Shown: in pieces, positions 1 to 64,000 of the stretch
Numbering within the stretch: position 1 is the stretch's first letter
How the letters are laid out: each line of letters opens with the position of its first letter
NCBI GenBank assembly: GCA_018780645.1
Contig: JADMJJ010000006.1
Span: 28,909-92,908 of the forward strand
From: Burkholderiaceae bacterium
Lineage (GTDB): Bacteria; Pseudomonadota; Gammaproteobacteria; Burkholderiales; Burkholderiaceae_C
DNA length: 64,000 nucleotides
Direction: 5' to 3'
The notes under the pieces: model-generated
What the model was told of the DNA's origin: nothing
Seen by the model: only the letters and a program-made list of their open reading frames with translations
Databases searched by the model: none
Translations under genes and position numbers: made by a program

Positions 1-491
1 CCGTCGCCTTTGCGGGTGAATATCTGCACCACGCCGCCGATGGCGTCGGAGCCGTAGATGGCGCTGGCCGCGCCGCGCACAATCTCCACGCGCTCGATCT
101 GGGCCAGAGGAATCGACTGCCAGCTGGCGCCGCCGGTGGCCTGTGAATCAACGCGAACGCCGTCCACCAGCACCAGCGTGTGGCGGGTGTCGGCGCCGCG
201 CACGAACATCGAGGTATTGGCGCCCGGGCCGCCGGTGCGCACCATCTCGAAACAGGCCTGGGTGCGCAGGAGGTCGGCCAGGCCGCCCAGCGCCTGACGT
301 TCGATGTCGGCGCGCGTGAGCACCGTGACATCGGCCAGCACCTGGCTCAGATTCATCGGGCTGCGCGTGGCTGTGACCATCACGGCGGGCAGCGAATTCT
401 CCTGAGGAGCCGCCAGCGCGGACGTGGCCAGGGCGAGGGTAGACAGCGCCATGCAGCAGCGCAGGCCAGTAGGGTGGAACTTCGAAGTCAT
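1..491 (-). CDS. btuB: TonB-dependent cobalamin receptor BtuB-like, N-terminal part (runs off the window)
   Basis: Only the first 163 codons lie in the window; the gene continues beyond base 1. The start ATG (489-491) opens a signal peptide with a hydrophobic core. A TonB-box-like stretch (PAVMVTATRS) and the start of a plug domain follow, with the conserved plug motifs DGVRVDSQ, IERVEIVRGAASAIYGSDAIGG and the beginning of the next strand (VVQIFTRKGD). Such receptors import corrinoids or iron chelates across the outer membrane using TonB energy. The assignment to BtuB rests on the cobalamin riboswitch directly upstream rather than on the partial protein, since plug domains alone do not tell substrates apart. 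Expression should fall when adenosylcobalamin is abundant. Confidence 0.85.
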   Translation of the reverse strand, partial: MTSKFHPTGLRCCMALSTLALATSALAAPQENSLPAVMVTATRSPMNLSQVLADVTVLTRADIERQALGGLADLLRTQACFEMVRTGGPGANTSMFVRGADTRHTLVLVDGVRVDSQATGGASWQSIPLAQIERVEIVRGAASAIYGSDAIGGVVQIFTRKGD

Positions 492-580
492 GAGATACCG
501 CAACAAGTAAGTACGGTCGCCAGCTCTCCCGCAGGCTTCCGTGGTGTGAGGGCGCGGTGAGGCGCCATCGCTTGTTGGCC

Positions 581-784
581 GGTATCCGGGCTGGCGGAGC
601 TACCCGTGCATCCTTCCCAGCGGCCTTGGGGCCACCAGTGGACTGTGCACACGAGCGGAAGGTCTTGATCAGGCCTTCGTCCGCTTACCGTTGCGGGGAC
701 AGCTCAGGTTAGGCTTCGGCAGGCTTGCCGCGATCCATTCTGATTCCCGTTTAACTGCCCAGGCGCAATGCCTGTGCGAGCACC
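581..784 (-). promoter_or_regulatory. Cobalamin (B12) riboswitch upstream of the btuB-like gene
   Basis: Read on the minus strand, this leader carries the signature blocks of the cobalamin aptamer in order: ACGGGAATC, GCTGTCCCCGCAACGGTAA, AGTCCACTG, GGGAAGG and the 3' closing block GCCAGCCCGGATACC. The last block ends about 90 nt before the receptor start codon, which leaves room for an expression platform. The exact 5' limit is uncertain by about 15 nt. The 340-base stretch from 492 to 831 holds no gene. It contains this element and the receptor leader. Confidence 0.95.
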
Positions 785-831
785 AACAGCGCGCATTCTA
801 TGCGGTGTTGCTTCACCCTGGCTGATCAGGC

Positions 832-1272
832 TCAAGGTTTGGGCGCCGGCGCCGGCTTGCGTTCCTTGGCGGGTTTTGCCGTGGTGACCGTGAAACCCTC
901 GGGCTTGGCCGGGGCCTTGGCCTTTTTGGCGGGCTTTTTTTCGGGCCCTTCCGCCGCCTTGCCTCGGCCATGGATGCCGGCGGCGCCCTGCTGCTGGCGC
1001 GCCTCCTCGGCCTCGCGCTGGCGACGGTCCCGCTCCAGCTGGCGGGCCAGCTGCGCGTCGCGCCTGGCGGCCTCCGCGGCCTGGCGGCGCTGCTCGGCGT
1101 CCGGCTGATCGATCTTTGGTGTCAAGACCTGGCCCCCGTTGTCGCAGGGCTTCTGACTCAGCTCGCGGCCCTCGGGCCCGCAGCGATAGACCTTGGTGTT
1201 CTGAGCCAGCCCCGGCTTGGACAACACGATCAGCGTGCAGGCGACAAACAACAGGGCTGGCAGGTTTTTCAT
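832..1272 (-). CDS. DUF4124-like secreted protein with charged C-terminal tail
   Basis: This 146-residue protein has an N-terminal signal peptide ending near LAQ (about residue 24). A short DUF4124-type segment follows ([16 protein letters not shown]) with two cysteines that may pair. The middle is a long Arg/Glu/Gln-rich helix (about 55-95), probably coiled coil, and the tail is rich in Lys, Pro and Ala. Proteins of this kind are envelope proteins of unknown function. Its ATG overlaps the pth stop by four bases (ATGA), so it is translationally coupled to pth and probably cotranscribed. No catalytic residues are visible. Confidence 0.75.
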
Positions 1273-1892
1273 GGCACGACGGGTGTTGGCGCCGCAGGGC
1301 GGGGCGGCTTGGGGCGGGGCGGCTTGGCGTGTATCTTCATCATCGCGCGCTCCATGTCGCCGGCGATCAGCAGGTCCAGCGCATCGGCGATCGACTTCGT
1401 TATGCAGTCGTGGATGGCCTCGCGCTCGGCCGCCGGTGGCTTGCGCAACACGTAGCTGGCGACTTCGGCCTTGTCGCCAGGATGGCCTATGCCCAGCCGC
1501 AGCCGCCAGAAGTTCGGCGAGCCCAGCTGGGCCTGCATGTCCTTCAGGCCGTTATGACCACCGTTGCCGCCGCCCTGCTTGAACTTCATCTGGCCCGGCG
1601 CTATGTCCAGCTCGTCGTGCACGGCCAGAATCTCCTCGGGCGCGATCTTGAAAAAGCGCGCCAGCGGCGCCACAGCCTTGCCCGACAGGTTCATATACGT
1701 CATCGGCTGCAGCAGCCAAATCGGACCGGCGGGCAGATTGATGCGCGCGACGCGACCGAAGTAATTGCGCTCGGGCACCCAATGGCCACCGAGCTTGCGT
1801 GCCACCTCGTCCACCCACCAGAAACCGGCGTTGTGGCGGGTGTCCTCGTATTCAGGGCCGGGGTTGCCCAGGCCAACAAAGAGTCGAATCAT
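1269..1892 (-). CDS. pth: Peptidyl-tRNA hydrolase
   Basis: Pth hydrolyses the ester bond of peptidyl-tRNAs that drop off ribosomes, recycling tRNA in the cytoplasm. The 207-residue protein shows the family blocks: the N-terminal GLGNPGPEY with Asn10, catalytic His20 in TRHNAG, Asp93 in VHDELD, and Asn114 in GGHNGL. These match the positions used by the Escherichia coli enzyme. The C-terminal 25 residues are a Pro/Lys/Arg-rich extension beyond the usual core. It sits downstream of rplY and prs as in other betaproteobacteria, though a binding-protein gene and an M20 peptidase gene intervene here. The start [11 protein letters not shown] is the family start. Confidence 0.96.
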
Positions 1893-1962
1893 GGGGGCGA
1901 TTATCGGCGCTGCTGCGGGTTCCCCGTATGGGTCCGCAGCCGGGCGGCGCTAGTATGGATTG

Positions 1963-3360
1963 ATGAACAAGCACGCTGCCCTGATCGAAAGCCTGGACAT
2001 CGCCAGCCTGCAAGCGGCCTTGGCCCGGCGCATCGCCTTCCGTACCGAGAGCCAGCTGCCCGAGGCCGCGCCCGAGCTGCGCCGCTATCTGACCGAGGAG
2101 ATGGCCCCCAGCTTCGCCGCCCTGGGTTTCCAGACCGAGATCTGGGAGAACCCGGTCGATGGCGGTCCGCCCTTCATGTTCGCCGGCCGGCAGGAGGAAG
2201 CGGCGCTGCCGACGGTGCTGATGTATGGCCACGGTGACGTGGTCCCCGGCGACGAGGCCCGCTGGCGCAAGGCCGCCTCGCCCTGGGCGCTGGAGATCAA
2301 GGACGGCCGCTGGTACGGCCGCGGCAGCGCCGACAACAAGGGCCAGCACAGCATCAATCTGGCCGCCATCGGCCATCTGCTCAAGCATCAGGGCAGGCTT
2401 GGCTTCAACGTCAAATGGTTGCTGGAGATGGGCGAGGAGGTCGGCTCGCCGGGCCTGCAGCAGATCTGCGAGCAACACAAGCCGGCGCTGGCGGCCGATG
2501 TCTTCATCGCCTCCGATGGCCCGCGTCTGCGCACCGAGGCGCCGACCCTGTTCCTGGGCTCGCGCGGCGTGATGAATTTCAAGCTGGAGCTGATCGCCCG
2601 CGAGGGCGCCCATCACTCGGGCAACTGGGGTGGGCTGCTGGCCAATCCCGGCGTGATTCTGGCCAGCGCGATTGCCAGCATCGTCGATGCCCATGGCGTG
2701 ATCCAGGTCGAAGGCCTGCGTCCGCCGCCTCTTCCCGATTCGGTGCGCCAGGCGCTGAGCACGGTGCAACCGGGTGAACCCGGCGGGCCGATGATCGATA
2801 CCCAATGGGGCGAGCCGGGCCTGAGTCCGGCCGAGCGGGTGTTCGGTTGGAATTCGGTCGAGGTGCTGGCCTTCCGTGCGGGCAATCCGGACCGGCCTGT
2901 AAATGCCATTCCGCCCCGTGCGGTGGCCTTCATGCAGATACGCTTCGTCGTCGGCAAGGATCCACAGGGCTTCATTCCGGCCCTGCGCGAGCATCTCGAC
3001 GCCAAGGGTTTTGGTCAGATAGAGCTGTCGCAGGAGGGCTCGGAGATCATGCAGGCCACCCGGACCGATCCCGACAGCGCCTGGGTGCGCTTCGCCGTGC
3101 GCTCGCTGACCGAGACCACGGGCCAGGCGCCGGTGCTGCTGCCCAATCTGGGCGGCTCGCTGCCCAATGACTGCTTTGCCGGCACCCTGGGCCTGCCGAC
3201 GATCTGGGTGCCCCATTCGGCGCCGACCTGCTCGCAGCATGCGCCCGACGAGCATCTGCCCGCCTATTCCGGCGAGCAGGGCCTGGCCATCATGGTGGGG
3301 CTGCTGGGCGATCTGGGTGAGGGCTGGCCGGAGGGTGTCAGCCCGCGTCGCGGCGTCTGA
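1963..3360 (+). CDS. M20 family metallopeptidase (dipeptidase/carboxypeptidase-like)
   Basis: This is a 465-residue zinc peptidase of the M20 (ArgE/DapE/CPG2) family. Metal and catalytic residues are visible: His90 and Asp92 in YGHGDVVPGD, Asp124 in GRGSADNKGQ, and the catalytic and metal-binding pair Glu158-Glu159 in EMGEEVGS. The last metal ligand is probably the His in VPHSAPTCSQHAPDEH near the C-terminus. No signal peptide is present, so it is cytoplasmic. Its substrate is not known, but the length and motifs fit peptidases acting on dipeptides or N-acyl amino acids. A TTG immediately upstream (1960) is in frame, but the ATG at 1963 is the more likely start. It diverges from pth. Confidence 0.88.
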   Translation: MNKHAALIESLDIASLQAALARRIAFRTESQLPEAAPELRRYLTEEMAPSFAALGFQTEIWENPVDGGPPFMFAGRQEEAALPTVLMYGHGDVVPGDEARWRKAASPWALEIKDGRWYGRGSADNKGQHSINLAAIGHLLKHQGRLGFNVKWLLEMGEEVGSPGLQQICEQHKPALAADVFIASDGPRLRTEAPTLFLGSRGVMNFKLELIAREGAHHSGNWGGLLANPGVILASAIASIVDAHGVIQVEGLRPPPLPDSVRQALSTVQPGEPGGPMIDTQWGEPGLSPAERVFGWNSVEVLAFRAGNPDRPVNAIPPRAVAFMQIRFVVGKDPQGFIPALREHLDAKGFGQIELSQEGSEIMQATRTDPDSAWVRFAVRSLTETTGQAPVLLPNLGGSLPNDCFAGTLGLPTIWVPHSAPTCSQHAPDEHLPAYSGEQGLAIMVGLLGDLGEGWPEGVSPRRGV

Positions 3361-3367
3361 ATTCGGT

Positions 3368-4117
3368 TCACTCGGGCAGCCATTTGTCGACGATACGCTT
3401 GGCCGTGCCATCGTCGGCGATTGATTTGAACACCGCATGGACCTGGCTCTCCAGCGCGGCCTGCGGTGCCTTTTTCGAGAACGACACCGACAGCACGGTG
3501 GTGTTGAGCACCAGGGTCTCGCCGAACTCGTCCTGCACGCCCATGTTTCTGATGATGTGGTTGATCGTCAGCAGGGACCCGGCCACGGCCTGGGAATCGC
3601 GGCGCAGGGTGGTCTTGCGCACGCCGGTGGTGTAGTCGCGCACAAAGTCCTTCTTCAGCGTCTGATCGGCGTCGAAGCGCGGATCTATCTTCAGGCCGCG
3701 CGAGGCACTTATGGTGATGTCCTTGAGCGAGCCATAGTCCTTCAGCGCGATGCCCTTGAGTGCGCGCACGCCGAAGTGCAGCGGCGCCAGCACCGCGCCG
3801 CGGTTGGCATAGGCTCCACGCGCCTCGCCCCAGGCCATCAGCGAGAAGTCGATATTGCCGCGCTCCAGATCCAGCTCGACCCGGGCATAGGGTGTCAGGG
3901 TTCGCTTGGTGGTGTGGCCGCTGCGTCGCTCGAACTCGTTCAGCAGGTCCACCACGATGCCGACATGGGGCTCGGGACTGGTCCGGTCGGGGTTGGCCAT
4001 GGCCCAGAAGTCGAACTGGATCATGTCGACCGCGAACTCGGCGGCAAGGGCCGGGCGCGGTGAGAGTGACAAAAGGCCGAGCAACAGGGCCAGCGCACCC
4101 AGACGCATTGAGTTCAT
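3368..4117 (-). CDS. Periplasmic solute-binding protein, family 3
   Basis: The 249-residue protein starts with a clear signal peptide (MNSMRLGALALLLG..., cleavage near ALAAEF). It then has the layout of family 3 extracellular solute-binding proteins: a first lobe with EPHVGIVVDLLNEFERR, a middle strand with DFSLMAWGEAR, and a C-terminal helix with ALESQVHAVFKSIADDGTAKRIVDKWLPE. Such proteins bind amino acids or other small polar solutes, or serve as sensors. No ABC permease genes are next to it, so its partner is unknown. A start seven codons earlier (4138) is possible. The chosen ATG has a GAAAG sequence upstream. It ends 7 bases from the convergent peptidase gene. Confidence 0.8.
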   Translation of the reverse strand: MNSMRLGALALLLGLLSLSPRPALAAEFAVDMIQFDFWAMANPDRTSPEPHVGIVVDLLNEFERRSGHTTKRTLTPYARVELDLERGNIDFSLMAWGEARGAYANRGAVLAPLHFGVRALKGIALKDYGSLKDITISASRGLKIDPRFDADQTLKKDFVRDYTTGVRKTTLRRDSQAVAGSLLTINHIIRNMGVQDEFGETLVLNTTVLSVSFSKKAPQAALESQVHAVFKSIADDGTAKRIVDKWLPE

Positions 4118-4165
4118 GGTGCTTTCGCGTCGAGCCATGAGGGTGATGGTACGGCTTCGGAATAG

Positions 4166-4193
4166 AAAAAGCCCCACCGAGGTGGGGCTTTGC
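4166..4193 (-). terminator. Rho-independent terminator downstream of rplY
   Basis: On the minus strand a GC-rich stem (AAAGCCCCACC ... GGTGGGGCTTT) with a two-base loop is followed directly by a run of T. It lies about 145 nt beyond the rplY stop and before the binding-protein gene, so it probably ends rplY transcription. Confidence 0.85.
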
Positions 4194-4275
4194 TGGAGAT
4201 CGCGGTGCCGTCGCATCACGAAATACATCGAGTCAGTTGGGGTCCGAGCTTGCTCTTGATCTGTTGGGGACGGAG

Positions 4276-4293
4276 CTTGCCGCATACGGCAAG
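4276..4293. repeat. Short hairpin in the rplY 3' region
   Basis: A perfect 7-bp inverted repeat (CTTGCCG-CATA-CGGCAAG) lies between the rplY stop and the terminator. It has no T run, so it is probably a 3'-UTR stem rather than a terminator. The rest of 4118-4337 shows no coding potential. Confidence 0.5.
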
Positions 4294-4337
4294 GTCCATC
4301 CCACAATGGATTGAGCTTTGTCTGTCCCGCAAAGAAC

Positions 4338-4961
4338 TTATTTCTTGCCCTTGCCCTTGGCAGGGACCGGTGCTGCGGCCACAGGAGCCACAACCACTTC
4401 TTCCTCGACCTTGGCCGTCACGGAGACGATCACGGGGTTGGGCTTGCCGTGGGTCACGACCTTGGTGCCGGCAGGCAGCTGGATGTCGTTCACGTGCAGG
4501 GTCGTGCCCTTGGTCAGCTGACCCAGGTCCACGGTCAAGAACTCAGGCAGTTCCTTGGCCAGGCAGGTGATCAGCAGCTCGGTGACCACGTGATTGACCA
4601 GGCAGCCTTCGGTCTTGACGGCCGGCGACGACTCTTCGTTGATGAAGTGCAGCGGGATCTTCTTGGTGATCTTGGTCGTGGCGTCGACGCGCTGGAAGTC
4701 CACGTGCAGGATCAGCTGGCGGTACGGGTGCATCTGGAAGTCGCGCAGCAGCACTTGTTCCGTCTTGCCGGCCAGTTCCATTTCCAGGATGGTGCTGTGG
4801 AAGGCTTCCTTCTTGATGGCGTGGTACAGCGCGTTGTGATCGAGTTCGATCATCGCGGGCTCGCCGGCACCAAAGACGATACCAGGCACCTTGCCTGCGA
4901 TGCGCAGGCGGCGGCTCGCTCCGGTCCCCTGCAATGTGCGCTCAAAAGCGGCAAATTTCAT
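4338..4961 (-). CDS. rplY: 50S ribosomal protein L25 / general stress protein Ctc
   Basis: This 207-residue protein is the long (Ctc) form of L25, which binds 5S rRNA. The N-terminal L25 domain (about 1-95) holds [15 protein letters not shown] and the strand [24 protein letters not shown]-terminal TL5-type domain (about 100-190) contains [30 protein letters not shown]. The tail is Lys-rich. MKFAAFERT is chosen as the start rather than an ATG four codons upstream because GGAG sits six bases before it. It follows prs after an intervening hairpin terminator. Confidence 0.95.
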
Positions 4962-5006
4962 GATTGACTCCAAGTATGGAAGGGCGCCCGCGACCAGGTC
5001 GCCCAG

Positions 5007-5026
5007 AAAAAACGGCCTTGCGGCCG
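5007..5026 (-). terminator. Hairpin terminator/attenuator between prs and rplY
   Basis: On the minus strand CGGCC-GCAA-GGCCG is followed at once by six T. It lies 40 nt after the prs stop and 45 nt before rplY, so it may reduce read-through from prs into rplY. A second inverted repeat (ACCGCCC ... GGGCGGT, 5038-5061) is just upstream. Confidence 0.75.
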
Positions 5027-5067
5027 CGGCTTTATCAACCGCCCCACTTGCGCAGGGCGGTCAAGAA

Positions 5068-6030
5068 TCAGAAATTATTGTTCTGGTCAGAGAACAGCGA
5101 GGTCACCGACTCGCCATCGGAAATGCGGCGTATCGTCTCGGCGAACAGGAAGGCCACCGACAGCTGGCGGATCTTGCCGCAGGCCTTGGCCGCATCGTTA
5201 AGCGGAATGGTGTTGCTGATCACCACCTCGTCCAGCTGCGAACCCTGAATGCGCTCGATCGCCGGGCCCGACAGGATGGGGTGGGTGCAATAGGCGAACA
5301 CGCTCTTGGCGCCACGGTCCTTCAGCACCTCGGCGGCCTTCACCAGTGTGCCGGCGGTGTCGATCATGTCGTCCATGATCACGCAGTTGCGGCCGTCGAT
5401 CTCGCCGATCACGTGCATCACTTCGGACACATTGGCTGCCGGGCGGCGCTTGTCGATGATGGCCAGATCGCAGCCCAGCTGCTTGGCAAGGGCCCGGGCG
5501 CGGACCACGCCGCCGACGTCGGGGCTCACCACCACCAGATCCTGGTAGTTGCGGCTCTTCAGGTCGGACAGCAGCACCGGCGAGGCGTAGATATTGTCGA
5601 CGGGAATGTCGAAGAAGCCCTGGATCTGATCGGCATGCAGGTCCATCGTCAGCACGCGTTCGACGCCGACGGTTTCCAGCAGGTTGGCGACCACCTTGGC
5701 CGAGATCGGCACGCGCGTCGAGCGCGGGCGGCGGTCCTGGCGGGCATAGCCGTAGTAGGGGATCACGGCGGTGATGCGGCGAGCGCTGGCGCGCTTCAGG
5801 GCATCGACCATGATCAGCAGCTCCATCAGGTTTTCGTTGGTCGGCGCGCAGGTCGGCTGGATCACGAAGACATCGCGAGCCCGCACGTTTTGCTGGATCT
5901 CGACGGTGACTTCACCATCGGAGAAACGACCGACCACGGCCTTGCCGAGCTCCACACCGAGGTGGGTGGCAATTTCCTGGGAGAGAACTGGATTGGCGTT
6001 CCCGGTGAACAGAACGGTGTTGAACAGCAC
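5068..6030 (-). CDS. prs: Ribose-phosphate pyrophosphokinase
   Basis: Prs transfers pyrophosphate from ATP to ribose-5-phosphate to make PRPP, the precursor of nucleotides, His and Trp. The 320-residue length is standard. Visible features are the N-terminal FTGNANPVL, the flexible-loop region [22 protein letters not shown], the phosphate-binding segment VVSPDVGG with ARALAKQL, and the PRPP loop [12 protein letters not shown]. It is a cytoplasmic hexamer in the family. It lies directly downstream of the tRNA-Gln gene, as in most betaproteobacteria, and upstream of rplY. Confidence 0.97.
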
Positions 6031-6107
6031 GCGCCCTCCGGCTTTAGGCTAAGGGCCGCTGGCTTCACATGGCGTGAAACCGACTGGGCCGGGACAGAGA
6101 AAAAATT

Positions 6108-6184
6108 TGGCAGGGGCGGAAGGATTCGAACCTGCGCATGTCGGAATCAAAATCCGATGCCTTAACCAGCTTGGCGACGCCCCT
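6108..6184 (-). tRNA. tRNA-Gln (UUG)
   Basis: On the minus strand a 77-nt cloverleaf folds. Its acceptor arms are AGGGGCG and CGCCCCT, the D arm is GCCAAGCTGGTTAAGGC, the anticodon loop TTTTGAT reads TTG, the T arm contains GGTTCGAATCC, and CCA is encoded. It lies between ispE and prs, as in other betaproteobacteria. Confidence 0.97.
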
Positions 6185-6220
6185 ACACTGGAATTCCGCT
6201 GTTGCGAAACCCCGTAACTT

Positions 6221-7132
6221 TCAGTCTGCAGCCCAACCGACCAGCGGGTGCAGCTGCAAACTCCGGCATATCCGACCCACCCATCCGGGAGCAAGCTCCT
6301 CGGGAATTTTAGGTGATTCGGACATGCCCTGAATCTCATTCATCTCGTTCAACCTTGCAAACACCGCACTGCCCGAGCCCGTCATCCGGCTATTGCCAAA
6401 CCAGGCCCTCAGCAGTTCCAGCGCTTCGACCACCTCGGTACATTGACTCTCGGCCGGTGGCTGCAGGTCGTTGTGACCGAAGCCTTGGGCGATCATCTCC
6501 GCGGTGATTTCCTTCAACTGGTTTGAAGAAGTGTCTGCAGGAAAGCCCGCTACTATAACAGCAGGTGCGTCACGTGCCAAGAGGGGGCTCGAAAAAATTT
6601 GAGCAGTGGGCAGCGAGGCCTGCGGTTTGAGCACCGCGAAGCGCTGCTCGGGCAGCTGCAAGGGCGTGAGGATTTCGCCAATGCCTTCGACGAAGGCGGG
6701 CCGGCCGCCAAGGAAGAAGGGCACGTCGGCGCCCAGGCTCAGGCCGATGGGCAGCAGACGCGACAGCGACCAGTTCAGACCCCACAGGCGGTTCAGCGCC
6801 AACAGCGTGCTGGCCGCATCGGACGAGCCGCCGCCCATGCCGGCGCCCGAGGGCACCTGCTTGGCAATGTGGATGTCGGCGCCGAAGCTGCAGCCGCTGG
6901 CTGTTTGCAGCGCGCGGGCCGCGCGCAGGCACAGGTCCTCGGCAGGCAGTGGCTCGCTCAGGTCGTGGCGGGCCAACTGGCCATCGCTGCGGCGCTCGAA
7001 GTGCAGGGTGTCGCACCAGTCGATCAGCACGAACACCGATTGCAGCAGGTGATAGCCGTCGGCGCGGCGGCCGATGACGTGCAGGAACAGATTCAGCTTG
7101 GCCGGTGCGGCCACGTCATACAGGGCCAGCAT
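6221..7132 (-). CDS. ispE: 4-diphosphocytidyl-2-C-methyl-D-erythritol kinase
   Basis: IspE phosphorylates CDP-methylerythritol in the MEP pathway to isoprenoid precursors. The 303-residue protein has the GHMP-kinase layout: an N-terminal substrate loop (APAKLNLFLHVIGRRADGYH), the ATP-binding glycine motif PSGAGMGGGSSDAAS at about 95-110, and the C-terminal GHMP motif MTGSGSAVFA. The last about 40 residues after the motif are longer than usual and low in similarity. Its ATG shares one base with the lolB stop (TGATG), so the two genes are translationally coupled. Confidence 0.95.
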   Translation of the reverse strand: MLALYDVAAPAKLNLFLHVIGRRADGYHLLQSVFVLIDWCDTLHFERRSDGQLARHDLSEPLPAEDLCLRAARALQTASGCSFGADIHIAKQVPSGAGMGGGSSDAASTLLALNRLWGLNWSLSRLLPIGLSLGADVPFFLGGRPAFVEGIGEILTPLQLPEQRFAVLKPQASLPTAQIFSSPLLARDAPAVIVAGFPADTSSNQLKEITAEMIAQGFGHNDLQPPAESQCTEVVEALELLRAWFGNSRMTGSGSAVFARLNEMNEIQGMSESPKIPEELAPGWVGRICRSLQLHPLVGWAAD

Positions 7133-7686
7133 CAGCGGGGTTCCGGCGGGTCCAGCCGGGCGCGCAGCGTGACCTCGGTGGGTTCCTTGCGCCGGGCATT
7201 GATCAGGCCCTCGGCATAGCTGGACAAGTCCACCGTCCAGCCCAGCTGCCGGAAGCCGGGCTTGCCGTCGATCAAAGGGTGGCTGGCGGCTCCCGTCCAG
7301 GGCCGGCCCTTGAGCCAGTCGAACAGCGCGGCCACCGGCACGGCCTCGCCGAGCAGGTCTCGGGTCAGCGCGTCAAGGTCGGCATAGCGCGTCTCGGTGT
7401 CCGAGCGCTGCAGCAGCGCCTGTCCGGGCTGCCAACTGGCCCTTGCGGCCAAAGTGCCCAGCGGCGTGCTCAGCTCCAGCTGACCGGCCTCGGGCATGCC
7501 CTGCAGCTCGAAGGCGGCAGCGCCGCCCTGGGCCGTGCCGCCGCTGTTGTGGGCCACCTGCACCGATAAGCGGCCGCTCAGCCTGTCGCCGGCAAAGGCT
7601 GCGGGCTTGGGCGGGGTGGCGCAACCCCATATCGAGGCGCACAGCAGCAGCAGGCCCAGTGGTCTGGCAATCGCGAGCCCGCTCAC
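7132..7686 (-). CDS. lolB: Outer-membrane lipoprotein receptor LolB
   Basis: LolB receives lipoproteins from LolA and inserts them into the outer membrane. The 184-residue product begins with a short lipoprotein signal (hydrophobic LGLLLLCASIWGC, with the acylated Cys followed by ATPPKP). It then has the LolB-type half-barrel features FAGDRLSGRLSVQV, a WQPGQALLQRSDT-like strand, and DWLKGRPWTGA. The GTG at 7684-7686 is preferred because it overlaps the upstream stop codon (GTGA) and leaves a normal signal peptide. A longer reading would add about 37 unlikely residues. The order TPR gene - lolB - ispE is conserved in the group. Confidence 0.88.
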   Translation of the reverse strand: MSGLAIARPLGLLLLCASIWGCATPPKPAAFAGDRLSGRLSVQVAHNSGGTAQGGAAAFELQGMPEAGQLELSTPLGTLAARASWQPGQALLQRSDTETRYADLDALTRDLLGEAVPVAALFDWLKGRPWTGAASHPLIDGKPGFRQLGWTVDLSSYAEGLINARRKEPTEVTLRARLDPPEPR

Positions 7687-9491
7687 AGCGACACACGCAA
7701 GCGCGCCAGCGTCTCTTTCAGCACTTCGTTCGTGCGGTCGCGGCCCGCGCCCTCGCGCCAGACACGTTTGGCCTCCTCCTGCTTGCCCGTCACCCACAGC
7801 ACCTCGCCCAGATGGGCAGCGATCTCGGTGTCGGGTCTTGACTTGTAGGCCTGTTGCAGCAGGCGCAGCGCTTCATCCTTCTGACCCATCCGGTACTCGA
7901 CCCAACCCAGGCTGTCCAGCAGGAAGGGTTCGTTGGGTGCCAGCTCCAGCGCCTTCTGGATCAGGCGTTTGGCCTCGTCCAGCCGGGTGTTGCGCTCGGC
8001 CAGCGAGTAGCCCAGTGCGTTGTAGGCGTGGTGGTAGTCGGGCTTGAGCTCGATCACCTTGCGCAGCAGGCGCTCCATCTCGTCCATGCGGTTGAGCTTC
8101 TCGGCCAGCATCGATTGCTCGTAGAGCAGGTTGGAGTCGTTTTCGAAACGCTTGTTGGCCGTGCCCAGCACGTCATAGGCCGCCTGCCACTGCTTGGCAT
8201 CGCGTAGCAGCTGGGCCTCGGCGGTGAGCTTGGCCTTGATGTCATCGTCGTTCTGCTCGGGCAGGCTTTGCAACAGTTTGCGGCCCTGCTCCAGCTTTCC
8301 CTGTCGCGCCAGCACCGAGGCGCGGCGGTATTGCACCTGCAGCAGTTCCTTGGTGTCGCCGACCTTGGCCAGCCAGGCCTCGGCGGCCTTCAGATCGCCT
8401 TTCTGCTCGGCCGCCTGGGCCAGCAGCAGATAGGCTTGCTGACGCGCCTCGGGGCCGGCTTCGGGATTGCTCTTGCCATCCTTGTCGTCCTTGATGGCGG
8501 CATCAGCGTGGGTCAGATAGGCGTTGAGTGCGGCCTCGGCCTCGGCCGGGTGGCGCAGATCAAGCTGCAGCGCGCCCAGGCTCATCCAGGCGCTGAGCAG
8601 TCCGGGGCTGGAGCGGGTGACGGCGATGAGCTCGCGGATCGCGTCGCCATGGCGCTGCGCCCGGGCCAGGCCGCGGCCATAGGCGAGGCGCACAAAGTCG
8701 CTTCCCGGCTTGGCTTTCAGGTGGGCTTGCACCAAAGCCTCGGCATCGGGCTCGCTGCCCAGCATTTCCAAGGCCACCAAGGCCGGTCCTTCGGCGCCCG
8801 GCTCCCTGGCCGAGGCGGTTTTCAGCAGGGCCAGCGCCGCTGGCGTGTCGCCGGCCGCCAGGGTCAAACGGGCCAGGCTGACATGGGCGGCGATCGCGGT
8901 GTCGGGCTGCAGCAGATAGGGTTGCAGCACCGGCTCGACCGCCGACAGCACGCGTTTCGATTCGGGCAGCCGCTGCAGCAGGCGGGGCAGTGCGGCAATC
9001 GCGCCTGCGCGCTGGTCGGGCGGGGTCAGCCTGATCAGCGCTCCCAGTGGCTCGCTCAGGTCAGAGATGCGGTTCAGGCCGAGCAGAAGTTGCACCGTGG
9101 TCTGCAGCGCCTCGGTGGATTCGGGTGCAATCTGACGCCAGGCCCGGGCGGCCATCAGGGCCTGGTCACCGGCGCGCGCCTGCAGCGCGATGCCGACAAC
9201 GCGGCGGAACAGCGCCTCGTCTCCGGTGCGCCGGGCGGCGTCCAGCAGGACCTGGAAGGCATTGCCGGGCTCGCCCGAGCGCAGTTCCATTTCGCCGATC
9301 AGTAGCTGGTAGAACAGCGGCGCGTCCAATTCCGAGTTGTAGACCGGAGCTGGCGGCGCTGGGGGCGCCTCGGTGGCGGGCTGCTCCTGGGCATGGCTGC
9401 TGGCGGCTGCCAAGGCCGAGCACATCACGGCGACGGTCAACCCTTGAGACAGCAAACGGGCAAGGGTTGTACGGCGAAGAAAGTCGGGCAT
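7683..9491 (-). CDS. Periplasmic/secreted tetratricopeptide-repeat protein
   Basis: This 602-residue protein has a signal peptide ([10 protein letters not shown]..., cleavage near SSHAQEQ), then an Ala/Pro-rich linker and many TPR-like helical pairs through to the end. Typical repeats are seen in [40 protein letters not shown] segments near 480-560. TPR arrays mediate protein-protein contacts, and the substrate here is unknown. The gene is regularly upstream of lolB in betaproteobacteria. The start has AGGAG seven bases upstream. It diverges from mutM. Confidence 0.85.
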
Positions 9492-9549
9492 GCATGCTCC
9501 TGGGCGAATGATCCATTCTAGGAGTTGGCCGTCACGGGATAATTCCCCC

Positions 9550-10365
9550 ATGCCCGAACTCCCCGAAGTTGAAGTCACCCGCCGCAGCTTTGCCCAGCGC
9601 ATCGCTGGTGCGCGCGTCACCGCGGTCCGCCTCGGCAAGCCGCTGCGCTGGCCAATGGGTCGCGCACCGGGTGATCTGGTCGGGCTGACGGTGGGCGAGG
9701 TGACGCGCCGCGGCAAGTACCTGTGGTTGCCCTTGGCGCCCGGCGGCCTGCTGCTGCACCTGGGCATGTCCGGCTCGCTGGCCTTTGGCGAGGGCATGGC
9801 AGCCCCAGCTGCCCATGACCATTTCGATCTGGAGACGACCCAGGGCACCCTGAGGTTGACCGACCCGAGGCGATTTGGCGCCGTGGTCTGGTCCGGCGGC
9901 TTGGATCAGGAGCCGGCTGTCAAGTTGTTATCTAAGCTTGGTTTCGAGCCTTTTGACCCGCTTTTTGGCGGTGCCTATCTGTATTCGGCGTTGCGCGGCC
10001 GCCGTGTGGCCATCAAGCAGGCGCTGCTGGCGGGGGATATCGTCGTCGGTGCCGGCAATATCTACGCCTGCGAGGCCCTGTTCATGGCCGGCATAGACCC
10101 ACGCCTGGCGGCACACAAGCTCAGCCAGCCGCGCAGCGAGCGTCTGGCCAGGGCGGTGCGTCAGGTGCTGGGCGAGGCCCTGGCGGCCGGCGGCACGACC
10201 CTGCGCGACTTCAAGGACTCGCACGGCGTGGCCGGCAGCTTCCAGATGCAGGCCCAGGTCTACGGCCGCGAGGGTGAGCCCTGCCGTCATTGCGGCACCG
10301 CCATACGGCGTATTGTTCAGGCCCAGCGATCTACGTACTTTTGCCCAAAATGCCAGATTCGCTGA
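9550..10365 (+). CDS. mutM: Formamidopyrimidine-DNA glycosylase (Fpg)
   Basis: MutM removes 8-oxoguanine and other oxidised purines and nicks the abasic site. The 271-residue enzyme begins MPELPEVEV, giving the catalytic Pro2 (N-terminal after Met removal) and Glu3. It has the conserved Lys in TRRGKYLWL, the helix-two-turn-helix region [18 protein letters not shown], and a C-terminal zinc finger with Cys pairs CRHCG and CPKCQ. The ATG at 9550 is fixed by the need for Pro2. Together with mutY about 3 kb downstream, the window holds two parts of the GO repair system. Confidence 0.97.
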
Positions 10366-10486
10366 TTTTTGGCCCCTATCGACCCTCATTTCCCCTGCCG
10401 TGTCCCCGCACAAACCCGCTGATTGGTCTATCCCTAAGGTGAACCCCGCACAGAATCGTCATGGGATTGCGCTAGCATGCCCGCAC

Positions 10487-12526
10487 ATGAATGGCAGCCC
10501 ACGCTCACTGGCGCAACGCTTGGATGGCTTGAATGCCTGGCGCGCATCCCTGGATGCGGCGCTGGCAGAGCTTGTCCAGCACCTGGCCGGCCAGGGTCTG
10601 CTGGACGAAACCGTCAGCGAGCAGCTCGACCGACTGCGCCTGCGCGTCGGGGGCGACAAGCTGGTGGTGGCCTTTGTCGCCGAGTTCTCGCGCGGCAAGT
10701 CCGAGCTGATCAATGCCATGTTCTTCAGCGACACCGGCCGGCGCGTGCTGCCGGCCACGCCGGGGCGCACGACGATGTGCCCGGTGGAGATGTCCTATGA
10801 CCAGGGCGAGCCGGCGATGCTGTCGCTGCTGCCCATCGAGACCCGCATCGAGGGCCGTTCGCTGTCCGATCTGCGCCTGCGCCGCAGCATCTGGACCCAT
10901 GTGCCCTTGGACGATCTGAGCCATGAAGAGCTGGCGCTGACCCTGATGGAGGTGACGCGCACCCGTGCGGTCAGCGTCGAGGAGGCGCGCAAGCTGGGTC
11001 TGTGGAGCGACGAGCCCGACGCCAATGACAAGACCTCGCCGTCGCCCGACAACCCGCCGATTCGCGAGGATGGTCTGGTCGATGTGCCGGCCTGGCGACA
11101 TGCGCTGATCAAATACCCGCACCCGCTGCTGGCCCAGGGCCTGGTCGTGCTGGACACGCCGGGCCTGAACGCCGTCGGTGCCGAACCCGAGCTGACCCTG
11201 AGCGTGATACCGGCCGCCCATGCGGTGGTCTATATCCTTGGCGCCGACACCGGCGTGACCCGCTCGGACATGAACGTCTGGCGCGAGCACCTGAACGAGG
11301 GTGCGATGGCGCGCTTCGTCGTGCTGAACAAGATTGACACGCTGAACGATCCGCTGCTGCCGGTGGATGTGGTGCAGGCCCAGATCCGCAAGCAATGCGC
11401 CAATACCGCCCGCACTCTGGGTGTCGAGCCGGACCGCGTGTTCCCGCTGTCGGCACGTCAGGCCTTGACCGCCCGCTTGCGCGGCGACACCAAGGGCCTG
11501 GAGGCCAGCCGTCTGCCGGCACTGGAGACGATGCTGGCCAAGGCTCTATTGCCGCAGCGCGGCGAGTTGCTGGCCAAGGCCGTGCAGGAGACGGTGCAGG
11601 GCGTGCAGAACCATGTGCAGCGTCAGCTGACCCTGCGCCGCCGCCACAACACCGAGCAGGCCCTGGAGCTGCGCGGCGCCCGCGGCAAGAACGCGACCAG
11701 CCTGCGCGCGATGCGCGACCGGGTCGATCTCGAAGGCCAGCGCTTCGAGCTGTGCTCGCAACGCATGCAGGCACTGAAGGCCATCCACAGCCGCTCGCTG
11801 AAGGAGCTGCTCGACGGCCTGGCCGGCGAGCGGGTGCGCGAGCAGGTGCGTCAGATGCAGCTGGGCATGGACGCCTCGTTCTTCCATGTCGGTGCGCGCA
11901 AGGTCTTTGTGGCCATGTGCCGCGAGCTGCACCAGCTGCTGAACCAGGCCCAGGTGCGGGTCGATGAAATGCAGGGCATGCTGGTCTCCAGCATCCAGAT
12001 GCTCAACACCGACTACGGCTTTGCGCTGGCGGTGCAGCAGGCGCCCGACTTCTCGCGCTGCTCGCGCGAGCTGGAGATGCTTGAACGCAGCTATAGCCAG
12101 TACCTGGGCATACGCTCGGCGCTGCGCCTGCTGCAGCCCGACTTCATGGAGCAGTTCCGCCGCATGTTGCTGGCCAAGCTGCGCGCCGTGTTCGATGCGG
12201 CCCGCGTCGAGGTTGAGCGCTGGAGCAAGACGGCCACGGTGCAGATCGATGCACAGTTGCGCGAGCGCCGCGACACCTTTGTGCGCCGACGTGAGGCATT
12301 GACTCGTATCGAGGCCGAGGCCGGCGAGCTCGAAGCGCGACTGACCCAGCTGGTGGCGCTGGAGCAGCGCCTGAGCCTGGCTCAGGTGCGCATACAGCCG
12401 GTGGTCAATATGGTGCTGGCCGCGGCGCAGTCCATGCCCACCCGCGGTGATGATGGCGAGTTCGAGTTGGCTACGGTTGCCGCTGGCGAGTTCGACGCCA
12501 GCTGGGCCCAGGTCGCGGCCGAGTAA
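10487..12526 (+). CDS. Dynamin-like GTPase family protein
   Basis: The 679-residue protein has a dynamin-type GTPase domain: the P-loop region FVAEFSRGKSELIN at about 60-75, the switch Thr in PGRTTMCPVE, G3 in LVVLDTPGLN and G4 in VVLNKIDTL. A long helical region rich in Arg, Gln and Glu follows (about 350-640) and fits the stalk or coiled coil of bacterial dynamin-like proteins. These bind membranes, and their roles are poorly defined. A 120-base gap separates it from mutM. The chosen ATG lacks a strong ribosome site, but the protein similarity begins there. mutY starts 16 bases after its stop, so the two may be cotranscribed. Confidence 0.85.
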   Translation: MNGSPRSLAQRLDGLNAWRASLDAALAELVQHLAGQGLLDETVSEQLDRLRLRVGGDKLVVAFVAEFSRGKSELINAMFFSDTGRRVLPATPGRTTMCPVEMSYDQGEPAMLSLLPIETRIEGRSLSDLRLRRSIWTHVPLDDLSHEELALTLMEVTRTRAVSVEEARKLGLWSDEPDANDKTSPSPDNPPIREDGLVDVPAWRHALIKYPHPLLAQGLVVLDTPGLNAVGAEPELTLSVIPAAHAVVYILGADTGVTRSDMNVWREHLNEGAMARFVVLNKIDTLNDPLLPVDVVQAQIRKQCANTARTLGVEPDRVFPLSARQALTARLRGDTKGLEASRLPALETMLAKALLPQRGELLAKAVQETVQGVQNHVQRQLTLRRRHNTEQALELRGARGKNATSLRAMRDRVDLEGQRFELCSQRMQALKAIHSRSLKELLDGLAGERVREQVRQMQLGMDASFFHVGARKVFVAMCRELHQLLNQAQVRVDEMQGMLVSSIQMLNTDYGFALAVQQAPDFSRCSRELEMLERSYSQYLGIRSALRLLQPDFMEQFRRMLLAKLRAVFDAARVEVERWSKTATVQIDAQLRERRDTFVRRREALTRIEAEAGELEARLTQLVALEQRLSLAQVRIQPVVNMVLAAAQSMPTRGDDGEFELATVAAGEFDASWAQVAAE

Positions 12527-12542
12527 GCCGTCGATTCCCGCT

Positions 12543-13598
12543 GTGACCGACGCTTCGCGGCCCCTGCCGCTTGATCCCTCATTGATTCAAGGATTTGCTC
12601 CGGCGTTGATCGCCTGGCAAAAGGTCCATGGCCGCCATCAGCTGCCCTGGCAGAACACGGACGACCCCTATCGCGTCTGGTTGTCAGAGATCATGTTGCA
12701 GCAGACCCAGGTGACCACGGTGCTGGGGTATTACGAGCGCTTTCTCGAGCGCTTCCCCGATGTGACGGCGCTGGCCGCCGCCCATCTGGACGAGGTGCTT
12801 GCGCTGTGGGCTGGCCTGGGTTACTACAGCCGCGCACGCAATATGCACCGCTGCGCCCAGGCCGTGGTGGCGCAGTTCGGCGGCAGCTTTCCGACCACGG
12901 CCGAGCTGCTGACCACCCTGCCCGGCATAGGCCGCTCGACGGCAGCCGCGATCGCCTCGTTCTGCTACGGCGAGCGGGTGGCGATACTGGACGGCAATGT
13001 CAAGCGCGTGCTGGGACGCGTGCTGGCCTTCGATGCCGATCTGGCCAAGCAGGCCAACGAGCGCGAGCTCTGGTCCCTGGCGACCCAGCTCTTGCCCGAA
13101 CAGGACATGCCAGCCTACACCCAGGGCTTGATGGATCTGGGCGCCACGCTGTGCAGCCGTACTTCGCCGCAATGCCTGCTGTGCCCGGTGGCCGAGTTGT
13201 GCCTGGGGCGCAAGACGGGCCAGCCGGAAGACTATCCGGTGCGCATACGCAAGCTCAAGCGCAGCCGGCGTGAGAACTGGTGGCTGTGGCTGGAGCACGA
13301 GGGCCGCATCTGGCTGACACAGCGGCCCGACACCGGTGTCTGGGCCGGGCTCTGGACGCTGCCGCTGTTCGACGACGAGGCCGCGCTGCAGGCCCAGGCG
13401 GGGGCGCTCGATGTCAAGCTCTCTCGTCTGCCGACGATAGAACACAGCTTGACGCACTTCGACTGGGTACTGCACCCCCGCCAGGCCAGCCTGAGCCAGG
13501 CCCCCGGCGAGGCCCTGCCCGGCCCCGGCATCTGGGTGGCCCGGGAGGCGCTGGCCAGCTATGCCGTGCCCGCGCCGCTGAAAAAGCTGCTGACTTGA
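12543..13598 (+). CDS. mutY: A/G-specific adenine DNA glycosylase
   Basis: MutY removes adenine mispaired with 8-oxoguanine. The 351-residue protein has the catalytic Glu in LSEIMLQQTQV, the helix-hairpin-helix LPGIGRSTAAAI, the catalytic Asp segment VAILDGNVKRVLGR, and the [4Fe-4S] cysteines in CSRTSPQCLLCPVAELC. The C-terminal NUDIX-like domain that recognises 8-oxoG is present (VWAGLWTLPLF and IEHSLTHFDWVLHP). The start is a GTG 16 bases after the upstream gene. No in-frame ATG fits as well. Confidence 0.95.
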   Translation: MTDASRPLPLDPSLIQGFAPALIAWQKVHGRHQLPWQNTDDPYRVWLSEIMLQQTQVTTVLGYYERFLERFPDVTALAAAHLDEVLALWAGLGYYSRARNMHRCAQAVVAQFGGSFPTTAELLTTLPGIGRSTAAAIASFCYGERVAILDGNVKRVLGRVLAFDADLAKQANERELWSLATQLLPEQDMPAYTQGLMDLGATLCSRTSPQCLLCPVAELCLGRKTGQPEDYPVRIRKLKRSRRENWWLWLEHEGRIWLTQRPDTGVWAGLWTLPLFDDEAALQAQAGALDVKLSRLPTIEHSLTHFDWVLHPRQASLSQAPGEALPGPGIWVAREALASYAVPAPLKKLLT

Positions 13599-13668
13599 TT
13601 GGACAGGGCGGCCCCAGGCCTGCTAGGCTTGCTGGCCTCGCACCTTGACCCAGAACAAGACCAAATCA

Positions 13669-13989
13669 ATGAAGCCAGCCGTCAAAAGCGCCATCGAATC
13701 CGCCGCCCTGGCCCTGTTGGTGGCCGCCTGCAGCCTGTGGTTCCTGATCTCGATGAACGAGTCCGAGGTCGAGCACACGGCGGCCAAGATCACGCTGGTG
13801 GCCATCACCTTGGCTGCCTCGCTGATCCTGCACCTGGTCTTCGTCGGCCTGGCCGTGCAGCGCGACGGCCGGCCCCTGGCTGGCTGGATGGCCCTGTCCA
13901 TCCTGATGTGTCCGGTGGGTTCCATCATCACGATGGTGCTGATCGGCTGGCTGTCGGCCGAGCGAGAGCGGGCCCAACCGTCGGCCTAG
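13669..13989 (+). CDS. Small inner-membrane protein of unknown function
   Basis: This 106-residue protein has three predicted membrane segments, roughly residues 8-28, 40-60 and 75-95, and short charged loops. No known domain was recognised. An in-frame TTG at 13645 would add eight residues (TQNKTKS), but the ATG is preferred. It follows mutY by 70 bases on the same strand and converges with the Lon-N gene. Confidence 0.6.
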   Translation: MKPAVKSAIESAALALLVAACSLWFLISMNESEVEHTAAKITLVAITLAASLILHLVFVGLAVQRDGRPLAGWMALSILMCPVGSIITMVLIGWLSAERERAQPSA

Positions 13990-13996
13990 GCTTGGG

Positions 13997-14638
13997 CTAT
14001 TCCAGCACGCCCTTGCCGCGCAGGAACTCGTCAACGATCTGCAAGCGCATCAGCGGGCTGTCCAGCTCCATCAGTTTTTGCTTGGCCGCCAGCGGTATCG
14101 GCAAGATCTCGCACCAGCGGTTCGCCACCCAGGCCGCGTCGTCAAGGCCATAGGGCTCCAGGAATGGTTTGTTGCCCTGCTCGGCCAGGCTCTGTATGGC
14201 CTTGGCCAGGCCCTCGGCCGCGGGTCTGAGTTCGGGTGGGATGGCCTGCGGCGCGTCGTCATCCAGCCACTGCACCTGGCCCATCCACAGCCCGTCGGCC
14301 GCCTGCGCGCAAGCCTGCAGCTCGAAGCGCCGCCTGCCGCAGCAGCGCACATGGAGGATGCCGGCCTGCTCGCCATCGACCTCCAGCAGCTCGGCCGCCA
14401 CGCCCACCGGTTCGAATTTCACGCCGGCCTCGCCGCGGCCCACCTCGCCGCCCTGACGCAGCGCGATCACGCCAAAGGCCGATTGCTGGCGCAGGCAGTC
14501 GGCCATCAGGTCCAGATAGCGGGCCTCGAAGATCTTCAGCCTCAGCTGGCCGCCCGGGAACAGCACCGTCTGCAACGGGAACAGGGGCAGGGCTCGCGTT
14601 GGCACCGTGGCTCCCTGTGCGGTTTCAATCCCGGGCAT
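13997..14638 (-). CDS. Lon N-terminal (LON substrate-binding) domain protein
   Basis: The 213-residue protein consists of a LON N-terminal domain alone, with no ATPase or protease part. Conserved features are the start strand [29 protein letters not shown] and the central [15 protein letters not shown], followed by a helical half. Such stand-alone proteins are common in proteobacteria and their role is unknown. The start overlaps the 3' end of rapZ by 14 bases, suggesting coupling. An internal start near residue 12 is possible. Confidence 0.85.
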
Positions 14639-15551
14639 CGAGCTCGCGGTGGCGTATCAAGGTGGCGCCATGGTGGGCGAACTGGCGGGCCAGCGTCTCG
14701 ACCATATAGACCGAGCGGTGCTGGCCGCCGGTGCAGCCTATGGCCACCGTCAGATAGCTGCGGTGGTCGGCCTCGAAGGCCGGCAGCCACTGGGTGAAGA
14801 AGGCGCTGATCTGCGACATCATGATCGCGACCTCGGGCTGGGCCTCCAGATAGGCGGCCACTGGTGCATCGCGGCCATTCTGCGGGCGCAGCTCGCGGAT
14901 GTAATAGGGGTTGGGCAGCACACGCACGTCGAATACGAAGTCGGCGTCGAGCGGCACGCCGTGCTTGAAGGCGAAAGACTCGAACACCAGCGTCAGCGAG
15001 GTGCCGCTGACCTGCACCAGGTCACGCACCCAGGAGCGCAGCTGGGCCGGGCGCAGCGCGCTGGTGTCCAGCACAGTGGACTCGACGCGCATGCTGGCCA
15101 GCAGCTCGCGCTCCAGCTCGATCGCATCGATCAGGATGCGCCGTGCATCGCCCGACTCCTGTTCGCTCTTGCTCAGCGGGTGGGCGCGGCGTGTCTCGGA
15201 GAATCGGCGCACCAGCGCGTCGGTACTGGCGTCGAGAAAGATAGACCGCACCCGCACACCGCGCGCTCGCAGCTTCTTCAGGGTAGGCAGCAGATGGGGC
15301 AGGGAGCCGGCGCTGCGGGCGTCCATCGCAATCGCCACATGGCGCTGCTCGCGTTGTGATTCCAGCTTCAGGAAGGAGGTCAGCAACTCGGGCGGCAGAT
15401 TGTCCACACAGAAATAGCCGGCGTCCTCCAGCGCATGCATGGCCACCGACTTGCCCGAGCCCGAGATGCCGGTGACCAGCACCACGTCGCGTGGCGCCAG
15501 TGCCTCGGCCAGGCCGCCAAAAGCGGTGTCGGATTCAACGGCGCCGGTCAT
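14625..15551 (-). CDS. rapZ: RNase adapter protein RapZ (YvcJ family)
   Basis: The RapZ/YvcJ family are P-loop proteins. In enterobacteria RapZ guides RNase E to GlmZ, which controls amino-sugar synthesis. This 308-residue copy has Walker A GISGSGKS at 28-35, the downstream NLPPELL, a Walker B-like region, and the conserved C-terminal block [13 protein letters not shown]. Its ATG overlaps the recN stop (ATGA). Whether the GlmY/GlmZ system exists here is not shown. The family is also found where those RNAs are absent. Confidence 0.93.
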
Positions 15552-17266
15552 GATTTGGCCTTCTTTGCGGGGACAGGTTTTGCGGGACTCACGGCAGCCT
15601 GCTTGGACAGGTCCAGCATCTCCTGCGCATGGGCAAGGCTGGTGGACGACAGGCGCTCGCCACCCAGCATACGCGCGATTTCCGCCACGCGGGCCTCGCC
15701 GGCCACCGCCTGTACGTCGCTGGAGGTGCTGCCGCCCGAGGCCTTCTTGGCGACGACGAAATGATGGTCGGCACAGGCCGCCACCTGGGGCAGGTGGGTG
15801 ACGGCCAGCACCTGGCGGTCGCGGCCCAGCTGCTTCATCAATCGGCCGACGGTCTCGGCCACCGCGCCACCGACGCCGGAATCGATCTCGTCGAAGATCA
15901 AGGTGCCGGCACCGGCCTCGCCCCCGTCCTTGCCCTCAAGCTGGCAGGTGGTGACGGCAATCGCCAGCGCGATGCGCGACAGCTCGCCGCCCGAGGCCAC
16001 CTTGCCCAGCGGCCGCGGCGTGCTGCCGGCATGGCCGGCGACCAGGAACTCGGCCGACTCCAGGCCGAAGCTTTGAGGCTCGGCCTGAGGCAGCAGGGCT
16101 ACCTCGAAGCGGCCGCCGGCCATGCCCAGCTGCTGCATCGCGCTCGACACGGCATCGGACAACTTGGGCGCTGCCTTGGCGCGGGCCTGACTGATCTTTC
16201 TGGCCTCGGCCGTGTAGGCGCTCAACGCGGCCTTAAGCGCGCGCTCCAGGCCCTCCAGATCGCTGGCCGCATCAAGCGCGGCCAGCTCGGTGCGCCACTG
16301 CGCATGCAGGGCCGGCAGGTCGGCCGGCGTGCGGCGGTAGCGGCGGGCCAGGCCCATCCAGGCCGACATCCGTTCGTCCAGCTCCTGCAGCCGCTCGGGC
16401 TCCAGGTCGGCGTCCGACAGATAGCTGGCCAGGGTGTGGGCGGCATCCTGCAGCTGCGATTGGGCGCCGGCCAGCGCCTCTATCACGGGGCCAAGGCGCG
16501 GGTCGTAGTCGGACACCGAGTTCAACGCGTCGATCGCCTGGCCGGTCAGGCTCTCGGCGCTGGTGTCGGCTTCGCTGGCCGCGCTCAGCGCCACGCGGGC
16601 GGCGTCCATCAGGCTTTGCGCATGGGCCAGGCGCTGGTGTTCGGCGCTGAGCGTCTCCCACTCGTCGGCGCCGGGGGCCAGGCGGTCGATCTCGGCAATC
16701 TGCCAGGCCAGGCGTTCGCGTTCGGTCGCCAGTTTGTCCTGGCTCTTGCTGGCCTCGGCCAACTGCTCGCTGGCGGCCTTCCAGTGCTGCCAGGCGCTGG
16801 CCACGGCGCTGGTGTCAAGCCGGGCATAGGCATCGAGCAGGGCGCGCACCGAGGGCGCGCGGGTCAGGCCTTGCCAGGCGTGCTGGCCGTGAATGTCCAC
16901 CAGATGATCGGCCAGCTCGCGCAGCTGGGCCACGGTGGCGGCGCTGCCATTGACCCAGGCGCGGCTCTTGCCCTGGGCGTCGATCACACGCTTGAGCAGC
17001 AGGCTCTCCTGCACGTCGAAGCCGGCTTCCTCCAGCCAGGGCGCGATGGCCGCCGGTGCATCGAACTCGGCGCTGATCTCGGCCCTGGCCGCACCCTCGC
17101 GCACCACGCCGGCATCGCCCCGGCTGCCCAGCGCCAGCTGCAGCGCATCGATCAGGATGGACTTGCCGGCACCGGTCTCGCCGGTGAGGACCGAGAAGCC
17201 GCCATCGAAATCGACCTCCAGCGCGGTGACGATCACAAAATCGCGCAGCGACAAGCGCCTCAGCAT
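15548..17266 (-). CDS. recN: DNA repair protein RecN
   Basis: RecN is an SMC-like ATPase acting at double-strand breaks. The 572-residue protein has Walker A GETGAGKS at 29-36 after the typical start [14 protein letters not shown] long coiled-coil centre (about 150-380) follows, with the signature [11 protein letters not shown], Walker [13 protein letters not shown], and the D-loop/H-loop region [19 protein letters not shown] Lys/Pro/Ala-rich tail ([15 protein letters not shown]) is an extension past the usual end. It lies in the run nadK - recN - rapZ - lon-N on one strand. GGAG precedes the start. Confidence 0.96.
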
Positions 17267-17314
17267 GACAAGAACTCCGAAGTGATCTTCATATTCTCGA
17301 GTACCAGGGAGTCA

Positions 17315-18190
17315 TCAACTGACCCCTTCGTTCCAGCGCAGCTTGCGGCGCAGGGTGGCGTAGTAGCTCCAGCCGCGCGGGTGCAGAAAGCAGACCTCGT
17401 GCTCCGAGCGGCGCACGGTGATGCGATCGCCGTGCAGCAGGCTGGCCAGGCTTTGCATATCGAAATTGACGCTCACATCGCGCCCGGCCACGATCTCGAC
17501 GCTGACCGTGCCGGTGTCGGGCAGCACGATGGGTCGGTTGCTGAGCGTGTGCGAGGCGATAGGCACCACCACCCAGCCGGCGATGCTGGGGTGCAGGATG
17601 GGCCCGCCGGCCGACAGCGCATAGGCGGTGGAGCCGGTCGGCGAGCCGATGATCAGGCCGTCGGCGCGGAAGTTGGCGACGAACTCCTCGCCCACGTCGA
17701 CCTTCAGCTCCACCATGCCCGAGGTACCGCCACGGCTGACGACCACATCGTTCATGGCCAGCGCCTCGAAGATGCAACGCTCGTCGCGCCAGACGCAGCC
17801 CTCCAGCATCGAGCGGTGCTCGCGTTCGAAGTCGCCGGCCAGCATCGGCAACAAGGTCTCGCGGTATTGGTCGATGGCGATGTCGGTCACAAAGCCCAGT
17901 CGGCCCTGGTTGATGCCCACCAACGGCACACCAAAGCGTGCCATCTCGCGGGCAAAGCCCAGCATCGTGCCGTCGCCACCGACCACCACGGCCAGGTCGC
18001 ATTGCGCGCCCAGCTCGTCGGTCGAGAGGCTTGGGAATTCGGTGATGCCCGTGTTGAGCGCCGTCTCACGCTCCAGGGAAACATCAAGACCTTGCTGCGC
18101 CAGAAAATGGGCGATGTCCTCCAGCACGGGGCGAATGCCCCGGGCCTGGAACTTGCCCACAATCGCCGCATGACGGAAGCGCTTCGCCAT
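17315..18190 (-). CDS. nadK: NAD kinase
   Basis: NadK phosphorylates NAD to NADP using ATP. The 291-residue protein carries [11 protein letters not shown] (the invariant GGDG), the NDVVVSRG motif that binds the nicotinamide ribose, the glycine-rich [19 protein letters not shown], and [17 protein letters not shown] residues in the form [13 protein letters not shown]. It diverges from hrcA with about 70 bases between, which is the usual betaproteobacterial arrangement, and runs toward recN. Confidence 0.96.
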
Positions 18191-18261
18191 GGGCGGGATT
18201 ACACCACAGCGCCGGGCCCAAACCGGGCCGTAAAAGCCTCACACTCCGTACAATGAAGATC

Positions 18262-19281
18262 ATGCTCGACGAGCGCTCCAAATCACTGCTGAAAACCCTG
18301 GTTGAACGCTATATCGCGGACGGTCAGCCGGTGGGCTCGCGCACGCTGTCCAAGGCCTCGGGCCTGGAGCTGTCGCCGGCCACGATACGCAATGTGATGG
18401 CCGATCTGGAAGAGCTGGGCCTGATCGCGAGCCCCCACACCAGCGCCGGGCGCATACCTACGCCGAAGGGCTACCGTCTGTTCGTCGACACCATGCTCAC
18501 CGCCAAGCCCGCCGGCTCCGGGATGGGTGGCGGCGCGCTGGAGCCCCATCTGCAGCCCGACCAGCCGCAGCGAGTGATCGCCAATGCGGCGCAGATCCTT
18601 TCCAATCTGTCCAGCTTTGTCGGCGTGGTCACCACGCCGCGCAAGGCCTCCGTCTTCCACCACATCGAGTTCCTGCGCCTGGGCGAGCGGCGTGTGCTGG
18701 TGATACTGGTGGCACCCGATGGCGATGTGCAGAACCGCGTCATCTTTACCGCGCAGGACATCAACCAGGGCCAGTTGCTGGAGGCCAGCAACTACATCAA
18801 CGCCCACTACGCCGGCCTGACCATTGAGGCGGTGCGCGAACGGCTCAAGCATGAGGTCGATGCCCTGCGCGGCGAGATCGCGATGCTGATGCAGGCGGCC
18901 GTGCAGGCCGGCACCGAGGTGATGGAAGGCAACCAGGAGCAGATGGTCATCTCCGGCGAGCGCAATCTGCTCACCGTGCAGGACTTCAGCCACGACATGG
19001 GCAGCCTGCGCCGCCTGTTCGACCTGTTCGAGCAGAAGACCCAGCTGATGCGCCTGCTTGACGTCTCCAGCCGCGCCGAGGGCGTGCGCATCTATATCGG
19101 CGGCGAGAGCCAGGTCGTGCCCTACGAGGAGCTATCCATCGTCTCCGCCCCCTACGAAGTCGACGGCCAGATCGTCGGCACCCTGGGCGTGATCGGCCCC
19201 ACCCGCATGGCCTATGACCGCATGATCCAGATCGTCGATATCACCTCGCGGCTGGTGACGAATGCGCTGTCGCAGAAGTAG
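18262..19281 (+). CDS. hrcA: Heat-inducible transcription repressor HrcA
   Basis: HrcA binds CIRCE operators and represses groESL and dnaK operons, with GroEL as its folding sensor. The 339-residue protein has an N-terminal winged helix (residues 1-75; [32 protein letters not shown]) and a GAF-like plus inserted dimer domain behind it. MLDERSK is the usual family start. An ATG three codons earlier (18253) is also in frame. No CIRCE element is visible near the gene, so autoregulation is not evident. Confidence 0.93.
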
Positions 19282-19352
19282 CCGCCCGAAAACCCCGCCA
19301 CTTGCCCCTACAATCCACGCCTTCGGCACACAGCCGGACCGCAGTTCCCGGG

Positions 19353-19429
19353 GGGCCGTTAGCTCAGTTGGTTAGAGCAGAGGACTCATAATCCTTTGGT
19401 CGTAGGTTCAAGTCCTACACGGCCTACCA
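19353..19429 (+). tRNA. tRNA with CAU anticodon, probably tRNA-Ile2 (lysidine type)
   Basis: A 77-nt cloverleaf folds. Its acceptor arms are GGGCCGT and ACGGCCT, the D arm starts GCTCAGTTGGTTAGAGC, the anticodon loop CTCATAA reads CAT, the T arm is GTAGGTTCAAGTCCTAC, and CCA is encoded. C4-G69 and C5-G68 and the TTGGTCG segment favour tRNA-Ile2, whose C34 is modified by TilS, over elongator tRNA-Met. Base 1 pairs with 72 as G-U. Automated tools may label it Met. Confidence 0.9.
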
Positions 19430-19448
19430 AAATTATGTGAGAAGAATC

Positions 19449-19472
19449 AAGGGCTTGCGTTCGCAGGCCCTT
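19449..19472 (+). terminator. Hairpin after the CAU tRNA gene
   Basis: AAGGGC-T-TGCG-TT-CGCA-G-GCCCTT forms an 11-bp stem with one G-T pair, 20 nt after the tRNA. The following bases (GGCTTGTCC) are only weakly T-rich. It probably stops the tRNA transcript before the convergent hydrolase gene. Confidence 0.55.
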
Positions 19473-19525
19473 GGCTTGTCCGGCTCTGAGTCTGCCGCTG
19501 CGGCAGAGTTGGGACAACGCTTCCG

Positions 19526-20356
19526 TCATTGCAGCCTCATCCTGAAGAACGACAGAATCTCGTCTCGGGCCGCCAACGTGGGCTGGCCCGCTTCATCGAT
19601 CAGATGGGTCGTCACCACGCTGTGCGGGCTGGCCACCACCTGCTCGAAGAAGGGCGGCAGGTCTGTGCGATTCGCCGCGCTGTCGGGCAGTATGCGCGCG
19701 ACGAATCGATCGCCGAGGACCTCGGCATAGGCTGCGAAGCGCTCGGCCTTGCAGTAGCGGTCACCGTCGAAGCGATAGGCCAGGGCGGTCAGATCGTCCC
19801 GCTCCAGGCGGCTGCGCACGGCGGTGAGTTCCTCGGGTGCGATCTCCAGCCCGGCGGGGTCGTCGAACGGCAGCGAGGGCTGGCACAGCACGGGTGCCAG
19901 CAGAGCGGGCTCAAGCATCATCGTCAGCGCGAAGTTGCCGGTGAAGCACATGCCTATCGCCCCCACGCCGGGCCCTCCGCACTCGGCGTGCACCAGCCTC
20001 GCCAGTGCGCGCAGCCACAGCGTCACCGGGCTGGCCTTGTTGGCCCCCTTCTTGTTGGCAAAGGCGCGGAACTCGGCACTGACGCAGGCCTTTTGCATGA
20101 TGGCCATGCCCTCGGCGGCAGCCGGCACGGCGCCGTCGCGGCCGAACAGCGAGGGCATATAGACCGTGAAGCCGGCATCCCTGACCCAGCGGCTGAAGCG
20201 GGCGACCTGGGGGCTGATGCCGGGCATCTCGGTCATCACGATCACGGCCGGGCCGGTGCCAGCGACGTGCACGACTTTCGATGCACCGTCCAGGCTGATG
20301 TCGCGGGGCTCGAAGTCTTCGAGCGCATCGTGTTCGTTCATATTGCGATGGGTCAT
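19526..20356 (-). CDS. Dienelactone hydrolase family protein
   Basis: A 276-residue alpha/beta hydrolase. The nucleophile elbow IGMCFTGNFAL places a Cys (residue 137) where the family has its catalytic Cys, and VIVMTEMPGISPQ is the oxyanion-side strand. RFDGDRYCKAERF carries a possible catalytic Asp and DRFVARILPD follows; the catalytic His is probably that in VTTHLIDEAG. It is longer than the classic 236-residue enzyme. Family members hydrolyse lactones or esters in aromatic degradation, but the substrate here is unknown. AGGAG lies upstream of the start. It is the last gene on this strand before the tRNA terminator. Confidence 0.85.
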   Translation of the reverse strand: MTHRNMNEHDALEDFEPRDISLDGASKVVHVAGTGPAVIVMTEMPGISPQVARFSRWVRDAGFTVYMPSLFGRDGAVPAAAEGMAIMQKACVSAEFRAFANKKGANKASPVTLWLRALARLVHAECGGPGVGAIGMCFTGNFALTMMLEPALLAPVLCQPSLPFDDPAGLEIAPEELTAVRSRLERDDLTALAYRFDGDRYCKAERFAAYAEVLGDRFVARILPDSAANRTDLPPFFEQVVASPHSVVTTHLIDEAGQPTLAARDEILSFFRMRLQ

Positions 20357-20386
20357 GGGCGGACGCTCCTGTGTCGGACTCCGGCT

Positions 20387-20809
20387 TCAGCTTGCAACAA
20401 AGCCCTGCTGAAAGACGGCCACGCCGTCTGGGATGGTGACCCAGGCGCATTTGGACCGCACCCAGACATGCCTGTTAATGGTGAACCAGCCCGGCTCGTC
20501 GAAGGTGCCGGCGGCGATGGTGCGCATGCCGGCCCGCAGCTCGCTGCAGTGAGAGACCGTGGTGCCGCAGCTGCCGCAGAAACTCATTCTCAGCCAACGG
20601 CCGCTCTCGTCGGAGCGATGCTCGTACTCGAGTGGCTGGCCCTGGGTGAGCTCGACGGCGGCTTCGGGAAACGTCGCGAAGATGGCAAAGGCGCTCGCCA
20701 AGCGCCGCTGGCAGAAGGTGCAATGGCAAACGCCCCCGGCCGTGGGGCGGCCGCTGACTCGGTAGCGGACGGCACCGCAAACGCAGCCGCCGGTATGGAC
20801 TTCGGTCAT
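20387..20809 (-). CDS. GFA/CENP-V family zinc protein
   Basis: This 140-residue protein belongs to the glutathione-dependent formaldehyde-activating (GFA) fold. Zinc-binding cysteines are Cys9 and Cys11 (GGCVCGAVRY), then Cys28, Cys30 and Cys33 (VCHCTFCQRR), and a later pair in SFCGSCGTTVSH. Family members are glutathione-dependent carbon-sulphur lyases or are uncharacterised. The name does not prove formaldehyde activity. AGGAG precedes the ATG. It lies between the hydrolase and MFS genes on the same strand. Confidence 0.88.
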   Translation of the reverse strand: MTEVHTGGCVCGAVRYRVSGRPTAGGVCHCTFCQRRLASAFAIFATFPEAAVELTQGQPLEYEHRSDESGRWLRMSFCGSCGTTVSHCSELRAGMRTIAAGTFDEPGWFTINRHVWVRSKCAWVTIPDGVAVFQQGFVAS

Positions 20810-20831
20810 GGGTTCTCCTGTGAGTATGGAT

Positions 20832-20954
20832 TCAGGCGCAGAACGCAGCGAGCAGCAGCCAGGATGCGACGTTGGCGGGATTCAGCCACGCACAGAACGC
20901 CAGCAGACACAGCGCGGTCAGCAGTGCCCAGCCGGCGGCGGCGCGCCAGCTCAT
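20832..20954 (-). CDS. 40-residue membrane peptide coupled to the MFS gene
   Basis: A short frame, MSWRAAAGWALLTAL..., of 40 codons starts at an ATG that overlaps the MFS stop (ATGA). It encodes two hydrophobic stretches (about 6-22 and 27-39) joined by a turn with Asn-Pro. The exact overlap and the hydrophobicity suggest a real small membrane protein made by translational coupling. It could be an accessory subunit of the transporter. No family was recognised, and chance in GC-rich DNA cannot be excluded. Confidence 0.5.
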   Translation of the reverse strand: MSWRAAAGWALLTALCLLAFCAWLNPANVASWLLLAAFCA

Positions 20955-22213
20955 GCCACCGCCCCGGCCTTGGGCAGGCGCACCAGCTGGCGGTCGTCGA
21001 TCGGCCAGTGCAGCAGGGCCGCCAACAGGCCCAGGCCCAGCGCGCACAGCCAGATCAGGTCGTAGGATTGGGTGATCTCGAACAGCAGGCTGCCCAGCCA
21101 GACGCCGAGAAAAGCGCCCAGCTGGTGGCCCAGGAATACAAAGCCGAACAGGGTGGTGATGTAGCGCACCCCGAACACCTGCGACACCAGGCCATTGGTC
21201 AGCGGCGCCGTGCCCAGCCATACAAAGCCCATCACCGCAGCAAAGGCGTAGAGGCCCAGCGGGCTTGGCGGCAGCAGCAGAAACAGCGCCATCGCCGCCG
21301 TGCGCACCAGATAGATGCCGGCCAGCAGATGCTTGCGGCGGTAGCGCGCACCGAGCAGGCCGCTGTAGTAGGTGCCGAAGATATTGGTCAGGGCAATGAT
21401 GGCCAAGGCGGTGACGCCCTCGGACGGCCGCATGCCCCTGTCCAGCAGATAGGCCGGCAGATGCGTGGCGATGAAGGCAAGCTGGAACCCGCAGGCCAGG
21501 AAGCCCAGGTTCAACAGCCAGAAGCCGCGATGGGCGAAGGCCTCGCGCAGGGCAGTTGCCAGGGGCAGGTCGGCATCGCTGCGCGTGGCGGCCTGCGGTT
21601 TCTCCTGCAGTGCCCGCGCCAGCGGCATCGCCATCAGCATCACGAGGGCCAGTGTCATCAGGGCGCCGCTCCAGGCCCACAGGCCCAGCAGTTCCTGCGT
21701 CGCCGGCACCATCACGAACTGCGCGAGCCCGCCAATGGCGCCCGCCAGGCCCAGCGCCCAGCTGCGCCGTTCGGGCGCGACCAGCCGGCTGAGTGCGCCG
21801 TAGACGGCGCCGAAGGTGGTGCCCGACAGGCCTATGCCTACGCACACGCCGGCGCTGAGCATGAAGCTGGTGGTGGTGTCGGCCTGCACCATCAGGTAAA
21901 GGCCGGCGGCGTAGCAGGCCAGGCCCGCCGCCACCACCTTGGCCGACCCGTAGCGGTCGGCCAGCATGCCGGTGAACGGTTGCGCAATGCCCCAGGTCAG
22001 GTTCTGTATGGCCATGGCCAGGCCGAAGGTTTCGCGGGACCAGCCTCGGTCCATCGTGATGGGCAGAAAGAACAGCCCCTGCACATGGCGCACGCCCAGG
22101 GCCAGCCCCATGACGATGCCGCCGGCCAGCACCAGGGCCCAGGCCTGTTGCCACCAGGCCGTGGATGGGGCGGAGGAGGCGCCGTCGGGGCGGGGTAAGG
22201 GGGCTGTTGTCAC
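20951..22213 (-). CDS. Major facilitator superfamily transporter
   Basis: A 420-residue inner-membrane protein with about 12 hydrophobic segments. The MFS loop motif between helices 2 and 3 is present (GMLADRYGSAKVV), and a similar segment occurs in the second half (SGLLGARYRRKHLL). The start is a GTG (22211-22213) with GGACGAG upstream. The sequence resembles oxalate/formate-antiporter-type or monocarboxylate-type transporters (RGWSRETFGLAMAIQNLTWG), but the substrate is not assigned. It diverges from a LysR gene, which may regulate it. Confidence 0.88.
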   Translation of the reverse strand: MTTAPLPRPDGASSAPSTAWWQQAWALVLAGGIVMGLALGVRHVQGLFFLPITMDRGWSRETFGLAMAIQNLTWGIAQPFTGMLADRYGSAKVVAAGLACYAAGLYLMVQADTTTSFMLSAGVCVGIGLSGTTFGAVYGALSRLVAPERRSWALGLAGAIGGLAQFVMVPATQELLGLWAWSGALMTLALVMLMAMPLARALQEKPQAATRSDADLPLATALREAFAHRGFWLLNLGFLACGFQLAFIATHLPAYLLDRGMRPSEGVTALAIIALTNIFGTYYSGLLGARYRRKHLLAGIYLVRTAAMALFLLLPPSPLGLYAFAAVMGFVWLGTAPLTNGLVSQVFGVRYITTLFGFVFLGHQLGAFLGVWLGSLLFEITQSYDLIWLCALGLGLLAALLHWPIDDRQLVRLPKAGAVA

Positions 22214-22306
22214 GGTGTCTCGTCCTTGGCTGGCTATGCGTCGATTTGAGGCTTTCGGGCGCTGTGCTTCAATCGATTCTTCGGCCGCTTCACATGAGCA
22301 TCGGTA

Positions 22307-23263
22307 ATGTCACTTCCGCTGGTTCGCCTGTCGTCTCTCGATCTGATCCGAGGCTTTGTCGCGGTCGGGCGTCGCATGAGCATCACGCTCGCGGCCCAGG
22401 ATCTGTGCCTGACCCAGTCTGCGGTGAGCCGTCAGATCCATGCGTTGGAGGAGCAGCTGGGCCTCAAGCTGCTGGTGCGTGGCCATCGCTCCATCGCGTT
22501 CACGGCCGAGGGCGAGCGCCTGTTCCGCAGTGCCGATGGTGCCGTGCAGCAGTTGCAGGATGTGCTGGGCGAGCTGCGTGCCGACGGCGTGCAGCGCCCG
22601 GTCATGCTCAGCGCCAGCATCGGCTTCACCGGCCTGTGGCTGCTGCCGCGGCTGAGCCGGCTGCAGGCCCTGCATCCGGAGGTGGACCTGCGCGTCTCCG
22701 CCAACAACCGCATCGTCGATCTTCGCCACGACGGCATCGACCTGGCCATACGCTACACCACGGCTGCGCTGGCGCCGGCGGGTGCCACCCGCTTGTTCGG
22801 CGAGTCGCTGGCGCCTGTGGTCCATCCCGCGCTGGGCCTGCGGTCCATGGCCGAGGCGCTGAGGCAGGTGTCGCTGCTGGAGTTCGACAACCCGCTACAT
22901 CCCTTCCTGCAATGGGGCGATTGGCTGCAGGCCCAGGGCCTTGGCGAGGCACGGCCCAAGGGCTTTCTGCGCTTCAATCAGTATGACCAGGTGATACAGG
23001 CGGCCCTGGACGGGCAGGGTGTGGCCCTGGGGCGACTGGAGCTGATACAGCCGCTGCTTGATGCCGGCCGCCTGCAACGGCTCACGCCACCGGAGCTGAG
23101 CATCGCCACGAGCCATGCCTACTGGCTGATTCGCGCCAGCGAGCCGCCGCGCCCCGATGTGCAGCGCGTGGCCGCGTGGATAGAGTACGAGGCGGCGCTA
23201 CCAGTTGCCGCGCAGGCTCAGCCGCCAGGTCCGTGGCGCCTCGGCCCAGGTGAACAGGCCTGA
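22307..23263 (+). CDS. LysR family transcriptional regulator
   Basis: The 318-residue protein has an N-terminal winged helix (about 10-68; ITLAAQDLCLTQSAVSRQIHALEEQLGLKLLVR) and the LysR substrate domain (about 95-295) with the GcvA-like features SASIGFTGLWLLPRLSRLQ and VDLRVSANNRIVDL. It is likely a GcvA/AmpR-type activator or repressor. The 93-base gap to the divergent MFS gene would be its natural operator region. Its last 66 bases overlap the 3' end of the convergent TonB receptor gene. Confidence 0.9.
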   Translation: MSLPLVRLSSLDLIRGFVAVGRRMSITLAAQDLCLTQSAVSRQIHALEEQLGLKLLVRGHRSIAFTAEGERLFRSADGAVQQLQDVLGELRADGVQRPVMLSASIGFTGLWLLPRLSRLQALHPEVDLRVSANNRIVDLRHDGIDLAIRYTTAALAPAGATRLFGESLAPVVHPALGLRSMAEALRQVSLLEFDNPLHPFLQWGDWLQAQGLGEARPKGFLRFNQYDQVIQAALDGQGVALGRLELIQPLLDAGRLQRLTPPELSIATSHAYWLIRASEPPRPDVQRVAAWIEYEAALPVAAQAQPPGPWRLGPGEQA

Positions 23264-25135
23264 GCGCTCGGCCAGCTGGGTATTGCCCAGATTGGTGACA
23301 CCCAGATCCAGCGCCAGCCGCGGGCTGAAGTTCCACCCGATACTGGCATTGCACAGGGTCAACGCCGGCACCGCCTGGGGTGGCAGGCCGACGACGGTGG
23401 AGGCCAGCAGCTGGCCGGCGCTGTGCTCGGCGCGCAGGCTGGCGCGCCAGGGGCCAGCGGCCCAGTCGAGGCCGGCGCCGAGGGTGTGGCGGGGGCGCTT
23501 TTCGAGCCTTGCGCCTTGGCCGTCCAGCGCGTCGAGGTACTGGTAGTTGGCGGCCAGGCTGAAGCCGCTGGCGAGGCGCCAGCGGGCCGAGGCCTCGAGG
23601 CCGCGCAGGCGGGCGCGATCGACATTGGCGAAGCGGAACAGGCTGCGCGGGCCGGTGGTGCTGACCAGCACCGGCACGATCAGGTCGCGCACGCGGTTGT
23701 CGAACACCATCAGCTGGGCCCCGGCGTCCTGCGTGTCCCAGCCCAGGCCCAGCTCGACGGCGCGGTTGCTCTCGGGGCGCAGGGTTGGGTCTGACTGGTA
23801 GGTGTAGGGGCCCTCGTCCTCCTGGTAGCCGGGGCTGATCTGCTTGAGCGTCGGTGGCTTGTAGCCATGGCTGGTGCCGCCCTTGAGTGTCCAGTGCGGG
23901 GCCAGATGCCAGACGCCGTACAGGCGCGGGCTCCACTCGCCGCCGAAGCGTTCGTGGTGGTCGCGGCGCAGGCCTGCGGTGATGGTGAGCGCGGGGCTCA
24001 GCGTCCACTCGTCCTGCACGAACACCGAGCGGTGCGAGGCGCTGGCCTCGCCGCCGACCAGGCCCTCGTTGCGCAGCTTCTCCTCGCGCAGCTCCAGGCC
24101 GGTGGTGAGCCAGTGGGCGGCGCTGAGGCGGCCGTTCAGATTCGCCTCCAGCACCTGGTCGTTCAGCGTGTTGGGACGCAGCGAGGCCACGCCGTTGCTG
24201 CGTAGATTGCTCATCGCGACACGGCTGGCGTAGGCGCGCAACATGCTGTTCCATTCGCGGGCGGCGCCCCAGTTCGCCGTCCAGCCCAGCATCGCATGGC
24301 TGCGCTCCAGCAGCGTGTCACTGGCATAGACGCGCTTCTTGCCGCTGCGCTCGACTGCCAGTGCGTCGCGTTCCTCGCGGCCGCTGCGGCCTTCCAGCTC
24401 CAACTGCTGGCCGGGGTTCAGCGTCCATTGCAGTGCCAGGCCGGCATCCTGCTTGTGGCGGCCCTCGATGTCGGAGATGCGTGGGTCCAGGCCGGAGGCC
24501 ACCGCATCGCGGCGGCTGTCGGCAACTGTCAGCGAGGCCGCCAGGCCCGCGGCCAGCGGGCCGGTCAGGCGGACCGATGCGCGGTGGCCATCGCCGCCAC
24601 GGCCGCCGTCGGCCCATGAGCCTTCCAGTCTTGCGCTGCCCTGCCACTGCTCGCCGGGCTGGCGGGTGATGATGTTGACCACGCCACCCATCGCCTCGGC
24701 GCCGTAGAGCACCGACAGCGGGCCACGCACGATCTCGATGCGCTCGATCTCGTCGGCGGCCACCCAGTCGAGCTGGAAGTCGGAGTGGCCGATCACGCCG
24801 TCGCTGGCGCCGATGCGCTTGCCATTGACGAGGAACAGCGTGTGTCGCGCATCCATGCCGCGCAGGCTCACCGTCTTGCGGCCACTGATGGTGCGGCCGA
24901 AGACGCTGATGCCGGTCTCGCCGCGCACCGCCTCCAGCACGTTGTCGGCGCCGCGCTGGGCAATCTGCTCGGCGGTGATCACGGTCACTGCGGCCGGCGC
25001 GTCGACCAGCGCCATCGCATGGCGCGTGGCCGAGACCAGCACGATGGGTAGTTGCTCTGGCTCGGCCCTTGCCGTGCCAAGGCAGGCGAGTGCGGCCAGG
25101 GCCAGCAGGCTGTGGGTGTACTTCAGGGATCTCAT
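23198..25135 (-). CDS. TonB-dependent outer-membrane receptor (CirA/FepA type)
   Basis: The 645-residue receptor starts with a signal peptide (MRSLKYTHSLLALAALACLG, cleavage near ARA). The TonB box region PIVLVSATRH follows. The plug domain (about 45-160) has TVITAEQIAQRGADNVLEAV, RGMDARHTLFLVNGKRI and EIVRGPLSVLYGAEAMGGVVNIITR. The rest is a 22-strand barrel ending in a terminal aromatic (LRGNW). The substrate is unknown. It diverges from nirS across 208 bases that contain palindromes, so it might supply iron, haem or copper during denitrification. Confidence 0.88.
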   Translation of the reverse strand: MRSLKYTHSLLALAALACLGTARAEPEQLPIVLVSATRHAMALVDAPAAVTVITAEQIAQRGADNVLEAVRGETGISVFGRTISGRKTVSLRGMDARHTLFLVNGKRIGASDGVIGHSDFQLDWVAADEIERIEIVRGPLSVLYGAEAMGGVVNIITRQPGEQWQGSARLEGSWADGGRGGDGHRASVRLTGPLAAGLAASLTVADSRRDAVASGLDPRISDIEGRHKQDAGLALQWTLNPGQQLELEGRSGREERDALAVERSGKKRVYASDTLLERSHAMLGWTANWGAAREWNSMLRAYASRVAMSNLRSNGVASLRPNTLNDQVLEANLNGRLSAAHWLTTGLELREEKLRNEGLVGGEASASHRSVFVQDEWTLSPALTITAGLRRDHHERFGGEWSPRLYGVWHLAPHWTLKGGTSHGYKPPTLKQISPGYQEDEGPYTYQSDPTLRPESNRAVELGLGWDTQDAGAQLMVFDNRVRDLIVPVLVSTTGPRSLFRFANVDRARLRGLEASARWRLASGFSLAANYQYLDALDGQGARLEKRPRHTLGAGLDWAAGPWRASLRAEHSAGQLLASTVVGLPPQAVPALTLCNASIGWNFSPRLALDLGVTNLGNTQLAERSGLFTWAEAPRTWRLSLRGNW

Positions 25136-25180
25136 GGCGGTGTCCGTTGACCAGTGTTGGCGCCAGCATGCAGACAAAGA

Positions 25181-25196
25181 TCAAGGCGCGCCTTGA
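25181..25196. repeat. Perfect 16-bp palindrome between the TonB receptor gene and nirS
   Basis: TCAAGGCGCGCCTTGA is its own reverse complement. It lies 46 bases before the receptor start and about 150 before nirS. Its half-sites are those of an Fnr box in the reverse arrangement. It may be an operator or a hairpin in the receptor leader. Confidence 0.6.
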
Positions 25197-27062
<1,866 letters not shown>

Positions 27063-27180
27063 CCCACCCCCGAGGCGCTGACGCGCCTCCCCCTCAAGGG
27101 GGCGTCGCCAGTGGCCCGGCAAAGCCGGTTCCACGGCGCCCGCTGGAGGGGGCCCGGGGCTGAGCCCCTCGGCTTCTGGC
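27063..27180. repeat. REP-like GC-rich hairpin cluster between nirS and nirM
   Basis: This spacer holds several stems in a row: GAGGCGC-TGAC-GCGCCTC (27072-27089), CCCCC-TCAA-GGGGG (27089-27102), CCGGC-AAA-GCCGG near 27116-27128, and GGGGC-TGA-GCCCC near its end. Such clusters resemble extragenic palindromic elements of Burkholderiales. It may terminate transcription or protect the nirS mRNA. Confidence 0.65.
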
Positions 27181-27201
27181 ATGCGAAAGGAGATTGAACT
27201 T

Positions 27202-27522
27202 ATGCGTACTGCAATGATTCTGCTGGCTGGTCTGTGCCTGTTGGCTGGACCCGCCGCCCGGGCCGATGAGGCCCTGCTCACCAAGGGCGGCTGCATGGCC
27301 TGCCACACCAAGGACAAGAAGCTGGTGGGGCCGGCGTTCAAGGACATCGCAGCCAAGTACAAGAACAGCGACAAGGGCCAGGACGTGGTGGCCACCCTGG
27401 TGGCCAAGGTGCGGGCCGGCGGCAAGGGCGTGTTCGGCCCGATCCCGATGCCGCCCAGCGGCCCGGACAAGATCAGCGACGCCGATCTGCAGGCCTCGGT
27501 GGGCTGGATACTGAAGCAGTGA
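27202..27522 (+). CDS. nirM: Cytochrome c551-type electron donor (NirM-like)
   Basis: The 106-residue precursor has a signal peptide (MRTAMILLAGLCLLAG, cleavage after ARA) and a single haem site CMACH at 31-35. The axial Met is probably that in PIPMPPSG. The C-terminal helix is DLQASVGWILKQ. These features match the c551/c8 family that passes electrons from the bc1 complex to NirS. AAAGGAG sits about nine bases before the chosen ATG (27202); an upstream ATG at 27181 lacks this. It is 139 bases after nirS, separated by a REP-like cluster. Confidence 0.92.
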   Translation: MRTAMILLAGLCLLAGPAARADEALLTKGGCMACHTKDKKLVGPAFKDIAAKYKNSDKGQDVVATLVAKVRAGGKGVFGPIPMPPSGPDKISDADLQASVGWILKQ

Positions 27523-27526
27523 GTCG

Positions 27527-28147
27527 GTGAACAGGCGTCTGGCGCTGGCCCTGTTGCTGGCGACCCCAGCACTCGCTCGCGCGCAGGCCCTCGTCAGCAA
27601 TGCCGAGGGCTTGCGCCTTTCCTCCCAGGGCCAGCAGCTGATCTTGAGCGGAGTTGATGGCACCGAGCTGCGCCGCTGGCCGGTGGCCGATGTGCGCGGC
27701 CGCCGCACCACCGTGCAGGCGCTACGAGACGCCAGCGCGCGGCGCAGCTTCATCGTCGTGCTCAGCGGCCTGGCCGAACTCTGGGAGATTGCCTACGACC
27801 CCTCCGCCGCACCGGTCTACGAGGGCCTGGTGCATGACTACCGCATGGGCGAGGGCATTGCCAGCCCGGGCTATCTGACGCCACGGCGCATGCCGCTGGA
27901 TGCGCCCATCGGCGCCATCTTCTTCGATCCCCGCATGCCCTGGCTGCTGGCCGAGCAGGGCGGGCAGCTGGTGGTGCTGCATCTCGATGTGCGGCGCCGC
28001 ATCGCCAGCCTGGGGGCGGCCGATATCGGCAGCGCCAGGCTGCTGCAGCGTGAGGGGCAATGGCTGCTGAGCCTGGATCGCGGCGAGGGCCAGGTCTTGT
28101 TCGATACCCGGCGCTGGCAGCCGGTGCAGGCCGTGTCCGCCTACTGA
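27527..28147 (+). CDS. NirF/d1-like half-length beta-propeller protein
   Basis: This 206-residue protein starts with a signal peptide (MNRRLALALLLATPALARA). It then has about three to four propeller-type strand groups, including AELWEIAYDPSAAPVYEGLVHDYRMGEGI and GQLVVLHLDVRRRIASL, which resemble segments of NirF and of the NirN/NirS d1 propeller. NirF is normally near 390 residues and acts in haem d1 synthesis, so this is about half a NirF. There is no haem motif. The start is a GTG four bases after nirM, so the two are coupled. The NirF likeness is my judgement from motifs, not a search. Confidence 0.6.
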   Translation: MNRRLALALLLATPALARAQALVSNAEGLRLSSQGQQLILSGVDGTELRRWPVADVRGRRTTVQALRDASARRSFIVVLSGLAELWEIAYDPSAAPVYEGLVHDYRMGEGIASPGYLTPRRMPLDAPIGAIFFDPRMPWLLAEQGGQLVVLHLDVRRRIASLGAADIGSARLLQREGQWLLSLDRGEGQVLFDTRRWQPVQAVSAY

Positions 28148-28857
28148 AGCGTGTAGCTGGCCAGGCTTTGCGGGCGCAGGATGCGGATGTCGCGGCGCGA
28201 GATGGCGATCAGGCCCTCGTCCTCCAGCTCGCGCAGCACGCGCGAGAAGTACTCCGGCGTCAACGACAGTCGCGAGGCTATGGTCGCCTTGCTGACCGGC
28301 AGCGACACCGTGTGCGGCAGGCCCGCACCGGGCTGCGGCGGCGCATGCCGGCCCAGCAGGAAGCCGGCCACGCGCTGCACGCCGCTGTGCAGGCAGTAGG
28401 ACTCGACATCGCGCTGCAGGCTCTGGATGCGCTGCGAGGCATGGTCCAGCAGGCGCAGCGCAAAGGCCGGGTCGCGGCTGATCTGCGCCGTGATCGCGGC
28501 CTTGGGCAGGCGCAGCAGCAGAACATCGGTCAGGGCCTGGGCGTTCACCTGATGGGCCTGCTCATGGAACATCAACGTTTCGCCGACACTTTGCCCGGGC
28601 CCCACCAGCTCCATCACCTTCTCGCCGCCGTTGCTGGCCAGCGCAAAGAGCTTGAGCTGACCTGTGACAACGATGTGGAAGCACTCGCTGCCCTGCGGAC
28701 AGACCTGGGGTAGCGGCTCGCCACGCACCAGGCGCAGCAGGGCACAGCCGTCGGCGGCGATGCGCTGCAGGTCGGCCTCGCCCAGACCGCTGAACAGCGG
28801 CTGCAGGGACAGATAGCGTGGCAGATCGAAGCTGGCCGGGTGCTTGCTGACGAACAT
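28141..28857 (-). CDS. Crp/Fnr family regulator, Dnr type (first of two)
   Basis: The 238-residue protein has a cyclic-nucleotide-type sensor fold (about 20-130), a dimer helix, and a C-terminal helix-turn-helix with VSKATIASRLSLTPEYFSRVLRELEDEGLI. Fnr's N-terminal cysteine cluster is lacking, which points to a haem or NO-responsive Dnr/Nnr-type activator. The start has GAGG eight bases upstream; a longer reading adds nine residues. A perfect TTGA-N6-TCAA site lies 80 bases before it, suggesting auto- or cross-regulation. It converges with the NirF-like gene, overlapping its stop by seven bases, and is paralogous to the next regulator. Confidence 0.88.
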   Translation of the reverse strand: MFVSKHPASFDLPRYLSLQPLFSGLGEADLQRIAADGCALLRLVRGEPLPQVCPQGSECFHIVVTGQLKLFALASNGGEKVMELVGPGQSVGETLMFHEQAHQVNAQALTDVLLLRLPKAAITAQISRDPAFALRLLDHASQRIQSLQRDVESYCLHSGVQRVAGFLLGRHAPPQPGAGLPHTVSLPVSKATIASRLSLTPEYFSRVLRELEDEGLIAISRRDIRILRPQSLASYTLQ

Positions 28858-28929
28858 GGATATTACCTCGCTGATGAGCAGCATTGCCTGCTCTGCGGGG
28901 CGATTCTGTTCAGCCTCCCTGCCCGGTTG

Positions 28930-28943
28930 TTGATCAAGGTCAA
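28930..28943. promoter_or_regulatory. Fnr/Dnr-type box upstream of the first Dnr-type gene
   Basis: TTGA-TCAAGG-TCAA matches all eight consensus bases and contains the 8-bp palindrome TTGATCAA. Its centre is 79.5 bases before the start codon of the gene at 28857. The 144-base gap between the two regulators holds little else. Confidence 0.75.
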
Positions 28944-29001
28944 GCGCCGGCCGACGCTAGGTCCACAGAACGAGGGCGCCTAGTTCCAAAGGAGTAGGCC
29001 C

Positions 29002-29706
29002 TCAGGCCGCAACGGCCGGATAGCAGGCCAGGCGGCGGGCGTCGAGGATGCGGATGTCGCGCCTGTCCACCTCGATCAAGCGGGCCGACTCCAGCTCATG
29101 CAGGACGCGGGAGAAGTACTCGGGCGTCAGGCTCAGGCGCGAGGCCACGGTGGCCTTGCTGACCGGCAGCGAGACGGTGATGATGTCGCCGCTGACACAG
29201 TCCTCGGCCTCATGGTCGCGCAGCAGATAGCCGATCACGCGCTGCACGCCGCTGTGCAGCGCATAGGCCTCGACGTCATGCACCAGGCCGTGCAGGCGGC
29301 GCGAGATGCCGGCCAGCATGCGCAGGGCAAAGCGCGAGTCATGCTCGATCTCCTTGATCACCGCCGCCTTGGCGACGCTGAGCAGCAGGCAGTCGGTCAG
29401 CGCCTGGGCGTTGATGATGTAGGGCTTGCCGGTGAACATCAGCGCCTCGGCAAAGCTGTGGCCGGGGGCGACCAGCTCGATCACCTTCTCCTGGCCCGCG
29501 GGCGAGAGGGCGAACAGCTTGACCTGGCCGGTCACCGTGACATGAAACTCCTCGCAGGGCTGGCCGACATGGAAGATCGACTCGCCGCGCAGAAAGCGCC
29601 GCAGCTGGCAGCCGCCGGCCAGGCGCAGCAGCTCGGGCGGGCTGAGATCGGAGAACAGCGGCAGGTTCGAAAGATAACGCGGCAGATCGAAGGCGCGCAT
29701 GTCCAT
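29002..29706 (-). CDS. Crp/Fnr family regulator, Dnr type (second of two)
   Basis: This 234-residue paralogue shares the layout of its neighbour: FDLPRYLSNLPLFSDL at the N-terminus, the sensor barrel with VTVTGQVKLFALSPAGQEKVIELV, the dimer helix, and the helix-turn-helix VSKATVASRLSLTPEYFSRVLHELESARLI. No Fnr-type cysteine cluster is present. GGAGA sits seven bases before the ATG at 29706; two other in-frame ATGs are close by. A perfect TTGA-N6-TCAA box overlapping the norD stop lies 60 bases upstream. Two close copies suggest division of labour, for example sensing NO versus low oxygen. Confidence 0.88.
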   Translation of the reverse strand: MDMRAFDLPRYLSNLPLFSDLSPPELLRLAGGCQLRRFLRGESIFHVGQPCEEFHVTVTGQVKLFALSPAGQEKVIELVAPGHSFAEALMFTGKPYIINAQALTDCLLLSVAKAAVIKEIEHDSRFALRMLAGISRRLHGLVHDVEAYALHSGVQRVIGYLLRDHEAEDCVSGDIITVSLPVSKATVASRLSLTPEYFSRVLHELESARLIEVDRRDIRILDARRLACYPAVAA

Positions 29707-29758
29707 GGCAGGTCTCCACAAGGCAGCGCATTGTGGTCACCGGGACCTGCGGCCCGGC

Positions 29759-29772
29759 TTGACCTCCGTCAA
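29759..29772. promoter_or_regulatory. Fnr/Dnr-type box upstream of the second Dnr-type gene, overlapping the norD stop
   Basis: TTGA-CCTCCG-TCAA is a full consensus match. Its centre is 59.5 bases before the regulator start, and its right half overlaps the last codons and stop of norD (29769). The overlap places the regulator promoter in the 3' end of the nor operon. Confidence 0.75.
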
Positions 29773-31595
29773 ACGGCGCGCGTCAGCCGGGCATAGACCG
29801 CTGCCAGGCGCAGCGGCAGCTCGGACGGCTGGCGCACATGGGCCCAGCCCTGTTGTCCGAACAGATGGGGCAGGTAGTCATGGGCCTCCTCGTCAATGCT
29901 CAGGCAGAAGGGCAGCAGACCGGCGTCGCGGGCCTGCTGCACGGCATGGCGGGTGTCCTCGATGCCCCAGCGGCCCTCATAGACGTCCAGGTCATTGGGT
30001 TTGCCGTCGGTCAGTATCAGCAGCAGGCGCTGGCGCTCGGGGCGCTCGGCCATGCGGCGTGTGGCCAGGCGTATGGCCGCGCCCATGCGGGTGTAGTAGC
30101 CGGGCTTGATGGCGCCCACGCGGGCCTGCACCCCGGTGTTCCAGGCCTCGTCGAAGCCCTTCAGATGCTGGATGCGCACATGGTTGCGGCGCACCGAGCT
30201 GAAGCCCAGCATCGCATAGGCGTCGCCCAGGCCTTGCAGCGCCTCGCCAAAGACATAGAGGCTGTCGCGTATTACGTCGATCACGCGCGCGTCGTTGCTG
30301 ATGTGCGCGTCGGTGGACAGCGACAGATCGGCCAGCAGCAGGGTGGCCAGGCTGCGCTCCCCGCGCTGTCGACGGGCATAGACGGCCGGATCGCCCCACT
30401 GCGGGCCGGCACCGGCCGAGGTGGCATGGCGCACCCAGGCGTCCAGATCGATGGCCTCGCCGTCGCTGCAGCCGCGCTGCCAGTGCGGTGCGGCGCGCAG
30501 CAGCTCCAGGCCGCGGCGCACGCGGCGCGCCGTGGCACGCAGGCTCGGCGGCGGCACAAAGCCCTGGGCCGGGCAGGCCGCCAGCGTCTGGACGCGGCAA
30601 TGATCGGCCAGCAGCCGTTGCTGCTTCCAGTCCCACTCGGGCAGGGCCTCGCCGGGGCCCAGCGGCCGGTCGTCGGCACTGGCACTGGGCAGATCGAGGT
30701 CGAACTTGACTCGCGAGGCCGAGGCCTTGCCATCGCGGCTCAAGGTCAGCCTGTCCATGTCGTCGGCGGCGGCCTCGGCCTGGCCGTCGTCCTCGTCGTC
30801 GGTGCCGCGGTCCAGCGGCACATGCTCGCTCCAGGTCAGGATGGACTCGACCTTGGACGGCAGCAGCAGCGGCGCGCGGCCCTGCGGCTGGGCCTGGGTG
30901 CGCGTGCGGCGGCGGGTGTTGTTGCCTGACCGGGGTTTGGCCGCGTCGTGGGCCGTGGCGTCGTCGGGCTGGCTGCGGGCGGCAGCGGCGGGCCCATCCG
31001 TCCAGGGCTCCAGCCAGAGCCAGACGGGGGCCAAAAGCGTGCCATCGAGTGTCACGTCGAGTGTTTCACCGCGCAGCAGCGCCTGCAGCTGCCGCTCGGC
31101 CTGCGCCGCTTCCGCGCCCAGGCCGGCCGGGTCGGGGCGCTGCCGCAGATGGGCGGCGAGCAGGCGCTCGTAGCGCGGGCGCAGGCCCGGGCAGCGCTGC
31201 AGCGCACGGGCGCTGGCGGCGAGGTTGGCGCCGGCCCAGCCGAGGCCCGGCTCGAACGAGGCGGCCAGCGCGGCCAGCCACAGATAGAGGTCGCGGTTCA
31301 GGCCGGCGTCATTGAACACATCGATCTGCGGCGGCAGGGCCAGCGTTTCGGCGTCCAGGCGCGGTCGCGCGGCGCGTTGACCGGAGCCGGCCAGGCGCTG
31401 TAACCAGCCGCGTGGCCCGGCAATGCGCTCCTGGCTGGCCGGCACTATGCGCACCGCGCTGGCGCCGCCGGCGGCGCGGTAGAGCAGGGCGGCGGCGCGC
31501 TGCACCTCGGGCAGGCTCACGGCCTGGCCCGGAAAGCCGCTCTGCGCGGCCCGGTTGATGAAGCGGTGCCACCGCTCGCCGACCCACTCTTCCAT
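29769..31595 (-). CDS. norD: NorD, nitric oxide reductase activation protein (VWA domain)
   Basis: NorD works with the AAA+ protein NorQ to activate the NorCB reductase, probably by metal insertion. The 608-residue protein has an acidic, low-complexity middle (about 235-290) and a C-terminal von Willebrand A domain (about 400-600) with the MIDAS motif DLSLST in TLLLADLSLSTDAHI and the later RRLLLILTDGKPND-type segment (QRLLLILTDGKPNDLD). MEEWVGERW is chosen as the start because the bases just upstream belong to the repeat shared with the preceding gene. A 408-base spacer separates it from that gene. Confidence 0.92.
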   Translation of the reverse strand: MEEWVGERWHRFINRAAQSGFPGQAVSLPEVQRAAALLYRAAGGASAVRIVPASQERIAGPRGWLQRLAGSGQRAARPRLDAETLALPPQIDVFNDAGLNRDLYLWLAALAASFEPGLGWAGANLAASARALQRCPGLRPRYERLLAAHLRQRPDPAGLGAEAAQAERQLQALLRGETLDVTLDGTLLAPVWLWLEPWTDGPAAAARSQPDDATAHDAAKPRSGNNTRRRTRTQAQPQGRAPLLLPSKVESILTWSEHVPLDRGTDDEDDGQAEAAADDMDRLTLSRDGKASASRVKFDLDLPSASADDRPLGPGEALPEWDWKQQRLLADHCRVQTLAACPAQGFVPPPSLRATARRVRRGLELLRAAPHWQRGCSDGEAIDLDAWVRHATSAGAGPQWGDPAVYARRQRGERSLATLLLADLSLSTDAHISNDARVIDVIRDSLYVFGEALQGLGDAYAMLGFSSVRRNHVRIQHLKGFDEAWNTGVQARVGAIKPGYYTRMGAAIRLATRRMAERPERQRLLLILTDGKPNDLDVYEGRWGIEDTRHAVQQARDAGLLPFCLSIDEEAHDYLPHLFGQQGWAHVRQPSELPLRLAAVYARLTRAV

Positions 31596-31669
31596 CTCAG
31601 CTACTCCACCGCGCTTGGCGCCACACACGACACATTTGAAATGCCAGGCGGCAGGGACGAGGGCGCGCC

Positions 31670-31741
31670 GGCCGCTGCGGGCTGAAGCCTTGTCCGTCCC
31701 TGAACGGGTCGAACCCCGGCTTCTTTATGCCCGCTGCGACC
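31670..31741 (+). repeat. Hairpin unit A', inverted copy inside repeat A
   Basis: The arms GGCCGCTGCGGGC (31670-31682) and GCCCGCTGCGACC (31729-31741) pair at 11 of 13 positions. The unit is close to the reverse complement of 31853-31924 and shares CTTCTTTATGCCCGC with it. It therefore lies opposite to the other two units. Confidence 0.75.
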
Positions 31742-31852
31742 GGCACGCCCTCGCCCCTGCTGCAACGTGTGTGCAGGCTCGCCAATCCGCAAGGCACGCG
31801 CATGAGGCAGAGATGGCGGCCACCAGCGTATCCGCAGATGGGGTGGGGGGCC

Positions 31853-31924
31853 GGCCACGGCGGGCATAAAGAAGCTGGAGGTTGGTCCGTTCAGGGCCGG
31901 CCCAAGCTTCAGCCCGTCGTGGCC
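31853..31924 (-). repeat. Hairpin unit A inside repeat A
   Basis: The arms GGCCACGGCGGGC (31853-31865) and GCCCGTCGTGGCC (31912-31924) form a 13-bp stem with one G-T pair. Nested inner stems GAAGCT/AGCTTC and GGGCC/GGCCC lie inside. Compared with unit B, a T-A pair is replaced by G-C, so pairing is kept. Confidence 0.8.
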
Positions 31925-32003
31925 GGCCTCCCGCCCCCTCTGCCGCGCCAACAACGCGAGGTGGCCAGCACCGACACCCAGTAGCGATCCGATCAGTTTC
32001 ACT

Positions 32004-32981
32004 TCAGCGTCCGTTGTCGGCGCGGCGCTGGCGCAGCGTCTCGCGCAACGCGTCGACGCCCACCGTCCACTCGAGATTGGGGTTCGCGCCGCGCGGAGCA
32101 TGCGAGGTCTCGCACTCGGTCACGCACTGGCCGCACTGCACGCAGGAGAACATCAGGCGCTTGACATTGCGCGGCTTGAGCCGCATCGGGCAGGCGGTAT
32201 CGCAGGCCGCGCCCTCGGGGGATTGGGCTGTGCTGCAGTCGCGGCAGTCGCGGGCGCGTTCGCGGGCGAAGGCCACCACCAGGGCGCGCGGATTGGCCAT
32301 CCAGGCCAGGCTCTGGAACAGGCCCACGGCGCAGCCGAAGCGGCAGAACAGATGACGGGCCAGCAGCAGCTCGGCGCTGAACACGGCGCCAGCTATGACG
32401 ATGAAGCGAGCCTGGTTGGGCGTCAAGGTGCCGCTGAAAAGGTTGCCCCAGATCAGTGCCGGCGGCAGCAGATAGGTCAGCAGGGTGATGGACCACAGAA
32501 AGCCGAAGAACAGGCAGCTGATCAGGAACAGGGGCCACCAGCGGCGCTGCGGGCTGCGGCCGGTCTTGGCCGTGGCCTGCCTGTCCCACAGGCTGAACCT
32601 GCCGGTGGCGCGGTGCAGCAGGTCGTTGAGCGTCTCGACCAGCGAGAAGTGCGGGCACAGCCAGCCGCAGTAGATGCGGCCATGGCGCCAGGCCACCGTC
32701 ATGAAGCCGGCCACGAACAGCAACGCTGGCAGGATGCCGCGCAACAGTATCGAGGCCGCCGCCTCATTGGCACTGATCTCGCCGCGCACAAAGGCATCTA
32801 TGCCAAGCGACCAGCGAAAGCCCAGGAACCAGAGCTGGGTCTCGCCCAGGTCGAAGCGCAGCAGGTTCAGCGCCGGAGCGAGCAGGAACAGCGCGAAAAA
32901 GCCCAGCTGGGTGGCGCGGCGCAGGCGCTGCAGGCGCGCCATGCGGCCCACCTGCGTCGAAGGCGGCGCGGCCAACGCCAT
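32004..32981 (-). CDS. NapH/CcoG-like membrane polyferredoxin in the nor operon
   Basis: The 325-residue membrane protein has about four or five hydrophobic helices and a CxxxCP motif (YCGWLCPHFSLVE), as in NapH, NosR and CcoG. Ferredoxin-type cysteines follow: RDCRDCSTAQ ... CDTACP and then SCVQCGQCVTEC, enough for one complete and one partial [4Fe-4S] site. Such proteins move electrons across the inner membrane or help copper-site assembly. Its place between norQ and norD suggests a role in NO reductase maturation or electron supply. The start MALAAPPST follows a leader that is nearly the same as that of norD. Confidence 0.82.
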   Translation of the reverse strand: MALAAPPSTQVGRMARLQRLRRATQLGFFALFLLAPALNLLRFDLGETQLWFLGFRWSLGIDAFVRGEISANEAAASILLRGILPALLFVAGFMTVAWRHGRIYCGWLCPHFSLVETLNDLLHRATGRFSLWDRQATAKTGRSPQRRWWPLFLISCLFFGFLWSITLLTYLLPPALIWGNLFSGTLTPNQARFIVIAGAVFSAELLLARHLFCRFGCAVGLFQSLAWMANPRALVVAFARERARDCRDCSTAQSPEGAACDTACPMRLKPRNVKRLMFSCVQCGQCVTECETSHAPRGANPNLEWTVGVDALRETLRQRRADNGR

Positions 32982-33224
32982 CTCGGCTGCTCCCCGGCGC
33001 TTGGCGCTACACATGACGCGTTCGAATTTTGAGGCGGCAGGGACGAGGGCGCGCCAATCCGCAAAGCACGCGGGGGCGGCGGCCACCATCGCATCCGCAG
33101 AGGGGGTGGGGGGTCGGCCACTGCGGGCATAAAGAAGCTGGAGGTCGGGCCGAAGGGACCGGCCCAAGCTTCAGCCCGCAGTGGCCGGCCCCCCGCCCCC
33201 TCTGCCGCACCAACAAAGCGAGGC
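32979..33224. repeat. Nor-operon intergenic repeat, short copy (B)
   Basis: This copy fills most of the 284-base gap between norQ and the polyferredoxin gene. It aligns with repeat A minus the 111-base insert. Both copies abut the start codon of the gene downstream, so the two genes share a 5' leader. Confidence 0.85.
33116..33186 (-). repeat. Hairpin unit B inside repeat B
   Basis: The arms GGCCACTGCGGGC (33116-33128) and GCCCGCAGTGGCC (33174-33186) are perfectly complementary over 13 bp. Inside are GAAGCT/AGCTTC and GGGCC/GGCCC stems around a short loop. On the nor transcript this would be a very stable stem. Confidence 0.85.
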
Positions 33225-33265
33225 GCCATGGACCGGCAAGTGGCGGCGAATCGATCCCGTGCACT

Positions 33266-35523
<2,258 letters not shown>

Positions 35524-35949
35524 TCAACCTTCGATATTGGGTGGCCACTTCTCGGTGTCCACGCCGTTGGTCCATTTGAGGAACTCGACCATGTCGTCGA
35601 GCTGCGCGTCGGTCAGATTGAAGTTGGGCATCTGGCGGCGGCCCGGGGCGCCGGTGGGCTGGGCCTTGATCCAGGCCTTGATGAACTCGGGCCCGCGGCG
35701 CTTGTAGACATTGCCCAGCTCGGGCGCGAAGTAGGCGCCCTCGCCCAGCAAGGTGTGGCAGCCGATGCAGTTGCGCGTCTCCCAGATATGCTTGCCGCGC
35801 ACCACGGCCGGGGTGATGGCGGCGGCGTTCGATCGCTCGGGTATGCGTTGCTCGGTATCGAAAATCAGCACGGCGAACAGCAGCACGAAGAACAGGCTGC
35901 CGCCATAGAAGATGTTCCGTGCCATCTGGCTGGTGAAGCCTCGGCTCAT
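35524..35949 (-). CDS. norC: Nitric oxide reductase cytochrome c subunit
   Basis: NorC is the membrane-anchored cytochrome c that feeds electrons to NorB. The 141-residue protein has one N-terminal membrane helix (about 14-31) and a periplasmic haem domain with CIGCH at 61-65. The axial Met is probably that in RRQMPNFNLTDAQLDDMVEFLKW. The start has CGGAG upstream. It is the first gene of norCBQ-X-norD. A near-consensus Fnr/Dnr site lies about 66 bases upstream. Confidence 0.96.
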   Translation of the reverse strand: MSRGFTSQMARNIFYGGSLFFVLLFAVLIFDTEQRIPERSNAAAITPAVVRGKHIWETRNCIGCHTLLGEGAYFAPELGNVYKRRGPEFIKAWIKAQPTGAPGRRQMPNFNLTDAQLDDMVEFLKWTNGVDTEKWPPNIEG

Positions 35950-35984
35950 GGTTTTGCTCCGATGTGGGATGAGATGTCAGTAGC

Positions 35985-36242
35985 CTAGTGATTTGCTAGG
36001 GAATTTCCTTGAACAGGAACAAGGAAGCGGGAGCTTGGGTCTGCCGCGGGCCGGTGTCTGCGTCTGTGCTGGTCGGCCTGACCGGCCTGCTTGTCCTGGC
36101 CCGGCTGCGCTCGGGCGACGCGGCAGATCTCGCTGGGCGGCAGGTCCACCACGCGCGGGCTGGCACGGACGCTGAGCAGCAGCGGGCTGGCGGCGGCGCA
36201 GGCCAGTGCCAGCAGCGCCGCCATCGGTCGTGGCTTGAACAT
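35985..36242 (-). CDS. Small secreted protein of unknown function after nosL
   Basis: An 85-codon frame starts nine bases after the nosL stop. Its first 28 residues look like a signal peptide (MFKPRPMAALLALACAAASPLLLSVRA). The rest is Arg/Gln/Pro-rich with no recognised domain and one Cys. The close spacing to nosL supports a real start. The 3' third overlaps the putative norC control site, so the end may be frameshifted or the frame may be fortuitous. Confidence 0.4.
   Translation of the reverse strand: MFKPRPMAALLALACAAASPLLLSVRASPRVVDLPPSEICRVARAQPGQDKQAGQADQHRRRHRPAADPSSRFLVPVQGNSLANH
36009..36022. promoter_or_regulatory. Fnr/Dnr-like box upstream of norC (one mismatch)
   Basis: On the minus strand TTGT-TCCTGT-TCAA differs from TTGA-N6-TCAA at one base. 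Its centre is 66.5 bases before the norC ATG, a spacing similar to that of the nirS box. Confidence 0.6.
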
Positions 36243-36251
36243 GAGGGCTCG

Positions 36252-36776
36252 CTACATGCGGCTGTCGTGCAGGGCGCCGCCGCTGAGGTCCACCATCTCG
36301 GGCTTGACCTCGGCATAGCGCAGCATGCGACCGCCGTAGCCGGCGATGAATTTCTGCGCGTCGGCCTCCTGCTTGAAGCTGGCCACGGTGGGGCCCATCG
36401 AGCCATGGCGCTTGCTGCCCAGCACATAGAAGCCGGTCTTGGCATCGAACCAGTGGCCGCGCGGCTGCTCCCAGTCGGCCTGGCCCATGTCCTGCACATA
36501 GACGGCCAGGATGGGCCTGACCTGCTCGGGCCTGAGCAGCGTGTTGAACATCTCCACGGTGTCGCAGTACCAGGTCGGCTTCGGCGTGCCGCTGAAGTGG
36601 ATCTGCGCCTTGGGACCGGGGTAGTCGGCCAGCAGCATGCCGTCCAGGTCGCAGGTGCTGCTCGGGTCTATCTCAACGGCGGTGAGTTGGGTGCCGGCCT
36701 TGTCGCCGCAGGCGGCGAGCACAGCGCTGCCGGCAAGAGTGGCGAACAGCCACTGACGACGGGTGAGGATGTTCAT
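36252..36776 (-). CDS. nosL: Copper chaperone lipoprotein NosL
   Basis: NosL is a periplasmic lipoprotein that binds Cu(I) and helps build the NosZ copper sites. The 174-residue precursor has a lipobox (GSAVLAACGDK, acylated Cys). Conserved features are DGMLLADYPGPKAQIHF, CDTVEMFNTLLRP, and the C-terminal FVLGSKRHGSMGP-like segment (FYVLGSKRHGSMGPTVASF). Met and Cys residues are candidate copper ligands. The ATG overlaps the nosY stop (ATGA). It is the last clear gene of the nosZRDFYL operon. Confidence 0.93.
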   Translation of the reverse strand: MNILTRRQWLFATLAGSAVLAACGDKAGTQLTAVEIDPSSTCDLDGMLLADYPGPKAQIHFSGTPKPTWYCDTVEMFNTLLRPEQVRPILAVYVQDMGQADWEQPRGHWFDAKTGFYVLGSKRHGSMGPTVASFKQEADAQKFIAGYGGRMLRYAEVKPEMVDLSGGALHDSRM

Positions 36777-37609
36777 GAGCGGAATCTCCAGGTAGCGAGG
36801 GCCAGGGGCGCGGCGATCCAGGCCAGCATGGCGCCGCCCATCAGCCAGGGATTGGCGAGGGCAGGGGGCACGATGCTGGCCAGGCCGTAGAGGCTGCGCA
36901 CCTGATCCAGTGAAAAGACATTGAGGATGCGGAAGATGTCGGTCGGGTTCAGCAGCAGCAGATAGGCCAGGGCCTGGCCGCCGCTTTTTCCAAATACCTC
37001 GCCGCCGCTGGCCACCAGCAGGCCCAGCATCAGCAGATCGAACACCAGCACCAGGCCGAACCACAGCGCGATCGCCAGGCCCGAGGCCTTGGTGCGCTCG
37101 CGCGTCAGCACCGAGATCAACAGGGCCAGGCTCAGAAAGGCCAGGCCCAGCAGCACCGAGCTGAACACGAAGCCGAGGTAGTGGTAGAGGCCCGGCCAGC
37201 CGAACTGGCGGAACAGCAGCAGGCCGTCCAGCGCAAAGCCGATCACGGTGGACAGCGTCAGCGCCGCCGCCAGGCCCAGGAACTTGCCCAGCAGCAGCTC
37301 CAGCCGGGTGATGGGCAGGGCCAGCAACAGGTCCAGCGAGCCGCGCTCGCGTTCGCCGACGATCGCGTCGAAGCCCAAGAGCAGGGCGATCAGCGGGATC
37401 AGATAGATCACCAGGCTGACCAGGCTGGCGATCGTGAACTCGATCGAGCGCGGCCCGAGCTGGCCCTGCTGGGCCGCGCCGAAATAGGTGATGACCAGGG
37501 AGAACACGGTGAACACCAGCGCGACGGCCAGCACCCAGCGGTTGCGCATGCGGTCGCGGAACTCCTTGCCCGCCAGGGTGGCGAGCTGGCGCCATTCGAT
37601 GTCAGGCAT
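36773..37609 (-). CDS. nosY: NosY, ABC transporter permease for NosZ maturation
   Basis: NosY is the membrane part of the NosDFY complex that mobilises copper for the NosZ site. The 278-residue protein has about six hydrophobic segments, starting WVLAVALVFTVFSLVITYF, then LIPLIALLLGFDAIVGERERGSLDLLLALPITR, a motif typical of ABC-2 permeases of this kind. The start MPDIEWR has AGGAGG just upstream, inside the end of nosF, which it overlaps by eight bases. Confidence 0.94.
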   Translation of the reverse strand: MPDIEWRQLATLAGKEFRDRMRNRWVLAVALVFTVFSLVITYFGAAQQGQLGPRSIEFTIASLVSLVIYLIPLIALLLGFDAIVGERERGSLDLLLALPITRLELLLGKFLGLAAALTLSTVIGFALDGLLLFRQFGWPGLYHYLGFVFSSVLLGLAFLSLALLISVLTRERTKASGLAIALWFGLVLVFDLLMLGLLVASGGEVFGKSGGQALAYLLLLNPTDIFRILNVFSLDQVRSLYGLASIVPPALANPWLMGGAMLAWIAAPLALATWRFRS

Positions 37610-38639
37610 GGGTTCCTCCTGAGGAAGCGAAGGGCCGCTCCCGAGCTTCCTCACCCCCCTCGGGGGGCCTGACGCGAAGCGGCAGGTCTGGGGGCGGCGT
37701 TCTCAGTCCGAAAAAAACATCCTCAAGCGAGGGCTCCTGAATCTGCAGATCGAGCAGCAGGTCGCCCAACGGTGCGAGTGCGGCCAGCACGGCCATCTTG
37801 GCCGGGCGCGGGCAGCTGACCAGTTGCTGCCCCGGCTGGCCCGCCACGGCGCTCAGGCTCAGACCGGGCACTGCCGCCAGGCAGCTGCGCAGCAGCTCCA
37901 GCGCCGAGGGCGGCAGGCGCAGCAGGATGTGCAGCGGCATGTCCTGCTGCTCGCGCAGCTCGGGCACGCTGCCCAGCGCCTGCACCCGGCCGCTGACCAT
38001 GATGGCCAGCCGGTCCACCCGCTCCTGCAGCTCGGCCAGGATGTGCGAGGTGATCAACACCGTCACGCCCTGGTCGCGCAGCTCGTGCAGGATGGCGTAG
38101 AACTCGCGTATCGCCGCCGGGTCCAGGCCGTTGCTGGGCTCGTCGAGGAACAGCACCTGCGGCGCGCCGAGCAGGGCCTGGGCAAAGCCCAGTCGCTGGC
38201 GCATGCCCTTGGAGTATTCGCGCACCGGACGCCTGGCCGCAGCGGCCAGGCCCAGGCGCTCCAGCAGCGGCGCGCAGCCGGCGAGGTCCGCGACCTTGAG
38301 TTTGGCGAAGAAGCGCAGCGTCTCGATGCCGCTGAGGTTGTCGTACAGGGCCAGGTGCTCGGGCAGATAGCCGATCTGCCGTCGCGCGGCGCGGAAGTCG
38401 CGGCCGCGCACCGAGGCGCCGGCGATCGCGATCTCGCCGCTGCTGACTGGCAGCAGGCCCAGCATCATCTTGAACAGCGTGCTCTTGCCGGCGCCGTTGT
38501 GGCCGATCAGGCCGAACAGCTCGCCGCGCTTCACGCTCAGGGTCACGCCATCGACCGCATGCACGGCGCCGAAATGCTTGGTCACGTCACGCAGCGCGAT
38601 GGCCGCGGGCACCTCATTGACCGGGGTAGTGCTTGTCAC
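37602..38639 (-). CDS. nosF: NosF, ABC transporter ATPase for NosZ maturation
   Basis: NosF is the ATPase of the NosDFY complex. It has Walker A GHNGAGKS, the Q-loop GYLPEHLALYDNL, signature YSKGMRQRLGFAQALLG, Walker B VLFLDEPSNGLD and switch His ITSHIL. The domain ends near EPSLEDVFFGL. A further tail of about 30 residues (PPPDLPLRVRPPEGGEE...) is encoded by a GC-rich hairpin repeat and is not usual for NosF. The start is uncertain: the GTG at 38639 is used here and overlaps nosD, while a GTG at 38612 follows the nosD stop at once. Confidence 0.92.
   Translation of the reverse strand: MTSTTPVNEVPAAIALRDVTKHFGAVHAVDGVTLSVKRGELFGLIGHNGAGKSTLFKMMLGLLPVSSGEIAIAGASVRGRDFRAARRQIGYLPEHLALYDNLSGIETLRFFAKLKVADLAGCAPLLERLGLAAAARRPVREYSKGMRQRLGFAQALLGAPQVLFLDEPSNGLDPAAIREFYAILHELRDQGVTVLITSHILAELQERVDRLAIMVSGRVQALGSVPELREQQDMPLHILLRLPPSALELLRSCLAAVPGLSLSAVAGQPGQQLVSCPRPAKMAVLAALAPLGDLLLDLQIQEPSLEDVFFGLRTPPPDLPLRVRPPEGGEEARERPFASSGGTHA
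37651..37690. repeat. REP-like hairpin inside the 3' end of nosF
   Basis: CCCCCC-TC-GGGGGG (37654-37667), followed by a GC-rich block, resembles the extragenic palindromes of this group but here is translated as the tail of NosF. Confidence 0.6.
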
Positions 38640-39891
38640 GCCAGTGGCTCCAGTTCTTGTGGGTCGGCTGCATTTGCGGGTGGGCGTCAACGACGCTGGG
38701 CACGCGCAGCACAGGGAATTGCTGACCGACCAGGCGCAGCGCCTGCACGGCCGGGCTGGCCAGCAGCAGCTTCATGCTCGGGTGCCGGAAGCTCAGCCGG
38801 TCCACCATGTCGTTGGCCTCGTAGGGCAGGTCGCCGACGCCGTCGCCGTTGCGGTCCCAGCCGAGGTAGTTGCTCCAGTGGTTGCCACCGGTGCTTGCAC
38901 CCGCCTTGGCGCCCCAGGGTTCGTCGCGCGCGCCGACGTAGCGCACCTGCTCGCGGTTGGCGATGAAGTCGTTGCCCTGGACGATGTTGCGCGTCGAGCC
39001 GGCCGACAGATGCACGCCGACATGGTTGTCGACGACCAGATTGCCGCGCAGCGTCGCGTACTCGACGTCGTAGATGAACAGGCCGCGGTTGTTGCCGGCG
39101 ACCACATTGTTCTCGACCACCGAGTCCTGGATGGTGCGCAGCATGATGCCGTGGTCCGAGTTGCCCCAGGTGCGGTTGTTGCGCACCACCTGGTTGCGCA
39201 CCTCCATAAGGGCCAGGCCGCCGCGGTTGTAGTAGCTGTCGTTGTCCTCCCACAGGTTGTAGTAGGAGTTCATGTAGTGGCTGCCGTAGCGGCTGTGGTG
39301 CAGCTTGTTGCCGCGGAAGATCGCCTGGTGCGACACATCCACGTACAGCGCATCGCGCACGAAGCCGATGTTGTTGCCGATGATGCGTGCGCCGGTGGTG
39401 TTGTAGAGCTGCACGCCGTTGCCGCGCTGCGAGGAGTTGTACTCGCGCTTGCCGGTGATCAGATTGCCCTCGATGCGCACATCGTTGGCCTTCTCTATCC
39501 ACAGGCCGAACAGGTTGTAGGTCAGGTCGCAGCGCTGCACCACGGCGCGGTGGGCACCGGGGCGGATGTAGATGCCGGCGTTCTGGTCCTTCAGGCTGTC
39601 CCCCGAGTCGCGCACGATCAGGCCTTCGATCACCACATCGGGCGCCGTCACCCGTATCGTGTCGCCTCGCTGGCCACCGCTGAGCGTGGGGCGCTGGATG
39701 CCGCGCAGGGTCAGCGGCTTGGTGATCAGGAAGTTGCCGGTGTAGAAGCCGCGCTCGACCTCGACCACATCGCCGGCCTCGGCCGCGTCCAGCACCGGCT
39801 GCAGGGCCTCGCCAGGCTTGACGCGCAAGGTCGCGGCCTGCGCACTCAGTTGCGTCAAGCACAGCAGCAGGAGGGCCAGGGTCAGTCTCAT
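38614..39891 (-). CDS. nosD: NosD, periplasmic copper-site assembly protein
   Basis: NosD is a periplasmic beta-helix protein that works with NosFY and NosL to deliver copper to NosZ. The 425-residue precursor has a signal peptide (MRLTLALLLLCLTQLSAQA). It then has many right-handed beta-helix (CASH) turns, such as NAGIYIRPGAHRAVVQRCDLTYNLFGLWIEKA and NDVRIEGNLITGKREYNSSQRGNGVQLYNTTGARIIGNNI. The end YDGLPYE-like region is WDRNGDGVGDLPYEANDMVDRL. The ATG overlaps the nosR stop (ATGA). Confidence 0.95.
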   Translation of the reverse strand: MRLTLALLLLCLTQLSAQAATLRVKPGEALQPVLDAAEAGDVVEVERGFYTGNFLITKPLTLRGIQRPTLSGGQRGDTIRVTAPDVVIEGLIVRDSGDSLKDQNAGIYIRPGAHRAVVQRCDLTYNLFGLWIEKANDVRIEGNLITGKREYNSSQRGNGVQLYNTTGARIIGNNIGFVRDALYVDVSHQAIFRGNKLHHSRYGSHYMNSYYNLWEDNDSYYNRGGLALMEVRNQVVRNNRTWGNSDHGIMLRTIQDSVVENNVVAGNNRGLFIYDVEYATLRGNLVVDNHVGVHLSAGSTRNIVQGNDFIANREQVRYVGARDEPWGAKAGASTGGNHWSNYLGWDRNGDGVGDLPYEANDMVDRLSFRHPSMKLLLASPAVQALRLVGQQFPVLRVPSVVDAHPQMQPTHKNWSHWRDKHYPGQ

Positions 39892-42509
39892 GCCGGCACC
39901 AGTCCCAGGGCCTTCAGCGTCAGGAACAGCGCCGCGCCTATCAGCAGGTTCTTGAAGCCGACATAGCTGAGCATGTCCATCACGCTGGCGCGGCGGTAGT
40001 GGCCTTGCCACCAGGGGCCGTCCTTGACGTAGCGCTTGCCGGCCAGGCGTATCAGCACCTCATAGACGCTCCAGCCGAACCACCAGCCGATGATGGCGCT
40101 GGCCGACAGCCGACCGGTGCCGGCCAGCACCCAGGCCAGGCTGGCGGCGACGGCCAGCGAGAAGCCAGCGATCTGCAGGCCGCGCTGCGTCTTCCAGCCT
40201 TCGGCACTCCAGGGCCAGAGGTGGTCGACCAGTTCCAACCACAGCCACTTCACTCCAACGGCATCGGCCTTGTGCGGCGGCGTCACCGGATCGGTGGGCA
40301 TGCGCGGGTCGGGACCGTTGGCCACCTTGGGGTTCATCGCCGGCATCGGATGGATGGGGATGAAGTAGCCGTCACGGCCGATCGGCGTGATCTCCAGGCC
40401 GTCGCGCTCGCGCCGCTTGCGCTCCTTGGACAGCGGCGGGCAGCCCTTGACATCGGTGTAGAGCACCATGCAGTCCAGGCAATGCAGGCATTCGCGGTGG
40501 TCGATGCGGCCGTCGGCGTCGATTGCCTGGGCGCCGCACCCGACCGCACAGGCCTTGCAGCTGTTGCAGTCCTGCTTGCGCTTGAGACCGAACCAGCGGA
40601 AGGTGCTGGGCATGGCAAGCGAGGCGCCCAGCGGGCAGATGTATTTGCAGTAGGGCCGCTCGATGAACAGCGACACACCCAGTATCGCGGCCACGAAGAG
40701 CCCGTAGGGCCAGGCGCGGTTCGTCACGCCCACCAGGAAGGTGGTCTTGAAGGGTTCGACTTCGGACAGCTTCTCGGCCAGGCCCATGTCGAACATCGAG
40801 ACCGCCAGCAGGGCGAAGAAGATCGCGTACTTGAGCCATTTGAGCCGGTCGTGCACGGCCTGCGGCACGGGCTTTTGCCAGCGCTTGAGGCCCAGCTTGC
40901 GCCCGATCTTGAAGATCGCTTCCGACAGCGAGCCGAACGGGCACATCCAGCCGCAGAACAGGCCGCGGCCGAACAGGAACACGGTCAGGATGATGAAGAT
41001 CCAGAACAGGAAGATGAAGGGGTCGCTCAGGAACAGCGACCAGGTCCAGTTGAACAGCAGCGAGTGGAACCAGGTCAGCACCTGGGTGATCGAGGGCTGG
41101 GCCATCGCGCCGAAGCCGACAAAGCCAATGCTCAAGCCCCAGGCGCTGTACTTGAAGGCATTGACCGGCCACTTGTTCTTGTGCGTGGACAGCCGGGTCA
41201 GGGTTTCGCGGAAGGCATAGACCACGGTCACCGCCACCAGCAGCAGGGCGAACAACGCGATCTCGACGGCGCGCGTCTTCCACACCTGCACCCAGGGCGC
41301 GGCGGCCTCCTGGATGACGGGTCGGCCGCCCTGCAGCAACTCGTCGGCCAGCCAGTAGTTCGCATCGAAGACGGTGAAGCTGCGTGTGCCGGTGGCACGA
41401 TCCACCCGGTTGCCCAGGAAGGCCAGCTTCCACGGATAGGAAGCGGAGAAGGCCTTGCCCCGGATGACGAAGATCGCCGACTCGCTGAAGGTCGGCGCGC
41501 CTATCGCCTGCAGGCCGTAGAGGTTCAGATAGTCGAGGTCGCGGAAGGTGAAGGAGTCGGCGCCCTGCTTGACCTGCACGCGGTCATAGATGCCGCCGCG
41601 CACAAATCCCGAGCCCTTGAACGATTCGACGCCACCGGTGCGCACGACAAACAGTGCATGCTCGCCCGGCTTCAGCTGCCCCTGCAGATTGCTGCGGCCC
41701 AGCTCGCCCAGCAGGCTGCGCGCGAGGTCGGGGTGGTTCAGATCACCGAACCACAGCTCGATGAAGGGCTCGCCGGAACGCTCAAGGCCCACCTGTTCGG
41801 GTTTGACGAGCAGTCGCTGCACGGCGCCGAGCTTGACCAGCTCGGCCCAGCTCAGCGGCTTGCCGCGCTCCAGATACCTGGCCGGCTCGCGCACGGTCGG
41901 CGCGAGTATGCCGACCTGGCGGGCCACGGCGGTGCCCGAGGTCATCATCACCTGGTTCTGCGCGATCACGGTGACGGTGGCACCCGAGATCGCGTCCACG
42001 CCCAGCACGCCCTCGTCGGGGCGCGACTGGCCGACCTCGATCTTGTCGGCCACCGACTTGCCGAGATACTGGTCATTGAATTTCAGCAGCGCCGATTCCG
42101 GTATGCCCAGCAGCAGGATGGGCTCGGAATGCTTGAGCACCTTGACGCCGACAAAGCGGCCCTTGATGTCCATGCCAATCAAGGTGACGACCGGCTTGCC
42201 CGAGTAGGCGGGGGTGTCGGTGATGTCGGTGGACAGCATCACATAGCCCAGCAGCGGTTTCTTGCCGGCCGCCACATCGCCATAGGCCTCGACGTAGGGC
42301 GGTGAGCCGATGCGCTCGGAGAAGCTCTTCGCGCCGGGGAACACCGCGGCGCAGGGCAGCAACGCGCACATGTCCTTGGCCGTGGCCAGGTCGGCGGGCA
42401 GCTCGGCCTCGTAGGCGCCGCCGGCCGCATGGACGCGGCCGCCGCTCAGCAGGAGAGCCAGAAAAAACGCGGCCAGCAAGGCCGCGAACCGGTAGTGTTG
42501 AAGCTGCAT
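39888..42509 (-). CDS. nosR: NosR, flavinylated iron-sulphur membrane protein of N2O respiration
   Basis: NosR supplies electrons for N2O reduction. The 873-residue protein has a signal helix and a periplasmic FMN-binding domain (about 80-190) with SGATVT, where FMN is attached by ApbE. A membrane part follows with CGWMCPFGSL and a second cysteine motif CKYICPLGAS. The cytoplasmic ferredoxin cysteines are CNSCKACAVGCGAQAID and CLHCLDCMVLYTDVKGCPP. Several more helices are near the C-terminus. Its start has AGGGA upstream. The matching FMN transferase is encoded at 45131. Confidence 0.96.
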   Translation of the reverse strand: MQLQHYRFAALLAAFFLALLLSGGRVHAAGGAYEAELPADLATAKDMCALLPCAAVFPGAKSFSERIGSPPYVEAYGDVAAGKKPLLGYVMLSTDITDTPAYSGKPVVTLIGMDIKGRFVGVKVLKHSEPILLLGIPESALLKFNDQYLGKSVADKIEVGQSRPDEGVLGVDAISGATVTVIAQNQVMMTSGTAVARQVGILAPTVREPARYLERGKPLSWAELVKLGAVQRLLVKPEQVGLERSGEPFIELWFGDLNHPDLARSLLGELGRSNLQGQLKPGEHALFVVRTGGVESFKGSGFVRGGIYDRVQVKQGADSFTFRDLDYLNLYGLQAIGAPTFSESAIFVIRGKAFSASYPWKLAFLGNRVDRATGTRSFTVFDANYWLADELLQGGRPVIQEAAAPWVQVWKTRAVEIALFALLLVAVTVVYAFRETLTRLSTHKNKWPVNAFKYSAWGLSIGFVGFGAMAQPSITQVLTWFHSLLFNWTWSLFLSDPFIFLFWIFIILTVFLFGRGLFCGWMCPFGSLSEAIFKIGRKLGLKRWQKPVPQAVHDRLKWLKYAIFFALLAVSMFDMGLAEKLSEVEPFKTTFLVGVTNRAWPYGLFVAAILGVSLFIERPYCKYICPLGASLAMPSTFRWFGLKRKQDCNSCKACAVGCGAQAIDADGRIDHRECLHCLDCMVLYTDVKGCPPLSKERKRRERDGLEITPIGRDGYFIPIHPMPAMNPKVANGPDPRMPTDPVTPPHKADAVGVKWLWLELVDHLWPWSAEGWKTQRGLQIAGFSLAVAASLAWVLAGTGRLSASAIIGWWFGWSVYEVLIRLAGKRYVKDGPWWQGHYRRASVMDMLSYVGFKNLLIGAALFLTLKALGLVPA

Positions 42510-42574
42510 TTCTATCCCTGGCTGCGCCCCTGTGGCCGCGTGTGCTCGAGACACGCGGCCTGGGGCTGGCTCTA

Positions 42575-44509
42575 TCAGGCTTCAACAATCATGCGAGTGC
42601 GCATCTCGAGGTGCAGCGCATGGCAGAAGTGGGTGCAGTAGCACCAGTAGACGCCCGGCTTGTCGGCCACAAAGCTGACCGAGGCCGTCTCCTGCGGATT
42701 GACGATGAAGTTGACGTTGTATTTCGGGATCGCGAAGCCGTGCGTCAGATCCTCGACCTTGTCCAGATTGGTCAGGATCAGTGTCACCTCGTCACCCTTC
42801 TTCAGCTTGAACTCGCGCAGGCTGAAGGCCGGTGCCTGTGAGGTCATCTTCACGGTCACCTTCTTGCCGTTGCGCACCACGCCCGACTCTTTCGGATCCT
42901 TTACCGCCAGCGGGAACTCGTCCAGCGTGTAGACCTGCTTCGGCCGCACCAGATCGCGCTTGAAGATGATGAAGTCGTGGGGCTCGCCGCGCACCGGGTG
43001 GTCGGCCATCAGCACCATCTTCTCGCCCGAGATATCGATCAGCTGCTCGTTCTCCGGGTGCAGCGGGCCGACGGGCAGGAAGCGGTCCTTGGAGAACTTG
43101 CAGCCCACGGCCAGGTACTTGCCATCGGCCGCGATGGTCTCGGACTGCGAGGCGTTCAGGTGGCCCGGCTGGTACTGCACATCGATGCGGTCGACCACGT
43201 ACTTGGCGCTCTTGTCGCCCTTGTGGAAGGCGATGGCCTTCTCGACGTTCCACTTCACCACCTGGCTGTCCAGGAACAGTGTGGTGTAGGCATTGCCGCG
43301 GCCGTCGAAGGCGGTGTGCAGCGGGCCCAGGCCCAGCTCGACCTCGGCCACGATGGCGTCGTCCAGCTTCTCCAGCTTGCCGTCGAACCAGTCCAGCACC
43401 TTGGCCAGTTCGATCACCGTGCCGGTGGGCGACAGCTTGCCGGCGCAGATGAAGTACTTCTGGTCCGGGCTGGCGTTGACGCCGTGTGGGTTCTTGGGCA
43501 CCGAGACATAGGCGGTCAGCGCGGTCTTGGCGTCCTTGTTGGCCTCGTGCGTGCCATCGACCACCGGCACCTTGGAGTCACCATAGGTCTTGAACTTGCC
43601 GGCCTTGACCGCGGCCTCGATGCGGGCGACGTTGAAGAACAGGCAGGCGTCGCGCTCGGCGGACATCATGTCCTCGTACTTGGCGCCCATCTCGGTGTTG
43701 TACTGGTTGGTTGCGGCCAGCTTGCCGTCATACGAGGTGGCGGTCAGGTCGCAGTTGCCGTCGATCAGCACCTGCCAGCGCACCTCCATCGACTCGGCGT
43801 CCACGCAGGTGAACATCGAGTGGTACTTGCCGGCGTCGTCGCTGCCGCTATTGGGCAGGGGGATCGAGAACTCGGCCCCGCAGAACACCCGCGTCGTGTA
43901 GTTGATGGCGGGGTCGACCGGGTCACGCTTGTCCGGGAAGATGCCGTGGAAGCCCTGCACATTGGGCAGTTCGGTGATCTTGTCGCAGACGAAGTAGTCG
44001 AGCCGGATGCGGGCGATGCGGCTGTTGATCTTGTCGTTGATCCAGGCGTAGCGGCCGTCGTAGTTGCCGTCCTTGTAGGAGGCATGGGTGTGGTGGCTGT
44101 CGGCCACCATGTACTTCAGGTTGCCGTCGGCCTTGGTGCCCATGATCTTCTTGGACTCGTTGGTCACGCCCCAGCCGACCAGCGCATCCGGCACGAAGCA
44201 GGGAATGCGGTGGATCTCGCGGCCCGAGGGCAGGCCCAGCACGCGCATGTCACCGGTGTGGCCGCCGCTCCACAGGCCGTAATAGGTGTCCAGCTCGCCC
44301 GGCTTCAGGTGCGTGGCGTTGCCGGCGGCGTGCGCGCCACCGGCGGGTGCCGAACCGGCGGCCGCTGTGCTGGACGATGTGGCCGTGGCGGCGCTGCCGC
44401 CCTTGTCGGTACAGGCGACCACGCCGGCCAGGCTGGCCAGGGCGGCGGTGTTGATGAATTTGCGGCGGCCCGGGATGGTGGGGGGCAGGCCTGCGGTGTC
44501 TTTGCTCAT
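42575..44509 (-). CDS. nosZ: Nitrous oxide reductase
   Basis: NosZ reduces N2O to N2 in the periplasm at the CuZ site with CuA as entry. The 644-residue precursor has a twin-arginine signal (RR at 15-16, GRRKFINTAAL) and an Ala/Ser-rich linker. The propeller includes the CuZ ligands in ADSHHTHASY. The C-terminal cupredoxin domain has CuA ligands in CYCTHFCHALHLEMRTRM. It is the typical Tat-dependent clade I enzyme. The start MSKDTAG lies within GC-normal sequence. A consensus Fnr/Dnr site is centred about 105 bases upstream, shared with the divergent cytochrome gene. Confidence 0.97.
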   Translation of the reverse strand: MSKDTAGLPPTIPGRRKFINTAALASLAGVVACTDKGGSAATATSSSTAAAGSAPAGGAHAAGNATHLKPGELDTYYGLWSGGHTGDMRVLGLPSGREIHRIPCFVPDALVGWGVTNESKKIMGTKADGNLKYMVADSHHTHASYKDGNYDGRYAWINDKINSRIARIRLDYFVCDKITELPNVQGFHGIFPDKRDPVDPAINYTTRVFCGAEFSIPLPNSGSDDAGKYHSMFTCVDAESMEVRWQVLIDGNCDLTATSYDGKLAATNQYNTEMGAKYEDMMSAERDACLFFNVARIEAAVKAGKFKTYGDSKVPVVDGTHEANKDAKTALTAYVSVPKNPHGVNASPDQKYFICAGKLSPTGTVIELAKVLDWFDGKLEKLDDAIVAEVELGLGPLHTAFDGRGNAYTTLFLDSQVVKWNVEKAIAFHKGDKSAKYVVDRIDVQYQPGHLNASQSETIAADGKYLAVGCKFSKDRFLPVGPLHPENEQLIDISGEKMVLMADHPVRGEPHDFIIFKRDLVRPKQVYTLDEFPLAVKDPKESGVVRNGKKVTVKMTSQAPAFSLREFKLKKGDEVTLILTNLDKVEDLTHGFAIPKYNVNFIVNPQETASVSFVADKPGVYWCYCTHFCHALHLEMRTRMIVEA

Positions 44510-44606
44510 GAGAAATCCTCGAAGGGTTGCCGGCACCTGGCGGGTCCGGTCTGGTTTGAAATATTCGTTGGCAGGCCGATGTTCGTGTTTACCGCGATTT
44601 AGGGAA

Positions 44607-44620
44607 TTGATGTGGATCAA
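44607..44620. promoter_or_regulatory. Fnr/Dnr-type box between nosZ and the cytochrome c gene
   Basis: TTGAT-GTGG-ATCAA is a perfect ten-base Fnr consensus match. Its centre is about 104 bases before nosZ and 111 before the divergent cytochrome gene, so it could serve either or both. The surrounding 60 bases are the most AT-rich of the region. Confidence 0.85.
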
Positions 44621-44649
44621 TTGCTTTCAAAAAGAATGGAATTTATGCA

Positions 44650-44664
44650 CCTTTAATTTAAAGG
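44650..44664. repeat. AT-rich perfect palindrome upstream of the cytochrome c gene
   Basis: CCTTTAA-T-TTAAAGG is a perfect inverted repeat that overlaps the start site expected if the Fnr/Dnr box at 44607 sits at -41.5. The 11-mer ATGCACCTTTA (44645-44655) on its left also occurs in the DUF2249 promoter. Confidence 0.6.
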
Positions 44665-44724
44665 GGTATGTGGACGCAGGCCAAATGGTTTCTAGAATCG
44701 CGTCAAACCTTCACGGAGAACCCC

Positions 44725-45117
44725 ATGAGCCTGAAAACCAAAGCCCTTTTGTCGATTTGCAGTGCGGTATTGATGGCCTGCGGCAAGCAGGAGGCCGCGG
44801 CACCTGTAGCAGCACCCGCTGCAGCCCCTACGCCGGTGGCCGCAGCCCCGGCCGAGCCCGACAACGCACTGGGCAAGAGCGTGTTCGGCAAGACCTGCGC
44901 GATGTGCCATGCGGCCGGCGTGGCCGGTGCGCCGAAGCCGGGCGACAAGGCCGACTGGGGCCCGCGCATCGCCCAGGGCAATGACACGCTCTACAAGCAC
45001 GCGCTGGAGGGCTACACCGGGGCCAAGGGCATGATGCCGCCCCGCGGCGGCGGCACGACGCTGAAGGACGAGGAGGTCAAGGCCGCGGTGGACTACATGA
45101 CGGCCCAGTCACGCTGA
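44725..45117 (+). CDS. Lipoprotein cytochrome c (c5-like)
   Basis: The 130-residue precursor has a lipoprotein signal (LSICSAVLMACGKQ, Cys 19 acylated), an Ala/Pro linker, and a small cytochrome c domain with one CAMCH motif. The axial Met is probably in GMMPPRGGG. It resembles cytochrome c5/c4-type electron donors and could deliver electrons to NosZ or to a nitrite or NO enzyme. It diverges from nosZ and is followed after 13 bases by apbE, so it probably belongs to the nos regulon. Confidence 0.85.
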   Translation: MSLKTKALLSICSAVLMACGKQEAAAPVAAPAAAPTPVAAAPAEPDNALGKSVFGKTCAMCHAAGVAGAPKPGDKADWGPRIAQGNDTLYKHALEGYTGAKGMMPPRGGGTTLKDEEVKAAVDYMTAQSR

Positions 45118-45130
45118 ACGACAACTCCCC

Positions 45131-46171
45131 ATGAAATCGCTGTCGAACGTCGATGCCGCCCGCCGCCGCTGGCTGGCCGCGCTGCCGCTGCTGGCCACCG
45201 GCCTGTACCTGAATCCGGGTCTGGCCCTGGGTCAGGCGGCCGGGGTGCACCAGGCCGCGCGCCTGCTGATGGGCACGCGGCTGGACATCACCGTGCAGGC
45301 CGATGACGCTCTGGCCGCGGGCCGGGCAATGGATGCTGCCTTCGTCGAGATGGGCCGCCTGGCCGACATGATGAGCCGCTATCCCGGCAGCCGCGCCACG
45401 AGCACGGTGCACGCCCTGCACGAGGCCGCGGGCCTCAGGCCGGTGCCGGTGGCACCCGAGATGCTGCAGGTGCTGAATATGGCAAAAACGATCTCGCAGC
45501 GCAGCGCCGGGGCTTTTGATATTACCGTCGGGGTATTTGACGGCTGGGGTTTTGATCCAGCTCAAAAAACGATACCGTCTATCGAAGATATTGCAAGAGA
45601 AATACCGCTGGTGAATCACAGGGATTTGATCGTCGATAATAAATCAGCCAGCGCTTATTTAAGGCGCCCGGGTATGCGTATCGATCTGGGCGGTATTGCC
45701 AAACTGCCTATATTGCGGGCCGGCCTGCGCGTATTGCAGGCCCATGGCATGGTTAGCGCGATGCTCAATGGCGGCGGTGACGTGCTGGTCAGCGGCCAGT
45801 TGCAAGGCCGCGACTGGCGCGTCGGCCTGCGCGACCCGCGTGACCCCAGCCGCCTGCTGGGCGTGGTGGGCTTGAGCGAGGGCTTTGTCGCCGCCTCGGG
45901 TGACTACGAGCGCTGCTTTGTGCGCAATGGCCGCCGCTACCACCACATCCTCGACCCCAAGACCGGCCAGCCGACGCAGGGGCCGCACGGCGTGACCCTG
46001 GTGTCGCGCCAGCTGGAGGCGATCAACGGCCTGGGCGCAGCCATCATGGTGGCAGGTGCCCGTGCCGGCCGCGAGCTGCTGGCGCCGCTGGCCGGCGTCG
46101 ATGCGCTGATCGTCGAGGCCGATCAGCGCTTGTGGCTGTCGCCGGGCATGGCGCGCCGTCTGCAGGCTTGA
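45131..46171 (+). CDS. apbE: FAD:protein FMN transferase (ApbE/NosX)
   Basis: ApbE transfers FMN from FAD onto a Thr or Ser in flavoproteins; next to nos genes it is called NosX and acts on NosR. The 346-residue protein has a signal peptide and the family motifs: the core GAFDITVG, IDLGGIAK, and the C-terminal SGDYERCF and HHILDPKTGQP, near the FAD and metal sites. The segment 45475-45725 is clearly richer in A+T than the flanks yet keeps the reading frame. The NosR target motif SGATVT is present in this window. Confidence 0.93.
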   Translation: MKSLSNVDAARRRWLAALPLLATGLYLNPGLALGQAAGVHQAARLLMGTRLDITVQADDALAAGRAMDAAFVEMGRLADMMSRYPGSRATSTVHALHEAAGLRPVPVAPEMLQVLNMAKTISQRSAGAFDITVGVFDGWGFDPAQKTIPSIEDIAREIPLVNHRDLIVDNKSASAYLRRPGMRIDLGGIAKLPILRAGLRVLQAHGMVSAMLNGGGDVLVSGQLQGRDWRVGLRDPRDPSRLLGVVGLSEGFVAASGDYERCFVRNGRRYHHILDPKTGQPTQGPHGVTLVSRQLEAINGLGAAIMVAGARAGRELLAPLAGVDALIVEADQRLWLSPGMARRLQA

Positions 46172-46180
46172 GCCCAGGCC

Positions 46181-47497
46181 ATGCGGCAACTGATGCGGGA
46201 CGTACAGGCGCCGGTCGCTGACACGCCGCATTGGCAACTGGGCCGCCTGCTGGCCGCTCCCCACCGGCTGGCCTTCGGCGCCGCGGCCGCGATGCTGGGC
46301 TTGAGCGCGCTGTGGTGGTGCCTGGCCCTGGTAGCGCAAAGCCAGGGCCGGCCGCTGGCCTGGACCGTCGCCCCGGTCGTGGCCCATGGTCTGCTGATGA
46401 GCTTCGGCTTCATGCCGCTGTTCTTTGCCGGCTTTCTGTTCACCGCCGGCCCGAAGTGGCTGGAACAACCGGCCGTCGATGCCCGCCGGCTGCTGGCGCC
46501 GGTGCTGGCCCAGCTGGGTGGTTGGGGCGTGTTCCTGCTCGGCGTACACGGGCCCGAGCCGGCCTTCGGCGCGGCGCTTTGCGGCTTCGGCCTTGCGGCG
46601 GTTGCTCTGGGCTGGGGCCAGGTCTTGTGGCGCTTCATCTACTTGCTGATGCGAAGCCGTGCCGAGGACCAGCTGCATGCCCGGCTGATCGCCGCTGGCG
46701 GCCTGCTCGGCGCCCTGGCGCTGTGGGCGGCCGTCTTCGGCCTGGCCACCGCCCGCGCAAGCCTGGTGCAGGCCGCCACGCAAATCTCGCTGTGGGGTTT
46801 TGCCGGCACCGTGTTCGCCACCGTGTCGCACCGCATGATTCCATTCTTCTCGTCAGCGGCGCTGCCGGCGCTCGACGCCTGGCGGCCGCGCTGGCTGCTG
46901 TGGTGCTGGACCGGCCTGTTCGCGCTGGAGGCAGCGGTCTTGCTGGCTGAGCTGCAGTGGGGCCCCCTGTCGCCGGCCCTGCGTTGGCTGCAGACGCTGC
47001 TGGAGGGGGGCGCCGGCATCGGCCTGCTCGCGCTGGCCCTACGCTGGGGCCAGGTGCAGGATATGAAGCTGCGCCTGCTGGCGATGCTGCATCTGGGCTT
47101 TGTCTGGCTTGGCACTGCACTGCTGCTGTCGGCCGTCTCGCATGGCCTGATGGCGCTGAGCGAGGGTCGGCTGTCGCTGGGCCTGGCGCCCTTGCATGCC
47201 TACACAATGGGCTTTCTGGGCTCGACGCTGCTGGCCATGGTGACCCGGGTCAGCTGCGGCCATGGCGGCCGCACGACCACCGCCGACGACTTCATCTGGC
47301 GCCTGTTCTGGCTGCTGCAGCTGGCTGTGCTGCTGCGCGTGCTGGGCGGCGTGCTGCAGGCCACCGGCCTGGGTCTGATCCCCGTGCCGCCGCTGCTGGC
47401 CTGGACGGCGCTGATCTGGGCGGCGGTCTGCATCGCCTGGGCGCTGCGCTATGGCCACTGGTATGGCCTGCCGCGCAGCGACGGCAGGCCCGGCTGA
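46181..47497 (+). CDS. nnrS: NnrS family membrane protein (first copy)
   Basis: NnrS is a haem- and copper-containing membrane protein that relieves NO stress. The 438-residue protein has about 12 membrane segments and the family marks HGLLMSFGFMPLFFAGFLFTAGPKWL, VSHRMIPFFSS, LHAYTMGFLGSTLLAMVTRVSCGHGGR and the C-terminal YGHWYGLPRSDGRPG. The terminal DGRPG matches the end of the second copy (53343-54548). It follows apbE by nine bases. A start four codons later (46193) is possible. Confidence 0.88.
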   Translation: MRQLMRDVQAPVADTPHWQLGRLLAAPHRLAFGAAAAMLGLSALWWCLALVAQSQGRPLAWTVAPVVAHGLLMSFGFMPLFFAGFLFTAGPKWLEQPAVDARRLLAPVLAQLGGWGVFLLGVHGPEPAFGAALCGFGLAAVALGWGQVLWRFIYLLMRSRAEDQLHARLIAAGGLLGALALWAAVFGLATARASLVQAATQISLWGFAGTVFATVSHRMIPFFSSAALPALDAWRPRWLLWCWTGLFALEAAVLLAELQWGPLSPALRWLQTLLEGGAGIGLLALALRWGQVQDMKLRLLAMLHLGFVWLGTALLLSAVSHGLMALSEGRLSLGLAPLHAYTMGFLGSTLLAMVTRVSCGHGGRTTTADDFIWRLFWLLQLAVLLRVLGGVLQATGLGLIPVPPLLAWTALIWAAVCIAWALRYGHWYGLPRSDGRPG

Positions 47498-47511
47498 CCC
47501 GACGATCGCTG

Positions 47512-48030
47512 TCAGCGACGTGCGGAAGGCGTGACCAGCAGCCTGGCCGCAGGCAGCCTCAGCCCCTTGGCCGATGCCCCGGCCGCCGGCACCTCGGCCC
47601 AGTTCGATTCACCGACAGCGCAGACCTGGCGCACCTTGAACCACAGCTCGCCGGGCTGCTCCGGCAGGCCAGCGCGCAGCTCGAATTCGTCATACCAGGC
47701 GTCCTGCAGTTGGTCGGCCTCGGTCTGGGCCGTCCAGGTCACCTCGGCCAGGCCTTCGGTGACTGGTTTGCCGTGGCTCTCGAACGGCTGGGCCAGCTTC
47801 TCCATGCGCAGGCTCAGGCGCCAGCCGGGCTTGGGCACCGGCTTGGCGCTGCGCAGGCCGGCGGGCAGGGTGACGACCAGCTGGCGCGTGGCCGAGCCAT
47901 CGCAGCCATGGCCTACCTTCAGGACGGCCTTGTAGCTGCTGCCGGCCTCGGCCTCGCGTTGCTCCAGCACGACGTGGGCTTGCGCCGTGCCGGCCAGGGC
48001 CAGCAGGCCCGCGATCAAAGTCTTGTTCAT
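47512..48030 (-). CDS. YcnI/DUF1775 copper-binding periplasmic protein
   Basis: The 172-residue precursor has a signal peptide ending ALAGTAQA, so the mature protein starts with His (HVVLEQ). In the YcnI family this N-terminal His and a nearby Glu bind copper. The conserved blocks are SYKAVLKVGHGCDGSATRQLVVTLP and PGWRLSLRMEKL. Its neighbours are the TonB receptor and a Cys/His-rich DUF2946 gene, which points to copper import for NosZ. It is the last gene of this operon and converges with nnrS. Confidence 0.85.
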   Translation of the reverse strand: MNKTLIAGLLALAGTAQAHVVLEQREAEAGSSYKAVLKVGHGCDGSATRQLVVTLPAGLRSAKPVPKPGWRLSLRMEKLAQPFESHGKPVTEGLAEVTWTAQTEADQLQDAWYDEFELRAGLPEQPGELWFKVRQVCAVGESNWAEVPAAGASAKGLRLPAARLLVTPSARR

Positions 48031-48047
48031 GGTGCTTGTTCCTTGGT

Positions 48048-50459
48048 TCACAGATCGAAGCTCAGCTCGGCGCTGTAGCTGCGCTGGGGATAGGGGTGGA
48101 AATTCCAGTACTGGTAGTTGTTCAGGTTGTCGATGCCGGCGGCCAGGCTCCACTGCCTGTTGATCTGGTAGCGCACACGCAGATCGGTGGTGACGAATTT
48201 CGAGAAGGCCTGGTAGGCAATGCCGTTGGGGTCGCTGTTGTTGAGCGTGCCGTACTGCTGGCCGGAGTAGCGCATGCCGTAGCTGGCCGACAGCGCCGGC
48301 GTCACTTGGTAGCTGGCCAGCAGGGTGGCGCGCCACTTGGGCACGCGCGGCTGCTGGCGGCCTATCGTGTCGCCTGGTGTGGTGACGAAGCCGCTGTTCT
48401 CCTTGATCGTCGAGTCGGCATAGGTCAGGCTGGCCTGCAGCTCCAGGCCCTTGACGAACAGATCACCGGCCTGCAGCGCCACCTCGAAGCCGGTGGTGGC
48501 GATACGGCCTATGTTCTGCACACTGGAGACCGTCCTGCCGTCGATCACGCTGGACTGCGAGTACAGCGCGTCGCGGGTGTCTTCATGAAACAGGCTGGTG
48601 CGCAACTGGTGGGCGCCCAGGCTCCAGGTGGCGCTGAGCTCGGTGGTCCAGCCCTTCTCGGGTTTGAGGTTCGGGTTGGTGGCCGGATCATTGGGCACAT
48701 AGGCGCCGGTCGCGCTGACGCCGCCCTGGTAGAGCTCGCCGGCCGTGGGCATGCGCACGGCGCGGCCGGTGGACAGTTTCAGGGTCAGGTCTTGCGATGC
48801 CTGATAGCCGATGGCCGCCTTGGGCGAGAAATAGGTCTCGCTGCGGGCGGCGTAGGCCACCGTCGTGCCATTGGCGGCGGTCTTGCTGCCGCCCATGGCC
48901 TGCCACTGTTCCAGGCGGCCGCCCACCATCGTCTTCAGCTGCTCGCTGAGCTCCCAGGTGTCCTGCGCGTAGGCGCTGCGCAGCTGGGTCTTGCCGCTGA
49001 AGGCGGTGAACAGGGCGGTCGGGCCGCCGGCGGCCCAGTCGCCGGCGTCGCTGGTCAGCTGGCGCCATTGGTAGCGCTCCTGCTGGGCGCCAAAGTCCAC
49101 CTGATGGGCATCACCGACCGGGCGCCAGATGCCCTTGGCGGCCAGGGTGGTCCAGCCTGTGCCGGACAGGTTGACGATGCGGCCGGCGCCGCTGCTGTCG
49201 GCGCCCGGCCTGGCCCACAGCGGCGAGCGCGCCAGGTCCTTGGCATAGTCGTACTGGCTGGCGGCCAGCTCCCAATCGAATTCGCCGCCGCCATGACGCT
49301 TCAGGGACAGGCCGTGCATGCGGTGCTCCAGCGCCTCGCGGCCCTGACCGAAGTCATTCGCAGCCAGCGTGTAGGCTTTGCCGTCGATGCTGATCGGCGT
49401 GGCCTTGGCCGTGCCGCTGTTGGCGGCCAGCGCGTAGAACGGGTTGTCGGCGGCGTCGCGCAGATAGCTGGTCGAGCGGCCGGCCGAGGCATTGCGCCAC
49501 AGGCCGACCGTGTAGCTGGCGCGCAGAGCGGGGCTGAGGTCGTAGGCGAGCTTGAGCTTGGCGTGGTCCTGCACCGTGTGGTACTGGGTGCCGGCGCCGA
49601 TGATGACCCAGGGGATATTGCTCTTGTCCAGGCCGGGAAGGCTGCCGGTCACGGCAGTGGCGCCTGCGGCGGCCGGGGTGGTGGAGACCGGCTTGGTGAT
49701 GAAGGTCAGCGGCTGGCCATCGCTGTCCAGCCGGTTCACATTGATCCACCAGCTGAGGCCGCCCTCGCGGCTGCCGACCGAGGCGCTGGCTTGGTGGCCG
49801 CCATAGCGCTCGTGGGTGCTGTACAGATCGAAGGGCTGATGGAAGACGCCGACCTTGGCATGGGCCTCGAAGGTCTTGGGCATGCGCGTCTGGTAGTCGA
49901 CCACGGCGCCCACCGAGTTGCCCGAGTAGGCGGCCGAGAAGGGGCCGTAGAGCACATCGACTCGGGCAATCTCCTCCGGGGTGACCAGGCCCCAGCGCGG
50001 TGTGAAGCCGGCACCATTGCCCAGCAGATTGCTCAGGAGGATGCCGTCGGCATAGACCAGCGAGCGGGCGCTGTTGCCGGTGCCCGAGGCGCGGGTGGAC
50101 AGCACCGCATGGTTGTAGTCGCCGATATAGCGCTTGCGCACCAGCAGGCTGGGCAGGTATTTGAGCGCGTCCTCGGCGTCGGTGGCATTGATGTGGCGCT
50201 CGATCTCGGCGGCGTTGATGCCCTCGATCGTGGTCGGGATATTGGTCGGCAGCGAGGTCGGTGCGCTGCCGTTGACGCGCACCAGGCCCAGTTGGCGCAC
50301 CGGGCCGCCGCTGGTGGCCAGGGTGGTCGAGGGGCTGGCCTCGGGCTCGTCATCGCCGCAGCCCTCGCAGGCGTGGGCAGGGTGGATGGCAAGAAGGGCG
50401 CAGGCCTGGGCACAGGCCAAGGCCACGCTGCGCAGCGTGGCGGGAATCGGGGTGTTCAT
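48048..50459 (-). CDS. TonB-dependent receptor, probable copper receptor
   Basis: The 803-residue receptor has a signal peptide and an unusual mature N-terminus (about residues 30-40, CEGCGDDEP) that could bind metal. The plug domain (about 55-190) has the features RSLVYADGILLSNLL and VDVLYGPFSAAYSGNSVGAVVDYQTRMP. The barrel ends in a terminal Leu (AELSFDL). The order DUF2946 - receptor - YcnI resembles copper-linked clusters, and OprC/NosA-type receptors are known to supply copper for NosZ. Copper specificity is inferred from neighbours, not from ligand residues. Confidence 0.82.
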   Translation of the reverse strand: MNTPIPATLRSVALACAQACALLAIHPAHACEGCGDDEPEASPSTTLATSGGPVRQLGLVRVNGSAPTSLPTNIPTTIEGINAAEIERHINATDAEDALKYLPSLLVRKRYIGDYNHAVLSTRASGTGNSARSLVYADGILLSNLLGNGAGFTPRWGLVTPEEIARVDVLYGPFSAAYSGNSVGAVVDYQTRMPKTFEAHAKVGVFHQPFDLYSTHERYGGHQASASVGSREGGLSWWINVNRLDSDGQPLTFITKPVSTTPAAAGATAVTGSLPGLDKSNIPWVIIGAGTQYHTVQDHAKLKLAYDLSPALRASYTVGLWRNASAGRSTSYLRDAADNPFYALAANSGTAKATPISIDGKAYTLAANDFGQGREALEHRMHGLSLKRHGGGEFDWELAASQYDYAKDLARSPLWARPGADSSGAGRIVNLSGTGWTTLAAKGIWRPVGDAHQVDFGAQQERYQWRQLTSDAGDWAAGGPTALFTAFSGKTQLRSAYAQDTWELSEQLKTMVGGRLEQWQAMGGSKTAANGTTVAYAARSETYFSPKAAIGYQASQDLTLKLSTGRAVRMPTAGELYQGGVSATGAYVPNDPATNPNLKPEKGWTTELSATWSLGAHQLRTSLFHEDTRDALYSQSSVIDGRTVSSVQNIGRIATTGFEVALQAGDLFVKGLELQASLTYADSTIKENSGFVTTPGDTIGRQQPRVPKWRATLLASYQVTPALSASYGMRYSGQQYGTLNNSDPNGIAYQAFSKFVTTDLRVRYQINRQWSLAAGIDNLNNYQYWNFHPYPQRSYSAELSFDL

Positions 50460-50517
50460 GAGAAATCCGTAGAAAGCCGAGTGCGTCCGGCGCCAGGCGC
50501 GCGAACGACGATCGCGC

Positions 50518-50543
50518 AGCGCCTGCCGTCAAGGGCAGGGCGC
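50518..50543. repeat. Hairpin between the DUF2946 and TonB receptor genes
   Basis: GCGC-CTGCC ... GGCAG-GGCGC forms a GC stem with a loop of about five bases in the 99-base spacer of this operon. No T run is present. It may be a processing or pausing site. Confidence 0.45.
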
Positions 50544-50558
50544 ACGGCGCGTGGTAGC

Positions 50559-50966
50559 TCAGGCCTTCAGAGGTGGGGCGCGGGCCGGCGCGGCGCGCCA
50601 GGCGTGGGCCGTGTGCGGCGCGCTGTAGAAGCGCTCCGGCATGGCGAAGTCCATACCCTCGAGCAGCAGCACCGAGGCAGCGGCCGGGGGCGGTGCCAGG
50701 TCGGCATGGTGCAGATGGCACATCGCGCAGTGGCCGCTGAGCAGCATGTCCAGCGCCTCGCCGGGGCCCTGCTGCTGCTCGTCGCCGGCCGCTTGCGGGC
50801 TGGCAGCGCTGCGGCAGATCTCCTGCCAGCGGTAGTCGCTCTTCAGATGGCTCACCGCCGCGCTGATGGACGGCGCAAGCATGCCCAGCAGCAGGATCGC
50901 GATGGCGAACCAGGCTTGCAGTCGGTGGGGGCGATTGAGGCTGTGCACGGGGCGCATTCTAGCCAT
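50559..50966 (-). CDS. DUF2946-family protein with Cys/His motif
   Basis: The 135-residue protein has an N-terminal hydrophobic segment (WFAIAILLLGMLAPSISA) and the family core with SGHCAMCHLHHAD, which could bind copper or another metal. DUF2946 proteins are often beside copper-linked TonB receptors. It is the first gene of the presumed copper operon. The start at 50966 has no strong ribosome site and an ATG three codons later is an alternative. A one-mismatch Fnr/Dnr box lies about 75 bases upstream. Confidence 0.75.
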   Translation of the reverse strand: MARMRPVHSLNRPHRLQAWFAIAILLLGMLAPSISAAVSHLKSDYRWQEICRSAASPQAAGDEQQQGPGEALDMLLSGHCAMCHLHHADLAPPPAAASVLLLEGMDFAMPERFYSAPHTAHAWRAAPARAPPLKA

Positions 50967-51033
50967 GGCTGTGCCGGCGCCGGGTGAATCGGGCCCGCGG
51001 AGCCGGGTCTTGGCGCACCGGTCTGGGCCGCGC

Positions 51034-51047
51034 ATGATCTGCATCAA
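51034..51047. promoter_or_regulatory. Fnr/Dnr-like box in the DUF2946/DUF2249 divergent promoter
   Basis: ATGAT-CTGC-ATCAA differs from TTGAT-N4-ATCAA at one base. Rightward, a TAATAT at 51069-51074 lies about 31 bases from its centre, giving a start near 51081 and a site near -41. Leftward its centre is 74.5 bases before DUF2946. Confidence 0.7.
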
Positions 51048-51074
51048 ACCGCCGTCCAAGGGGCTTATTAATAT

Positions 51075-51095
51075 AGGTACACTTAAAATGCACCT
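51075..51095. promoter_or_regulatory. NsrR-like operator overlapping the DUF2249 transcription start
   Basis: Half-sites AGGTACACTT and, on the other strand, AGGTGCATTT flank a central A and match at eight of ten positions. The second half-site resembles the NsrR consensus. The repeat overlaps the predicted start and the gene encoding NsrR is in the same operon, so feedback repression is likely. Confidence 0.6.
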
Positions 51096-51106
51096 TTAGG
51101 CCAACC

Positions 51107-51388
51107 ATGACCCAGACCACCGCCATCGACGTTCGCAGCATCGCCCCGCGCGACCGCCATCCGACCATTTTCTCGACCTTCCGCGGCCTGGCCAGCGGCG
51201 AGGCCATCGAGCTGGTCAATGACCATGATCCGCGCCCGCTGTACCACCAGCTGCAGGCCGAATTCCCGGCTGGTTTCAGCTGGGACTACCTGGAGGCCGG
51301 GCCGGCCACCTGGCGCGTCAGCATCACCCGGCTCGGCGACGCACCCAAGAAGAGCGGCTGCTGCGGCTGCTGCGGCGGCGGGGGCTGA
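51107..51388 (+). CDS. DUF2249 protein with C-terminal cysteine cluster
   Basis: The 93-residue protein has the DUF2249 (TusA-like) fold, with DVRSIAPRDRHPTIFSTFRGL and the strand LVNDHDPRPLYHQLQAEFPAGFSWDYLE. The last residues hold Cys85, Cys86, Cys88 and Cys89 before a Gly run, a metal-binding pattern added to the domain. DUF2249 proteins are frequent in NO-response operons but their activity is unknown. It is the first gene before nsrR. Its promoter has an Fnr/Dnr-like box and an NsrR-like repeat. Confidence 0.82.
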   Translation: MTQTTAIDVRSIAPRDRHPTIFSTFRGLASGEAIELVNDHDPRPLYHQLQAEFPAGFSWDYLEAGPATWRVSITRLGDAPKKSGCCGCCGGGG

Positions 51389-51408
51389 GCCACCGTCAGA
51401 ATGACAGC

Positions 51409-51867
51409 ATGAAACTCACCAGCTTCACCGACTACAGCCTGCGCGTGCTGATCTATCTGGCGGCCGAGCCGCAGCGGCGCGCGACGATTGCCGAGATCGC
51501 CCAGTCCTTCCAGGTCTCCGAAAACCACCTGACCAAGGTGGTGCACTTCCTGGGCAAGAGCGGCTGGCTGGCGAATGTTCGCGGCAAGGGCGGTGGCCTG
51601 GCGTTGGCGATGGCGCCAGACCAGGTCGTCGTCGGACGCGTGGTGCGTGACACCGAGGGCGCGGCCCTGCCGGCCGAATGCTTCAGTGTCGATGGCGGCC
51701 ATTGCAGCATCGCCCCGATCTGCCATCTGCGCGACGTGCTGGCCGAGGCCGTGAACGCCTTCTACCTGGTGCTCGATGCCTACACCCTGGCCGATCTGGT
51801 GCACAACCGCGAGGCCCTGGCCGGGGTGATGTTCATCCGGCCCGCGCAGGCGGGACCCCCGTCATGA
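51409..51867 (+). CDS. nsrR: NsrR-type Rrf2 family NO-sensing repressor
   Basis: NsrR is a [4Fe-4S] repressor that is inactivated by NO. The 152-residue protein begins MKLTSFTDYSLRVLIYLA, has the winged helix (IAEIAQSFQVSENHLTKVVHFLGK), and the cluster cysteines Cys91, Cys99 and Cys105 (ECFSVDGGHCSIAPICHL). These are the three NsrR ligands. It follows DUF2249 by 20 bases and overlaps the next gene by four. Its likely target is the operator upstream of its own operon. Confidence 0.92.
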   Translation: MKLTSFTDYSLRVLIYLAAEPQRRATIAEIAQSFQVSENHLTKVVHFLGKSGWLANVRGKGGGLALAMAPDQVVVGRVVRDTEGAALPAECFSVDGGHCSIAPICHLRDVLAEAVNAFYLVLDAYTLADLVHNREALAGVMFIRPAQAGPPS

Positions 51868-52202
51868 ATGCCGACGCGCCACCCTATCCCTACAGCGGCC
51901 CGGAGGCACTGCGCGAGCCCATCCTGCAAGCGCTGACCCGGGTGGTGGACCCCGAGGTCTCGTTGAGCATTGTCGATGTCGGCCTGATCTACGGCGTCAC
52001 GGTCGATGACAGGCGCGCCCATGTGCTGATCACCATGACCTCGGCCGCCTGCCCGGTCACCGACGTGATCCTCGACGAGGTCGAGGCCGAGCTGGACCGC
52101 GTCGTGCCCGCCGCGCTGCAGATCGCCGTCGAGCTGGTCTGGGAGCCGCCCTGGCACGCGGATCGGATGAGCCCCCATGCCAAGCGCTTCATGCGCTGGT
52201 GA
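51864..52202 (+). CDS. SufT/PaaD-like metal-sulphur cluster assembly factor (DUF59)
   Basis: The 112-residue protein has the DUF59 fold (IVDVGLIYGVTVDDRRAHVLITMTSAACPVTDVILDEVE), whose Cys in AACPV is the conserved one. The C-terminal segment VWEPPWHADRMSPHAKRFM is typical. SufT-type proteins help to mature Fe-S proteins, so it could repair or load NsrR or other clusters damaged by NO. The ATG overlaps the nsrR stop (ATGA). Confidence 0.88.
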   Translation: MNADAPPYPYSGPEALREPILQALTRVVDPEVSLSIVDVGLIYGVTVDDRRAHVLITMTSAACPVTDVILDEVEAELDRVVPAALQIAVELVWEPPWHADRMSPHAKRFMRW

Positions 52203-52209
52203 GAACCTC

Positions 52210-53346
52210 GTGAGAACCCGCTCCACCGGCCGCAGGCCGCAGCCCCTCACCCGGCTGATCAAACCCCTGCTCTTGCTGCTGGTGGTCACTGCACTGCTGT
52301 CCGGCATTGCCGGAGGCCTGCTGCGCGCCGGCCTGCCGCTGCCGGGGGCCGGAGGCGACTGGGTCGGCCGCGCGGCCCTGGCCCATGCGGCGCTGATGAT
52401 GGTCGGCTTTCTGGCCAGCGTCATCGGCATCGAGCGGGCGGTGGCGGTGAGGCTGGGCTGGGCCTTTGCGGCGCCGCTGGGCAGCGGCCTGGCCGGTATC
52501 GCGCTGCTGCTGGGCCGCGCCGAGCTGGCCGCCGCTCTGGCCGTGCTGGCGGCGCTGGTCTTTGTTGGCGTCAACTGCGTCGTCGTGTCGCGCCAGCGCG
52601 CGGATCACACCGCGCTGCTGCTGGTCTCGGCCCTGGCCTTGCTGACGGGCACGCTGCTCTGGGCCGCGGGCCTGGGCGGCGAGGCCGTGCTGCCCTGGTG
52701 GTTTGCCTTCCTGGTGCTGACGATTGCCGCCGAGCGGCTGGAGATGACGCGGCTGATGCGTCGCCGCCCGTCCGCCCAGCGCTCGCTCTGTCTGTTGATG
52801 GCCGCGCTGCTGGCCGGTGCGGCCCTGTCAGCGGTCAACGCAGGTCTTGGCGGCCTGCTGTTCGGCGCCACCTTGAGCCTGCTGGCGCTGTGGCTGATGG
52901 TGTTCGACATCGCCCGCCGCACCCTGTTTGCCCATGGGCTGAGCCGCTATATGGCCGTCTGCCTGCTCGGCGGCTACGGCTGGCTGGGCCTGGCCGGCGC
53001 GGCCTGGGCGGCCACCGCGCTGGGTGGCCCCTGGCGCGACGCCGCGCTGCATGGGTTGGGCCTGGGTTTCATCATCAGCATGGTGATGGGCCATGCGCCG
53101 GTGATCCTGCCGGCGGTGGCGCGGGTCAAGCTGGAGTTCGGCCCGTTCTTCTTTGTGCCGCTGGCGCTGTTGCATCTGTCGCTGGCGCTGCGCCTGGGCG
53201 GCGGGGCGCTGGTCCCGCAATGGCGGATGCTGGGCGCCGGCCTGAATGCCGCCGCCATCGCGCTGTTCGCATTTACCGTGATCGCCGCCGCGTGGCGCTG
53301 GCGCATCAACCATGGCGCCTTGAGTGCCAGAGAGAGTCAAGCATGA
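52210..53346 (+). CDS. Polytopic membrane protein of the NO-response operon
   Basis: The 378-residue protein has about 11 or 12 membrane segments. Some segments (MGHAPVILPAVARVKLEFGP) are reminiscent of NnrS-like proteins but the NnrS marks are missing. It may be a distant NnrS relative. The start is a GTG eight bases after the SufT-like gene, with no ATG nearby. Its stop overlaps the following nnrS start (ATGA), so it is coupled to that gene. Function unknown. Confidence 0.7.
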   Translation: MRTRSTGRRPQPLTRLIKPLLLLLVVTALLSGIAGGLLRAGLPLPGAGGDWVGRAALAHAALMMVGFLASVIGIERAVAVRLGWAFAAPLGSGLAGIALLLGRAELAAALAVLAALVFVGVNCVVVSRQRADHTALLLVSALALLTGTLLWAAGLGGEAVLPWWFAFLVLTIAAERLEMTRLMRRRPSAQRSLCLLMAALLAGAALSAVNAGLGGLLFGATLSLLALWLMVFDIARRTLFAHGLSRYMAVCLLGGYGWLGLAGAAWAATALGGPWRDAALHGLGLGFIISMVMGHAPVILPAVARVKLEFGPFFFVPLALLHLSLALRLGGGALVPQWRMLGAGLNAAAIALFAFTVIAAAWRWRINHGALSARESQA

Positions 53347-54548
53347 GCTCATTCATCAAGATCGAGGAGCCGGTGCGGCCGGTGCCTGCGAACGGAGCCT
53401 CGCGCCCGTCAGCGCTGTGGAAGCTGGGTTTCCGGCCCTTCTATCTGCTGGCCAGCGGCTTTGCCGCGCTGTCGATCGCGCTGTGGGCGCTGCAGTTCTC
53501 GGGCTGGCTGGGCCGGCCCTATCTGCAGGGGCCGATGTGGCATGCGCACGAGATGTTGTTCGGCTTCACGCTGGCCGTGGTGGTGGGCTTCTTGCTCACC
53601 GCCGGCAGCAACTGGAGCGGCCGGCCCACGCTCAGCGGCAAGCCGCTGGCCGCGCTGGCCCTGCTGTGGCTGGCCGGCCGCGTGCTGGTGCTGACACCAT
53701 TCGGCTGGACGGCGGCCCTCGTCAACGCGGCCTTTCCGCTGTGTGCGGCGGTGGCCCTGGGCATCCCGTTCTTTGCCTCGCGCAACCGCCGCAACTACTT
53801 CTTCGTCGGCCTGCTGCTGCTGATGTCCCTGGCCCAGCTGGGTGTGCATCTGGCGCAGCTGGAGGTGCTCAGGCTGCCGGCCTGGGTCGGCATCCAGGTG
53901 GCGCTGGACGTGGTGCTGTTCATCATGGCGGTGATGGGCGGCCGGGTGATTCCGATGTTCACCAACAATGGCGTGCGCGGCGCCCAGGCCCAGCGCCAGC
54001 CCCGGCTGGAGCAGCTGACCCTGGGCTCAACCTTGGCCGTGCTGGCCGCCGATCTGCTGCAGCTGCCGGGACCCTTGCTGGTGCTGTTGCTGGGCCTCTG
54101 CGCCGCCGCGCATCTGGCGCGCTGGGCCCTGTGGCAGCCCTGGAAGACGCTGCGCGTGCCCATTGTCTGGATACTGCATGCGGCCTATGTCTGGATACCG
54201 CTGCACCTGCTGCTGCGCGGCCTCGCGGCGCTGGGCTGGGTGGCAAGCTCGACCGCCGTCCATGCGCTGACCGTGGGCGCCATCGGCGCGCTGGTGCTGG
54301 GCATGATGACGCGCACCGCACGCGGCCATACGGGCCTGCCGCTGCAGGCGGGCCGGGCCGAGATCGCCTGCTATCTGATGGTGTTGCTGGCCGCGCTGGT
54401 GCGCGTGTTCGTGCCGCTGGCCTGGCCGGTGCAGACGGTCAACGCGGTGCTGCTGTCGGCGGTGTTGTGGTCCGCCGCCTTCGGCCTGTACTTCGTGCGT
54501 TATTGGCCGATACTGACGCGGCCGCGTGTGGACGGCAGACCGGGTTGA
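53343..54548 (+). CDS. nnrS: NnrS family membrane protein (second copy)
   Basis: The 401-residue protein has about 12 membrane helices and typical NnrS blocks: the start region PSALWKLGFRPFYLLASGFAALSIALW, MWHAHEMLFGFTLAVVVGFLLTAGSNW, MGGRVIPMFTNNGVRG, and HALTVGAIGALVLGMMTRTARGHTG. His residues in these blocks are probable haem or copper ligands. It differs clearly from the first nnrS. It sits in the nsrR operon, which fits NO detoxification. Confidence 0.93.
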   Translation: MSSFIKIEEPVRPVPANGASRPSALWKLGFRPFYLLASGFAALSIALWALQFSGWLGRPYLQGPMWHAHEMLFGFTLAVVVGFLLTAGSNWSGRPTLSGKPLAALALLWLAGRVLVLTPFGWTAALVNAAFPLCAAVALGIPFFASRNRRNYFFVGLLLLMSLAQLGVHLAQLEVLRLPAWVGIQVALDVVLFIMAVMGGRVIPMFTNNGVRGAQAQRQPRLEQLTLGSTLAVLAADLLQLPGPLLVLLLGLCAAAHLARWALWQPWKTLRVPIVWILHAAYVWIPLHLLLRGLAALGWVASSTAVHALTVGAIGALVLGMMTRTARGHTGLPLQAGRAEIACYLMVLLAALVRVFVPLAWPVQTVNAVLLSAVLWSAAFGLYFVRYWPILTRPRVDGRPG

Positions 54549-54560
54549 TCGAACACTGCG

Positions 54561-54944
54561 ATGGACTACTTTCTTGTCAAGACGGTGCATCAGGGGGCCG
54601 TGCTGCTGTCGATATTCGGCTTCTTTGCCCGCGGCCTGGGCAGCCTGCTTGGTGCGGCCTGGGTGCAGGGCCGCCTGGCCAGGAGCCTGCCGCATGGCGT
54701 CGACACGGTGCTGCTGCTGTCGGCGCTGTGGCTGGCCTGGACCCTGCGGCTGACGCCCGACGAGGCGCCCTGGCTGCTGGCCAAGCTGATCGGCCTGCTG
54801 GTCTATATCGCCCTGGGCATGCTGGCCCTGAAACCTGGCCGGCCCTGGGGCATGCGCGCCGCAGCCTGGCTGGCGGCGCTGGCCACCGTGGGCTGGATGG
54901 TCTCGGTGGCCCTCACCAAGAACCCGCTGGGCTTCTTCGGCTGA
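54561..54944 (+). CDS. SirB family membrane protein
   Basis: A 127-residue protein with four hydrophobic segments, starting MDYFLVKTVHQGAVLLSIFGFFARGLGSL, matches the SirB family, whose role is unclear. It follows nnrS by 12 bases and is the last gene of this run. Its end overlaps the convergent FmdE-like gene by 32 bases. Confidence 0.75.
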   Translation: MDYFLVKTVHQGAVLLSIFGFFARGLGSLLGAAWVQGRLARSLPHGVDTVLLLSALWLAWTLRLTPDEAPWLLAKLIGLLVYIALGMLALKPGRPWGMRAAAWLAALATVGWMVSVALTKNPLGFFG

Positions 54945-55596
54945 TTGCCTGGACGAGCCGCGGCGGCGGCGCCTGGCGCGGTCGCCGCTCCACGGCCCGC
55001 ACCATGAACACGCCGGGGTCGTGGGCCAGGTCCAGCAGCAGATGCCGGACCCGCTGCTGCCACAGCCGTCCCATCAGTGCCAGCTCGTCGGCGGACAGGG
55101 TGCTCCTGGCATAGCTTGCCAGCAGCGCGTCGAGTGCGGGATCGGCCGGCGCCAGGGCCAGATCGGCCTGAGCGTCGACGGCGGCCTGGTTGTCCAGTCG
55201 CGTGTAGCGCAGCGACAGCGGCAGGTCGGGCGCGAAACGCTGCAACCCGACGCGTGAATGACGGCCGGCCAGGCCCTTGAAGCCGCTGCGGCCGGCCGCG
55301 CCGGTGAGCATCTGCACGACGGTGGCCACGACACCGGTGCTGCCGGCGCGGGCGTCGTCGCGGAACTCGACCTTGATGCCGCCGCGCTCGGGCAGGCCCT
55401 CGGGGTAGAGCTCGCGCAGGGCCAGCCAGGTCAGCCAGTAGGCGGCGGCCACGGTCGGGCAGGAGTGGCCGGCCAGTCGAACGGCGTCGTCATAGCCGTA
55501 TTCGAGAATGCCGCCCTCGGCGCAGGCCAGGGTCTCGGCCAGTGCGTCATGAACGCGCAGCCTGGGCACCTCGGCATAGAAGTCGGGGAGTTGCAT
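54913..55596 (-). CDS. FmdE-domain protein
   Basis: The 227-residue protein has an FmdE-type motif with His44 and Cys46 (RLAGHSCPTVAAAYWL), preceded by GGILEYGYDDAVRLAG, and a central EFRDDARAGSTGVVATVVQMLTGAAG. FmdE proteins are linked to molybdenum enzymes and are poorly understood. The C-terminal half is helical. The start with QLPDFYAEV has no strong ribosome site. A consensus Fnr/Dnr site lies about 90 bases upstream and a one-mismatch site (55632-55645) about 42. Confidence 0.72.
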   Translation of the reverse strand: MQLPDFYAEVPRLRVHDALAETLACAEGGILEYGYDDAVRLAGHSCPTVAAAYWLTWLALRELYPEGLPERGGIKVEFRDDARAGSTGVVATVVQMLTGAAGRSGFKGLAGRHSRVGLQRFAPDLPLSLRYTRLDNQAAVDAQADLALAPADPALDALLASYARSTLSADELALMGRLWQQRVRHLLLDLAHDPGVFMVRAVERRPRQAPPPRLVQAISRRSPAGSW

Positions 55597-55679
55597 GGCG
55601 CCGATTGAGACACTTGGCGCCATGCCCGTCCTTGATGCAGGACAAGCCTGTGCCGCGAGTTCGGCATGCTGGCGCTGCG

Positions 55680-55693
55680 TTGACACACATCAA
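55680..55693. promoter_or_regulatory. Fnr/Dnr-type box between the FmdE-like and chemoreceptor genes
   Basis: TTGA-CACACA-TCAA matches all eight consensus bases. Its centre is about 90 bases from each divergent start codon. A second candidate at 55632-55645 (TTGA-TGCAGG-ACAA) has one mismatch. Confidence 0.7.
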
Positions 55694-55775
55694 ACTTTGC
55701 GACAACACGGAGGCCTCTGGCCCTTATCTCGCGCCGCGCAAGACCGATGGCAGGGCATCACTACTTGAGAACAAA

Positions 55776-57332
55776 ATGAATGCACTGAAGAACTTCAAGC
55801 TCGGCACGCGTCTCGGTCTGGGCTTTGCCATCGTGCTGACGATGATGGCAGCCATGCTGCTGCTGTCCGTCTCCGGCTTTTCCCGTCTTGGCGGCGAGAC
55901 CGACAAGATCGTCCATAAGGACTGGGCCAAGGCCGAGGCCGCGGCCAACATCAACACGCTGGTGCGCGCCAATGCGCGTCGCACGATGGAGCTGTTCTTC
56001 GCCACCGACAAGGCGCAGATGGACAAGATCCGGCAGTACATCGACAGCAACAAGGCTCAGATCAGCGAGGCACTGGCCACACTGGACGAGCTGGTCTATC
56101 TGCCCGAGGGCAAGGCACTGCTGGCGCGTGTGAAACAGTCGCGAGCTGCCTATGTGAGCTCGTTCTCGGCCGTTGACCGCCTGATAGGCGAGGACCAGCG
56201 TGATGCCGCTACCCAGCGCTTGCTGACCGAGACCCTGCCGGCGATTGATGCGCTGCAGGCCGATGTGGCCGCGATGACGAAGCTGCAGAACACCCTGGTC
56301 GATGCCAGCGGCGCCAAGATTGCAGCCGACATTGTTGCCACCGAGCGCCTGATGCTGGCGCTGGGCAGCGCCGCCCTGCTGGCCGGCCTGGGCCTGGCCT
56401 GGGCATTGACCCGCTCGATCACCGTGCCCATCGAGCAGGCAGTGAACCTGGCCGAGACGGTGGCCGCCGGTGACCTCAGCGTTCGCATCGAGGTCAAGGG
56501 CAGGGACGAGACCGCCCGCCTGCTGCATGCCCTGCAGGCGATGGCGGCCAGCCTGTCGGCGACGGTGAGTCAGGTGCGCGAGAGCTCGGACTCGATCGCC
56601 ACTGCCTCCAGCCAGATCGCCAGCGGCAATGCCGACCTGAGCCAGCGCACCGAGGAGCAGGCGGCCAATCTGCAGCAGACCGCCGCCTCGATGGAGCAAC
56701 TGACCGGCACCGTGAAGAGCAATGCCGACACCGCTCGCCAGGCCTCGCAACTGGCCGGTTCGGCCAGTGATGTGGCGGCCCAGGGCCGTGAGGTGGTCGG
56801 CGAGGTGGTGCAGACGATGGAGGACATCAATGCCTCCAGCCATCGCATCGTGGACATCATCTCGGTGATCGACGGCATAGCCTTCCAGACCAATATCCTG
56901 GCCCTCAACGCCGCGGTGGAGGCCGCACGGGCCGGCGAGCAGGGCCGCGGTTTTGCCGTCGTGGCCGGCGAGGTGCGCAGCCTGGCGCAGCGCAGCGCCC
57001 AGGCCGCCAAGGAGATCAAGACCCTGATCAACGACAGTGTCGAACGTGTCGAGAAGGGCAGCCAGCTGGTCGGCAGCGCCGGCCGCACCATGGGCGATAT
57101 CGTCAACCAGGTGAGGCGGGTCAGCGATCTGATTGCCGAGATCAGCGCCGCCACGCAGGAGCAGACCACCGGCATAGGCCAGGTCGGCACGGCCGTGCAG
57201 CAGTTGGACCAGGTGACGCAGCAGAATGCCGCCCTGGTCGAGGAGAGCGCGGCGGCGGCCGACAGCCTCAGTCAGCAGGCGGCGGAGCTGGTGCGCTCGG
57301 TCGGCGTGTTCAAGATCGCCGCATTGACCTGA
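55776..57332 (+). CDS. Methyl-accepting chemotaxis protein
   Basis: The 518-residue chemoreceptor has a first membrane helix (about 12-34), a periplasmic four-helix-bundle domain (about 35-190), a second membrane helix (about 192-212), a HAMP domain (about 213-265), and a signalling domain with FQTNILALNAAVEAARAGEQGRGFAVVAGEVRSLAQRS. No C-terminal NWETF-type tether is present. The ligand is unknown. An Fnr/Dnr box 90 bases upstream suggests it is made under denitrifying conditions, so nitrate, nitrite or NO taxis is possible. Confidence 0.93.
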   Translation: MNALKNFKLGTRLGLGFAIVLTMMAAMLLLSVSGFSRLGGETDKIVHKDWAKAEAAANINTLVRANARRTMELFFATDKAQMDKIRQYIDSNKAQISEALATLDELVYLPEGKALLARVKQSRAAYVSSFSAVDRLIGEDQRDAATQRLLTETLPAIDALQADVAAMTKLQNTLVDASGAKIAADIVATERLMLALGSAALLAGLGLAWALTRSITVPIEQAVNLAETVAAGDLSVRIEVKGRDETARLLHALQAMAASLSATVSQVRESSDSIATASSQIASGNADLSQRTEEQAANLQQTAASMEQLTGTVKSNADTARQASQLAGSASDVAAQGREVVGEVVQTMEDINASSHRIVDIISVIDGIAFQTNILALNAAVEAARAGEQGRGFAVVAGEVRSLAQRSAQAAKEIKTLINDSVERVEKGSQLVGSAGRTMGDIVNQVRRVSDLIAEISAATQEQTTGIGQVGTAVQQLDQVTQQNAALVEESAAAADSLSQQAAELVRSVGVFKIAALT

Positions 57333-57430
57333 GTTGGGGCGGCGCCGCCGCGACTGGCGCTATGCTCCTGCCAAGAAGGACCCGGCCGCGTGCCGGGTCT
57401 TGTGGTTTTCGCATTACCGTTTCCATTGCC

Positions 57431-58336
57431 ATGCTAGCAATCCTGCCTCCCTTCCTGCTGGGCTGCCTGTCGCTGACCCTGCTGATACTGAACACCCTGT
57501 TCTGGTGTGCATTGCTGTTCAGCTTTTCGCTGGTCAAGCTGCTGCTGCCCTTTCACGCGGTGCGGGTGCGCATCGATCCGCTGCTCAATGCCATCGCCAC
57601 CGCCTGGATCACCTGCAACAGCTTCTGGTTCGGGCTGATACAGAAGCGGCCCTGGCAGGTGGAGGGCGTCGATGATCTGCCCTATGCCGGCTGGTATCTG
57701 GTGAACTGCAACCACCAGTCATGGGTGGACATCTTCGTGCTGCAGCGGGTGTTGAATCGGCGCATCCCGATGCTGAAGTTCTTCTTGAAGCAGCAGCTGA
57801 TCTATGTGCCGGTGATTGGCCTGGCCTGGTGGGCGCTGGACTTTCCGTTCATGAGGCGGCATTCGAAGGCGGCCCTGCGGCGCAATCCCGAACTGCGCGA
57901 GCAGGACCGCGAGACGACCAAGCGCGCCTGCGAGAAGTTCGCCCTGGTGCCCACCAGCGTCATGAACTTTGCCGAGGGCACGCGCTTCACCGCGGCCAAG
58001 CACCGTGACCAGTCCTCGCCCTACCGCCATCTGCTCAAGCCCAAGGCGGGCGCGATGGCGCTGGCGTTGAATGCGATGGGCGACAAGTTCCGCTCGCTGG
58101 TCGACGTGACCATCGTCTACCCGGGCGGCACGCCGACCTTCTGGCAGTTTCTCTGCGGCCAGACCGCCGGCGTGGTGATGCAGGTGCGCCAGCTGCCGCT
58201 GCCTATGGAGTTCAGCACCGGCGACTATGGCGGCGACTCGGCCTTCCGCAGCCGCTTCCACCAATGGCTGGCCCAGCTGTGGGAGCAGAAGGACCAGCAG
58301 ATCGCCGACGTGCTGGCCGCCGATCAGAAGCGGTGA
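57431..58336 (+). CDS. PlsC-type acyltransferase (YihG-like)
   Basis: The 301-residue membrane enzyme has an N-terminal pair of hydrophobic segments and the lysophospholipid acyltransferase motifs: HX4D in NHQSWVDIF, the FPEGT-type block in NFAEGTRFT, and the later VTIVYPGGTP. It probably acylates lysophosphatidic acid or a related lipid. The start MLAILPPFLLG is chosen because upstream codons do not look like protein. It stands alone after the chemoreceptor and ends in an overlap with the convergent porin gene. Confidence 0.87.
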   Translation: MLAILPPFLLGCLSLTLLILNTLFWCALLFSFSLVKLLLPFHAVRVRIDPLLNAIATAWITCNSFWFGLIQKRPWQVEGVDDLPYAGWYLVNCNHQSWVDIFVLQRVLNRRIPMLKFFLKQQLIYVPVIGLAWWALDFPFMRRHSKAALRRNPELREQDRETTKRACEKFALVPTSVMNFAEGTRFTAAKHRDQSSPYRHLLKPKAGAMALALNAMGDKFRSLVDVTIVYPGGTPTFWQFLCGQTAGVVMQVRQLPLPMEFSTGDYGGDSAFRSRFHQWLAQLWEQKDQQIADVLAADQKR

Positions 58337-59298
58337 CGGATACCCAGCGAGTAGCTGGCGCCGCTGGACAGGCCATCGATCTTGTCGCTCATAAAGACGG
58401 CGTAGAGGTCGGTGCGCTTGGACATCAGGTGGTCGTAGCCAAAGCTGAAGGTCTTGCGCTTGGCGCCGGTTGACGGCGAGATCAAGCCATACTGCGCCAG
58501 CCACTTGCCGCTACCCATGGGCACCGTGGCGCCAAGCGACGTCAGACGGTAGTCGCGCTTGGTGCTCAGGTTGTCGACCTTGCCGAACTGGCCAAAGAGC
58601 TTGGCCACGCCCAGATCGTAGGCGGCGGCGAGCTGCCAGGTCTTGGTGTCGTCCACGGCGGTGGCGCCGTCCTTGGCGACCTTCTGGAACACCGCGCTGG
58701 CCGAGAAGGCGCCCTCGGAGTAGCCGGCATTGGCGCCCCAGTTGCGGCCACCGGCGCCTTCACCGGCGGCGACGATCAGCCCGAAGCCGAAGCCACCGAA
58801 TTTGGGGCTGGTGTACAGCACCGAGTCGCTCCAGCCCGAGTCACCGCTGACGGTGCCGCTGGTGAAGTACTGGCGGATGCTCGGTGAATAGCCGAACGAG
58901 TCACCGAAGGCGTTGTAGACCAGCGTCGTGACGAACAGCGGCGTGGTGTTGCGGCCCAGCTTGATATTGCCGTAGTCCTTGTGCCCGAGGCCGACGAACG
59001 CATTGCGCGCCCAGTAGCCGTCGCCATTGAAACGTCCCGAGTTGCCGACGTCGGCGCGCAGGAAGGAATCCAGCGTGAAGAAGGCGCCGAGGCCGTCGCC
59101 GAGATCCTCGGTGCCCGACAGGCCGAAGTAGCTGGTGCTCATCTTGCCGCTCTCGGCGCCCTTGACGGCCTTGCCACCGGGGTTCTTGGTCGAGCCGGCG
59201 CTCATGTCCACCAGGCCGTAGAGCCTGACCGAATTCTGGGCTTGAGCGGTGCCGCAGCACAGCAGGGCGGCGGCAACGGCGAGTCGTATCTTCATCAT
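58324..59298 (-). CDS. Gram-negative porin (betaproteobacterial type)
   Basis: The 324-residue precursor has a signal peptide (MMKIRLAVAAALLCCGTAQA) followed by QNSVRLYGLVDMSAGS, the standard first strand of 16-stranded betaproteobacterial porins. A loop 3 region with YTSPKFGGFGFGLIVAAGEG and the terminal strand ASYSLGIRHRF, with final Phe, follow. It forms a general or anion-selective pore in the outer membrane. Two adjacent ATG codons could serve as start. Confidence 0.92.
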   Translation of the reverse strand: MMKIRLAVAAALLCCGTAQAQNSVRLYGLVDMSAGSTKNPGGKAVKGAESGKMSTSYFGLSGTEDLGDGLGAFFTLDSFLRADVGNSGRFNGDGYWARNAFVGLGHKDYGNIKLGRNTTPLFVTTLVYNAFGDSFGYSPSIRQYFTSGTVSGDSGWSDSVLYTSPKFGGFGFGLIVAAGEGAGGRNWGANAGYSEGAFSASAVFQKVAKDGATAVDDTKTWQLAAAYDLGVAKLFGQFGKVDNLSTKRDYRLTSLGATVPMGSGKWLAQYGLISPSTGAKRKTFSFGYDHLMSKRTDLYAVFMSDKIDGLSSGASYSLGIRHRF

Positions 59299-59335
59299 GC
59301 TTGGGGTCCTCGTTTCAATGGTGGATTTGTTGTCG

Positions 59336-60106
59336 TCAATGGTTCTCGCCACCGCGGTGGGCCCAGCCGGTCAGGCGCCGCTCCAGCACGGCGAACAATT
59401 CGTACATCAGCATCGCCATCGCGCCGACGACGACCAGGCCGGCGAAGGCCAGGCCCATCTGCATCGAGGCGCCGGCCGAGATCAGCAGATAGCCGATGCC
59501 CTCGTTGGCGGCCGTCATCTCGGACACCGTGGTGCCGACGAAGGCCAGGGTGATGGACACCTTCAGCGCGGCGAAGAAATAGGGCATCGAGCGGGGCAGG
59601 CCGATCTTGGTCAGCACATCCCAGCGGCTGGCGCCGAGCACGCGCAGCACGTCCTCCAGCTCCGGCTCCAGCGTGGCCAGGCCGGTGGCGATATTCACCA
59701 TGATGGGAAAGAAGCTGATCAGAAAGGCAGTCAGCACCGCCGGCCCCGCGCCAATGCCGAACCAGACCACCAGGATGGGTACGAAGGCCGCCTTGGGTAG
59801 CGCATTGAAGCCCGTCATCAGCGGGTACATCGCGCGGTAGGCCAGCCGCGAGCTGCCCATCAGAAAGCCCAGGAGCACGCCGACCACGATGGCGATGCCG
59901 AAGCCCAGCAGGGTCACCCAGAAGGTGCGCCAGGCATGGCCCAGGATGGCGCTGTGGAACTCGACCAGCGCCTGCCCAATGCGCCAGGGGCTGGGGAAGA
60001 TGAAGTCCGAGACCTGGAACAGCGTGCAGACGCCCTGCCAGAACAGCAGGATCAGGGCCAGCAGCAGCCAGGGGGCGTAGCGTTGCACGAACGAGGTCTT
60101 GATCAT
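59336..60106 (-). CDS. ABC transporter permease (nitrate/sulfonate/taurine type)
   Basis: The 256-residue inner-membrane protein has about six helices and the permease signature VLGASRWDVLTKIGLPRSMPYFFAALKVS (EAA motif). The family imports nitrate, sulfonates, taurine or thiamine precursors. The start MIKTSFVQRY overlaps the stop of the ATPase gene (ATGA). It is the last gene of a three-gene importer operon. Confidence 0.92.
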   Translation of the reverse strand: MIKTSFVQRYAPWLLLALILLFWQGVCTLFQVSDFIFPSPWRIGQALVEFHSAILGHAWRTFWVTLLGFGIAIVVGVLLGFLMGSSRLAYRAMYPLMTGFNALPKAAFVPILVVWFGIGAGPAVLTAFLISFFPIMVNIATGLATLEPELEDVLRVLGASRWDVLTKIGLPRSMPYFFAALKVSITLAFVGTTVSEMTAANEGIGYLLISAGASMQMGLAFAGLVVVGAMAMLMYELFAVLERRLTGWAHRGGENH

Positions 60107-60918
60107 TGCGCCACCTCGCTGCCACTCTTTCTGAGGGCTCCGATATGGCCGCGCAGCTCGTGCACGATCTCGGTGAAGGCCGGTGTGTAGGTCACCTCCA
60201 GGTCGCGTGGGCGCGGCAGATCAATCTTGCGTGCATGCAGCAGCCGGCCGGGGCTGCGGCTCATCACATGCACGGTGTCGGCCAGGAACACGCTCTCGCG
60301 CAGATCGTGGGTGACGAGAATGACGTTGAACTGCTTGGCCGCCTGCAGGTCGCGCAGGGTGCACCACAGCTCCTCGCGGGTGAAGGCGTCGAGCGCACCG
60401 AAGGGCTCGTCAAGCAAGAGCAGCTGCGGCTCATGGATCAGCGCGCGGCAGATGCTGGCGCGCTGCTGCATGCCGCCCGACAGCTGCCAGGAGAACTTGT
60501 CCTCATAGCCGGCCAGGCCGACGCTGGCCAGCAGCGCACGCGCGCGGGCCTCGAATTCTTGGCGCCGGGTCTTGAGTTGCGAGCGGAAGGGCTCGACGAT
60601 CTCCAGCGGCAGCAGCACATTGGCCAGGGTTGTGCGCCAGGGCAGCAGCGAGGGCGCCTGGAAGGCCATGCCGCTGATCTTCAGCGGGCCGATGACCGGC
60701 TGGCCGTCGACGAAAATCTCTCCGCGGCTGGGCCGTTTCAGCCCGGTCGCCAGCTTCATGAAGGTCGATTTGCCGCAGCCCGAGGGCCCGACGATGGCCA
60801 CGAACTCGCCGCGCTGCAGCTGTAGCGAGACGTCCTCGACGGCAAACCTGCCCTGCGCCAGCAGGGCCTCGTTGTAGGCCAGCCAGACATTGCGGAACTC
60901 GATGAAAAACGAACTCAT
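60103..60918 (-). CDS. ABC transporter ATP-binding protein (nitrate/sulfonate/taurine type)
   Basis: The 271-residue ATPase has Walker A GPSGCGKS, Q-loop MAFQAPSLLPWR, signature LSGGMQQRASICRAL, Walker B LLLLDEPFGALD and switch VTHDLRES. This is the SsuB/TauB/NrtD-like group. The start MSSFFIEF shares its first base with the stop of the binding-protein gene (TGATG). It pairs with the permease and binding protein on either side. Confidence 0.94.
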   Translation of the reverse strand: MSSFFIEFRNVWLAYNEALLAQGRFAVEDVSLQLQRGEFVAIVGPSGCGKSTFMKLATGLKRPSRGEIFVDGQPVIGPLKISGMAFQAPSLLPWRTTLANVLLPLEIVEPFRSQLKTRRQEFEARARALLASVGLAGYEDKFSWQLSGGMQQRASICRALIHEPQLLLLDEPFGALDAFTREELWCTLRDLQAAKQFNVILVTHDLRESVFLADTVHVMSRSPGRLLHARKIDLPRPRDLEVTYTPAFTEIVHELRGHIGALRKSGSEVAQ

Positions 60919-61961
60919 CAGCGCTTGGCCGGCAGGATGTTCAGCTCGGCCTTGCCCGGCAGAAAGCTGCCGTTCCACACCGCGTCGGCATTGACGCGCG
61001 TCTTCGTGCCATAGGCGTCGGAGATCTGGCTGGCCATCAGCGCCAGGCGCGGGGCCAGGATTTGACCGAAGCCCTCGCTGCGTGCGTCGGGGCTGGCGAT
61101 CACGGCGTCTATGGCCAGGCGTAGGCGGCGCTTCTCCAGCGCCTCGTTGATGATGCCGTCGCGCTCCTTGACGAAGGCAATCGCGGCGTCGGGGTTGGCC
61201 ATCACCTCCTTGGCACCGCGGGTAAAGGCGAGCAGGAAGGCCTTGATCAGCTCCGGTTTCTCCTTGATCAGCTTGGGGCTGGCGATGATGGCGTTGCCGT
61301 AGAGCTTGACGCCGTGGTCGGCATAGGGGAACACCACCACGTCCTCGGCCTTGACGCCGCGCGCCTCCAGATTCAGCAGCGAGGTGAAGGAGAAGCCGGT
61401 GATGGCATCGACATCGCCGCGCATCAGCATCGTCTCGCGCAGCGGCGGGTCCATGCTGGTCCAGGTCACGGGGCCCAGGCTGTTGGCCTTGGCGAAGATC
61501 GCAAAGCCGCGGCGGCCGGCGTCGAACACCGGTGCGCCCAGCTTCTTGCCGCTCAAGGCGGCGACCGTGGTGATGCCGGATTTCTTCATTGCCAGCACCG
61601 CGGCCGGGGTGTTGTTGTAGACCATCATCACCGCCACCGGCTTGTTCGGCGCGTCGGGGTTGTTGGCGTGAAACTCCATCAGCGCGGCCATGTCGGCAAA
61701 GCCGATGTCATAGGAGCCCGAGGCCACGCGGGTGACGGCCCCGCCCGAGCCATTGCCGGCGTCGACGCTGACATCGAGCTTGGCCTCCCTGAAATAGCCC
61801 TTGGCGACGGGCAGCAGGAACAGCGCCGCCGGGCCTTCGAAGCGCCAGTCGAGCTGGAATTTGAGCGGGGTGGTCTGTGCGTGGCCGAGCTGGCTGGTGA
61901 ACGCGAGTGCGCCGGCAAGGGCAGCGGCCAGCCAGGTGCGGCGGGCGGGGAAGCGGGGCAT
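60918..61961 (-). CDS. ABC transporter substrate-binding protein (NMT1/THI5-like)
   Basis: The 347-residue precursor has a signal peptide ending near GHAQ, followed by the NMT1/THI5-type periplasmic fold: LKFQLDWRFEGPAALFLLPVAKGYF, VTRVASGSYDIGFADMAALME, and KKLGAPVFDAGRRGFAIFAKAN. The opening QLDWRFEGPAALF is typical of pyrimidine or sulfonate-type binding proteins. The substrate is unknown. It leads the operon; upstream bases 61962-62199 contain no gene. Confidence 0.9.
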   Translation of the reverse strand: MPRFPARRTWLAAALAGALAFTSQLGHAQTTPLKFQLDWRFEGPAALFLLPVAKGYFREAKLDVSVDAGNGSGGAVTRVASGSYDIGFADMAALMEFHANNPDAPNKPVAVMMVYNNTPAAVLAMKKSGITTVAALSGKKLGAPVFDAGRRGFAIFAKANSLGPVTWTSMDPPLRETMLMRGDVDAITGFSFTSLLNLEARGVKAEDVVVFPYADHGVKLYGNAIIASPKLIKEKPELIKAFLLAFTRGAKEVMANPDAAIAFVKERDGIINEALEKRRLRLAIDAVIASPDARSEGFGQILAPRLALMASQISDAYGTKTRVNADAVWNGSFLPGKAELNILPAKR

Positions 61962-62062
61962 GGGGAGTCTCCGTCAAAGCAGATGTTGAGTTCCCTGCTC
62001 GCAAGCTCCGTGCCAATGACCCTAGGGCGGGGAGGGGATGCCCGCTAAAACGGTATACAAAA

Positions 62063-62076
62063 CAGTGGCTTCACTG
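62063..62076. promoter_or_regulatory. Inverted repeat in the promoter region of the ABC importer
   Basis: CAGTG-GCTT-CACTG lies next to GGTATACAAAA. Leftward, GTATACC could be a -10 element for the binding-protein gene, about 90 bases upstream of its ATG. The inverted repeat may be an operator. The rest of the 238-base gap shows nothing else. Confidence 0.35.
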
Positions 62077-62199
62077 TGTACGAACCCGCGTTGACCGCAG
62101 GATGGCCGATACCGAGGCATGCAGGCCTCGGGAACTCGGTGCACCAGTCTGGTGTGTCTGCAGTCTTGTCGGCGCACCACCGTGAACGGTGGGGCAGGG

Positions 62200-62805
62200 T
62201 CAGAAGGCGTAGCTCAGGCCCACCTGGATGACCGGCGTGAAGCGCAGGTCGCGCAGCACGTCGTCCAGGCTGCGGGCGAGGCTTGGATTGCGGCCCAGGC
62301 GCAGGCTGTTGCTGGCGCCGATGCCGACCAGGCCGAAGTCGGCCTTGAAGCCCCAGGTGCCCTGCGCCGACTGGCCGGTGTAGCCGATGCCGATATAGGG
62401 CAGGGTGGTGTTGGGGTCACCGCCGTCATTGCCGGGGCCCCACAGACTCATCGCTTGGCGGCTGACCGACAGGCCGCTGGGGGCGCTCAGGCCGCCCAGC
62501 GTCAACGAGCTCGGCCCCATCAGCAGGCCGCTGGTGGCGCGCAGGCCGCCGCTGGTGCGCGAGCCCAGCAGCGAGCCGGTCAGGTAATAGTCGCCCAGCA
62601 GGCTGGCGCTGAGCAGGCGCGGACCGCCGCTGCGGTGCTCGCCATCGACCGTGTTCAGCTGGAGCCGGCCCTGCCAGCGTGGCCAGTCGGCCTGGTTCAG
62701 GCTGAGCTTGGGGCTCAGGCCATCGGCCGCCTGGGCGGGAGTGAAAGCGCCAGCCAGGAGCAGGCTTGACAGTGCTGCCGTGAGCGAAAAACGCGCGAAC
62801 TTCAT
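62200..62805 (-). CDS. Small outer-membrane beta-barrel protein
   Basis: The 201-residue precursor has a signal peptide (cleavage near PAQAAD), then alternating strands rich in Gly and Ser with final aromatic residues (VGLSYAF), which points to an eight-stranded barrel or a similar outer-membrane protein. The central part (YYLTGSLLGSRTSGGLRATSGLL) is low in complexity. It resembles uncharacterised betaproteobacterial proteins. The start has GGAGACCGCC nearby. Confidence 0.75.
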   Translation of the reverse strand: MKFARFSLTAALSSLLLAGAFTPAQAADGLSPKLSLNQADWPRWQGRLQLNTVDGEHRSGGPRLLSASLLGDYYLTGSLLGSRTSGGLRATSGLLMGPSSLTLGGLSAPSGLSVSRQAMSLWGPGNDGGDPNTTLPYIGIGYTGQSAQGTWGFKADFGLVGIGASNSLRLGRNPSLARSLDDVLRDLRFTPVIQVGLSYAF

Positions 62806-62967
62806 GGCGGTCTCCTGGGCTAGATGTCTAAGGATGTCGAGGGCTGGCGGTTATGACCCGACCCCGGCGCTTGAGTTCATGCTACCCCGCACAGACCTGG
62901 CCTGTCTAACTAGTTGCGTGCTTTTTTGGGCACTGTTGCGGCTTTGCCGCCCCCCCGCTTGAGGGTG

Positions 62968-63801
62968 TTACCGCGGGTATCGGCCGCCGGTCACCCGCGG
63001 CTGGTCGCCCAGGTCCCGGCGGTTCGCTATGGCCTCGAAGCCGGCGCGGGCCAGCATCGCTGCCACCGGCCCAGCCTGGTCGTAGCCATGCTCCAGCAGC
63101 AGCCAGGCGCCGGGGCGCATGCGCTCAGGCGCGCCATCGATGATGGCTTGCAACGATGACAGGCCATCGCCGCCGGGCGTCAGCGCCAGCGTGGGCTCAT
63201 GGCGCAGCGCTGGCAGATGGGGGTCGCCGCCGGCGATATAGGGCGGATTGCTGAGGACCAGGTCGAACAGCTGATCGATCGGCAGCGCGTGCCACCAGCT
63301 GCCCAGATGGGCACCTACATCCAGCCCCAGGCGGTTGGCGTTGGCCTTTGCCACGGCCAGCGCGTCCGGGCTCACGTCGGCCATCTGCATGCTGATGTGA
63401 GGTGCACCATGCTTGATGGCCAGGGCGATCGCGCCGCTGCCGGTGCCCAGATCGACGACCCGCGGCGCCGGCTCGGCGGGCAGTGTCTGCAGGATTTCCA
63501 AGGCCCAGTTCACCAGCATCTCGGTGTCGGGCCGGGGCACCAGCACGGCCGGGCTGACCTGCAGGCGCAGGCCATGAAACTCCTTCTCGCCCAGTAGATA
63601 GGCCAGCGGCACGTCCTGTGTGCGCTCACTGACTTGGCTGGCAAAGGTCTGGCGCTGGGCCTCGCTCAGCACCTGATCATCGTGGGTCACCAGCCAGGCG
63701 CGGTCCACCGCGAACATCTGCGCCAGCAGCAACTGGGCGTCCAGCCGGTCCACCCCCTGGCTGCGCGCCCAGGCCTGGGCCTCGGCGATGGTGCTGAACA
63801 T
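62968..63801 (-). CDS. prmC: Peptide chain release factor N5-glutamine methyltransferase
   Basis: PrmC methylates the Gln of the GGQ motif in RF1 and RF2. The 277-residue protein has the N-terminal helical domain, the SAM-binding block VVDLGTGSGAIALAIKH, and the substrate motif LSNPPYIAGG. The C-terminus ANRRDLGDQPRVTGGRY is typical. Its ATG overlaps the prfA stop (TGATG). A 162-base gap with GC stems separates it from the next gene. Confidence 0.96.
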   Translation of the reverse strand: MFSTIAEAQAWARSQGVDRLDAQLLLAQMFAVDRAWLVTHDDQVLSEAQRQTFASQVSERTQDVPLAYLLGEKEFHGLRLQVSPAVLVPRPDTEMLVNWALEILQTLPAEPAPRVVDLGTGSGAIALAIKHGAPHISMQMADVSPDALAVAKANANRLGLDVGAHLGSWWHALPIDQLFDLVLSNPPYIAGGDPHLPALRHEPTLALTPGGDGLSSLQAIIDGAPERMRPGAWLLLEHGYDQAGPVAAMLARAGFEAIANRRDLGDQPRVTGGRYPR

Positions 63802-64000
63802 CAGGATTTGCCTTCCAGCATCGCCAACTGCTCGGCCGCCTGTGCGGCCTGCAGGGCCTGGAACACGTCGCCGAGGTCGCCGTCCATGATGGCGCCGAGC
63901 TTGTACAGGGTCAGATTGATGCGGTGGTCGGTCAGCCTCCCCTGGGGGAAGTTGTAGGTGCGGATGCGGTCGCTGCGGTCGCCGGTGCCGATCAGGCTCT
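63801..64000 (-). CDS. prfA: Peptide chain release factor 1, C-terminal end (partial)
   Basis: RF1 ends translation at UAA and UAG. Only the last 66 residues are in the window: [28 protein letters not shown], then a helical end ([24 protein letters not shown]). The GGQ motif lies beyond the window edge. The stop overlaps the prmC start, the usual prfA-prmC arrangement. Confidence 0.95.

Follow-up and report, generated by a model that had tools for sequence, protein, structure and literature searches.

Two related spacers among the nor genes

In the window (the whole 64,000-nt stretch of DNA analyzed), norQ, a gene for a polyferredoxin-like protein and norD, which belong to a denitrification gene cluster, follow one another on the minus strand and are separated by two similar spacers, each of which reaches the start codon of the downstream gene (Table 1), as the initial annotation of this DNA had described. 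The repeats also begin at the stop codon of the upstream gene, a feature absent from that annotation. Copy B carries CTGAAGTG at the norQ stop and CCGAGATG at the polyferredoxin start; copy A carries CTGAAGTG (32007-32000) at the polyferredoxin stop and CTGAGATG (31600-31593) at the norD start. Repeats of 114, 78, and 75 nt were identified, with respective identities of 79, 83, and 91%.

RNA folding confirmed the strong hairpin reported in each spacer, and the compensatory stem change between G-C and T-A holds up on the minus strand (GCCACGACGGGC/GCCCGCCGTGGC versus GCCACTGCGGGC/GCCCGCAGTGGC). The hairpins span about 110 nt instead of 72 nt, and the neighboring G-U pair exists on the plus strand only, being an A-C mismatch in the operon mRNA (minus strand). 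The supposed third copy, described as inverted and inserted into the longer spacer, is instead the second (right) hairpin of the usual full-length element; the polyferredoxin spacer has lost most of this hairpin.

Table 1. Coordinates of genes, element copies and their parts in the norQ to norD region
Feature	Position	Strand	Basis or remark
norQ	33266..34090	-	ORF list; Pfam AAA_5 and CbbQ/NirQ/NorQ C-terminal
norQ stop codon TGA	33268-33266	-	Point where element copy B begins
Copy B (short form: one hairpin and remnant of second)	32979..33269	-	Sequence
Left hairpin, copy B	33097..33205	-	RNA fold -93.4 kcal/mol, z -10.9
Open frame in copy B, GTG to TAG, 85 codons	33007..33264	-	ORF list (33007..33327, same frame); sequence
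Polyferredoxin-like gene (4Fe-4S)	32004..32981	-	ATG 32981-32979, stop TGA 32006-32004; Pfam Fer4_5
Copy A (full form)	31593..32007	-	Sequence
Left hairpin, copy A	31834..31943	-	RNA fold -75.1 kcal/mol, z -6.5
Right hairpin, copy A	31651..31760	-	RNA fold -96 kcal/mol, z -11.9; 64 distinct related sequences
Open frame through copy A, GTG (32002-32000) to TAG (31603-31601), 133 codons	31601..32002	-	ORF list
Conserved right tail GGTGGAGTAGCTGAGATG	31593..31610	-	Shine-Dalgarno-like GGAG and norD start codon
norD (VWA domain)	29769..31595	-	ATG 31595-31593; Pfam VWA

Dispersal of the element and its position between genes

Copy B was used as the query for a scan of its own genome and copy A for a search of the same genus. 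The scan located the element at 32 places scoring at least 109 bits, both window copies included and several at contig ends, so the window copies are not a local duplication. Strong matches were found in both same-genus genomes tested and in Roseateles toxinivorans. A full-length copy measures about 400 nt and contains two hairpins of about 110 nt each. Forty-one full copies were chosen for two recognizable ends, a choice that favors intact ones and includes orthologous copies; between the left start codon and the right ATG, 39 of these span 335-442 nt and the other two 287 and 303 nt. The right hairpin yielded 64 distinct sequences over the fetched loci, and its covariance model gave 89, 90, and 14 matches (both hairpins, both strands) in genomes G000, G002, and G001, respectively, and no match in 37 other genomes; among the 40, the 400-nt form was found in one genus only. 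Of 200 genomes of the family, 7 contained the exact tail pattern GCGGTGGAGNAACTGARATG, compared with none for the reversed control; the own genome had no occurrence, because tails there vary. With E values up to 1, an Rfam search returned 31 matches, none of which reached its gathering score and most of which were to microRNA precursor families, and a known Rfam family was rejected given only these sub-threshold hairpin matches. No description of this element was found among open-licence papers.

The initial annotation held that a lack of further copies or covariation, or random placement, would speak against its proposal; many copies were found, and they sit at gene junctions. The stop codon of a same-strand ORF of 100 or more codons lay within -25 to +5 nt of 44 of 49 left ends (null, 225/4000), and in 29 of the 49 the left-end TGA is itself that stop. 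At the other end, 39 of 47 ATGs open a frame of 100 or more codons (null, 1291/3965). Left ends departed from this junction rule in five cases and right ends in eight. Control specific to the nor genes was rejected, since the genes that follow the copies are many and diverse.

At four of the element's junctions, relatives were seen to lack it. The norQ/polyferredoxin junction lacks the element in G009 (L120), and the polyferredoxin/norD junction lacks it in both G009 and G062 (L120, L121); the site of L016 is empty in G001 and G002, and that of L023 in G002. Together with the dispersion through the genome, these empty junctions support the mobile palindromic element that had been offered as one possibility. 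The octamers at the two ends are often not identical to each other or to the empty junction, and no exact target-site duplication was established. A search for Y1 transposase domains found them in 31 of 40 genomes irrespective of element presence, which made a candidate link to RAYT transposases uninformative; no autonomous partner was found by this search.

An open frame and a covarying hairpin

A frame that runs from the left start codon through the element was likewise missed by the initial annotation. In copy A (row L001) it stops 5 nt before the norD ATG; in copy B the gap between its stop and the polyferredoxin ATG is 25 nt, which means that coupling there is not tight. Of the 41 full copies, 36 kept this frame open, where dinucleotide shuffles expect 7.0 and the highest of 10,000 simulations reached 17. 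Its stop lay within 5 nt of the next start or overlapped it in 32 of the 41, ending at -1 (15 copies), +4 (12), or -5 (5) relative to the next ATG. When only own-genome rows (L001-L030) were considered, all 17 copies were open and 15 ended at -5 to +4. In five of the 41 the frame closes short of the right end, in one case by just 18 nt. A stop cluster closing three frames was rejected as a candidate feature, as none of the 41 copies closes three frames.

The element could be a plain hairpin parasite of the MITE or REP-like kind, with an insertion preference for CTGARATG, survival of only those copies that lie at gene junctions, and a frame left over from the source copy and base composition. 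CTGARATG-like octamers do occur at both element ends, a single one being shared by the tandem copies L003 and L027, and the openness of the frame may be partly inherited from source copies. However, relocating the observed substitutions predicts 14.1 open copies against the 36 seen, a value reached in 0 of 20,000 simulations, and the arriving frame matches a stop near the ATG in 32 of the 36 copies that are open, against a mean of 24.7 after shuffling (P = 0.00035; the P values ignore relatedness, orthologous copies being among the 41). Stops at only three positions in 32 of 41 copies also argue against such a parasite, which we consider quite improbable.

The 133- and 85-codon frames in the window would suit a real small protein, but neither has a Pfam match. 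Pooled pN/pS was 0.89 over 13 hand-picked pairs, with near-equal differences at the three codon positions (115/106/100). Copies also differ in the frame in which they read the right hairpin, the three frames being used by 25, 11, and 4 copies. Indels relative to the consensus left remainders of 0, 1, and 2 in 42, 68, and 35 cases; the lack of a multiple-of-three preference is consistent with frame switching and speaks against conservation of a peptide. Judged from these sequence comparisons, the peptide is not conserved, and a real small protein was rejected on this ground and on the Pfam result as extremely improbable.

Another alternative is a regulatory or processing RNA, in which the hairpins are kept for mRNA stability, processing, or translation and the open frame is incidental. 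In the right hairpin, 98.2% of cells were paired and 9 of 41 pairs carried changes in both partners, a level that none of 500 shuffles reached, and G-U variants occurred in 25 pairs versus A-C in 5; the unpaired flanks had no mutational bias (C to T in 37 of 51 columns, G to A in 44 of 62). The selected RNA structure proposed by the initial annotation is thus borne out for the right hairpin but not for the left, the one it had described, where a filtered set of 49 copies (the filter favors well-kept stems) showed no G-U bias (4 pairs, versus 10 with A-C) and double changes in only 3 of 32 pairs. The variety of genes downstream and the loss of most of the right hairpin from copy B also weigh against an RNA function, which leaves both the openness of the frame and its match to the stop unexplained; we regard it as unlikely.

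A candidate decoy cistron and its relation to known repeats

The two spacers are best explained as copies of a dispersed, likely mobile decoy-cistron element of about 400 nt, extending mostly from stop to start, with a frame that mostly ends at the next start; we give this a probability of about 0.68. The element is dispersed, sits mostly at gene junctions, four of which are empty in relatives, mostly keeps an open frame without keeping a peptide, and has a covarying right hairpin. Other sequences share the layout of stop, start, and open frame: among 11 short units from elsewhere, 9 of them from one genome, 8 show it, and at the norQ/polyferredoxin junction of G030 an unrelated unit between two GACTGACATG has it as well, its frame having been read by eye. 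Weighing against this explanation are the 25-nt gap in copy B, the five frames that close early, the ends outside the junction rule, the lack of a multiple-of-three preference among indels, the failure to find an autonomous partner, and the choice of the 41 copies. Translation, coupling, and movement of the element are inferred from the sequence patterns. The element would have moved by transposition, and ribosomes would translate its frame as a decoy cistron before handing over to the downstream gene. Because the frame mostly stops close to the next start, initiation there could be by the ribosome that has just terminated or by a new one, helped by the element's own GGAG. Continuous translation would, in addition, prevent Rho-dependent polarity. 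The hairpins may be recognition structures for a putative transposase, or may stabilize or process the mRNA.

Insertions within operons often silence downstream genes. If the decoy-cistron reading is true, a repeat readable in whichever frame, with its stop at the next start, is a simple answer to this silencing, apparently reached separately from mycobacterial interspersed repetitive units (MIRUs). Selection for translatability, as opposed to a peptide or a regulator, would be directly testable. Hypothetical ORFs in such spacers would probably not be functional proteins, and long structured operon spacers need not be regulators.

MIRUs are short, compared with about 400 nt for the present element. 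MIRU has been described as an apparently mobile repeat that inserts at start codons and whose internal ORF overlaps the start of the next gene at a -4 nt spacing (PMC12548453). The present element would work much as MIRUs do: it is similarly dispersed between genes at start codons, and its stop overlaps the start in 12 of 41 copies (+4). Judged by description, it differs from MIRU in that its hosts belong to another phylum, it has two long hairpins, and its stops also fall at -1 and -5. The Beta-proteobacterial repeat element (BRE) is about 90 bp, GC-rich, and found in Bordetella, Polaromonas, Delftia, and others; it is usually intergenic, sometimes overlaps ORF ends by a few bases, and forms tandem arrays (PMC3110155). 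The present element shares the GC-richness, usual intergenic location, ORF-end overlaps, and tandem arrays, but its full copies are mostly several times longer, and it is set apart from BRE by description, not by sequence. Short units in other genera are better BRE candidates than the 400-nt element. REP palindromes, which are linked to RAYT transposases, measure 20-40 bp, carry a GTAG or CGTC tag, and lie mostly downstream of coding regions (PMC3733652). Both families comprise many dispersed hairpins, often in opposite-orientation pairs and plausibly transcribed; the hairpins described here are much longer and lie between stop and start codons. The heptamer TAACTGA, which forms direct repeats upstream of start codons (tandem, two or more copies per set; PMC4679880), is also present in some tails of the present element (e.g., L030 and L033); in the published case it is tandem and not the end of a hairpin element.

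A broader proposal, distinctly unlikely, is that a new class of "translation-transparent" mobile elements extends across most genera of the family, with unrelated interiors and a single shared order of parts (stop, start, open decoy frame, stop, start). Such elements would find their sites via mRNA, a single-stranded sense-strand intermediate with a covarying hairpin inserting at ribosome-marked stop/start junctions.

Related spacers of the nor operon

The minus-strand gene order in the window is norC, norB, norQ, a polyferredoxin-like gene and norD (ORF list and Pfam). Sequence comparison revealed mutual similarity between the two spacers flanking the polyferredoxin gene, each of which holds a copy of a dispersed repeat (copies A and B), and RNA folding gave very stable hairpins in both. 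The hairpin, reported in the initial annotation as 72 nt, measured ~110 nt, and a pair described there as G-U is A-C on the mRNA strand. Downstream of norD, the minus-strand ORFs 28141-28884 and 29002-29721 form a similar pair whose translations, judged by eye, resemble CRP/FNR-type regulators.

Edges of the two spacers and the element copies within them
Feature	Position	Strand	Place
norQ stop codon TGA	33268-33266	-	upstream edge of norQ/polyferredoxin spacer
copy B	32979-33269	-	norQ/polyferredoxin spacer
polyferredoxin start ATG	32981-32979	-	downstream edge of norQ/polyferredoxin spacer
polyferredoxin stop	32006-32004	-	upstream edge of polyferredoxin/norD spacer
copy A	31593-32007	-	polyferredoxin/norD spacer
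norD start ATG	31595-31593	-	downstream edge of polyferredoxin/norD spacer

A full copy is laid out as CTGARRTG - AAACKGATCGACT - left hairpin - linker - right hairpin - CGCGGTGGAGYAACTGARATG, with a consensus of 404 nt counted from the left start codon. Copy A has the full form, and most of the right hairpin is missing from copy B and from L018, another copy in this genome. Given the full-copy anatomy, the supposed third, inverted copy is the element's usual right hairpin; comparison of the window spacers showed that it resembles the left in reverse. The exact tail GCGGTGGAGCAACTGAGATG also occurs alone, without the hairpin element, between two genes of flagellar appearance as judged by eye (L109, G072:C58).

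Distribution and hairpin structure

The shorter spacer matches 32 places in its own genome, each scoring at least 109 bits and both window copies counted; because several are at contig ends, there may in fact be more than 32 copies. Among 60 genomes, strong matches were confined to this one and two of the same genus, with single weak matches in three others. A hairpin-pattern scan of genome contigs picked up 45 stretches. Roseateles toxinivorans DSM 16998 accounts for 34; the other 11, one in R. oligotrophus and 10 in unrelated organisms, count as pattern matches. Searching with a right-hairpin covariance model (E up to 1e-5, no more than 93 candidates scored per genome) gave 89 matches in the own genome and 90 and 14 in its congeners G002 and G001, counting both hairpins and both strands; with these settings, no match was found in 37 further genomes.

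Across 64 distinct right-hairpin sequences, 98.2% of cells are paired and 9 of 41 pairs carry two-sided changes; none of 500 shuffles reached any one of five measures. G-U variants occurred in 25 pairs, as against 5 for A-C (65 sequences, P 0.0003), and no C-to-T versus G-to-A bias was found in the unpaired flanks. This excess, with bias-free flanks, points to a sense-strand form of the right hairpin that is single-stranded, whether as RNA or as DNA. The left hairpin showed no G-U excess (G-U 4, A-C 10) and double changes in only 3 of 32 pairs (49 filtered copies).

Stop/start junctions and the open frame

Among the 49 left ends preceded by 700 nt or more of sequence, 44 have a same-strand ORF of at least 100 codons whose stop is within -25 to +5 nt (random positions, 225 of 4000), and in 29 of the 49 the left-end TGA is itself that stop; the exceptions are L015, L030, L044, L046 and L093. 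At the right end, the ATG opens at least 100 codons in 39 of 47 copies, against 1291 of 3965 random ATGs. Exceptions here are L024, L030, L032, L039, L058, L080, L095 and L017, the last a match on the opposite strand from its element.

Of 41 distinct full copies, 36 keep the frame from the left-end RTG open across the entire element, compared with a dinucleotide-shuffle mean of 7.0; for the two remaining frames the numbers are 0 and 8. These counts cover copies with both ends recognisable and include orthologues, and hence are non-independent. Simulation with substitutions relocated and each copy's indels retained predicted 14.1 open copies. Arriving frame and stop frame agreed in 32 of the 36 open copies (mean after shuffling 24.7, P 0.00035). 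The stop ends 1 nt short of the following ATG in 15 copies, overlaps that ATG in 12 and lies 5 nt short of it in 5. The full copies counted from the own genome (rows L001-L030) number 17; all were open, and 15 stopped between 5 nt before the next ATG and overlap with it. Copy B is a poor case, its frame ending 25 nt ahead of the polyferredoxin start. The feature conserved is not the peptide itself, given a pooled pN/pS of 0.89 in 13 hand-picked pairs (orthology of individual pairs assumed), about equal differences among the three codon positions in the same pairs, and a right hairpin that occurs in each of the three reading frames (25, 11 and 4 copies). From sequence, we infer movement, translation and coupling: the element is likely mobile and is probably a translated decoy cistron.

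In the element-free norQ/polyferredoxin junction of G009, a compared genome, the genes apparently overlap (GATGCCTGAGATCGTGCTGG); element-free polyferredoxin/norD junctions read TGATCGATCATGGAAGAG in G009 and CTGAGATGGAAGAG in G062. The site of own-genome copy L016 is empty in G001 (L136) and G002 (L135), and L016 thus looks like an insertion in the present lineage. The L023 site is empty in G002 (L165); the L029 site there has ~330 nt between its flanks, including a right hairpin, and is therefore occupied. For the L013 site, G001 and G009 aligned on the downstream side but poorly at the left flank. The element's end octamers do not exactly reproduce the empty-site letters, so target duplication is not established. 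In the L013 left flank and at L110, elements adjoin sequence of the type CCCTGAGC(G/T)TGTCGAAG, which we take to be a common repeat in Proteobacteria.

Known repeats and short units in the wider family

MIRUs are described as apparently mobile units that insert at start codons and whose internal ORF is coupled to the gene at the insertion site, with a likely minimal impact (PMC12548453). By that description the element works alike in outline but is set apart by phylum, size, hairpins and stop spacing. REP sequences, as described (PMC3733652), differ in size and genomic place.

A short unit from G123, a genome of another genus (hand-typed composite query, E up to 1e-4), matched 129 of 200 family genomes and 102 of 141 genera, many listed matches spanning just its first ~84 bases. 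Of the distinct short units, 11 have both ends, and 9 of these come from G123. In 8 the frame ends near the next start (7 at -1, 1 at +4), in two it closes early and in one it reads on in phase with the following gene. L107 (G123:C1) holds three tandem 145-nt units, each frame's TGA lying one nt ahead of the next start codon. At the norQ/polyferredoxin junction of G030 (L127), a sequence-unrelated unit of ~120 nt and 38 codons, flanked by two exact GACTGACATG, shares the stop-start-ORF-stop-start layout and ends TGA-C-ATG (frame read by eye). Extension of the same layout to the wider family is provisional, because only 4 of the 33 other-genus rows showed a recognisable right tail and some of the rest are loose-pattern noise. 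BRE (PMC3110155), known here by description, may be related to the short units.

A widespread ~90-nt unit, RTGAMCCACCCCCGAAGCGCCTTCGGCGC...TTGA, was seen in many genera (L169-L198), often with a ~30-codon frame and in part of the rows beginning right after TGAR; it could be the BRE of the literature. Spacers adjoining the polyferredoxin gene in other families (L130 and L133) carry another sequence that looks like a repeat, CCGCAGAGGCACGGAGGCGCAGAGA, together with a relative in reverse complement.
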